Shown here in pieces: positions 1 through 40,067 of a DNA stretch of 40,067 nucleotides. The position numbers and the translations under genes were made by a program. The DNA is from Thiotrichaceae bacterium (GTDB lineage Bacteria > Pseudomonadota > Gammaproteobacteria > Thiotrichales > Thiotrichaceae): contig WFRR01000124.1 in NCBI GenBank assembly GCA_015486375.1, positions 1 to 40,067 of the forward strand, in the 5' to 3' direction. Within the stretch, counting starts at the first letter, position 1. Every line of letters starts with the position of its first letter. The notes below the pieces were generated by a model that saw only the letters and a program-made list of their open reading frames with translations, searched no databases and had not been told where the DNA came from.

Positions 1-1307
1 AGACTATCCAGTGCGATGCCTTCCGCATTTAATACCCGTTGCAAGTGTTTTTTCTGCATGCGTAGACTTAATAAAAACTCGCCTTTTTCTGAAATCGTTT
101 CCTTTTGGATGGCTTCTTCTTGGTATAAGGTCGCCCGTAGCTTACCCATTTGAGGTTTAAGGCATAATACGCCTTCAAAAAGTTGGTCAGCAAAATAGTG
201 ACTCAGTTGTTCTTTAAGTAAGTCTAGACCTTGATCCTCTTGTGCAGACACATAAGCTCGCCCGACTAATTTTTCTTCAGCCTCGGCATCGACATAATGT
301 GCTATTTGATCAATGAGATCAATTTTATTCATCACCTCAATTTGAGGGATTTTATCTGCACCAATTTCTCGTAACACTAACTGAACTTGTTGGCGATATA
401 AATCGCGTTGATCATCACTCACGTCAATGACATGCAGTAATAAATCTGCTTCAATAGTTTCTTGCAAGGTGGAACGAAAGGCAGCGACTAAATCATGCGG
501 TAAATCACGAATAAAACCGACCGTGTCCGCTAAGACAACGGCTTGTTGATTCGGTAAATCTAAACGTCTTAGGGTTGGATCTAATGTTGCGAATAATTGA
601 TCTGCAACATAAACGTTAGAATCGGTAATTTGATTGAATAAAGTGGATTTACCTGCATTGGTATAACCGACTAATGAAACGGAAGGAATCTCCGCTCTTT
701 TACGTGACTGTCGTCCTTGCTCACGTTGATTTTGTACTTTTTCCAAACGACGATTAATTTGTTTAATGCGAACATTAAGCAAACGACGATCGGTTTCTAA
801 TTGGGTTTCACCCGGTCCGCGTAAACCAATACCCCCTTTTTGCCGCTCCAAGTGTGTCCAGCCTCGAATTAAACGCGTAGACATATGTTTCAATTGCGCT
901 AACTCAACTTGCAATTTTCCTTCATGTGAACGTGCGCGTTGGGCAAAAATATCTAAGATTAAACCCGTACGGTCTAAAACACGGCACTGTAAAACTTCTT
1001 CAAGGTTGCGTTCTTGTGCAGGAGAAAGTGAGTGATCAAAAATCACCACATCTGCATTATGGAGGCGGGTTAACTGGTGAATTTCTTCCGCTTTTCCCTG
1101 ACCGACAAAGAGTCGGGAATCAGGGCGTTGGCGAGAACCTGTCACAAATGCAACATCACTTGCACCTGCGGAATGAACCAATTCGATAAACTCGTGTTTA
1201 TCGTATGTTGCATCTGAGCCTAAGCTGTTTTGCTTTAATCGAGAACTAAACTTGATTTGTACTAAAACAGCCAAATCGCCCTGTTGGGGACGCTCAAATA
1301 ATTCCAA
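1..1307 (-). CDS. hflX: GTPase HflX (partial, 3' end beyond window)
   Basis: Ribosome-associated GTPase of the HflX family, which binds the 50S subunit and splits stalled ribosomes. The frame is open from 1307 down to the window edge, so the C-terminus is missing. Visible are the HflX N-terminal domain with FDHALSPAQ-like (here FDHSLSPAQERNLE) and GGIGLRGPGETQLETDRR motifs, then the G domain with P-loop GYTNAGKST, the ADTVGFI motif (G3) and NKID (G4). No ATG fits the family N-terminus. The best start is TTG at 1307, giving MELFERPQQGDLAVLV, which aligns with the E. coli start. It lies only 5 bases after the hfq stop, so it is probably translated from the miaA-hfq-hflX transcript. Function is certain by family; the TTG start is inferred. 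Confidence 0.95.
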   Translation of the reverse strand, partial: MELFERPQQGDLAVLVQIKFSSRLKQNSLGSDATYDKHEFIELVHSAGASDVAFVTGSRQRPDSRLFVGQGKAEEIHQLTRLHNADVVIFDHSLSPAQERNLEEVLQCRVLDRTGLILDIFAQRARSHEGKLQVELAQLKHMSTRLIRGWTHLERQKGGIGLRGPGETQLETDRRLLNVRIKQINRRLEKVQNQREQGRQSRKRAEIPSVSLVGYTNAGKSTLFNQITDSNVYVADQLFATLDPTLRRLDLPNQQAVVLADTVGFIRDLPHDLVAAFRSTLQETIEADLLLHVIDVSDDQRDLYRQQVQLVLREIGADKIPQIEVMNKIDLIDQIAHYVDAEAEEKLVGRAYVSAQEDQGLDLLKEQLSHYFADQLFEGVLCLKPQMGKLRATLYQEEAIQKETISEKGEFLLSLRMQKKHLQRVLNAEGIALDS

Positions 1308-1312
1308 GCTGC

Positions 1313-1543
1313 TTACTCTTCGGTTGAAATATTGAGTTTAATCGGTCGTGATGGAACGATCGTAGAAACTGCATGCTTATAAACCAGTTGGCTGACTGTG
1401 TTGCCCAGTAATATAACAAATTGATCAAATGACTCAACCTGACCTTGTAGTTTAATTCCATTGACAAGGTAAATTGAGACGGGAATCCTTTCCTTTCTCA
1501 GTGCGTTTAGAAAGGGTTCTTGTAATGTGTGCCCTTTAGACAT
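1313..1543 (-). CDS. hfq: RNA chaperone Hfq
   Basis: Hexameric Sm-like RNA chaperone that pairs small RNAs with mRNAs. The 76-residue product starts [20 protein letters not shown] and has the Sm2 motif [13 protein letters not shown]. An in-frame ATG exists 66 bases upstream at 1609, but the family start is the ATG at 1543, preceded at 8 bases by a clear GGAGA, so 1543 is chosen. The protein ends soon after the Sm core ([10 protein letters not shown]). It therefore lacks the long disordered C-terminal tail of E. coli Hfq (102 residues). It sits between miaA and hflX, the classic order. Confidence 0.97.
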
Positions 1544-1608
1544 ATGACGTTCTCCAGTATGTTCTTCTGTAAGTTTTTGTTTAAGTTCTTTATGTAAATC
1601 ATTATCCA

Positions 1609-2583
1609 TTAACGTTGAGAAGATAAAAACGCGTCTACTCGCTGATTGATGGATGAAAGGTTGCTATTTTGTGCATTGAAGACATTTAATTCTTTTTCTG
1701 AACGTAGCCATGTTATTTGACGCTTCGCAAGCTGCCTAGTTGCGACGATAGCACGTTCCTGCATCGTATTAAAGTCTATATTACCACTGATATATTCCCA
1801 TGCTTGTCGATAACCGACTGCACGGATCGCAGGAAGATCAATGCTTAAATTGCCCCTTTCATATAATCTTTCGACTTCATCTAGAAAGCCCTGTTCCAAC
1901 ATAATTTGAAAACGCCGTGCTATTCGTTCATGTAACCATGACCGTTCCTCGGGAAGTAGCCCTATTTTTAAAAGATTATAGGGACAAGCATTTTGTTTTG
2001 CATCTTGATGATGTTGACTTAGGGGAATCCCCGTAATTTCGTAAACTTCTAAAGCCCGTTGAATTCTTTGTGCATCATTCACATGAATTCGTTCTGCTGA
2101 TTGTGGATCACATTGCGCGAGGCGTTGATGTAAACCTTTCCATGTAATTTGCTTTGACTCTTCTAATAAGGCTTGGCGAATGACAGGATCAGCATTTGGA
2201 AGTTTAGCTAAGCCATATTGTAACGCACGGTAATATAACATAGTCCCACCGACTAACACAGGAATGCGTCCTGTTTCATGAATCCTTTGCATTTCTACAA
2301 GGGCATCATCCCGAAACTGTGCGACGGAATAGATTTCACTGGGGTCCCGAATATCAATTAGGCAGTGAGGTGCGGCTTCCAGTATCGCTGCATCGGGTTT
2401 GGCTGTACCAATATCCATACCTCGATAAATCAACGCAGAATCAACGCTGATTAATTCCACGGGGAAATTTTGCCGTAATTCAATGGCTAAATCGGTTTTA
2501 CCTGATGCAGTTGGACCCATTATAAAAATAGCAGGCGGGAGAAGGTTGTTATTTGTGTCGTACTTTTGATATTGGCTATTCAC
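1609..2583 (-). CDS. miaA: tRNA dimethylallyltransferase MiaA
   Basis: Transfers a dimethylallyl group from DMAPP to N6 of A37 in tRNAs that read codons starting with U. The 324-residue product has the P-loop GPTASGKT at residues 23-30, then the [38 protein letters not shown] and [13 protein letters not shown] motifs of the family. The start is GTG at 2583, with a GGA about 10 bases upstream; it gives an N-terminal extension of the length seen in E. coli. It follows mutL by 48 bases and precedes hfq by 65, as in many gammaproteobacteria. Confidence 0.96.
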
Positions 2584-2631
2584 AGCAGTGATCCATTTTT
2601 TGCATTAATTTGATGTTAGGTAATATTACGA

Positions 2632-4665
2632 TTACTGCCCCCGCATAAAGAGCTTATCCAGTTGTGACATCGTTAATTGTGTCCACGTCGGACGACCGTG
2701 ATTACATTGCCCACTGTAATCAGTGCGTTCCATATCGCGTAATAAATCATTCATTTCAGGTAATGATAATTGTCGATTGGCACGGACTGAATGATGACAA
2801 GCAATGGTTGATAAAATTGCATTGATTTCGGTTTGAATGCGTTCACTACTACCATACATAAGCAAATCTGCTAGTACATCACTCACCAATGTTGTGACAT
2901 TACTGTCTTTTAATAAACTTGGTACAGCTCGAATAACCAATTTATCATTACCTAAACGATCGAGATTAAAGCCTAGATTTTTGAAAATTGATTGATACTG
3001 TTCAGCAGAATCAGCTTCTTGTGGCGTGACACTAAAAGATACGGGAATTAATAAAGGCTGCGAACGAATATTATCTTCTGCCATACTGCGTTTTAAATAT
3101 TCGTAACAAATACGTTCATGCGCGGCGTGCATATCGACAATAATTAAGCCTTCAGTGTTTTCAGCAAGAATAAATACCCCTTGAATTTGTGCCACTGCAA
3201 AGCCTAAAGGGGGTACTTCACCTGTTTCTGCATCGTCAGGTAACAATGAAAAACTTTTTTCTTCAGGTTTTAATGTCTCGTATTCAGGCAACTGTACGGG
3301 CATTGAGTTTTTCGCTAGCGTTGGGCTTTTCGCATAATGAGCAAAGGGATTATTATCTACAGCCGTTTTTTCTGCGATTTTTTCTTTTGAGTCGAGTTCA
3401 TTATAATTATTGATGGGGATATTTTCACTAATACCCTGTTTAGCGAGAAGGGCTTGCATGGCTTTATCTGTACTAGGAGAACCCTGATGCAATTGTTTAT
3501 AAGAACTCATACTCTCTTTAACTGATAAACCTAAATTTTGTTGGGTATTGGAAAAAATAGGTTTAGGTAAAGGCGGATTTAAATCGGCTGTTAGGGGGGT
3601 AGTTTGATTATTGACGACGTGCAGCTTAGCCTTATCCGTTTTTAAACTATCTTCAGGACGTAATTCAGCTAAGATTTTTTCGACGGTTTTTTGTAAAAAA
3701 CGATGTATATGCCCTGACTCTCGAAAACGTACTTCATGTTTGCTGGGGTGGGCATTGACATCGACTCGTACGGGATCAATTTCAAAAAATAAGACATAAG
3801 TCGGTTGACGACCTTGATATAAAACATCTTGGTAAGCCTGTTTTATTGCATGGGAAACGACTCGATCTCGAATCACGCGTCCATTAACGAAAAAATACTG
3901 TAAATCAGTTTGAGCGCGAGAAAAGGTCGGCAAACCTAACCAACCCCATAAACGTAGACCTTCAGCTTCATGCTCAAAATAAAAACAGTTTTCACTAAAA
4001 CCTTTGCCACAAATCGCCGCGATACGCGCATTGGAGCTTTCTTCATCATTGGCTGCCCGTAAATTTAAAATATTACGCCCATTATGCTGTAAGGAAAACT
4101 GTGTGTTAAAACGGCTTAATGCCATCTTTTTGACCACATCTTCAATATGTCGAAACTCAGTTTTTTCTGTCTTTAAGAATTTACGTCGAGCAGGTACATT
4201 AAAAAATAAATCTTTAATATCTAAGCTGGTCCCTTTCGGGTGGGCTATCGGTTCGACTTCATCAAAGGTCTCTTGTCCATCACCGTATAAACACCAACCT
4301 TGTGCGCTATTTTCTTGACAGCTACTGAGCTTTAAACGAGAAATAGAGGCAATACTAGGTAAGGCTTCACCTCGAAAGCCTAAGCTATGAATATTTTCTA
4401 AGTCATGTAAATTACTAATCTTACTGGTGGCATGGCGACTTAAAGCAAGACTCAATTCATCTTTAGCAATGCCCATACCATTATCACGAATCCGAATACG
4501 TTTGACGCCACCACTCTCAATTTCTACCGAAATTTGATCGGCTTCAGCATCCAGTGAATTTTCGAGTAATTCTTTCACCACTGATGCAGGGCGATCAACC
4601 ACCTCTCCTGCTGCGATTTGGTTAATTAAGTGAGGTGATAAAGGCTTGATGGAATGACTGGGCAT
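2632..4665 (-). CDS. mutL: DNA mismatch repair protein MutL
   Basis: Couples mismatch recognition by MutS to strand incision. The 677-residue product has the GHKL ATPase in its N-terminal half: ELLENSLDA (motif I), DNGMGI (motif II), GFRGEAL (motif III). A variable linker follows, then the C-terminal dimerisation domain. That domain carries DMHAAHERICYE near residue 511, a match to the metal-binding endonuclease motif DQHA(X)2E(X)4E with Q replaced by M, and CNHGRP near residue 654. This suggests a nicking MutL as in Pseudomonas rather than the MutH-dependent E. coli type. It is probably the first gene of mutL-miaA-hfq-hflX. The amiB gene often found upstream is absent; pgsA is divergent across a 221-base gap. 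Confidence 0.97.
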   Translation of the reverse strand: MPSHSIKPLSPHLINQIAAGEVVDRPASVVKELLENSLDAEADQISVEIESGGVKRIRIRDNGMGIAKDELSLALSRHATSKISNLHDLENIHSLGFRGEALPSIASISRLKLSSCQENSAQGWCLYGDGQETFDEVEPIAHPKGTSLDIKDLFFNVPARRKFLKTEKTEFRHIEDVVKKMALSRFNTQFSLQHNGRNILNLRAANDEESSNARIAAICGKGFSENCFYFEHEAEGLRLWGWLGLPTFSRAQTDLQYFFVNGRVIRDRVVSHAIKQAYQDVLYQGRQPTYVLFFEIDPVRVDVNAHPSKHEVRFRESGHIHRFLQKTVEKILAELRPEDSLKTDKAKLHVVNNQTTPLTADLNPPLPKPIFSNTQQNLGLSVKESMSSYKQLHQGSPSTDKAMQALLAKQGISENIPINNYNELDSKEKIAEKTAVDNNPFAHYAKSPTLAKNSMPVQLPEYETLKPEEKSFSLLPDDAETGEVPPLGFAVAQIQGVFILAENTEGLIIVDMHAAHERICYEYLKRSMAEDNIRSQPLLIPVSFSVTPQEADSAEQYQSIFKNLGFNLDRLGNDKLVIRAVPSLLKDSNVTTLVSDVLADLLMYGSSERIQTEINAILSTIACHHSVRANRQLSLPEMNDLLRDMERTDYSGQCNHGRPTWTQLTMSQLDKLFMRGQ

Positions 4666-4886
4666 AGTATCTGAACGCGATAATAGTAAAGTGAATGAGT
4701 GATTTACTTAAGTGAGCTAGTAGCAAGGATACAAAATTCTCAAAAAAACACAATGGTTGAATAACAATCTTATTCTAAGCTGCATATTGCGATAAAGACT
4801 CACAAGCTTTAGGCTAAGCGCGTTTTGATCCAAAAGAAAAGTTTCTTGCTTGCAAGCTGTTTAACGATAGATGGATATGATACCGA

Positions 4887-5444
4887 ATGATCACACTAAA
4901 CTTTCCCACACTATTAACGTTGCTACGAATTGCCCTGATTCCTTTGATGATGTTTTGTTTTTATCTTGAGTATGAATGGGCTGCATTGGCGGCTGCGAGC
5001 GTATTTGCATTAGCAGGTATAACCGACTGGGCGGATGGTTATTATGCACGTAAACTCGGGCTAGAATCGCGTTTTGGGGCTTTTTTAGATCCTGTTGCCG
5101 ACAAGTTAATTGTGATTGCTGCCTTATTATTAGTGGTCGAACGCGAAGCGGATGTATGGATTACGCTCGCTGCGAGTATTATCATTGGTCGAGAAATCAT
5201 TATTTCTTCACTACGGGAATGGATGGCAGAAACAGGTCAACGTGGTAAAGTCGCGGTCGCTTATATTGGCAAACTAAAAACCACAGCACAAATCACCTCA
5301 CTGATTTTGTTATTATATAACAATACTTTGCTAGGAATTCCATTGCGAGAGATTGGTTTGGTATTTTTAGCCTTTGCGACATTATTAACACTGATTTCAA
5401 TGCTTCAGTATTTAAAAAATGCCTTCGCCCCCTCTCGTGGTTAA
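4887..5444 (+). CDS. pgsA: CDP-diacylglycerol--glycerol-3-phosphate 3-phosphatidyltransferase
   Basis: Inner-membrane enzyme making phosphatidylglycerol phosphate from CDP-diacylglycerol and glycerol 3-phosphate, the committed step to phosphatidylglycerol and cardiolipin. The 185-residue product has several membrane segments. The CDP-alcohol phosphatidyltransferase signature is complete: DWADG, then AR, then G and the DPVAD pair (roughly residues 47-73). The start ATG at 4887 has only a weak GGATA upstream. It stands alone, divergent from mutL and convergent with the DUF2062 gene 31 bases downstream. Confidence 0.94.
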   Translation: MITLNFPTLLTLLRIALIPLMMFCFYLEYEWAALAAASVFALAGITDWADGYYARKLGLESRFGAFLDPVADKLIVIAALLLVVEREADVWITLAASIIIGREIIISSLREWMAETGQRGKVAVAYIGKLKTTAQITSLILLLYNNTLLGIPLREIGLVFLAFATLLTLISMLQYLKNAFAPSRG

Positions 5445-5475
5445 CGCGTTATTATCATTAAATAGGCTGCTCGGG

Positions 5476-6012
5476 CTATTTCTTGGCGCGTTTCTTTAAA
5501 CGACGTTTTCGTTTTCTGATCTTCCACTCACGGATAATGTGTAATCGCCAAATGATCTGTATGCAGAAATAACCTGCTAAAGAGGAAAGTATGGCAACTA
5601 ATAGACAGCCCAGTAAAAAAGGCTCCCATGATTGCGATAAGTTGTTTAAAAACCAATCGAGGCTTAATTCAAATTCCATTTCGATTGATTCATGATCCAG
5701 TATTTTTGCACCCATTAAATAGGCAAAATAGAACATGGGGGGAATAGTCAGTGGGTTGGTAACCCAAACTAAAGCAATAGAAATAGGTACATTAGCACGG
5801 AAGAACATAGCGGTTAAGGCAGCAAAAAGCATTTGAGGTGGGAAAGGTACCCACATCATAAATAGACCAATCGCAAAAGCGAGTGACACCGAGCGACGAT
5901 TTAAATGCCACAATACGGGTGAATGTAATGCTTTACCTAAAAAGTTTAAACTTTTTTGTTTCTTTATAGTGTTAGCACTGGGGGATATTTTTTTGAAAAA
6001 TTTTCTAGGCAT
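5476..6012 (-). CDS. DUF2062 domain-containing inner-membrane protein
   Basis: Small membrane protein of the DUF2062 family, function unknown. The 178-residue product has the family pattern: basic N-terminus (MPRKFFKK), LHSPVLWHLNRRSVSLAFAIG, then VPFPPQM, VWVTNPLTIPPMFYFAYLMG, a second hydrophobic span around residues 133-155, and a very basic tail (RKRKRRLKKRAKK). The chosen start is ATG at 6012. A TTG two codons upstream at 6018 has a better-spaced GGGA, so it cannot be excluded. It is convergent with pgsA. Confidence 0.85.
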   Translation of the reverse strand: MPRKFFKKISPSANTIKKQKSLNFLGKALHSPVLWHLNRRSVSLAFAIGLFMMWVPFPPQMLFAALTAMFFRANVPISIALVWVTNPLTIPPMFYFAYLMGAKILDHESIEMEFELSLDWFLNNLSQSWEPFLLGCLLVAILSSLAGYFCIQIIWRLHIIREWKIRKRKRRLKKRAKK

Positions 6013-6070
6013 ATGCAACGATGTCCCATTTAGCAGTAAAATCTTTAAAAGTGTCCATTTTCTCTAAGCC

Positions 6071-8398
6071 ATGTATAGTCTTTCTCTTGGATTTTTAGCA
6101 GGAACAAGCAGTCTTTTTTTATTTTCAACGCTGCCCTCACTAAAATTCCAGTTTATTGTAATCTTGCTGATTGTTGGATTGTGGAAATTCTGGAAGAAAC
6201 CCGTTATTCGCCTGATATGCGCGCTATTATTGGGCTTTTTCTATAGTTTATTTATAGCTCATTCCCACCTAAATGAAAGAATACCGACGCAACTGGAAGG
6301 GAAAAAACTTCAGGTAATCGGCACGATTACCAATATCCCTCATCACAGTGCAGGAACAGCACGTTTCTATTTGAATATCGAACACAGCGCGTTAGCTGAT
6401 CAAGCGAATATTCCCCTGAATTTTCAGGGTAAAGTCAAGTTAGCGTGGTATCACACCAATACGCCCCTACACAGCGGTGAGCGTTGGCAATTGCAAATAA
6501 AGCTAAAACGTCCACATAGCTTTATTAACTCAGGCAGTTCAGATTATGAACGCTGGTTATTCCATCAAGGCATTACTGCAACAGGCTATGTACGCACTTC
6601 TGAACACAATCAACGTCTTGCTACGCGTCAAGCGTGGCAGTTAAATGCTATCCGTGAAACGATTCATCAAGCCATTCAAACCCATGTGAGTGACCCCGAT
6701 AAAGCCGCCTTAATTTCTGCTTTATCCTTAGCCATACGCGATGATATTGAGCCACAACATTGGGAAATTTTCAGAAACACAGGCACAAGTCATCTAATTG
6801 CCATTTCTGGGCTGCATATTGGCATGATTGCGGGTTTTGCTCTATTACCCATTAGTGTTATTTGGCTACTATTTCCCGCACTTTATGTCCGTTTACCCCT
6901 AAAAATTGCCGTATTAGTATTAGGTGCAGTCTTTGCAACGGCTTATGCTTTATTAGCAGGTTTTACGATTCCGACGCAACGCGCTTTAATTATGGTGTTA
7001 TTAGGTCTTTCCAGTCTGTTATTAAAACAAAAAGTCCCCTTGAGCTATTTGCTCGCTATTACGGTATTTTCTGTCTTGCTGATTGATCCACTAGCAGGTT
7101 TATCAGAAGGCTTTTGGTTATCTTTTTTTGCTGTGGGACTCATTTTTTATCTGCTTGGACAGAAACATAAAATGACTCCAATGGCACGACGTTATCGCTT
7201 TTTATCCTTACAGCTCTTTTTATCATTGGGCATGATTCCAATCACTGCCATGTTTTTTTCCAGTGCCTCATTAATCTCACCTATTGCCAATTTAGTTGCA
7301 ATCCCTTGGGTAACATTGATTGTTGCACCAAGTTTATTATTAGGTATTTTATTACTATCTGTTTCTCCCTTATTGAGTGACTATTGTTTTGCCTTTTCCA
7401 GTTGGGGCTTGGATAAACTATTAGGCTATTTAGGTTTTCTCAGTGAATTTTCAAACAGTGTGATTCACTTTGCAGCGATACCTATTGCGCTTATTCTGCT
7501 CGCGATTATTGGTGTGTTTATACTCGCTTTACCCCGAGGCATGGTGGGACGTTATTTAGGGGTTATTTTTATTGCACCCTTATTTTTACTCACCCCAAAA
7601 AAGCCCTTAGAAGGTGAATTTAAGCTCACTGTATTGGATGTAGGACAAGGCTTAGCCACCGTTTTACAGACACAAAATCATGTCATGGTCTTTGATACAG
7701 GCGATTATTACTCTGATCAATTTGATATGGGGTCAATGGTAGTTTTACCGTATCTGCAATCACAACAAATTCGCGCGATTGATAAATTAGTCATTTCTCA
7801 TGCTGATAAAGATCACAGTGGCGGGGCTAATGCCATTTTGCAAACCATACCCGTGGTTGAATTGATCAGTAATGAAAGGCTAACAATTCACAATAGAGCT
7901 TCACACGTTTGTCAAACAGGGCAAACATGGATTTGGGATCAGGTAAAATTTGAGGTATTAAGCCCGAATAAAAGCCAAGCATCCCTGAGTAAAAATAATC
8001 GTTCCTGTGTGATCAAAGTGTCTAATCATTATCACAGCCTGTTATTAGTTGCTGATATAGAACGAAAGGCAGAATATGCCTTATTAAAACAAAATCGCCA
8101 GCTGTTAAAGGCAGATGTTCTATTAGTGCCACATCACGGCAGTAAGACATCATCAGCATGGCCCTTTATTGCCGCTGTTCAACCTAAATTAGCTATTATC
8201 TCCGCAGGTTATCGCAACCGTTTTAATTTTCCACACGAGAAAATACTGTTTCGTTATCATAAGCTTAATATTGCTCGCTTAAACACCAGTCAAGTCGGTG
8301 AAATACAGATTGTATTTCCCAATCATGCCGCTGAGATACACACCGTATCAAAACGCATTGAACAGCAAAAATTTTGGATGGCTAAGCCGTTAGATTGA
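6071..8398 (+). CDS. comEC: DNA internalization competence protein ComEC/Rec2
   Basis: Inner-membrane channel that carries single-stranded DNA into the cytoplasm during natural transformation. The 775-residue product has the three expected parts: an N-terminal DUF4131 region with membrane spans, a polytopic Competence domain (SHLIAISGLHIGMIAG near residue 250), and a C-terminal metallo-beta-lactamase fold with VISHADKDHSGG near residue 577 and HHGS further on. No clear Shine-Dalgarno precedes the ATG at 6071. The gene ends one base before the convergent replication-like gene. Its presence suggests, but does not prove, natural competence. Confidence 0.94.
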   Translation: MYSLSLGFLAGTSSLFLFSTLPSLKFQFIVILLIVGLWKFWKKPVIRLICALLLGFFYSLFIAHSHLNERIPTQLEGKKLQVIGTITNIPHHSAGTARFYLNIEHSALADQANIPLNFQGKVKLAWYHTNTPLHSGERWQLQIKLKRPHSFINSGSSDYERWLFHQGITATGYVRTSEHNQRLATRQAWQLNAIRETIHQAIQTHVSDPDKAALISALSLAIRDDIEPQHWEIFRNTGTSHLIAISGLHIGMIAGFALLPISVIWLLFPALYVRLPLKIAVLVLGAVFATAYALLAGFTIPTQRALIMVLLGLSSLLLKQKVPLSYLLAITVFSVLLIDPLAGLSEGFWLSFFAVGLIFYLLGQKHKMTPMARRYRFLSLQLFLSLGMIPITAMFFSSASLISPIANLVAIPWVTLIVAPSLLLGILLLSVSPLLSDYCFAFSSWGLDKLLGYLGFLSEFSNSVIHFAAIPIALILLAIIGVFILALPRGMVGRYLGVIFIAPLFLLTPKKPLEGEFKLTVLDVGQGLATVLQTQNHVMVFDTGDYYSDQFDMGSMVVLPYLQSQQIRAIDKLVISHADKDHSGGANAILQTIPVVELISNERLTIHNRASHVCQTGQTWIWDQVKFEVLSPNKSQASLSKNNRSCVIKVSNHYHSLLLVADIERKAEYALLKQNRQLLKADVLLVPHHGSKTSSAWPFIAAVQPKLAIISAGYRNRFNFPHEKILFRYHKLNIARLNTSQVGEIQIVFPNHAAEIHTVSKRIEQQKFWMAKPLD

Positions 8399-8399
8399 A

Positions 8400-9998
8400 T
8401 TACCACCTGCTTATATTTTTAATAATTTTGTCATCCAGTTGATATTTTTCAACATAAGTACACACTTCATCATAGACTGCATGGGCTTTATTATTGAATT
8501 CGTTGTAATAATCTTGGTTATATTGTGAATAATCCGCTTCTAGCAAGTTTCGATAATGGACGCGTTTGTAATGATAATTACTATACCTATCTACTAGCTT
8601 ATTTAAGCCTGCATAGATGGCTTTTCGCGTTTCCATATCCTCAGGACTTTGAAAGGATTCCAAGGCACTAAAATCTAATTCACCCTTGCGGTGTCGGTTG
8701 ATTAAACTGGCAAAATAAGAGAGGCGATTCTTAAGGGGATCAATACTATTAGTGAGACGAATTTTGAGTAAATCGAGAATATCTTGCTCACGGCTACCCG
8801 CTTTACTCACCAATTTTTGTACACTAAAACGCTCCTCTTTAGTCAATTGTGGTGGATAATTTAGATTCGCAAATTGTGCTGTGGAGTGAGTACTACTTGA
8901 AACCGCTTGATGAATAGAATCCTTTAAGTGTTGATTGCCATTTTTAGCGTGTAAATTCTGATTTTCTTGTTCTAAATCTGCAATGGTTTGTTCATTATTT
9001 TTAATCGTAGTCGCTTGGGTTTGTTTATAAGCATGATGTTCAAGCAGTTGTTGTTCTAAGATTTCTTGATTACTTTTAAATTGTGATAAATCATCAGTCT
9101 GGTTATTTTTAATCTCAGTTAAATCATTAACTTTTTGTTGAAGCTGCTCTGATTGTTGTTCAAATTGCTGTTTTAATTGTTGATATTCTTTACTGTTAAC
9201 AATGCTTTCTGCGGTTGCTTGTGTTTCCGTTTCTATTGATTTTGGTGGTTTTTCTAATTCAGATACTATTTCTGTTTGAGCTTCTGTTGACGTTATTTTT
9301 TCAGATTCAGGTGTAATTTCTGTCGCCATATTGAATTGCTTATTGTGATGTTGTTCAAGCACTTCTTCAATGATTTGTACAATGGCTTTTTTATCAATAC
9401 TGTGTTGATTTTTATGCTGAGTGTCAGTGACTTTCGTTTGAATTTCAGTGGTTTGATTCGTCTGAGATAATGTTTTTGATACTGGATCATCATTGCTATC
9501 ATCTTCTAAAAAATCAGCGCCAAAGCCTTCATCAATGGGTTTTTTATAATGTTCAGGTAATAAGATGCTGGGATCATTGTTTGTGATGCGTTGCGCGGGA
9601 TCTTTTTGAAACCATGAGGAAAAGTGAAAATTAACTGATAGATAATTATTGTATTTCCCCCCTTGTCGCCATTGAATAATATTCGCATGGGATAAGAAAC
9701 GAATCGCTTCACCAATATGATCATGTCGAATCTTGGTCAGTTCTTGTAAACGGGTGGTCGTGGCGTGATCTTCACGTTTTTGATAACCGATCGTTTGGTT
9801 GAGAATGGTGTTAAAAAGCCGAATGCAGCGCGCTGATAATTGACAAGCCGAAACTTGTTTTAAGCAAAGATCGTAAATGATTTTAGATTGCTCACCCGCA
9901 AATTGAAGCTTATTGCCGATGATGTAACCCAGTTGAACGCCGAGTTCGTCGGGGCTTTGAGTAGCCGAACAGGCGGGTATATATGATGTTGTAGACAT
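8400..9998 (-). CDS. Phage-O-like replication protein with coiled coil
   Basis: Predicted DNA-binding replication protein of 532 residues. Residues about 57-125 match the phage replication protein O N-terminal winged-helix pattern (CIRLFNTILNQTIGYQKRED, then LQELTKIRHDHIGEAIRFL and NIIQW). Residues about 262-352 are a Gln/Glu-rich coiled coil. Residues about 383-445 form a module (LTKEERFSVQKLVSKAG, IDPLKNRLSYFASLI, GELDFSAL) that recurs in the partial gene at the right window end. The ATG at 9998 has GGAG 8 bases upstream. A 21-bp iteron array and AT-rich DNA lie directly upstream, the arrangement of initiator plus origin. I infer an initiator-like role. No plasmid partition, integrase or phage structural gene is beside it. 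It ends one base from comEC. Confidence 0.75.
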   Translation of the reverse strand: MSTTSYIPACSATQSPDELGVQLGYIIGNKLQFAGEQSKIIYDLCLKQVSACQLSARCIRLFNTILNQTIGYQKREDHATTTRLQELTKIRHDHIGEAIRFLSHANIIQWRQGGKYNNYLSVNFHFSSWFQKDPAQRITNNDPSILLPEHYKKPIDEGFGADFLEDDSNDDPVSKTLSQTNQTTEIQTKVTDTQHKNQHSIDKKAIVQIIEEVLEQHHNKQFNMATEITPESEKITSTEAQTEIVSELEKPPKSIETETQATAESIVNSKEYQQLKQQFEQQSEQLQQKVNDLTEIKNNQTDDLSQFKSNQEILEQQLLEHHAYKQTQATTIKNNEQTIADLEQENQNLHAKNGNQHLKDSIHQAVSSSTHSTAQFANLNYPPQLTKEERFSVQKLVSKAGSREQDILDLLKIRLTNSIDPLKNRLSYFASLINRHRKGELDFSALESFQSPEDMETRKAIYAGLNKLVDRYSNYHYKRVHYRNLLEADYSQYNQDYYNEFNNKAHAVYDEVCTYVEKYQLDDKIIKNISRW

Positions 9999-10114
9999 AA
10001 ATCAATCTCCATTTAGTAGTGGATTGGTGAACATGGAACGCTCTTCAGTTTGTTGGTAGATACAACAACCACAGAGCCATTAACTTTTTGGTCAATTGGG
10101 GCTTTTCTGCCCTG

Positions 10115-10240
10115 ATTCCTTTTTTACTTTGACAGCTTTTTAATTGAAATACAAGCCCCCCACTGCAAAAAATCAAAAATGCTATGTTTTTGTTTTGTTG
10201 TTGTTTTTTTGTAATATTGTTTAATTGTTCTTGTGTACCC
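10115..10240. other. AT-rich stretch, candidate DNA-unwinding element
   Basis: Between the replication-like gene and the iterons the DNA is rich in long A and T runs (for example TTGTTTTGTTGTTGTTTTTTT near 10190-10210), broken by a short C-run near 10155. In iteron origins such DNA next to the repeats is where the helix opens. I see no perfect DnaA box (TTATCCACA) here by eye. Function is inferred from position and composition only. The 499 bases from 9999 to 10497 hold no convincing gene; the apparent frames across the array only read the repeat as a 7-residue repeat. Confidence 0.4.
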
Positions 10241-10244
10241 TGAA

Positions 10245-10274
10245 CTGGGGCAGTATTGGGGGTTGAATGCCCCA
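10245..10274. promoter_or_regulatory. Inverted pair of iteron cores, candidate operator
   Basis: One direct core TGGGGCA (10246-10252) is followed after 15 bases by its inverse TGCCCCA (10268-10274), forming a 7-bp inverted repeat. It lies just outside the tandem array, on the side of the replication gene. In several iteron plasmids an inverted half-repeat upstream of rep is where the initiator represses its own gene. That role is inferred here. Confidence 0.4.
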
Positions 10275-10297
10275 AGTGAGGGTAGGTTTTCCCTAAA

Positions 10298-10424
10298 CTG
10301 GGGCAAACTCTCCCTAGACTGGGGCAAACTCTCCCTAGACTGGGGCAAGCTCTCCCTAGACTGGGGCAAGCTCCCCCCTAGACTGGGGCAAGCTCTCCCT
10401 AAACTGGGGCAAGGTATCCCGAAG
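10298..10424 (+). repeat. 21-bp iteron-like direct repeat array
   Basis: Six tandem direct repeats with consensus CTGGGGCAAGCTCTCCCTAG plus A begin at 10298, 10319, 10340, 10361, 10383 and 10404. Spacing is 21, 21, 21, 22 and 21 bases, about two helical turns, so bound proteins would sit on the same face. Copies 1 and 2 are identical, copy 3 differs by A to G, copy 4 has one extra C, and copy 6 degenerates after the core. A partial unit (CCCTAAA) precedes copy 1. The array is GC-rich in an AT-rich surrounding and lies about 300 bases upstream of the replication-like gene. The repeats are seen directly; the iteron role is inferred. Confidence 0.85.
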
Positions 10425-10497
10425 GTGAGAAAACAATGGCTTTAATTCGAGCTTTCATACCAAATGATTAGTTCAGGTTTTTGATGCCTAGTATTGT

Positions 10498-11400
10498 CTA
10501 TTTAAGTATTAAAATTCTCCATGCACCACTTAAAACAATGAGACCGATAATAAAACCAATAATTAAGTCAGGTAACGCTGAACCTGTTACTAAAACAAGC
10601 CCTCCCGCAATAATAACCCCAGTATTGGCAATTACATCATTGGCAGAGAAAATCCAAGAGGCTTTCATATGAGCGCCATTGTCTTTATTTTTATAAATAA
10701 GCATCAAGCAGATAATATTAGCTATCAGTGCAAGAGATCCTATACCCATCATTAATAGAGATATAGGTTCACTGCCATACATAAATCGCCGAATTACTTC
10801 AGACAGAACAGATAAAGCTAAAATAAGTTGCAACCAACCTGAAATATGTGCAGCCCGTAGTTTTAATTGCACACTTTTACCAACCACTAAAAGAGCCAAA
10901 GCATAAACGGCTGCATCGGCAAACATATCTAATGCATCTGCTATTAACCCTGTTGATTGGGCGTACAAACCAACGGCTAATTCAATAAAAAACATGAAGC
11001 CATTAATAGCCAATAACCATTTTAAAGTTATGGCTTCATCTCTATCATTTTTTGACGATGATTGTTGTGCTTGTTTTATTTCACGGGCAGAGATTTTTTG
11101 GGTATTATTTAATACAGCACCATAATTGAGTGACTCAATACGTAGAGTTACTTCATCAAGGTTATCAGCATGATAGATGGTTACAAAACGATTAGGAATG
11201 TCAAAGCTTAAGAATACTTTTGGCTCAAGACTAGAGAAAGCCATTCGTATCATACCTTCTTCTGAAGGGCAATCCATTTTGGGAACAGAAAATTCACTCA
11301 CCCAACCCTCTGTAAAATCAAGACTGTTAACGGTATCTATATCTGATTTAGTTTCTATTTGATTTTGTGATGAACAACTATTGTTACAAGATTGTGACAT
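10498..11400 (-). CDS. Cation diffusion facilitator-type cation transporter
   Basis: Predicted inner-membrane divalent metal exporter of the CDF family, 300 residues. The N-terminus has a short Cys cluster (CNNSCSSQ) and an HMA-like domain, residues about 34-100, with PKMDCPSEE: one Cys where CxxC is usual. The membrane part has about six spans. The metal-site residues are D-x3-D in ADALDMFADA and H...D in the HMKASWIFSANDV segment. The long cytoplasmic C-terminal domain of classic CDF proteins is absent. It is divergent from the sigma factor gene and downstream of the iteron array in reading direction. Metal specificity cannot be told from sequence. Confidence 0.85.
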   Translation of the reverse strand: MSQSCNNSCSSQNQIETKSDIDTVNSLDFTEGWVSEFSVPKMDCPSEEGMIRMAFSSLEPKVFLSFDIPNRFVTIYHADNLDEVTLRIESLNYGAVLNNTQKISAREIKQAQQSSSKNDRDEAITLKWLLAINGFMFFIELAVGLYAQSTGLIADALDMFADAAVYALALLVVGKSVQLKLRAAHISGWLQLILALSVLSEVIRRFMYGSEPISLLMMGIGSLALIANIICLMLIYKNKDNGAHMKASWIFSANDVIANTGVIIAGGLVLVTGSALPDLIIGFIIGLIVLSGAWRILILK

Positions 11401-11482
11401 AATATATGCTCGTATTATTTGATTAAAAAATTAGCTTACAATCTTTACTAACGATAGAATCAAGAATTAAGGAAATCTTAGA

Positions 11483-11491
11483 TGCTATAGT
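11483..11491 (+). promoter_or_regulatory. Extended -10 promoter for the sigma operon
   Basis: TGCTATAGT is an extended -10 element (TG, one base, TATAGT at 11486-11491) with no good -35. A start of transcription near 11498 would leave a leader of about 50 bases before the ATG at 11547. It would rule out the GTG at 11490 as translation start. Confidence 0.4.
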
Positions 11492-11546
11492 GAGGAGAGC
11501 CACTCAAAAAATATTTTTGAAAATTTTGGAGATAGTTTTTGTTTTT

Positions 11547-12113
11547 ATGACAAATTCTTGGGAGAAAAATAAAAAGCTAGATTATTTTTTAACTAAATAC
11601 CGTTCTAAACTACTGGTATTTGCGGTATTTAGTTTGAAAAATGAAGATCAGGCTTTAGATGTATTACAAGAAACCATGATTGGATTTGTAAAAGTGGCAT
11701 CAAACTACAATGAGGAAGCTTGGCTGAACCTTTGTTATAAAATATTAAAACGTCGTATTATTGATTTTCAACGTAAACAACGTTGGAGAAATCGTTTATG
11801 TGCAATTATTCCTTTTTCCCAACTAAATGCTGACCAATCCGAGCATAAAAAACCTGCTCAAATTGATGAAACTCAAGGTTTATTTAGCGATGTTGAATCA
11901 CAGTATCGAGCAGATTGTCTTGCAGATGAATTTGAATATGCCTTTAAAAGATTGCCAAAACGTCAACAAGAAGCCTATTTATTACGACAGTGGCAAGGCA
12001 TGAGTACCCTTGAAACAGCCGAAATCATGGCATGTTCTAGTGGCAGTGTAAAAACACACTTATCTCGCGCTATGCAGTCTCTAAAAGTGAGTTTAGGAGA
12101 GTGGATAGAATGA
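11547..12113 (+). CDS. ECF-type RNA polymerase sigma factor
   Basis: Alternative sigma factor of the sigma-70 family, ECF type, 188 residues from the ATG at 11547. Region 2 is seen as DYFLTKYRSKLLVFAVFSL, then DQALDVLQETM and IIDFQRKQRWRN. Region 4 is AFKRLPKRQQEAYLLRQW with the helix-turn-helix MSTLETAEIMACSSGSVKTH. A GTG at 11490 would add 19 residues but overlaps a likely promoter and adds nothing conserved. A GGAGA lies 15 bases before the ATG. Its stop overlaps the start of the next gene (ATGA), so the DUF3619-like protein is translationally coupled and is the likely anti-sigma partner. Confidence 0.88.
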   Translation: MTNSWEKNKKLDYFLTKYRSKLLVFAVFSLKNEDQALDVLQETMIGFVKVASNYNEEAWLNLCYKILKRRIIDFQRKQRWRNRLCAIIPFSQLNADQSEHKKPAQIDETQGLFSDVESQYRADCLADEFEYAFKRLPKRQQEAYLLRQWQGMSTLETAEIMACSSGSVKTHLSRAMQSLKVSLGEWIE

Positions 12114-12577
12114 ATTATAAAAATAAATCTAAACCATTGAAGCAACATTTTGATAAAAATCTTGATCAAATAGAAGCCCGTTTAAGTCAAAAGCACCAAC
12201 AACGTTTAAATGAGATAAGCCAGAAAGCTCTTCAATTAGGTTCAACACGTCCGTTATTTTCGCTCCATTCTACTCTTATTCAGACGCTTATAAAGCCATT
12301 GCCTATATTGATATTGAGTAGCTTATTGATGCTCAGTGTCCTTATCAATACCTTATTTGAATATCAAAATATTCAAGAAAAATCACCGAATATCCCTGAT
12401 AATGTGCTGGTAGCAAATAAAATACCGACATGGGTTAAAGATACTCAAGTCCCGTTGGAATTATTGGAAAATATGGATTTTTATGTTTGGCTTTCTCAAC
12501 ACGATCACATCGCAAAGTGTCAAGATCAATCCCTCTTGGCTGCTGCTAGGGTTAATCAGTTTCGTTCTCGCCAGTGA
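12110..12577 (+). CDS. DUF3619-like membrane protein, probable anti-sigma factor
   Basis: 155-residue protein with a basic cytoplasmic N-terminus, one membrane span (PILILSSLLMLSVLINTLF, about residues 66-84) and an extracytoplasmic part ending in LLENMDFYVWLSQHD. This layout resembles the DUF3619 proteins that accompany sigma factors and DUF3106 proteins. The ATG at 12110 overlaps the sigma stop by 4 bases and has AGGAG about 10 bases upstream; a GTG at 12101 is a less likely start. Position and topology suggest it tethers the sigma factor at the membrane; that is inference. Its last 95 bases overlap the next gene in another frame. Confidence 0.7.
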   Translation: MNYKNKSKPLKQHFDKNLDQIEARLSQKHQQRLNEISQKALQLGSTRPLFSLHSTLIQTLIKPLPILILSSLLMLSVLINTLFEYQNIQEKSPNIPDNVLVANKIPTWVKDTQVPLELLENMDFYVWLSQHDHIAKCQDQSLLAAARVNQFRSRQ

Positions 12578-12785
12578 TGCACCTCCCGCAACCTTGCCAA
12601 AAGGGTTTTTAGAACAATTGCCGTTATTAGAAGGTTTCGATGATCAAGAATTTGAACAATTTATTGTTTTTATACAACAGCAAAGAGTGCCTAAAGAGGC
12701 TATTAATGCGGTTGTACAGGAATCAATTTCTAGCGATGAAAATCAAGAAATAATCCTGATAGAAGGAGAAATAAGTAATGAATAA
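12483..12785 (+). CDS. Small exported protein in sigma operon
   Basis: 100-residue protein I do not recognise by name. It has a hydrophobic segment at residues 19-30 (WLLLGLISFVLA) followed by SDAPPATLPKGFLEQLPLLE, consistent with a signal peptide cut near residue 30, and an acidic, soluble remainder. The only usable start is ATG at 12483, with GGA 5 bases upstream; it lies 95 bases inside the preceding gene. Its stop overlaps the DUF3106 start by 8 bases. Either the two genes really overlap, or a frameshift separates parts of a longer protein. The signal-peptide-like segment favours a separate gene. Confidence 0.6.
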   Translation: MFGFLNTITSQSVKINPSWLLLGLISFVLASDAPPATLPKGFLEQLPLLEGFDDQEFEQFIVFIQQQRVPKEAINAVVQESISSDENQEIILIEGEISNE

Positions 12786-13314
12786 AATGCTAGCCGCTTT
12801 AATATTGGCTTATATTTTATTATCCAGTATTAGTGCGAACGATAATGTGAAAAATAATACAGATATACATTGGCAACAATTATCCGCTGAAATGCAAATT
12901 TTATTAGCGGAGTATAAGCATGACTGGATGCAACAAACGCGATCAAAACGGCTGCAATTAATTAATCAGGGTGAGCGTTGGTTAAATTATTCAGACTCAC
13001 AACGTTATAAACTATGGCAACGTTTTCAACGCTGGCAAAGTATGTCATCACAACAGCGTTTGAATATGCAGCAAAGTTATCGTTATTTTCAGCAACTTTC
13101 ACAACAAGAGCATCAAAAGATTATGCAGACTCGCCATCATTTTAAAGAAATGTCGGCTGAAAAACAAAATATGATGATGCAACGTTTCAATGAATTTCAA
13201 CAACGTGGGGGGGGGATGATGCCAAATTATAGTCAAAAAAGTATGGCTGAAATGTCATCTATGATGGAACAAAGGCTTAACCAACCTAATGAGCAAAAGA
13301 TGCAAGGTATGTAA
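12778..13314 (+). CDS. DUF3106 domain-containing exported protein
   Basis: 178-residue protein with a signal peptide (about residues 1-20) and a Gln/Arg/Trp-rich helical body made of repeated short helices (LSAEMQILLAEYKHDW, WLNYSDSQRYKLWQRFQRWQ, MSSQQRLNMQQSYRYFQQLS), the style of DUF3106 proteins. They are probably periplasmic, with unknown function. AGGAGA precedes the ATG at about 9 bases. It is part of the sigma operon. A run of nine G at 13207-13215 codes for Gly-Gly-Gly before a Met-rich tail; slippage there would change the C-terminus. Confidence 0.8.
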   Translation: MNKMLAALILAYILLSSISANDNVKNNTDIHWQQLSAEMQILLAEYKHDWMQQTRSKRLQLINQGERWLNYSDSQRYKLWQRFQRWQSMSSQQRLNMQQSYRYFQQLSQQEHQKIMQTRHHFKEMSAEKQNMMMQRFNEFQQRGGGMMPNYSQKSMAEMSSMMEQRLNQPNEQKMQGM

Positions 13315-13322
13315 AATCCACC

Positions 13323-14279
13323 ATGATATTTAAACAATTATCTAAACAAATTTTTCTTTACAGCGTTTTATGCTATTCGAGTGTCAGTTGGGCTGAAGTG
13401 AGTACACAATTTTCTATTGGTCTTAGCCAGACAAATAATCTAGAACTTCAGGAGAATATAGACGATGTTGATGAAAATAATTCATCCTTAAAACGTCAAG
13501 CGATTATCAGTAACTTTTCTCTATCAAAACAATCACTTGATTATACAGGGGGATATAATTTATCGGCGCAGTTTTCTTATAATAAAGGTCTTGATAATAC
13601 AGGTGATATTCAACAAATTACCCTCAGAGCCAGTCAATTAAAAGCCTTTTCACGCTATTGGTTAATGCGTTCTAGTGTCTTGCTACAGTATTATGAAAGT
13701 GAACCGCTCGCCGTGAGTAGTTATACCGCAGTCCAATTAGAAAATACGCTGGGTTATTTGCAAGATAATAATGCAGGTTTGGATATCAATATTAGATTAC
13801 GCCAAGAAAAACACCGTAAACACATTTCAGATCGCTATAAAATTCAGCGTACAGAATTAAAATTTCATTACTACTTTCAGCATTATAATGGAATGCCTTA
13901 TTGGGCAGTCTATACAGGTTTTATACACAATAATGCTGATGATAAGCAACGAAACTTTCAAGGGTTAAATGCAGGTTTGGAATATCGTCAATGGTCATTA
14001 GGTTCTTTTAACGGCACAGTGGGACTTCAGTGGCAATCCAATCAATACCCTTCTTTTAAACGAAAAAATGAACCTAAAAAAGTAGCAGAGGCACCTAATC
14101 CATTGCAACAAAACAAATCTGATGCACAGTATAATATGGCTCATATTCGTCTTATTAAACCGCTTAAAAAGTCAATGGATCTAGAGCTTTCTGCCAATAT
14201 AGGCCGTTATCAAACCTCAAGATTATCTTCAAATGAAAATTTTTACCAAATATCCAGTCATATCAATTGGCGTTTTTAA
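13323..14279 (+). CDS. Predicted outer-membrane beta-barrel protein
   Basis: 318-residue protein with a signal peptide ending at WAEVS (about residue 24) and alternating beta-strand pattern throughout. It ends in HINWRF, a C-terminal aromatic residue typical of outer-membrane barrels recognised by the BAM complex. I do not recognise the family or a substrate. It follows the DUF3106 gene by 8 bases and is the last gene of the sigma operon, so it may be an envelope target of the same regulation. No clear Shine-Dalgarno is visible. Confidence 0.7.
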   Translation: MIFKQLSKQIFLYSVLCYSSVSWAEVSTQFSIGLSQTNNLELQENIDDVDENNSSLKRQAIISNFSLSKQSLDYTGGYNLSAQFSYNKGLDNTGDIQQITLRASQLKAFSRYWLMRSSVLLQYYESEPLAVSSYTAVQLENTLGYLQDNNAGLDINIRLRQEKHRKHISDRYKIQRTELKFHYYFQHYNGMPYWAVYTGFIHNNADDKQRNFQGLNAGLEYRQWSLGSFNGTVGLQWQSNQYPSFKRKNEPKKVAEAPNPLQQNKSDAQYNMAHIRLIKPLKKSMDLELSANIGRYQTSRLSSNENFYQISSHINWRF

Positions 14280-14299
14280 TCAGTGCAACAGGATCGTTA

Positions 14300-14316
14300 A
14301 AATTAGCCGCTAATTT
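14300..14316. terminator. Possible short hairpin between convergent genes
   Basis: AAATTAG, loop CCG, CTAATTT: a perfect 7-bp stem in the 45-base gap between the convergent outer-membrane protein and phosphoglucomutase genes. It is AT-rich and lacks a clear T-run, so it is at best a weak bidirectional terminator. Confidence 0.25.
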
Positions 14317-14324
14317 GACCTACA

Positions 14325-15959
14325 TTAGGTAATAACATCCGCCCGTTTTTTACCCGTGTATTCTGAAATTTTAGCAATGACATTGGCAATTGCAATCAAG
14401 GTTTTTAAAGTTTTTTGAGTATCTAAATCATGTTTTTGTACATTAGCTTCATAGCGTTCAATATATACCCGTAAAGTTGCTCCCTTTGTTCCTGTACCCG
14501 ATAGACGAAAGATAATACGAGAATCATTTTCAAAGATAATTCTAATGCCCTGTTGTTCCGTGTAAGAATCATCAACACTATCACGATAGGAAAAGTCATC
14601 TGCGGTAACAATTTTCTGCCCAGAAAGACGGTGTCCAACTAAATAATGAGTTTTTTCTCGCAATGCTTGCATCAGTTCATTGGCGGCATCGCTATTAATG
14701 TTTTCATAATCATGCCGTGTATAATAATTTCGCCCATATTTCGCCCAATGTGCTCGCACGATATTTTCGACTGAATCCTGTTTAATCGCGAGTAAATTAA
14801 GCCAAAACAAAATAGCCCATAAACCATCTTTTTCTCGAATATGGTCAGAGCCTGTGCCAAAACTTTCTTCTCCACACAAACTAATTCGCTGATCATCGAG
14901 TAAATTGGCAAAGAATTTCCAACCTGTGGGGGTTTCATAACAAGCAATATTAAGCTGTTCTGCCACCCGATCAACCGCCTGACTGGTGGGCATAGAACGT
15001 GCGACCCCTTTTATTCCTTCGCGATAACCCAGAATCAAGCTAGCATTGGCCGCCATAATGGCTAAACTATCGCTGGGGGTTACGAAAAAGTAATTACCCA
15101 GAATCATATTACGATCCCCATCGCCATCCGATGCTGCCCCAAAATTAGGACCTGTAGGAGAATATAAACGTTGCATCAATTCTTTGGCATGCGCTTGATT
15201 GGGATCGGGGTGACAGCCTCCAAAATTAGCCAGAGGATGTTGACGCATCAGTGCATTTCTTGCTGCCCCTAAACGGTTTTGAAAGATTTCTTTGGCATAG
15301 GGACCCGTTACCGCATTCATGGCATCAAAGAGCATCTTAAAGTCACCCTGTGTGAGTAAATTCCTAATAGCGGTGAAATCGAATAAGGTTTCCATATAGT
15401 CAGCATAATCACTGACAGAGTCAATAATTTCTACCTGCATATTTTCTATCGAAAATTCACCTATTTTATCCATTGCAATCGCTTGTAAAGGTGCAATTTT
15501 ATAATGATCAATAATCCGTGAATTTTGATAGATACGTTCAGTAATATGCTCAGGTGCGGGTTCACCTTGTGTGGTATTAAACTTAATACCAAAATCACCT
15601 TCAGGGCCACCGGGGTTATGACTCGCCGATAAAATAATGCCGCCTAAGGCGTAATACTTCCGAATTAAATGTGATACCGCAGGGGTGGAAAGAATGCCAC
15701 TTTGTCCTAAGAGTATTTTTTTAACGCCATTGGCAGCCGCTATTCTTAAAATAATTTTAATCGCTTCTCGATTATAAAAACGACCATCCCCTCCTAGTAC
15801 GAGGGTTGCTCCTTGTAAATCCTCCACAGTATTAAAAATAGATTGCACAAAAGCCGCTAGGTAATGCGGTATTTGGAATCTTTTAACGCTTTTTCGTAAA
15901 CCCGATGTACCGGGTCTTTGATCATCAAAAGGGACGATCTTAATAGTTTCGATTGACAT
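14325..15959 (-). CDS. pgm: Phosphoglucomutase
   Basis: Interconverts glucose 1-phosphate and glucose 6-phosphate in glycogen and sugar-nucleotide metabolism. The 544-residue product has the alpha-D-phosphohexomutase domains in order: N-terminal GTSGLRK, the phosphoserine loop LSASHNPGG with active Ser at 113, the metal loop SDGDGDRN, the sugar loop CGEESFGTGSDH, and the phosphate loop RLSGTGTKG near the end. Length and motifs fit the eukaryote-like Pgm of about 545 residues rather than the AlgC/GlmM type. The ATG at 15959 has GAGG 4 bases upstream. It is a single gene, convergent with the sigma operon. Confidence 0.95.
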   Translation of the reverse strand: MSIETIKIVPFDDQRPGTSGLRKSVKRFQIPHYLAAFVQSIFNTVEDLQGATLVLGGDGRFYNREAIKIILRIAAANGVKKILLGQSGILSTPAVSHLIRKYYALGGIILSASHNPGGPEGDFGIKFNTTQGEPAPEHITERIYQNSRIIDHYKIAPLQAIAMDKIGEFSIENMQVEIIDSVSDYADYMETLFDFTAIRNLLTQGDFKMLFDAMNAVTGPYAKEIFQNRLGAARNALMRQHPLANFGGCHPDPNQAHAKELMQRLYSPTGPNFGAASDGDGDRNMILGNYFFVTPSDSLAIMAANASLILGYREGIKGVARSMPTSQAVDRVAEQLNIACYETPTGWKFFANLLDDQRISLCGEESFGTGSDHIREKDGLWAILFWLNLLAIKQDSVENIVRAHWAKYGRNYYTRHDYENINSDAANELMQALREKTHYLVGHRLSGQKIVTADDFSYRDSVDDSYTEQQGIRIIFENDSRIIFRLSGTGTKGATLRVYIERYEANVQKHDLDTQKTLKTLIAIANVIAKISEYTGKKRADVIT

Positions 15960-16090
15960 ATTGCCTCGCTTTCAATCCTTTGGGTTTGAAGCACTCTTTA
16001 TCTGGAATTGTGCTTAAGTAGGGCTAGTTCTTAATGAGAATAGTAGGCTTAAAGAAGAATGCTATTACAGCCGTTCAATATGGCTAGACA

Positions 16091-16121
16091 TTCCTTAATA
16101 TTGGGGTGCTTATGCTATCAT
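16091..16121 (+). promoter_or_regulatory. Candidate promoter upstream of DUF2058 gene
   Basis: TGCTATCAT at 16113-16121 is an extended -10 (TG, one base, TATCAT). A weak TTCCTT at 16091-16096 stands 19 bases upstream. This gives a leader of about 60 bases before the ATG at 16187. Confidence 0.35.
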
Positions 16122-16186
16122 ATTTTCTGAAAATTTAGATAAGAATATCAGACATACACCCTATCAAGGACTTACTAGGAGGCGTA

Positions 16187-16738
16187 ATGGCATCATTACA
16201 AGATCAATTATTAGGCAAAGGTCTAATTAATAAAAATAAAGCCAAGAAAATTAGAGCGCAAAAATACCAAGCAATTAAAAAGAGCAAACAGAATCAGCAA
16301 ACGATTGAAAATAAAGCAGCGACGTTAGCTCAACAAGCCAGAGAAGAACAAAAACGTAAAAGTCAGGAGTTGAACGCAGAACGTAAAAAAGCCCTTGAAC
16401 AAAAAGGCATTACCGCACAAATTCGACAAATTATTGAGCTAAACAGTGTAAAAAGATCCAATAATAAGCAGGTAATTGGCTATAACTTTACTGATCAAAA
16501 TAAAATTAAAACGATTTATGTGTCACAAAAAAATCACGATTTGATCAGTCGGGCAATTCTTGCGATTGCTAAATTAGGGGATGAATATCACTTGATTCCT
16601 AAACAAGCAGCGGAAAAAATTCAAGAACGAGACACCTCTGTGATTGTATTAATTAATAATAATATGCAACAAGAGGAAAGTAAGGATGAAGAAGATCCTT
16701 ATGCCGATTACCAAATTCCTGATGATCTTATGTGGTAG
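16187..16738 (+). CDS. DUF2058 family protein (YaiL-like)
   Basis: Cytoplasmic 183-residue protein of the DUF2058/YaiL family, function unknown. It begins MASLQDQLLGKGLINKNKAK, a family hallmark, followed by a long charged helix (residues about 20-85) likely to form a coiled coil, then a compact C-terminal domain (VIGYNFTDQNKIKTIYV, LAIAKLGDEYHLIPKQAAEKI). It ends with an acidic tail. AGGAGG lies just upstream of the ATG. It is monocistronic. Confidence 0.85.
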   Translation: MASLQDQLLGKGLINKNKAKKIRAQKYQAIKKSKQNQQTIENKAATLAQQAREEQKRKSQELNAERKKALEQKGITAQIRQIIELNSVKRSNNKQVIGYNFTDQNKIKTIYVSQKNHDLISRAILAIAKLGDEYHLIPKQAAEKIQERDTSVIVLINNNMQQEESKDEEDPYADYQIPDDLMW

Positions 16739-16762
16739 TCAAGGGCGTTCATCCGCTCAATA

Positions 16763-16779
16763 CTTCCTTTGATAGGAAG
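16763..16779 (+). terminator. Possible hairpin after DUF2058 gene
   Basis: CTTCC, loop TTTGATA, GGAAG: a 5-bp stem 25 bases after the stop, framed by AATACT/AGTATT. A T-run appears only some 15 bases later, so termination is uncertain. Confidence 0.25.
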
Positions 16780-17008
16780 ATATGCAGTATTTCCATTTTT
16801 ATTAGGCTCAATCTTTTTAAGAAACAATAACTCTGTAGGGAAACAGAAGAGTCGTTTCTGATATTAATTTGGATTCTCGGTTGAGGTAAAAATGGATGTT
16901 TGTCGCCGATATCACAATAGAAACAAAATAATATGTACAAATAGCTGGATCACTGCAATCAAGCATATCCAGTGACTTCAATAAAAAATAATTAAAATGG
17001 AATTGATT

Positions 17009-17326
17009 ATGAAAATAAAATGGATTGCAACTACCGCACTCAGTGTGGCGTTTTTACTTCCTGCAATGCAGGCACAAGCGGGTCTTCATTCAGGCTGGCA
17101 TTCACAGCGTTTAGCCCATCATCAACAAGAAGCCGACTATCATTTACATCGCTTTGAATATCATAAAGCGGAGTTACATGAAGAAAATTCAGGGTGGCAT
17201 GAAAAACGCGCTGAGCATCACTGGAAAGAATATCAAGAACATCTAGAAGAGATTGACGAGCATCACGAAGAATTGTACGAAGAAGAACATGAGCATCATG
17301 TTCATAATGCTTATTGTGCTCACTAA
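17009..17326 (+). CDS. Small exported histidine-rich protein
   Basis: 105-residue protein with a clear signal peptide (about 24 residues, cut after MQAQA). The mature part of 81 residues contains 19 His, often as HH, HxH or EHH, with many Glu and one Cys near the end (NAYCAH). The pattern suggests a helical periplasmic or secreted metal-binding protein (Zn, Cu or Ni); no family is recognised. An ATG at 16997 lies 12 bases upstream, but MKIKWIATTAL is a proper signal-peptide start and GGA sits 7-8 bases before 17009. It is monocistronic and convergent with the TlpA gene. Confidence 0.75.
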   Translation: MKIKWIATTALSVAFLLPAMQAQAGLHSGWHSQRLAHHQQEADYHLHRFEYHKAELHEENSGWHEKRAEHHWKEYQEHLEEIDEHHEELYEEEHEHHVHNAYCAH

Positions 17327-17343
17327 TCAGCAAGAAAGAGCCT

Positions 17344-17369
17344 AAAAAAAGTCAATAATGACTATTTTT
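17344..17369. terminator. Bidirectional rho-independent terminator
   Basis: A-run, AGTCA, loop ATAA, TGACT, then ATTTTT. The stem is flanked by A on one side and T on the other, so it can stop transcripts from both strands: the His-rich gene and the convergent TlpA gene. Confidence 0.6.
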
Positions 17370-17376
17370 AGAAGCC

Positions 17377-17408
17377 TAGATTTGGAATCAATAGGGATTC
17401 CAAATCTA
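17377..17408. repeat. Perfect 13-bp inverted repeat
   Basis: TAGATTTGGAATC, loop AATAGG, GATTCCAAATCTA. The stem is perfect and lies beside the terminator between two convergent genes. There is no T-run directly after it on either strand. It could reinforce termination, protect a 3' end, or be a dispersed palindromic element. Confidence 0.75.
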
Positions 17409-17436
17409 AAACAACGACAATTGCTAATTTTTATTC

Positions 17437-17970
17437 CTAAAGTATCGGTTCAACTAATTGACGTAAACGCTCCTTAGGAAGTAAACCAGGTTCCGCATAA
17501 ATAATACGATGTTGCTTATCTAAAACAACATTATAAGGTAATGCTCCAATGGTATTACCGTATTGCTTGGTAATACGGTCGACATCATCGTCACCATAAG
17601 CGACAGGATAGGTCATACCGAGCTTTTTAATATACTCAGCTACTTTGTCTTTTTCATCTAAAGCAATCCCCAATACGGTAAAATCTTTGTTAGACAACTC
17701 TTTATAGACTGCCTCAAAATCAGGAATTTCTTCCTTACAAGGCGCGCACCATGTTGCCCAAAAATTAATAAGTACCGCTTTACCTTTATAGTCTGATAAT
17801 GCCAGTTGACCACCTGTCATATTAGCCAGACTAAATTCAGGTGCAACTTGGTTAATTAATTTAGCACCATGTTTTGGGGTATATACATCACTTGATACAG
17901 TATTCTCTTCCCCACAGGCACTTAATAGTGCTGACAGTATGAGACTGCTGACTATATATCGAAATTTCAT
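17437..17970 (-). CDS. TlpA/ResA-like lipoprotein thioredoxin
   Basis: Periplasmic, membrane-anchored thiol-disulfide oxidoreductase of 177 residues. It has a lipoprotein signal peptide with lipobox LSAC (Cys19), then the TlpA/AhpC-like thioredoxin fold with FWATWCAPCKEEIP (active Cys pair) and cis-Pro in GALPYNVV. It starts 3 bases after the dsbD stop, so the two form an operon. DsbD is the natural electron donor. A role in keeping cytochrome c or other periplasmic thiols reduced is inferred from the family. Confidence 0.9.
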   Translation of the reverse strand: MKFRYIVSSLILSALLSACGEENTVSSDVYTPKHGAKLINQVAPEFSLANMTGGQLALSDYKGKAVLINFWATWCAPCKEEIPDFEAVYKELSNKDFTVLGIALDEKDKVAEYIKKLGMTYPVAYGDDDVDRITKQYGNTIGALPYNVVLDKQHRIIYAEPGLLPKERLRQLVEPIL

Positions 17971-17973
17971 CCG

Positions 17974-20301
17974 TTAAACTCCTGCCGCCGTGCGGACTTT
18001 ATCTAAGTGAGCCAAAAACTCTTTAGCGGGATAGTAACCCACTAAACGGTATTGTTTTAGCTCTTTACCGTTAAGATCAAAGAATAGGATGGCAGGCGGT
18101 CCAAATAGTCCAAACTTTTGCAGTAAAGCCTTATCTTGCTCATCATTCGGTGTGACATCAGCTTGCAGCGTCGATAGGCTTTTGAGGCTATCAATGACTT
18201 GTTTATCTTGAAAAGTAAAATGCTCTAACTCTTTACAAGAAGCACACCAATCAGCATAAAAATCTAACATAGCAACTTGTTTGTTTTTCTGTGCGTTTTG
18301 TAATGCCGTTTGTAATCCAGAAATGCCTTTTATTTTTTCAAAATGAATACTGCCCGCTGTTTGAACCGCAGCGTTTGTACTCATAGATGAACCTACAACC
18401 CCTTGTAAGGGTTTAATTAAACTATGATTACCCAGTGCAGCACCAATCAACATAAATAAGCCGAAGATAAACATCACGATACCAATCCCTTTAAAGAGAC
18501 GTTTAAAGCTACTGCTTTCTTCGTTTAAACGATCAAAGACACCTGCATAAACACTGGAAACGAGTAATAAGATACCTGTCAAGATCAAGGTTACATTGCC
18601 AGATACAACCCGATCAATCATCCAAATAGCCATGCCTAGCATCATGACACCAAAGATTGATTTGGTTGCATCCATCCAAGAACCTGCTTTAGGGAGTAAC
18701 TTACCTGCGGACGTTCCAATGATTAACAGTGGGAAACCCATTCCCAATCCTAATGCAAATAAGGTAAAACCACCCAGTACAGCATCATTGGTTTGAGCAA
18801 TATAAATCAATGCACCAATTAAAGGAGCAGTGACACAAGGTCCTACAATAATCGCAGATAAAATCCCCATAATGCCTGCACCGAGAATACTGCCGCCTGA
18901 TTGACGATTACTGATCTCAGTTAAACGACTTTGAATACTACTGGGCATTTGTAATTCATAAAAGCCAAACATAGAGAGTGAGAGTAGTACAAAGAGAAAG
19001 GCAAAAACACCAATAACCCAAGGGGTTTGGAAGATAACTTGTAAGTTAATCGCCCCTCCAGAAAGCCCTGCAATAACGCCTACCCCTGCATAGGTCAATG
19101 CCATTGGAATAACATAAGAGAGTGATAAGATAAAGGCACGACTTGTGGAAACATAGCCACTTTGTCCCGCGATAATACCCGATAGAATTGGAATCATCGG
19201 GAAGACACACGGGGTAAATGCGAGTCCTACCCCTGCAATAAAAAATAGTCCCAAGACAATAATAAAGTTCTTATTGGCAATAATGTTGGCAAATTTACCT
19301 TGCTCTGATTGAACTATTTCAGGGGCAGCCGTTTGAGGCTTATTCGCTTCAGCAGCCGCAAAAATTGCAGTGGTTAACTTAATCGGAGGATAACAAATAC
19401 CCGTTAATTCTGAACAGCCCTGATATTCAACATAGAGTTTTGCATCTTTACTCACTTCACCTGTAAAGGGAATATCAAGCGTAATCGTATTTCTATAAAC
19501 ATCAATCTCACCGTAAGCCGCATCATTTTTGATAACCGTTTTAGGGTATTTGATTTTATCAACAGCGAGACTTAACCCCTCTGCATTTTTAAGCTGAAAC
19601 TTAATCTTTTCCTTGTAGATATAGTGTCCGGGCGTGATATTAAACTGTGTACTTAACACACCATCTTTATGTGATAATAATTTGAACTGAAAAGCTTTAT
19701 CAACAGGAATCGGTTTATTTTTTTGATCGCCCGTTATAATACTAAAATCAGGCTTTCCCTCAGACGCTGGAGTCGCAGGTTCATTTTCAATAATATTGGG
19801 TTCTGAGCTTGCTTCAGGTGTGGGTTTTGTTTCAGATGTTGTAGAAGGCGTTGCATTAGGATCAGAAACCAGTGTTAACTTGGTTTTTTTGGGTGGATAG
19901 CAAACACCCCCATCAAAGCAACCTTGATGGATAATTTTAATGGGTAATTCTTTCGGTAATGGACTTCCATCAAGGGTCTTAACAGGAATATTGAGCGAGA
20001 CTTTTTCTCGGTAAATATCGACCATCTTGCCTTCGGTAATATCGCGATGACGCAAAGGTTCAGGGAAATTGACCTTACCAAATTCAATATTTTTATCTTT
20101 AGATTGGAATTTAAAGGTCTTTTTATATAAATAATACTTTTCAGCAATTGTCCATGTCGCACTAACATTAGCAGTATCACTATTGTAGCTTGGCTCAGCT
20201 AATGAAAATGCTTTATCAGGGTGTAATAATTCGTCCTGTCCGACAGCAGCATAGGAAATTGATGTGAATAGTAAAACTAAAAGAAATATTAATTTTTTCA
20301 T
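17974..20301 (-). CDS. dsbD: Protein-disulfide reductase DsbD with duplicated N-terminal domain
   Basis: Carries electrons from cytoplasmic thioredoxin to periplasmic thiol proteins. The 775-residue product is longer than E. coli DsbD (565) because it has two DsbD-alpha domains. After the signal peptide, residues about 25-145 hold C128/C134 (CFDGGVCYPP). A Thr/Pro/Glu-rich linker follows. Residues about 190-315 hold C296/C303 (CSELTGICYPP). Eight membrane spans at about 345-640 carry the redox Cys C365 (TPCVFP) and C489 (GPCV). The C-terminal thioredoxin domain has WCASC at C686/C689. Upstream of the ATG is a poor AGAGAAAG ribosome site. It is the first gene of the operon with the TlpA-like protein. 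Confidence 0.95.
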   Translation of the reverse strand: MKKLIFLLVLLFTSISYAAVGQDELLHPDKAFSLAEPSYNSDTANVSATWTIAEKYYLYKKTFKFQSKDKNIEFGKVNFPEPLRHRDITEGKMVDIYREKVSLNIPVKTLDGSPLPKELPIKIIHQGCFDGGVCYPPKKTKLTLVSDPNATPSTTSETKPTPEASSEPNIIENEPATPASEGKPDFSIITGDQKNKPIPVDKAFQFKLLSHKDGVLSTQFNITPGHYIYKEKIKFQLKNAEGLSLAVDKIKYPKTVIKNDAAYGEIDVYRNTITLDIPFTGEVSKDAKLYVEYQGCSELTGICYPPIKLTTAIFAAAEANKPQTAAPEIVQSEQGKFANIIANKNFIIVLGLFFIAGVGLAFTPCVFPMIPILSGIIAGQSGYVSTSRAFILSLSYVIPMALTYAGVGVIAGLSGGAINLQVIFQTPWVIGVFAFLFVLLSLSMFGFYELQMPSSIQSRLTEISNRQSGGSILGAGIMGILSAIIVGPCVTAPLIGALIYIAQTNDAVLGGFTLFALGLGMGFPLLIIGTSAGKLLPKAGSWMDATKSIFGVMMLGMAIWMIDRVVSGNVTLILTGILLLVSSVYAGVFDRLNEESSSFKRLFKGIGIVMFIFGLFMLIGAALGNHSLIKPLQGVVGSSMSTNAAVQTAGSIHFEKIKGISGLQTALQNAQKNKQVAMLDFYADWCASCKELEHFTFQDKQVIDSLKSLSTLQADVTPNDEQDKALLQKFGLFGPPAILFFDLNGKELKQYRLVGYYPAKEFLAHLDKVRTAAGV

Positions 20302-20489
20302 TCTTTCTCTTGTTTGTTATGTGACATAGGGGTTTATATGAATTGAGTGATATAAACGTTGGTTAGGCTTATGGTGAAAAGCCAAATTTTTTTCAATTTA
20401 CAACTTTCTGAACGTACTAAATATAGCCTTAGATTCATATTTCGTCGAGTATTTTAAAAAAAAACATCTAGAACAATGACGATGAATCA

Positions 20490-21440
20490 CTAAAGAAATC
20501 GATATTTTTTGTAGAAACAAACAAATAACACAAAGATAAACAATAGAAAATTAATATCGATACCCCCCGCTTGTAGTGGAGAATCTACCTTATTTTTTAT
20601 ATGCGTGTCGATAATAGGTAGGGGAACAAATTGATATATCCAGTCAGCGTAGCTCGGTAAAAAAGTATAAACCCCGTATTTATGAGCTTGTCCACAGCCT
20701 TGCCCATAGCTCACAATGGCAATTTGACGATAACGCCCATTTTTTTCCAATAATAATGGCCCACCGCTGTCACCAATGCAGCTATCTCGTCCTCCATTAG
20801 AAAAACCTGCACAGAGCTGCTTGTCTGTAATCTTACCGTTATAAGCTTGTTTAGCATTGCAGGTTTCTCGTGATACCACAGGAACAACCGTTTGATTCAG
20901 GTGACTCGGGTAATCACTAGCTTCCCCCTTGCTCATCTTACGCGCCCCCCAGCCAACAATAACCACAGCTTCCCCTGGAGCAACAAAGGTAGTTTGGTAA
21001 TTGGGAATAATGGCGTGGTGGATTGCTTCGGTCAAATGAATGAGGGCAATATCATTTTGCCCTTTTTCAGGATTATATTTTGGATGGGTAATAATATAAC
21101 GAATTGCAACTTCACGACCCTTTTGACTGAATAAATTCTGTGAACCTGTGTAGATAGATAAATCATGTTGACTATAACGAAATGGCTGACCCGCAATTTT
21201 ACCTTTAATACAATGTGCGGCAGTAATCACCCATTCTGGATGAATTAAATTTCCGCCACAAATTACTTCATTATTATGTTTTTGTTTGACCGCAACCACA
21301 GAAGGCCAACGCCCACTGGGTGCATTACTGCCATCAATAATGCGATAACCCACATCAGAGTAAGCAGCTTTAGATAATCCGAGTAGAAAAAGAAAGAAAA
21401 AAAATACACCAATACCACATTGCCCGAGTAATTTTGTCAT
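20490..21440 (-). CDS. Trypsin-like serine protease with C-terminal membrane anchor
   Basis: Exported S1-family endopeptidase of 316 residues. A signal peptide is followed by the activation site YR/IIDG. The catalytic triad is complete: His76 in TAAHC, Asp130 in NDIAL, Ser225 in GDSGGP. Asp219, six residues before the Ser, matches the trypsin specificity residue, so cleavage after Arg or Lys is likely. Residues about 293-316 are Gly-Gly, a hydrophobic span and a basic end (KKYRFL), resembling the GlyGly-CTERM sorting tail of Vibrio proteases. The ATG at 21440 is preferred over an in-frame GTG at 21446. It stands alone between dsbD and the response regulator. Confidence 0.88.
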   Translation of the reverse strand: MTKLLGQCGIGVFFFFLFLLGLSKAAYSDVGYRIIDGSNAPSGRWPSVVAVKQKHNNEVICGGNLIHPEWVITAAHCIKGKIAGQPFRYSQHDLSIYTGSQNLFSQKGREVAIRYIITHPKYNPEKGQNDIALIHLTEAIHHAIIPNYQTTFVAPGEAVVIVGWGARKMSKGEASDYPSHLNQTVVPVVSRETCNAKQAYNGKITDKQLCAGFSNGGRDSCIGDSGGPLLLEKNGRYRQIAIVSYGQGCGQAHKYGVYTFLPSYADWIYQFVPLPIIDTHIKNKVDSPLQAGGIDINFLLFIFVLFVCFYKKYRFL

Positions 21441-21589
21441 GGTCACTTTTAAGGATAAAAATTAAATCAATTATGACTAACCATGACATGTTCCTGTGTA
21501 TTCAAATCCGATCCTTAGATATAGGTAGCCCCCGCTGTTAATGACAACAAAATAACAGCAATAATTCAAATAGAGATTAAAAAAATTTA

Positions 21590-22306
21590 TTAGACTTCAA
21601 CCACAAAGCGATAGCCCTTACCCCATGTAGTGAGTAAATACTTCGGTTTAGAAGGTTCATCTTCAATTTTATTACGGAGACGATTGATATGGACATCAAT
21701 ACTCCTATCATGAGGGTTGTGTTCATAGCCGCGCAAACTTAAGGTGAGTTCATCACGGGATAGTGTAATATTATGTTGCGTACATAATACCTTTAATAAA
21801 TGCACTTCTGTGGTGGTTAAACGAACTAATTCATCCCCACGCCATAAATTACCGCGTTCAATTTCAAAGCTATAATTGCCAAATAATACCTTTGATTCTT
21901 TCTTAATAAAGCGACTGCATTGGAGAACATTTCGAATTCGGATCAATAGCTCACGCTGATCCACCGATTTGAGTAAGTAATCTTTTGCGCCCAGCTCTAA
22001 ACCTAAAACACGCAGATCAGGATCATTTTTACTCGATAAAATAATCACGGGTAAATCAGCATACATCTTAGTTAACCAACGTAACCAAAAGTAATCTTCT
22101 AAACTGCGTAACTCAGTTGTTTGAGTAAATTCTGCTTCCAGAATAATTGCATCAACACTTTGAGATGCTAAAAAATCTTCTATTTCATCACCACTTTTAA
22201 CACCAAAAACAATACAGCGTTGCTGGTCGAGTGAATCTTTTAAGAAGCTCTGATATACAGGATCATTATCAATAATCAGTAATTTTTGTAGTGGAATTTT
22301 CTTCAT
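21590..22306 (-). CDS. Atypical OmpR-family response regulator
   Basis: 238-residue DNA-binding regulator: receiver domain at about 8-130 and OmpR/PhoB winged helix at about 140-238 (RLTTTEVHLLKVL, DRSIDVHINRLRNKI, LLTTWGKGYRF). The receiver keeps an acidic pocket (IIDND) and the conserved Lys (YLLKSVD), but the phospho-acceptor Asp is replaced by Glu57 in VDAIILEAEF. The loop after it is longer than usual. No histidine kinase gene is next to it. It may act without phosphorylation, with Glu mimicking the phosphorylated state; that is inference. The ATG at 22306 is preceded by a weak ribosome site. Confidence 0.88.
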   Translation of the reverse strand: MKKIPLQKLLIIDNDPVYQSFLKDSLDQQRCIVFGVKSGDEIEDFLASQSVDAIILEAEFTQTTELRSLEDYFWLRWLTKMYADLPVIILSSKNDPDLRVLGLELGAKDYLLKSVDQRELLIRIRNVLQCSRFIKKESKVLFGNYSFEIERGNLWRGDELVRLTTTEVHLLKVLCTQHNITLSRDELTLSLRGYEHNPHDRSIDVHINRLRNKIEDEPSKPKYLLTTWGKGYRFVVEV

Positions 22307-22724
22307 TGGCCAATAAGGTTATACATACAAGAGTACAGTGATCCAGACAATAATTTTGCAGATCACACGTAATATTTGAACGATTTGTAAAGCTCTACCC
22401 GATTTTCAGAGCAGAATATCTAAGTTTTAGTACAAGATACATCTGACACAGCAATCACGTTTACATTATGATTGTTTAATATATCTACTAAAATGCTTTT
22501 ACACGGTAGTCCTAGGTATTCACTGTCATACACTACAGTTACCCAAGTTTTAAGTAATAAAAAATACTTTAAGTTGTATAGAAGTTCATATACTAGAACA
22601 AAAATATCTTGAATACCCTTATATAAATATTATATTTTGTAATATCTGATTAGTTTTTATTCGTTATCGTCGTTAAAGTTAAAGTGTTTTATTGCAGATG
22701 ACCCCATTCTTCGTTAATTTATTT

Positions 22725-22760
22725 CACAATCACAATCACAATCACAATCACAATCACAAC
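22725..22760 (+). repeat. Hexamer tandem repeat CACAAT
   Basis: Five exact CACAAT units followed by CACAAC. It runs straight into the heptamer repeat. Confidence 0.95.
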
Positions 22761-22795
22761 TTGCAACTTGCAACTTGCAACTTGCAACTTGCAAA
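22761..22795 (+). repeat. Heptamer tandem repeat TTGCAAC
   Basis: Four exact TTGCAAC units and a fifth ending in A. Seven-base repeat tracts of this kind can change length by slippage and are known in intergenic DNA of cyanobacteria and, as I recall, some Beggiatoa-like bacteria. Confidence 0.95.
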
Positions 22796-22906
22796 TTAGT
22801 GCTTAAGTTTTTATCCTATGCCAACGTGAGTACGATATAACAAAATTTAAAAGTGTTACTTACTTGATTGTTTTTGTTCTAAATCAAACCCCATAGGAAA
22901 ATAGCG

Positions 22907-23449
22907 ATGTTAAAGAAAATAATTTTTGGTACAGCATTAATGCTCACCAGCTCGATTGCGTCGGCAGATAAATTTATGGATGCAAAATGGGCCTTGGCTG
23001 CTTGTGATGCTTGGAATCTCAATGAAACACTAATGACGGGGCTAGCAGGTGATGCATGGTTAAATAATAACAAAGATCGGGGTTATAAATTAATACAGAT
23101 GTATCGTACTGATTGCGGTGAAGCAAGCAAAGTGCAACTTAATATTGCGGATAAAGGCGGTAAAGCCTCTTGTATTTATGGTGGTGTTCCTGATGGTAAA
23201 GAAATCAATGCAAGTGTTGACTATGTTATGCACGCCACTGATGTTCGCTGGACGGAATTAGGCAACAATGATTATGGTCCTGCAAAAGCCATGATGTTTG
23301 GACGTTTAAAATTTACAGGGCCTAAAATGGAAGCGATGAGTGTTATGAGTCCTTTTGGTGAATTTCTCAAATTGGCAGGTTCTGTAGCAGGGGCTAAAGG
23401 TAAAGATAATTGTCCTGCTGCTGCAGTAGCAGAAGAAAAAGCCAAGTAA
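22907..23449 (+). CDS. Exported SCP2-like sterol/lipid-binding domain protein
   Basis: 180-residue protein with a signal peptide ending at ASA (about residue 20), so probably periplasmic. The body has the SCP2 sterol-transfer domain pattern: GYKLIQMYRTDC, VQLNIADKGGKASCIYGG, ASVDYVMHATDVRW, then GPAKAMMFGRLKFTG. Such proteins bind lipids in a hydrophobic tunnel; the ligand here is unknown. Four Cys occur in the mature part, possibly disulfide-bonded. AGGA lies 9 bases upstream of the ATG. It is monocistronic. Confidence 0.8.
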   Translation: MLKKIIFGTALMLTSSIASADKFMDAKWALAACDAWNLNETLMTGLAGDAWLNNNKDRGYKLIQMYRTDCGEASKVQLNIADKGGKASCIYGGVPDGKEINASVDYVMHATDVRWTELGNNDYGPAKAMMFGRLKFTGPKMEAMSVMSPFGEFLKLAGSVAGAKGKDNCPAAAVAEEKAK

Positions 23450-23481
23450 CTTCAAGCATATTTTTAAGCAATCATCGGGTC

Positions 23482-23510
23482 ATTAAATCCTTATTAGAAT
23501 AAGGTTTAAT
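23482..23510 (+). terminator. Hairpin after SCP2-like gene
   Basis: ATTAAA-T-CCTTAT, loop TAGA, ATAAGGTTTAAT: a 12-bp stem with one bulged T, 33 bases after the stop. No T-run follows, so it may stabilise the 3' end rather than terminate. Confidence 0.4.
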
Positions 23511-23620
23511 GGCACAATTACACTATTATTTCTATTTATTATCAATAATAACCGCTGTTTATCATATCTTTGTCTAAAAAACGTTTGACCAAAAAACCGT
23601 CGAGTCTATCCTTGTAAACC

Positions 23621-23649
23621 CTGCTCATTGCCTTTGTTTTCGCTATGAT
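23621..23649 (+). promoter_or_regulatory. Candidate sigma-70 promoter for murA
   Basis: CTGCTC (23621-23626), 17 bases, TATGAT (23644-23649). The -10 is good and the -35 poor. The leader would be about 25 bases. Confidence 0.3.
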
Positions 23650-23675
23650 TAGGGATTTTAATCGGTAAGTTCTAA

Positions 23676-24938
<1,263 letters not shown>

Positions 24939-24980
24939 TCCTATCTGTACTGAAGTAATCGAATTAACGAGTTAATTTTA

Positions 24981-25619
24981 ATGAGTAATAACATTTTAAC
25001 CATCGCCCTATCGAAAGGGCGAATTTTTAAAGAAACCCTGCCACTCTTAGAAGCTGCAGGTATTGAGCCTATTGACGATCCAGAAACCAGTCGTAAGCTA
25101 ATTTTGGATACAAATCAAAAAGATGTAAAACTTTTGATTATTCGTGCTACGGATGTTCCAACTTATGTACAGTATGGTGCAGCCGATATGGGTGTAACAG
25201 GTAAAGATGTACTCATGGAGCATGGGGGTGAAGGTTTATATGAACTGCTGGATTTACATATTGCTTGTTGTAAATTGATGGTGGCAGGTTATGCCGATAA
25301 GCCTTTGAATCAAGGTCATATCAAAGTTGCCACCAAATTTGTCAACTGTGCTAAACGTTATTTTGCCGAGACAGGTCGTCAAGCCGATATTATTAAGTTA
25401 TACGGCTCAATGGAACTTGCACCGATTGTGGGTTTAGCGGATTGTATTGTTGATGTCGTTGATACAGGCGGTACATTAAAGGCAAATGGACTCGTGCCGT
25501 TAGAACATATGCACGAGATTAGTTCTCGTATGGTGGTCAATAAAGCCTCCATGAAAATAAAGCATAGTCGTATTAAGACTATTTTGAATCAAATACAATC
25601 TGCCGTAGAAGCAGGCTAA
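24981..25619 (+). CDS. hisG: ATP phosphoribosyltransferase, short form
   Basis: First step of histidine synthesis: joins ATP and PRPP. The 212-residue product is the short form without the C-terminal ACT-like regulatory domain, so it needs the HisZ partner, which is not in this window. Motifs include [33 protein letters not shown] and [16 protein letters not shown] (PRPP loop). It starts 42 bases after murA. Confidence 0.96.
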
Positions 25620-25643
25620 AGTAATCATTGTAGAGCAATAATA

Positions 25644-26717
25644 ATGAGCAAACATAGAACAGATGACCTTCGTATTCTCAGCCAACAAGCCGTCACTTCT
25701 CCCCAAGCACTGATTCAAGCTAACCCGATCAGTCAAAGCGCGAGTGATACGGTGTATGCAACGCGGGAAGCCTGTCATCAAATTATTCATGCTAAAGATG
25801 ATCGTTTATTGGTTGTCGTCGGTCCCTGTTCCATTCATGATGTGGAAGCAGCGAGAGAATATGCCCAAAAGCTAGATATTTTGCGTCAATCATTGAGTGA
25901 TGATCTATTGATTGTGATGCGCGTTTATTTTGAGAAACCGCGTACCAGTATCGGCTGGAAAGGGCTGATAAATGATCCAAGTTTAGATAATAAATTTGAA
26001 ATTAATAAAGGCTTAAAAATTGCGCGTCAATTGTTGCTGGAATTAGCAGAACAAGGTATGCCAACCGCGACGGAATATTTAGATTTAATTAGCCCTCAAT
26101 ATATTTCAGACTTAATTAGTTGGGCGGCGATTGGGGCAAGAACCACAGAAAGTCAGGGACACCGTGAATTAGCTTCAGGCGTATCTTGTGCCATTGGTTT
26201 TAAAAATGGCACGTATGGCAATATGGATGTGGCGATTAATGCCGTTTCTGCGGCATCACGTCCCCATAATTTCTTATCAGTGGGTAAAGACGGACGTTCT
26301 TCTATTTTTACCACCTCAGGGAATGAAGATTGTCATGTTATCTTACGCGGTGGACGTGAACCCAATTATCAAGCGCAATATGTCAATCAAGCCTCGCAAG
26401 AATTGAAAGCTCATGGTTTAGCCTCTGCTATTATGGTGGATTGTAGTCATGCTAATAGTAGCCGAGATTACCGTCGTCAAGCCATTGTCGCTAATGATAT
26501 TGCTCAGCAATTAGCGTTAGGTAGTCAAAATATTTCAGGGGTGATGATTGAAAGCCATTTAGTCGGTGGCAATCAAAATGCCACGGGTAAAACTTTAGAT
26601 CAACTTGTCTATGGGCAGAGTATTACCGATGCTTGTATTGATTGGGATACAACCGAAACGGTTTTAAATGAATTAGCTTTAGCGGTACAAGCACGTCGAA
26701 AAATTAATAAGGATTAA
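25644..26717 (+). CDS. 3-deoxy-7-phosphoheptulonate synthase, class I
   Basis: Condenses PEP and erythrose 4-phosphate, the first step of the shikimate pathway. The 357-residue product is of the AroF/AroG/AroH class. Visible are VVGPCSIHD (metal Cys), FEKPRTSIGWKG, ARTTESQGHRELASG, DCHVILRGG, VDCSHANS and MIESHLVGGNQ. Which amino acid inhibits it (Phe, Tyr or Trp) cannot be decided from sequence, so no symbol is given. It lies between hisG (24 bases) and hisD (6 bases), an unusual place. Confidence 0.95.
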   Translation: MSKHRTDDLRILSQQAVTSPQALIQANPISQSASDTVYATREACHQIIHAKDDRLLVVVGPCSIHDVEAAREYAQKLDILRQSLSDDLLIVMRVYFEKPRTSIGWKGLINDPSLDNKFEINKGLKIARQLLLELAEQGMPTATEYLDLISPQYISDLISWAAIGARTTESQGHRELASGVSCAIGFKNGTYGNMDVAINAVSAASRPHNFLSVGKDGRSSIFTTSGNEDCHVILRGGREPNYQAQYVNQASQELKAHGLASAIMVDCSHANSSRDYRRQAIVANDIAQQLALGSQNISGVMIESHLVGGNQNATGKTLDQLVYGQSITDACIDWDTTETVLNELALAVQARRKINKD

Positions 26718-26723
26718 TGCATT

Positions 26724-28022
26724 ATGCTAACGATTAAAGAATTAGATTTTTCCTCAAGTCAATTTTGGGCTGAATTAGAAGCCTTATTAGCATGGGATAG
26801 TGTTTCTGATCATCAAGTATTTGAAACAGTTAATAGTATTTTAGCGGATGTTAAACAACGCGGTAATGCGGCACTGATTGAATATACCAATCGTTTTGAC
26901 CGTATGTCAGCCAAGTCAATTGATGATTTAAAAATTGCTAAGCCACGTTTACAGCAAGCTCTGAAGCATATCAGCACAGAACAAAAGCAAGCGTTAGAAG
27001 CCGCCGCACAACGGGTCGCCAGTTATGCAGAACACCAAAAAATAGAACCGTGGCAATATACCGAAGCCGATGGCACTGTTTTAGGGCAACAAATCACCCC
27101 GTTAGATAGCGTGGGTTTATATGTTCCTGGGGGGAAGGCAGCTTATCCCTCTTCCGTATTAATGAATGCGATTCCCGCTAAAGTAGCAGGCGTTGAACGG
27201 CTGATTATGGTTGTTCCAACCCCTGACAATGAGATCAATGAATTAGTGCTTGCAGCAGCGGCGATTGCAGGTGTGGATGAAGTCTATGCGGTGGGTGGCG
27301 CACAAGCTGTCGCGGCATTAGCCTATGGTACGGAAACCTTGCAAGCGGTTGATAAGATTGTCGGACCGGGCAATATCTACGTTGCAACTGCAAAGAAAAT
27401 GGTTTTTGGTACGGTCGGTATTGATATGATTGCGGGGCCTTCAGAAATTTTAGTGATCTGTGACGGTAAAACTAATCCCGATTGGATCGCAATGGATCTA
27501 TTTTCACAAGCAGAACATGATGAAGATGCTCAAGCTATTCTAGTTTCACCTGATGCAGATTTTATTGCTCAAGTTAAACAAAGTATTGCTCAATTAGTCA
27601 AAACAATGTCGCGTGCGGAAATTATTAATACTTCGCTGCAAGACCGAGGGGCATTAATTCAAGTGGCTAATATGCAAGAGGCGATTGAAGTGGCTAATTA
27701 TATTGCGCCTGAACATTTAGAACTCTCCGTTGATAATGCAGAAACAATGGCAAAAGATATTCGTCATGCAGGGGCAATCTTTATGGGACGTTATACCGCA
27801 GAAGCTCTGGGTGATTATTGTGCTGGTCCTAACCATGTATTGCCGACTTCACGAACCGCTCGTTTTTCATCACCCTTAGGAGTCTATGACTTCCAAAAGC
27901 GCAGTTCTTTAATTGCTTGTTCGGCACAAGGTGCATCTGAGTTAGGTAAAATTGCCTCAATATTAGCACATGGTGAAGGTTTGACCGCTCATGCCCGTTC
28001 TGCTGAATATCGCATTAAATAA
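26724..28022 (+). CDS. hisD: Histidinol dehydrogenase
   Basis: Last two steps of histidine synthesis: oxidises histidinol to histidine with NAD and a zinc ion. The 432-residue product has [19 protein letters not shown], the signature [33 protein letters not shown] (Zn-binding) and APEHLEL. It starts only 6 bases after the DAHP synthase stop, indicating co-transcription and coupled translation. Confidence 0.97.
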
Positions 28023-28058
28023 TGAAAATTAGATTACTTATGGTTTAGGTATAAAAAT

Positions 28059-28841
28059 ATGCTTGCATTAATTTCTCCTGCAAAAAAACTCGATTATGAG
28101 ACTGCACCTATTACGGATAGTCATACCATTCCCGATTTTTTGGATGATTCTCAACAACTCATTGATCAGCTAAAAAGCTATGCTCCCCATGAGTTAGCGA
28201 GTTTAATGAAACTCAGTGATAAATTATCGTTATTAAATGCAGAACGCTATGATGCATGGCACACCCCTTTTAGTTTTGATAACGCCAAACAAGCGGTGTT
28301 AGCATTTCAGGGTGATGTCTATACAGGCATGGATGCGGTTAACTTTAATCAAGCAGAATTAGACTTTGCTCAACAGCATCTGCGTATTTTGTCAGGCTTA
28401 TATGGGCTATTGCGACCCTTAGACTTAATGCAAGCGTATCGTTTAGAAATGGGGACTCGCTTAGCAACGCAGCGTGGTAAAAACTTGTATGAGTTTTGGG
28501 GCAATCTGGTCACTGATACAGTTAATACCGCTTTGGCAGCTCAAGGCGATGATATTATTCTAAACCTTGCTTCAGTAGAATATTTCAAGGTCATTAAAAA
28601 ACCGCGTTTAAAAGGGCAATTAATCACCCCTATTTTTAAAGATTATAAAAATGGGCAGTATAAAGTCATTGCTTTTTATGCCAAAAAAGCCCGTGGTTTA
28701 ATGTGTCGTTATATGATCGAAAATCAAATTACTCAACCTGAACAACTTAAACAGTTTGAGCTGGGTGGTTATCAATACAACGCTGCAATGTCATCTGAAC
28801 GTGATTGGGTCTTTTTACGTGATATTGAAGCATTGAAATAA
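28059..28841 (+). CDS. yaaA: Peroxide stress protein YaaA
   Basis: UPF0246/DUF328 family. In E. coli YaaA limits free iron and DNA damage during hydrogen peroxide stress and binds DNA. The 260-residue product shows the family start MLALISPAKKLDY, then FQGDVYTGMDA, ILSGLYGLLRPLDLMQAYRL, LASVEYFKV and AKKARGLMCRYM. It is 36 bases after hisD and may be the last gene of the operon. It is convergent with tamB, with no clear terminator in the 37-base gap. Confidence 0.93.
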   Translation: MLALISPAKKLDYETAPITDSHTIPDFLDDSQQLIDQLKSYAPHELASLMKLSDKLSLLNAERYDAWHTPFSFDNAKQAVLAFQGDVYTGMDAVNFNQAELDFAQQHLRILSGLYGLLRPLDLMQAYRLEMGTRLATQRGKNLYEFWGNLVTDTVNTALAAQGDDIILNLASVEYFKVIKKPRLKGQLITPIFKDYKNGQYKVIAFYAKKARGLMCRYMIENQITQPEQLKQFELGGYQYNAAMSSERDWVFLRDIEALK

Positions 28842-28878
28842 CGATACGGTCATTAAGAGCAGTAAGCGAAATTATCCA

Positions 28879-31800
28879 TTAATCTCGCTCCATTTTATAA
28901 ATTAAATCAAAGCCTTGTTTGCTGCCTGATTGTGCTTCTAAGGCGAGACGTTTATTGACCTGATATTCAACCGCAATACTTTGTACTGAATCAAATAAAC
29001 CCACAATATACTTTAGATACAAATTTGGACCAAGACGTTTACCCAACTCTAAATCCGTCGCTTTTAAACCGCGATCTGAAGTAAGGTTGACACTATCCAA
29101 ACCTAACTTCTGCCCCAAACTTCTTGCTAAACCTTCACCGCCTGAAATACCTAATGTGGTAATGGCACTTAATAAAACACCACTTTCATCACCCGAAGTT
29201 TCGGATAAACTACGCCCTGTTAGTAAATAACTGAGTTTATCTGTCTGTGATAAAACAGGATCGGAAAAGAGATCAGTTTGTGGATTTTGTACTGTACCTG
29301 TTAAGTGAATACCCACTTCAACGTTTGATAGTTTACGTACTGCTTTGATATTCATACCAGGATTATCAATGGGACCATTAAAGACTAAAGCCCCTTGGGT
29401 AATATCAAGTTCCTGTCCATAAGCGTTATAACTACCCTCTTTAATTTTGACATGACCTTCTGCAAAGAAATCACCCTGTTGCTCCCGAATTCTAAATTGT
29501 CCTAATAACTTTGTTTGCAATCCAAAGCCTGAGAAACTAACTTCATTCCCCATGACAATACGGATATCGGGATGAATTTTGAAAGGAACGGAGGTACGTT
29601 TATTGCTTTGACCTTTAACACCGCTACGATTACGCCCTACGATCACGACATCATCTGATTCATGAATAGCACTTTCAGGTAAATCATTTAAACGGATTTG
29701 TGTTTTTGGAATAGCCAATGTGCCTGTAATATGGACGGCGAGTGGGGTTGCATCAATGACTAAATCAGGGGAAACCGTGCCTTTGATTTCATAGCTATTC
29801 ATAAAGTTAAGGTGCTTGCCCTTTAAACTAACACGAGCTTTCCATTGATCTAATTTGCCCACATCCAACAGACCATCAATGGCTAAATTGCCTTGCCCTG
29901 ACTGCAAGCTGCCTGTAATACGGGCTTTATTGGCTTGCTGAGATAATAAGCTTAAATTGATATTTCTAATATGTGTGCCTGTATCAGGTAAAGCAAAATG
30001 TCCATTAACTAAATTGGCACGTCCTGTGACTTGAGGTTGCACTAATAAACCTGATAATTTTAATTGTGCATTTAGGCGACCTTGTAGATTCTTTACATCA
30101 GGCACAAATTGATTTGCCCATTTTAAGGTGGGAATATCAATATCGACACTGCCACGAATGCCCTGTTTAGCCGCATTATGCAAAGAGACGAGTTTAATTT
30201 TTCCTGAAATATCGCCTCGCTCAGCAATATGAGCGGAAAACTCACTCTCAAGAGTTGAGCCATTTAAACGGGCATCCAACTTAACCTTTTGATAATTCAG
30301 ACGCTGAGTGTTAGCACCTTCGGGTTTAACGATCAGTTGACTATCACTTAAACGCAATTTAAGACTGCCTTTTTGTTGCTTAATATTAAAATCAGCATCG
30401 GCTTTAGCTGTTGGTGCAAATTGTACTGTTTTAGGTAACCACGGTTTTAATAGGCTAAAGGGAATATTTTTCAATGTTCCTTGACTTGAAAGTCCCCCTT
30501 TGACTTGCCAACGATTCTTGGCACATAATTGCGCTGCTTGATTTTTTAAACATAACTGACCCGTCGTGATATTTTTCTCAGATAAGGTCATAGGAACAGC
30601 TTGGCTTAATTGCCAATTACCCGCAGGGGTTTTATCTAGCTGTAAGCTTTTTAAAATTCCTTTCCACTGCTTATTTTTCCATCCCCCTGCTGCCTTAAAA
30701 GCTAAGTTAGCGTCTGTATGATTTAATTTAATCGCGACCTGATGTTTTTCGAGTGAACCTGAACCTTTTATCTCTAAATCCTGAATCAGTTGCTGTGCAA
30801 ATTTGAGCTTATTTAGTTTAGCATCCACGTTGTATTGATCACGGCTTTGACGAATATTTAAATCAATTCCTGCCAATGCATAATCTTGAAAAGCCAGTGA
30901 TTGACCTTTTAATTTTGCCTGAATATTGGGTTTTTCAATACTGCCTTGTAAACGCCCTTCACCCTGTAAATTACCCTTTAAACCTTTATAAAGTTGTTTG
31001 AGTTTTTTTGCTTTAATTTTCCATTCTAAATTAAAAGGTTCAGTCGCTTGCCCATCGGCGAATAGCGTATTATTACCACTGCTTAACTGAATTTTTTCTA
31101 CACGAACCGTTTTATCATTGAGAAATAACTTACCTTTTGCTGCCAGTGGATAGCTTTGCAGCGTGCCTGATAAGGATTTTAAATCAACTTCAACCTTAGT
31201 TTTTGTCGATTTTAGTATATGGCTGCCCTTACTCAATAATTTGATTGTTAACACCGCAGGCCATTCAGGTAAAAAACGCTTGGTCTTGATTTTCTGAGTG
31301 TCTAGTTGTACATCCCACTGAATTTTATCGCCCCAAGTGAGTTTACCTTGAGTTTTAAGCGTTCCTTCTAAAGCATTGACAGACAAATTTTCAATCTTCG
31401 CTTCTTGTCCATTGATGATAATTTTACCTTTAGCATCCAGTGGATAATTGTGTAACTTACCTTTAAGTTTGGCTAATTGAATCACTGCATCAATCTTGCC
31501 TTGTTGAAATTTTCCTTGCGTTTTTAGCTGACTAGAAAAAATGGCGGGTAACTGAGGTAATAATTTTTCGGTATTAATATTGTTGTTAGCTAATTGTAAA
31601 TCCCAAGTAATATGATCTTTATCTGCTTGCCATTGGATTTCACCCGACGCATCAGCCGTACCTTCTAATGCTTTCAGTTGTAATTTTTCGATTTTCGCTT
31701 GAGAACCATTCAGTTGTACTTTTCCTAGCGCGGAAAAAGGTAAATCATTGAATTTTCCTGATAAAGCTTGTAAATCAATATTGCCTCGCGCGATTTTATC

Positions 31801-32727
31801 TTTCCATGTACCTTGGGTTTTAAAGCGGGTACTCAATTCAGAGGGTAAGTTCTTAGCTAAGCGTTGCATATTAAGTCCATCAGCCTTTAAGGCTAACTTC
31901 CAACTAATTTGATCTTTCCAAGCAACTTTACCTGTTGCACTCGCTGTGCCATCGAAAGCATCTAAATTAAGGGTTTGAATGGCTAAACCTTCACCTGTTC
32001 CTGTTGCAATTAAGTCTAATTTACCCGTGTTATATTGTTTAGAATGCAAGCGAACTTGTGCCGAAATTTTATAAGCATCAATTGTACCACTGACATCTGC
32101 GGTACTTTTTAGCTGTCCTTGGACAGGATCATTATAATCAAATTTAAGCTTAGTATGAGTTTCATAAGGTGAGTTTAATTCAATTTCACCTTCTAGATAG
32201 ACATCCGCAGGAATGGCATTAATAACAGGCTGTGCTTGCAGAGAAGAGATTATTAGGCGTTGACCTTGAGTGATAGCAGACAAATGAATATTATTAATTT
32301 TATGCTGTGTTTTTCCCTTGTTTACTACCAATTGTTTGATACTTAAATCATCCACTTGCATCGTTAAAGGTAAAATAATATCGGTAGTACTGCGCTCAGA
32401 CGTTTCTTCTAAATCAACTTGGATATAATCCATTGATAAACTTTCTAAATCTAAGCGTTTTGAGAGTAAAGTACTTAAGTTATTTTTCAGTTGTAGCTGC
32501 TTTATATAGACTTTCTGTTCACTATTTTGCCAATGTAATTCCTCAACTTTGAGTTCACGAATGACACTGCCTTGTACCCCTTTAATTTTAATATCATTGG
32601 ATAAACCTTGTGCAACTTGTACTAAGATTTTTGTGCCTGAATCGGTACTGACAAATAGGGCTAATACAATCAGCAAGCTTAAGAGGATAAATAAAATCCA
32701 GACACCACTTTTAAATAGCGTCCTCAT
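28879..32727 (-). CDS. tamB: Translocation and assembly module TamB
   Basis: Long periplasm-spanning protein that works with TamA in outer-membrane assembly and phospholipid transport. The 1282-residue product has one N-terminal membrane anchor (about residues 9-27), a long beta-helical repetitive body and the C-terminal DUF490 domain (GALVFNGPIDNPGMNIKA, then TDKLSYLLTGR). Residues about 253-560 contain three to four tandem units of about 97 residues. The ATG overlaps the tamA stop by 4 bases (ATGA), so the two are translationally coupled. It ends KMERD. Confidence 0.95.
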   Translation of the reverse strand: MRTLFKSGVWILFILLSLLIVLALFVSTDSGTKILVQVAQGLSNDIKIKGVQGSVIRELKVEELHWQNSEQKVYIKQLQLKNNLSTLLSKRLDLESLSMDYIQVDLEETSERSTTDIILPLTMQVDDLSIKQLVVNKGKTQHKINNIHLSAITQGQRLIISSLQAQPVINAIPADVYLEGEIELNSPYETHTKLKFDYNDPVQGQLKSTADVSGTIDAYKISAQVRLHSKQYNTGKLDLIATGTGEGLAIQTLNLDAFDGTASATGKVAWKDQISWKLALKADGLNMQRLAKNLPSELSTRFKTQGTWKDKIARGNIDLQALSGKFNDLPFSALGKVQLNGSQAKIEKLQLKALEGTADASGEIQWQADKDHITWDLQLANNNINTEKLLPQLPAIFSSQLKTQGKFQQGKIDAVIQLAKLKGKLHNYPLDAKGKIIINGQEAKIENLSVNALEGTLKTQGKLTWGDKIQWDVQLDTQKIKTKRFLPEWPAVLTIKLLSKGSHILKSTKTKVEVDLKSLSGTLQSYPLAAKGKLFLNDKTVRVEKIQLSSGNNTLFADGQATEPFNLEWKIKAKKLKQLYKGLKGNLQGEGRLQGSIEKPNIQAKLKGQSLAFQDYALAGIDLNIRQSRDQYNVDAKLNKLKFAQQLIQDLEIKGSGSLEKHQVAIKLNHTDANLAFKAAGGWKNKQWKGILKSLQLDKTPAGNWQLSQAVPMTLSEKNITTGQLCLKNQAAQLCAKNRWQVKGGLSSQGTLKNIPFSLLKPWLPKTVQFAPTAKADADFNIKQQKGSLKLRLSDSQLIVKPEGANTQRLNYQKVKLDARLNGSTLESEFSAHIAERGDISGKIKLVSLHNAAKQGIRGSVDIDIPTLKWANQFVPDVKNLQGRLNAQLKLSGLLVQPQVTGRANLVNGHFALPDTGTHIRNINLSLLSQQANKARITGSLQSGQGNLAIDGLLDVGKLDQWKARVSLKGKHLNFMNSYEIKGTVSPDLVIDATPLAVHITGTLAIPKTQIRLNDLPESAIHESDDVVIVGRNRSGVKGQSNKRTSVPFKIHPDIRIVMGNEVSFSGFGLQTKLLGQFRIREQQGDFFAEGHVKIKEGSYNAYGQELDITQGALVFNGPIDNPGMNIKAVRKLSNVEVGIHLTGTVQNPQTDLFSDPVLSQTDKLSYLLTGRSLSETSGDESGVLLSAITTLGISGGEGLARSLGQKLGLDSVNLTSDRGLKATDLELGKRLGPNLYLKYIVGLFDSVQSIAVEYQVNKRLALEAQSGSKQGFDLIYKMERD
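31050..31971 (-). repeat. About 97-residue tandem repeats inside TamB
   Basis: Three full units and a partial fourth in the translated protein, marked by LDAFDGTASATG (259), LKALEGTADASG (355), VNALEGTLKTQG (454) and LSSGNNTLFADG (about 550). Each is followed by a W-rich segment, a hydrophobic PxL/PxW stretch, and YPLxAKGK-like strands. The repeat is visible at protein level and diverged in DNA. Confidence 0.7.
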
Positions 32728-34505
32728 AATTCAGGTCCAATACTAAGGTGTAGATGAGCATCACCTAAATCATCTTTAGGCCAAGCAACATCGACACTGA
32801 CGGGACCTACGGGAGATTTCCAACGTACGCCGACACCTGCGCCGACTTTTAAGGGTTCATCTATATGATGAAACGCATTGCCAACATCGACAAATGTTGC
32901 CGCTTCCCATTTCTCTGCAATAGGATGATCATATTCAAGGCTGGCAGAAATTAGGTGTTTACCCCCAATATTTTTATCGGCTGCATTACGTTCTCCCAAC
33001 GATTGAAAATCGTAGCCACGCACACTATTGCGTCCCCCCGCAAAAAAACGTAAGGAGTGTGGCAATAAATCAAAGTTTTCAGATTGCACCGTACCCAATT
33101 TTAATTGTGAAACCATACGCCCTTTACCGATAGGATTTAAGTATTTGGCATTTAATTCTATTTTAGCAACATTTTGAGTACTGGCTAAATCTTTGTGGGC
33201 AACTTGAATATCTGCTGATAGCCGATAGCCTTTATTAGGATGTAATGGATCATTACGTTTGGTTTTATCAATGCCTGCACCCGCAAATAAATACTGAGTC
33301 GTAAATTCATTTTCACCTGTGATTTGGGTTGAATCAGTATTATATTCTACAAAAACAGTTTGTTGATAACCGCCTGAATTCTTGCGTGTATATTGTGCGC
33401 CGATATGAGCAGTTTGACTGCGAATATCATTATTCATTTTTTGTTCTAATTTCACATTATAAAAAACGTTTTCCGTTTCAGGGTGATGTAAAGGCACGGT
33501 ATAACGAGATTCTAATAAAGAATGTTGTTGTGATAACTGTATTTCATGATGTAGTTTACGCCCTTTGCGTCCAGTCCAACGTCGATCTAATGTGGCTTTC
33601 ACCCGCGCACCTGTATCAGAACCATAACCCACCCGAAATTCATAAGCATTACGTTTGCGGGGAGTTAGTTCTATATCAACAGGGACACGATTATTTTGAG
33701 CTTTGTGATTTTCAGTATGGATCAACACGTCAGAATAATAACCTGTTGATTGTAGATATAGTTGCTGCTTAGATAAGTCATCACTGTTATAAAATTCTCC
33801 TTCCTTAATTTGCACAAAACGTTGTACATAATCGGGGGCGAGAATATCTTGTTGCAGCTTAATATTGCCATAACGATAACGCTTACCTGTATTGAGGTGC
33901 AGCATAATATCAGCAGAGTAAGTATCAGGATTAACGGCTATTTTATGTTGTGTAAATTCTGCATCAAAATAACCGAGACTGCGTGCAGCTTTAGTTAAGC
34001 TAGATTTATAGTCCGTGTATTTTTGTTGTTGTAATACATCGCCCCGTTGATAAAGCGTTTTACTCACAATTTCTTGAAATTCTTTATCTTTATTGCCTTC
34101 ACCACTGACCTGAACATCAACTTTATCAACCCGTGTCACCCGACCTGCTTGTACATTAATAGCAAATACCCAGCACTGTTGAATATGTTGTGGGTAAATA
34201 CTAAATTGACTGTGGTAATACCCTAAACCTTTGGCGGCTTTTACAAGATAACGCTGTGCGGATTTTTGAAAGTTCTCAATATCACTTTTATTAGCATTAC
34301 ACAGTGGTTTGCGACTGGGTAGCATGAGTTTAATATTTTCTGCCAAGGCTTTGTCTGCACCTTGAATACGTACTGTTGCCATTGGCTTATCTTTTTTAGC
34401 ATCATCATCAACTTGTTGACGGCTAAAAATACCTGCTTGTATCTGGGCAGGTTGCCATAGTAACGGCAGCAGCGTATAGGTTAATAGTCTATGTAAAGGT
34501 TTCAT
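32724..34505 (-). CDS. tamA: Outer-membrane assembly factor TamA
   Basis: Omp85-family outer-membrane barrel, partner of TamB. From the ATG at 34505 the product has 593 residues: signal peptide (MKPLHRLLTYTLLPLLWQPA, cut near AQIQA), POTRA domains up to about residue 255, then a 16-strand barrel with the Omp85 motif VRGYDF (in RNSVRGYDFQSLG) and a C-terminal end HLSIGPEL. An in-frame TTG at 34523 is a less likely start. It lies 23 bases after dacB and is coupled to tamB. Confidence 0.94.
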   Translation of the reverse strand: MKPLHRLLTYTLLPLLWQPAQIQAGIFSRQQVDDDAKKDKPMATVRIQGADKALAENIKLMLPSRKPLCNANKSDIENFQKSAQRYLVKAAKGLGYYHSQFSIYPQHIQQCWVFAINVQAGRVTRVDKVDVQVSGEGNKDKEFQEIVSKTLYQRGDVLQQQKYTDYKSSLTKAARSLGYFDAEFTQHKIAVNPDTYSADIMLHLNTGKRYRYGNIKLQQDILAPDYVQRFVQIKEGEFYNSDDLSKQQLYLQSTGYYSDVLIHTENHKAQNNRVPVDIELTPRKRNAYEFRVGYGSDTGARVKATLDRRWTGRKGRKLHHEIQLSQQHSLLESRYTVPLHHPETENVFYNVKLEQKMNNDIRSQTAHIGAQYTRKNSGGYQQTVFVEYNTDSTQITGENEFTTQYLFAGAGIDKTKRNDPLHPNKGYRLSADIQVAHKDLASTQNVAKIELNAKYLNPIGKGRMVSQLKLGTVQSENFDLLPHSLRFFAGGRNSVRGYDFQSLGERNAADKNIGGKHLISASLEYDHPIAEKWEAATFVDVGNAFHHIDEPLKVGAGVGVRWKSPVGPVSVDVAWPKDDLGDAHLHLSIGPEL

Positions 34506-34528
34506 AAGCTTTTTTTCCAACAATCTCT

Positions 34529-36121
34529 CTATTGTTCAAATACCCAGCGTAAAATATCATTCTGTAATGCTACTTTGCTTCCCCCCCCATTTTGCTGAAC
34601 CACAATAATTAAACGCTTGCCTTGTCGATTAAGCATATAGCCTGAAATCGTACTAACTCCATTAATCGTGCCTGTTTTTAAATGCGCTCGTCCCTTTATA
34701 TCGCCTTTTTTAAAGCGTTTAAAGAGTGTGCCATCTAAACCTGGTATGGATAAAGAAGCCATAAATTCAGGCATATAAACATCACGGTAGGCTGCCTTTA
34801 ATAAGCTGCCCATTTGTCTTGCACTAAAATGGCTGGTACGTGATAAGCCTGAACCATTATCAATTAAAATATCATCAGTATTTTGTACACCAACCGCCTT
34901 TAATACATCAATAATCGCTTGCCGACCTTTTTCTAAAGTAGCAGGTGCGCCATACTTTTCTGCCCCCAAGCTTAAAAGTAATTGACGCGTCATGACGTTA
35001 TTGCTCCATTTGTTAATGGTGCGGATTTGCTCACCGAGTGTCGGTGATTGATACAAATGTAAACGGCTATCTTTCTGTTTATCCACCTTGCCTGTCACTA
35101 AGCTACCCTCTAAATGTCCGCCTAGCTCTTGCCAAAACTGTTTAAAGGCATTAAAAGCTAATACACGGGGTTCAGTGACATTGCGTAAAATAAATTGTTG
35201 TCCACATGCAGAAGAATAATAGCCTGTAATGACTAATTTGCTATCTTTTCCTTTTTTAAAATAGGGTTTGTAATGCGATTTATGACAAAAATTTCTAGCA
35301 AAATTGACTCGACTTTCAATCTTTAAAGTATCCAATGCGGGAAAGGCTTTAACAATCACCTTGCGTTGTTTTTCATCTGCCTTAAACAGAAAGCGGGTAG
35401 TTTGAAAGTTATACATTAGTGCAGAGGGCTGTGCATTGTATGGACGATGGGGTGTGCGATCGAAAGCGCCGGGGTCAATTTTGGGAATATCGAAATAACT
35501 ATTATCAATAATCACATTGCCTTTAATCGTGGTTAAGCCTTTATTACGCAAATCGTGAATAAATTTCCAATAATGTTGATGCACTAAAAAAGGATCACCA
35601 TAGCCTTTAAGAATTAAATCTCCATCCAGTACCCCATCAACCAATGTGCCTCTTATCCATGCTTCTGTTTTCCAACGATAGGTCGGGGTGAGGGTTTTTA
35701 AAGCGGCAAAGGTGGTTAACAACTTCATTGTAGAGGCGGGTTTGCGTTGTACATCCGCATTGTGCAATAACAAGGGTTTATCTGCATTGACATCGGCAAC
35801 ATAAATACTGACGTACTTAGGATTCGTTTTATAGCGTTTCAGTAAACTAGCAATTTTATTATTTGGCTTATTGGCTTTATTTTTACCTTTATGTTTTCCT
35901 TCTTTATCCGTCGATTTTTTTACAGGTTTATTTTCTAAGCTCAGGGTTTCCACCTCACGTACAATATTAACTTGAGCAGGTTGAGGGCTATTATCTTGCA
36001 GAAAAGGTAATGAGGGTAAGGAAACTTTTATAGGATCATTCGTTTGTAGGGAAGGTGGTTGTGCGGCTGAGACGTTTAGCACACTGACAAAAAGACTAAG
36101 AACGAGGAAGATTTTTTTCAT
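34529..36121 (-). CDS. dacB: D-alanyl-D-alanine carboxypeptidase/endopeptidase (PBP4)
   Basis: Periplasmic low-molecular-mass penicillin-binding protein that trims and opens peptidoglycan crosslinks (peptidase S13). From the ATG at 36121 it has 530 residues: signal peptide ending SAA, a Lys-rich low-complexity stretch (about residues 62-90), then the active-site motifs SxxK (ASTMK, Ser130), SxN (WSNN) and KTG (LKTGTING). A further ATG at 36130 adds three residues. A run of eight G on the coding strand (34581-34588) encodes Gly-Gly-Gly some 20 residues from the end. It stands just upstream of tamA-tamB, possibly in one envelope operon. Confidence 0.94.
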   Translation of the reverse strand: MKKIFLVLSLFVSVLNVSAAQPPSLQTNDPIKVSLPSLPFLQDNSPQPAQVNIVREVETLSLENKPVKKSTDKEGKHKGKNKANKPNNKIASLLKRYKTNPKYVSIYVADVNADKPLLLHNADVQRKPASTMKLLTTFAALKTLTPTYRWKTEAWIRGTLVDGVLDGDLILKGYGDPFLVHQHYWKFIHDLRNKGLTTIKGNVIIDNSYFDIPKIDPGAFDRTPHRPYNAQPSALMYNFQTTRFLFKADEKQRKVIVKAFPALDTLKIESRVNFARNFCHKSHYKPYFKKGKDSKLVITGYYSSACGQQFILRNVTEPRVLAFNAFKQFWQELGGHLEGSLVTGKVDKQKDSRLHLYQSPTLGEQIRTINKWSNNVMTRQLLLSLGAEKYGAPATLEKGRQAIIDVLKAVGVQNTDDILIDNGSGLSRTSHFSARQMGSLLKAAYRDVYMPEFMASLSIPGLDGTLFKRFKKGDIKGRAHLKTGTINGVSTISGYMLNRQGKRLIIVVQQNGGGSKVALQNDILRWVFEQ

Positions 36122-36235
36122 TGCATCCATTCAAAAGGGGTTGTAAGGCTATGATTAATTATAAGGCTGCTGTATAAATAACCCATGAATATCGGGGTTA
36201 TTTTAAAATTTACCTGAATTAACTCACTTTGACGA

Positions 36236-37243
36236 CTACGGCTGAATAGGTGGAGTTAGCTCAAAATGCTGATAAGCATGACGGGTTGCTAAACGTCCGC
36301 GTGGAGAACGCATCATAAAACCTTGTTGAATTAGATAGGGTTCAATCACATCTTCAATTGTGCCGCGTTCTTCACCAATCGCAGCGGCTAGACTATCCAC
36401 CCCGACAGGTCCACCATCAAAACGCTCGATCATCGCCAGTAATAAACGTCGATCCATATGATCAAAGCCTTGTGCGTCAACATTCAGCATATTCAATGCT
36501 TTATCAGCAATTTCAAGGTCAATTATGCCATTGCCTTTGACTTGGGCGTAATCGCGCACTCGACGCAGTAAACGATTAGCAATTCGGGGCGTACCTCGAG
36601 CGCGTTTAGCAATTTCAATTGCACCCAACTGATCAATCTCAACCCCGATAATGGTTGCTGCACGGCGCACAATATGGGTTAAGTCTTCAACATTATAAAA
36701 TTCTAGGCGTTGCACAATGCCAAAACGATCTCGCAAAGGCGAAGTTAGTAAACCTGCTCGTGTGGTTGCACCAATTAAGGTAAAGGGAGGTAAATCTAGC
36801 TTAATAGAACGTGCCGCAGGCCCTTCACCAATCATAATATCCAGTTGAAAATCTTCCATTGCGGGATAAAGCACTTCTTCGACCACAGGACTGAGACGAT
36901 GAATTTCATCAATAAACAACACATCGTGCGGTTCTAAATTAGTTAGTAAAGCAGCTAAATCCCCTGCTTTTTCTAATACAGGGCCAGATGTTTGGCGTAA
37001 ATTTGCCTGCATTTCATTGGCAATAATATGAGAAAGTGTGGTTTTTCCCAGTCCGGGCGGCCCAAAGATTAAAGTATGATCTAGTGCATCACCCCGCCCG
37101 CGCGCGGCTGCAATAAAAATTTCCATTTGCTCGCATACAGTCGCTTGACCAATATAATCTTTTAGGGTTCTGGGACGAATTTGTTCTTCTAATTGAGTTT
37201 CAGACTGCTCACTTTGAGCAGAAATAATGCGTTCTTCTGTCAT
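36236..37243 (-). CDS. ruvB: Holliday junction branch migration ATPase RuvB
   Basis: Hexameric AAA+ motor that drives branch migration with RuvA. The 335-residue product has Walker [10 protein letters not shown], Walker B DEIH, sensor [11 protein letters not shown], arginine-finger region SPLRDRFG, and the C-terminal winged helix ([18 protein letters not shown]). It starts 9 bases after ruvA. Confidence 0.98.
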
Positions 37244-37252
37244 GTTGATGCC

Positions 37253-37876
37253 TTATTTCAGACTGGATTTTAAGGCGAGGCGGATAATATCTTCGATTGA
37301 ATCGGCTTGATTGATGACCCCTGAAACCATTTTACTCGCTTGTGCAGGTCGATAACCTAAAGCTAATAAGGCGGTAGTGGCTTCTTCTTCTTTAGCACGT
37401 TGTGACATGGCAGGTTTTACCGCTGCATTGCCCGAATCAGTCCCTATATGATCGCTTGCTTGTTCAGGCGCAAGTTTATCGACACGATCGCGCATTTCAA
37501 TAATTAAGCGTTCTGCGGTTTTCTTACCCACACCGGGAATCTTAGTTAACGCAATAATATTATCGTTACGAATATAATTGGAAAAATCGTTTAAACCCAT
37601 TGTTGATACAATCGCCAACGCCATTTTAGGCCCTACACCATTGACGTGTAATAAACTCCGAAACAGCAGGCGCTCATTCACTTGGCTAAAGGCATATAAA
37701 GTTTGAGCATCTTCACGCACAATAAAATGGGTGAATAGGGTTGTTTCCTGTTGCAACTCAGGTAAGTCTGAAAAAGTCGTCATGGATGCTTGCATTTCAT
37801 AGCCAACGCCGTTGACATCTAACATTAAATCAGGAGCTTTTTTGTAAATTAATATGCCACGTAATAAACCTATCAT
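37253..37876 (-). CDS. ruvA: Holliday junction DNA-binding protein RuvA
   Basis: Tetrameric protein that holds the four-way junction open for RuvB. The 207-residue product starts MIGLLRGILIYK, the family start, at ATG 37876 with GGA about 11 bases upstream. A longer in-frame extension to 37930 would run into ruvC and is rejected. It has the OB-fold N-terminus, helix-hairpin-helix motifs (VNGVGPKMAL, IPGVGKKTAERL) and the C-terminal RuvB-binding domain (ALLALGYRPAQAS). It starts 5 bases after ruvC. Confidence 0.97.
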   Translation of the reverse strand: MIGLLRGILIYKKAPDLMLDVNGVGYEMQASMTTFSDLPELQQETTLFTHFIVREDAQTLYAFSQVNERLLFRSLLHVNGVGPKMALAIVSTMGLNDFSNYIRNDNIIALTKIPGVGKKTAERLIIEMRDRVDKLAPEQASDHIGTDSGNAAVKPAMSQRAKEEEATTALLALGYRPAQASKMVSGVINQADSIEDIIRLALKSSLK

Positions 37877-37881
37877 TGTGA

Positions 37882-38376
37882 TTACAATCCTTTTAATCGT
37901 GTATTGAGTGCGGAAATATGGGCATGACATAAAGCAACGGCGAGTGCATCAGCCGCATCGGCTTGTAACTTACCTTGTAAATTAAGCAGTATTTTAACCA
38001 TGTGTTGTACTTGCACTTTATCGGCTGCACCTGTACCCACAACAGACTGTTTAATTTCTTTCGGGCTGTATTCCGCTACCTTTAAGCCTGCAATCACCGC
38101 ACTGCAAATAGCTGCTCCCCGCGCTTGTCCAAGCTTCAGGGCAGAATCTGCATTTTTAGACATAAATACATTTTCAATCGCAAATGCAGTCGGAGAATGA
38201 AGCTGAATAACTCGTTGTACTTCGGTAAAAATAACCCCTAGCCGTTCAGATAAGGGGCTTTTGGTATCCAATTTAAGCGTGCTGCTATAAACGTATTTAT
38301 TATAACGGCCATCACTATCAATAACCCCAATTCCCATTAAACGTGATCCAGGATCAATACCCATAATGCGTTGCAC
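37882..38376 (-). CDS. ruvC: Crossover junction endodeoxyribonuclease RuvC
   Basis: Resolves Holliday junctions by paired nicks. The 164-residue product has the RNase H-like fold and all four acidic residues: Asp8 (GIDPGS), Glu68 (IENVF), Asp140 and Asp143 (DAADALA). It starts with GTG at 38376, 9 bases after yebC. The order yebC-ruvC-ruvA-ruvB is the standard one. Confidence 0.97.
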   Translation of the reverse strand: MQRIMGIDPGSRLMGIGVIDSDGRYNKYVYSSTLKLDTKSPLSERLGVIFTEVQRVIQLHSPTAFAIENVFMSKNADSALKLGQARGAAICSAVIAGLKVAEYSPKEIKQSVVGTGAADKVQVQHMVKILLNLQGKLQADAADALAVALCHAHISALNTRLKGL

Positions 38377-38385
38377 TGATAAATG

Positions 38386-39138
38386 CTAGGCTGAGTCCAT
38401 TGCTTGTATGACTTCATCAGGAATATCAGCATTGGTAAAGACTTCCTGTACATCATCAAGTTCTTCTAAAACATCCACTAACTTAAGCAGTTTTTCTGCA
38501 TTAGCCACATCGAGAGGAATTAAATTATCTGCTCGCATGGTCACTTCAGCTTCATCAGGGCTTAAACCCGCTTCGGTAAGGGCTAAGTTCACCTCTGTAA
38601 AACTCGCAACATCGGTCAGGACTTCAATTGAACCATCCTCCTCTGCTACGACATCCTCTGCCCCTGCATCTAGTGCAGCTTCCATTAGCGTATCTTCATC
38701 ACCTGATTCATAAGAGAGAACCCCGATTTGGTTAAACATATAGGAGACTGAACCATCTGTGCCTAAATTACCGCCTGCTTTGGTAAAGGCATGGCGCACT
38801 TCTGATACCGTACGATTACGGTTATCAGTCATGCATTCAGCAATAACGGCAACGCCACCGGGTCCATAACCTTCGTAACGAATTTCATCATAAGCTTCGC
38901 CACCTAATTCACCTGAGCCGCGTTTACAAGCGCGTTCAATGGTGTCTTTCGGCATATTTGAACCCAAGGCTTTATCCACCGCTAAACGTAAGCGAGGATG
39001 TGCATTGGCATCAGAGGTTTGTCCTTCTCGGGCAGCAACGGTAATTTCACGAATAATTTTCGTCCATACTTTGGCACGTTTTTTATCATTCGCCGCTTTT
39101 TTGTGCTTTATATTCGCCCACTTACTATGTCCAGCCAT
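38386..39138 (-). CDS. YebC/PmpR family regulator
   Basis: DUF28 protein of 250 residues. Bacterial members act as DNA-binding transcription regulators, and recent work links the family to translation of proline-rich stretches, like the mitochondrial TACO1. The start MAGHSKWANIKHKKAANDKK is diagnostic, as is YEGYGPGGVAVIAECMTDNRNRT. It heads the ruvCAB operon. Confidence 0.96.
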   Translation of the reverse strand: MAGHSKWANIKHKKAANDKKRAKVWTKIIREITVAAREGQTSDANAHPRLRLAVDKALGSNMPKDTIERACKRGSGELGGEAYDEIRYEGYGPGGVAVIAECMTDNRNRTVSEVRHAFTKAGGNLGTDGSVSYMFNQIGVLSYESGDEDTLMEAALDAGAEDVVAEEDGSIEVLTDVASFTEVNLALTEAGLSPDEAEVTMRADNLIPLDVANAEKLLKLVDVLEELDDVQEVFTNADIPDEVIQAMDSA

Positions 39139-39286
39139 AAATATTTATCAGTTTGTAGTTGTTAATAATCAAGCAGTTTGTTGTATTAATCACTCAAATT
39201 TTGAGATTATCTCTTGCTTGAAATAGAGAAAAAAAGAGTGTGGCAATACTAACATAAGTCTTTGACATCCTCCTGATCCGTCAACA

Positions 39287-40067
39287 TTATATGATAGATT
39301 TTAACTTTTCCTGTTCTGCCTCTAAGCGATCAGCTTCAGCTTTTAAAGCATTGAGCTTTTCAACCATCGGTGTGACTGTTGCAGACAGTTGTAGCTTATC
39401 AGCCGCGCCCCAGTAGTCTAAACCCCGCTTCTCTCCTTCTTCTACGATTTGCTTATGTAGGGGTTTATAGAACTCGTATTCTGCTAGATAAGTCTGTGTA
39501 ATAACATCTATTTGTTGCTGTAATTGTTCATGTTGTTCGGCGTATTGTTTAGCCGCGCGTTCTGTATTGCTTGAAAAGGCTTGCAAATCGAGTGTGCCTG
39601 ACTCCAATTTACTCACTAGGCTGGAAAAATAAGCCAGTGGGTTTTTTAAGGGGTCTGTGCTGTTTTGCAGCCGATGGGTCAGTGTTTCGAGTAACGCTTG
39701 AGAGTAATCACCTGCTCGGGGTAGCAAAGATCGTTCCAGTTCTTGGCACTGTTGATCGCTAAGTTGAGTTGGAAAATGATATGTAATATTTGAATTATCA
39801 GGTGTTTGAGCCTGATGAGTTTGAGCCGTGTGATTAGCCGTTGGGGTTATATTTTCAGTCGCTTGAGGCGTAGATTCCTGTATTTTTACATCTTGAAATT
39901 TTTCCTCAATGGTGTGTAATTTTCCCACCACGCTTTGTAATTGGTTGCTGAATTGATCGCTTAATTTTGTTTCGATTACATTTAACGCGGAGGCAATCAC
40001 TGTTTGTATTTTTAAGGTTAGCGTGTCGTCATCAATCGGCTGAGTGTCTTCAAGACTTTGTTTATCT
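39287..40067 (-). CDS. Partial gene sharing C-terminal module with the phage-O-like protein
   Basis: The frame is open from the window edge to the stop at 39287, so the N-terminus is outside. An internal GTG at 40000 could be taken for a start, but the frame continues upstream without a stop. The visible 259 residues hold a helical, Gln/Thr-rich part and then a module matching residues 383-445 of the protein at 8400-9998: QLSDQQCQELERSLLPRAG, TDPLKNPLAYFSSLV, SGTLDLQAF. The end (about the last 70 residues) is a charged coiled coil. By analogy the missing N-terminus may be a winged helix; that cannot be seen here. Confidence 0.7.
   Translation of the reverse strand, partial: DKQSLEDTQPIDDDTLTLKIQTVIASALNVIETKLSDQFSNQLQSVVGKLHTIEEKFQDVKIQESTPQATENITPTANHTAQTHQAQTPDNSNITYHFPTQLSDQQCQELERSLLPRAGDYSQALLETLTHRLQNSTDPLKNPLAYFSSLVSKLESGTLDLQAFSSNTERAAKQYAEQHEQLQQQIDVITQTYLAEYEFYKPLHKQIVEEGEKRGLDYWGAADKLQLSATVTPMVEKLNALKAEADRLEAEQEKLKSII

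Follow-up and report, generated by a model that had tools for sequence, protein, structure and literature searches.

Phage O-like initiator genes with iteron-like arrays form a dispersed family of probable replicon modules in a Thiotrichaceae genome

Bacterial chromosomes normally have one origin of replication, and extra origins are usually harmful. A chromosomal locus that combines a gene for a phage O-like initiator with direct repeats and AT-rich DNA raises the question of what such an assembly is doing there: a first-pass annotation, made from the letters alone, had suggested a domesticated plasmid or phage replicon, a second chromosomal origin or an unknown repeat-binding system. We addressed this question for a locus in the window, by which we mean the whole stretch of DNA analysed (40,067 nucleotides), which is the complete 40-kb contig C124 of the Thiotrichaceae sulfur-bacterium genome G000, a MAG of 2.67 Mb in 175 contigs that is 97% complete. 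The features of the window that bear on the question are collected in Table 1.

Table 1. Features of the rep locus and its surroundings, in window coordinates
Feature	Position	Strand	Basis or remark
comEC, flanking gene outside the module	6071..8398	+	Convergent with rep, 1 nt from the rep stop codon
rep gene, 532 aa, phage O-like initiator, clade A	8400..9998	-	ORF and homology searches
Conserved C-terminal helical domain of Rep, ...NPxAYFxSLVxKxxxGxLD...	8658..8867	-	Alignments
Variable Q/E-rich linker of Rep, predicted long helix, coiled-coil-like	8940..9230	-	AF2 helix 257-353, low overall confidence
Winged-helix domain of Rep (Phage_rep_O, PF04492)	9612..9875	-	Pfam match and predicted fold
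Leader hairpin 2, CAAUC...GAUUG, Shine-Dalgarno region in the loop	10003..10026	-	17 copies compared
Leader hairpin 1 (likely)	10040..10077	-	Predicted fold
AT-rich segment, 28.3% GC	10130..10235		Composition; between array and rep
Conserved box ACACAAGAACAATTAAACAATATTACAAAAAA, adjoining the repeats	10205..10236	-	Genome pattern search
Iteron-like array, 21/22-bp spacing, clade-A core CCCCARTYYAGGG	10238..10420		TRF, core search, shuffles
Cation-efflux transporter gene, flanking gene outside the module	10498..11400	-	Homology
Second Rep family member (clade C), of which the contig, ending within the gene, holds the C-terminal part	39287..40066	-	Homology search

The protein encoded by the central gene, which we call Rep, matches the Pfam family Phage_rep_O (PF04492) over residues 42-129 (E 1.9e-9, 38.4 bits against a cut-off of 28.7) as well as PHROG 277, "replication initiation O-like" (E 1.9e-13), and the phage O-like winged helix read into this frame in the first pass is thereby confirmed. 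A model of the N-terminal domain takes the form of an H-H-H-H-E-E winged helix (pLDDT 67, pTM 0.60), for which Foldseek returned generic winged helices, favouring no single family and giving no E value under 0.001; the proposed similarity of the N-terminus to replication initiators is supported by the sequence matches. The full-length AF2 model (pLDDT 55) is too poor for interpretation, and sequence searches found no solved structure matching the whole protein. Among the aligned Rep copies the Q/E-rich linker is weakly conserved; the C-terminal helical domain, for which a Pfam search gave no match, is common to most copies and to those of other genera and is absent in some (C92, C99). All 14 aligned copies match Phage_rep_O (E up to 1), and none of them matches a transposase family in Pfam.

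The claim of an upstream array with a period of 21 bp holds up well. TRF reports a tandem array at 10290-10420 with 6.2 copies of a 21-bp period, 91% matches and a score of 204, and the exact core CCCT[AG][AG]ACTGGGGCA occurs seven times within 10238-10411 (at 10238, 10291, 10312, 10333, 10354, 10376 and 10397), with a core spacing of 21-22 bp inside the array. Dinucleotide-preserving shuffles of the 700-bp upstream region gave a comparable array in 0 of 60 cases. The array itself has 58% GC and hence is not AT-rich; the AT-rich DNA announced before the gene is the segment between array and rep, whose GC content compares with 38.9% for the whole window and falls into the lowest 2% of 100-bp windows. 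Repeats inside the rep gene form no array, so that the arrangement differs, as had been pointed out, from that of lambda, whose iterons lie inside the O gene.

Closer to the start codon, hairpin 2 of the leader keeps its CAA/UUG pairs in 17 of 17 copies and its remaining pairs in 15-16 of them, and since it is invariant it displays no covariation. Hairpin 1 is predicted in most copies and also in relatives of other genera with different stem sequences. RNAalifold on a MAFFT alignment of the leaders recovered hairpin 2 and not hairpin 1, with no covariation, and because this consensus fold missed hairpin 1 we regard it as likely only. A search of the leader against Rfam gave no match.

The flanks named in the first pass, comEC as a core gene and a metal transporter, were also found as described, with Competence, DUF4131 and Lactamase_B domains in ComEC and a cation-efflux protein on the other side. 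A special closeness of the rep stop codon to neighbouring genes was considered and rejected, the convergent gaps showing no difference from background (Mann-Whitney p 0.32). The comEC loci of two congeners have no module, and with 56-57% protein identity they are too diverged for the module junction to be defined there as an empty site. Elsewhere in the window, the clade-C copy at the right end lies 148 nt upstream of yebC, and two adjoining perfect short tandem repeats at 22724-22794 (TCACAA x6 and CAACTTG x5.4) may mark a phase-variable promoter region; the ORF at 22907 lies about 110 bp downstream of them.

The locus is far from unique within its own genome. Searched with the window Rep protein, the genome gave 43 matching stretches, spread over more than 30 contigs and ranging from 80% down to 25% identity, and a profile of the N-terminal domain gave 37. 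Of the latter, 29 (clades A-E) span one and the same profile position, around column 105, and must therefore be distinct loci and not fragments of fewer genes. The family thus comprises 29 or more separate loci, which amounts to about one module every 70-90 kb, and at least four further N-termini belong to a divergent O-like group, clade F; these counts come from genome-wide protein and profile searches together with the contigs that were read. With so many paralogues, a single domesticated plasmid or phage replicon is ruled out. The suggestion of a second chromosomal origin fares no better, given at least 29 modules that mostly have their own array where the upstream region is readable, and a second or sole origin replacing DnaA is ruled out by the one normal dnaA gene of the genome. 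On the contigs read, full Rep copies measure 480-600 aa and stand beside decayed ones that are truncated at 149 aa (C99), contain internal stops (C166) or have no C-terminal domain (C92). Many contigs end inside rep with exact end overlaps to other contigs, the usual effect of repeats on short-read assembly; near-identical copies, which would collapse in an assembly of this type, were not seen.

Readable upstream regions share one layout, in which repeats are followed by the conserved box, an AT-rich stretch, the two-hairpin leader and rep. Across the copies the box reads close to ACACAATAACAATTAAACAATWTTACAAAAAA, and the leader ends near GGATTGATTT just before the start codon. With up to three mismatches allowed, the box matches nine places in the genome, two of them at the end of a contig whose assembly stops before rep, and a reversed control pattern matches none. 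The first-pass annotation had made its reading depend on repeats being conserved next to orthologues, and arrays are indeed found at most readable copies: in 10 of 16 upstream regions the tandem arrays exceed all 60 shuffles, and the remainder have fewer, degenerate repeats (arrays are weak or degenerate in C13, C85, C99, C54 and C143). Moreover, Rep clade and repeat sequence go together, clearly for clades A, B and D and less so for C and E. The four clade-A genes have 7, 3, 5 and 3 A-type cores in their upstream regions, against 0.004 per 650 bp elsewhere (469 kb), and overall the upstream regions hold 3-7 (A), 1-4 (B) and 3-5 (D) cores of their own clade against a background of about 0.000-0.025 per 650 bp; as the cores were picked by eye from the very copies afterwards counted, these figures demonstrate co-inheritance, not binding. 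In the clade-F copies of this genome (L128, L129, L130 and L131, on C163, C126, C34 and C40) the leader is conserved, and there is no repeat array upstream of or inside the gene.

The edges of the modules are well defined. On the 3' side, DNA similarity ends at the rep stop codon or a few codons away, even in pairs that are 95% identical, and some pairs differ in the last rep codons and the stop codon. On the other side, similarity begins at the outermost repeat in clade E, and in the clade-C pair C105/C156 about 25 bp beyond the array are also shared. What lies outside is unrelated from module to module and often core, including genes for YceG/MltG, CbiD, QueC, ferrochelatase, a KdsB-like cytidylyltransferase, ribosomal protein L19, a CCA-adding-type enzyme and YebC. 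The 221 ORFs that lie within 4 kb of 37 modules include no companion gene family occurring beside more than four modules, and no partition, integrase, structural or mobilisation gene recurs, in line with the first-pass remark that no partition, integrase or phage gene was visible. The O-like protein is the sole gene of the module, which contains no transposase or recombinase and no recognisable nuclease domain; when the edges were compared by eye among aligned copies, with no close empty site for reference, neither terminal inverted repeats nor target duplications were made out. Matching ends, as of circular contigs, were found in 0 of 24 fully read contigs.

Two further observations concern the surroundings of individual copies. 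Just beyond two modules (L037 1978-4414 and L054 2591-4150), at a distance of 10 nt at most, lie genes of an AAA-ATPase-like family (MKRLPISISNLPEIINDNYIYVDKTAYIK...), with 78% DNA identity between the two places. A repeated element of another kind, in which short palindromes abound (GACTTTAAGTC, GTCTTTTAGAC, GACTTTAGTC), is present upstream of rep in L038 and L054, and in C172 it replaces most of the leader.

The copies are under purifying selection. Pairwise dN/dS lies between 0.11 and 0.31 in every clade tested, with dS from 0.13 upwards (0.24-0.29 for the window gene against its clade-A paralogues), indicating that the Rep proteins were kept functional while the copies diverged. A phylogeny built on the N-terminal domain unites the 24 A-E copies sampled in one group (94/79) that is private to this genome, and clade F forms a separate group with full support. 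Across 63 searched genomes of the family, two congeners have no copies, and a few genomes in two other genera, including the Leucothrix mucor MAG HyVt-493 (L068), have 1-4 copies each with strong scores; several of these relatives share the leader together with one or more repeats, and the repeats are clear in G047. Beyond Thiotrichaceae, the N-terminal profile reached E 1e-12 in one other genome among 369 of the class and one other among 398 of the phylum, and PF04492 is present in 7 of the 369. The complete Thiothrix-group genome G067 has its own dispersed set of eight clade-F-like genes, six of which were placed in the tree and form one clade. One clade-F-like O gene there (L159 4739-8501, G067:C1 near 215 kb) adjoins a long array with a period of about 72 bp and a repeat ending GGATTGAAAC, which looks like a CRISPR array.

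Taken together, the anatomy and distribution of these loci suggest that they are probably minimal theta-type replicon modules that form a dispersed chromosomal family, the window locus being one copy. If lambda O and iteron plasmids are a guide, the winged helix of Rep would bind the repeats of its own clade and Rep would open the AT-rich DNA, and the C-terminal part might, at a guess, recruit the host DnaB helicase. The leader hairpins could mask the ribosome-binding site, and leader and array together would limit rep expression. On this reading the modules would act as origins, and the module would itself be the mobile unit, copied alone to at least 29 places in the genome.

The individual parts are of known kinds, and it is the genome-level copy number that is surprising. 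An N-terminal O-type winged helix, direct repeats near the gene and an adjacent AT-rich segment recall lambda O and ori-lambda, but Rep has a long variable linker and a C-terminal domain with no Pfam match, a gene for a P-like helicase loader is not beside rep, whose neighbours are comEC and the cation-efflux gene, and the module is chromosomal and present in dozens of copies. Iterons of Gram-negative plasmids are typically 17-22 bp long (PMC4980987), and plasmids such as R6K, pPS10, RK2, P1 and F likewise have repeats of about 21-22 bp beside an AT-rich region and a rep gene (PMC4980987); here, in contrast, the initiator is O-like by sequence and not of the Rep_3/TrfA type, and the modules are chromosomal, multicopy and free of partition and mobilisation genes. 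The PLE phage satellite of Vibrio cholerae also keeps a minimal initiator of its own with iterons in the chromosome, although satellites have an integrase and other genes and excise (PMC7145576), whereas the module consists of rep and its upstream region. In their many copies, sharp edges, unrelated flanks and mixture of intact and decayed members the modules resemble dispersed transposable elements, except that their sole gene is a replication initiator. In the open-licence full-text literature we found no description of such a family.

Dispersal is the strongest anomaly, with dozens of copies, defined edges and no recombinase. It is possible, if doubtful, that the modules are self-propagating selfish origins, in which an initiator and its cognate iterons spread by their own replication, without a transposase, and diversify in repeat specificity; one conceivable route would lead from local over-replication to reinsertion. 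Several points run counter to the replicon reading as a whole: a cost is to be expected from chromosomal origins this dense unless they are silent, the arrays of several copies are weak or degenerate, clade F is dispersed and has no repeats, and no skew switch is seen at the window locus.

Alternatively, many members of a diverse pool of plasmids, phages or phage satellites may have integrated independently and then eroded to rep and origin, which we consider unlikely. O-like proteins are encoded by phages and plasmids, the purifying selection could already have operated in the pool, and one Thiothrix-group position, beside an AlpA-like gene, is common to several genomes. Two Thiothrix plasmids of the same bacterial family, pTfr153 and pThsubDNT52_1, encode relatives, annotated as replication protein and with an O-like N-terminus; these, however, belong to an F-like sister clade and not to that of the window, on 150-kb plasmids with many genes. 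Against such a pool, tblastn with the window Rep found no match in 50,697 phage records or 72,556 plasmid records, nor did viral contigs give one, and only relatives of the window protein showed weak N-terminal matches to phage O proteins. Integration remnants would also have to explain edges that are uniform even in young pairs and the want of a recurrent companion gene. Since the sampled copies fall into a single clade private to the genome and the searches turned up no parent element, we think it likelier that the module itself spread within the genome than that it was captured again and again from plasmids or phages.

Rep might instead be a repeat-binding regulator, or an incompatibility-type defence that titrates or blocks related plasmids or phages, with modules that are no longer origins or never were and copies that have diversified for this role. 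Clade-specific repeats and long-term purifying selection on Rep would match a recognition repertoire that has diversified, every genome carries a set of its own, and the leader hairpins imply tight control. Nothing in the sequence is specific to defence, however, and a repressor has no need of a full initiator anatomy including an AT-rich segment, so that this explanation appears quite unlikely. That the modules are active auxiliary origins, amplifying or multiply initiating the genome of a large or polyploid cell, is very improbable: their density and intact initiators would suit such a role, but dnaA is normal, the GC-skew profile has no switch at the window locus, where local skew follows gene orientation, and congeners manage without the family. 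Finally, an assembly or binning artefact is hardly credible, for although the MAG is fragmented and short exact overlaps broke the assembly so that many copies sit at the ends of contigs, several full copies are flanked left and right by native genes, four complete clade-A copies have different flanks, and the architecture recurs in other genomes.

If the modules are dispersed replicons, as we think probable, dozens of intact origin-type units in one genome would permit direct tests of the means by which a cell silences or tolerates extra origins. The set would likewise be a test ground for the divergence of initiator and iteron specificities, and for the notion of an origin with its initiator as a mobile element, and its paralogues with matched Rep-repeat pairs offer ready data from which the recognition code of O-type initiators could be worked out.
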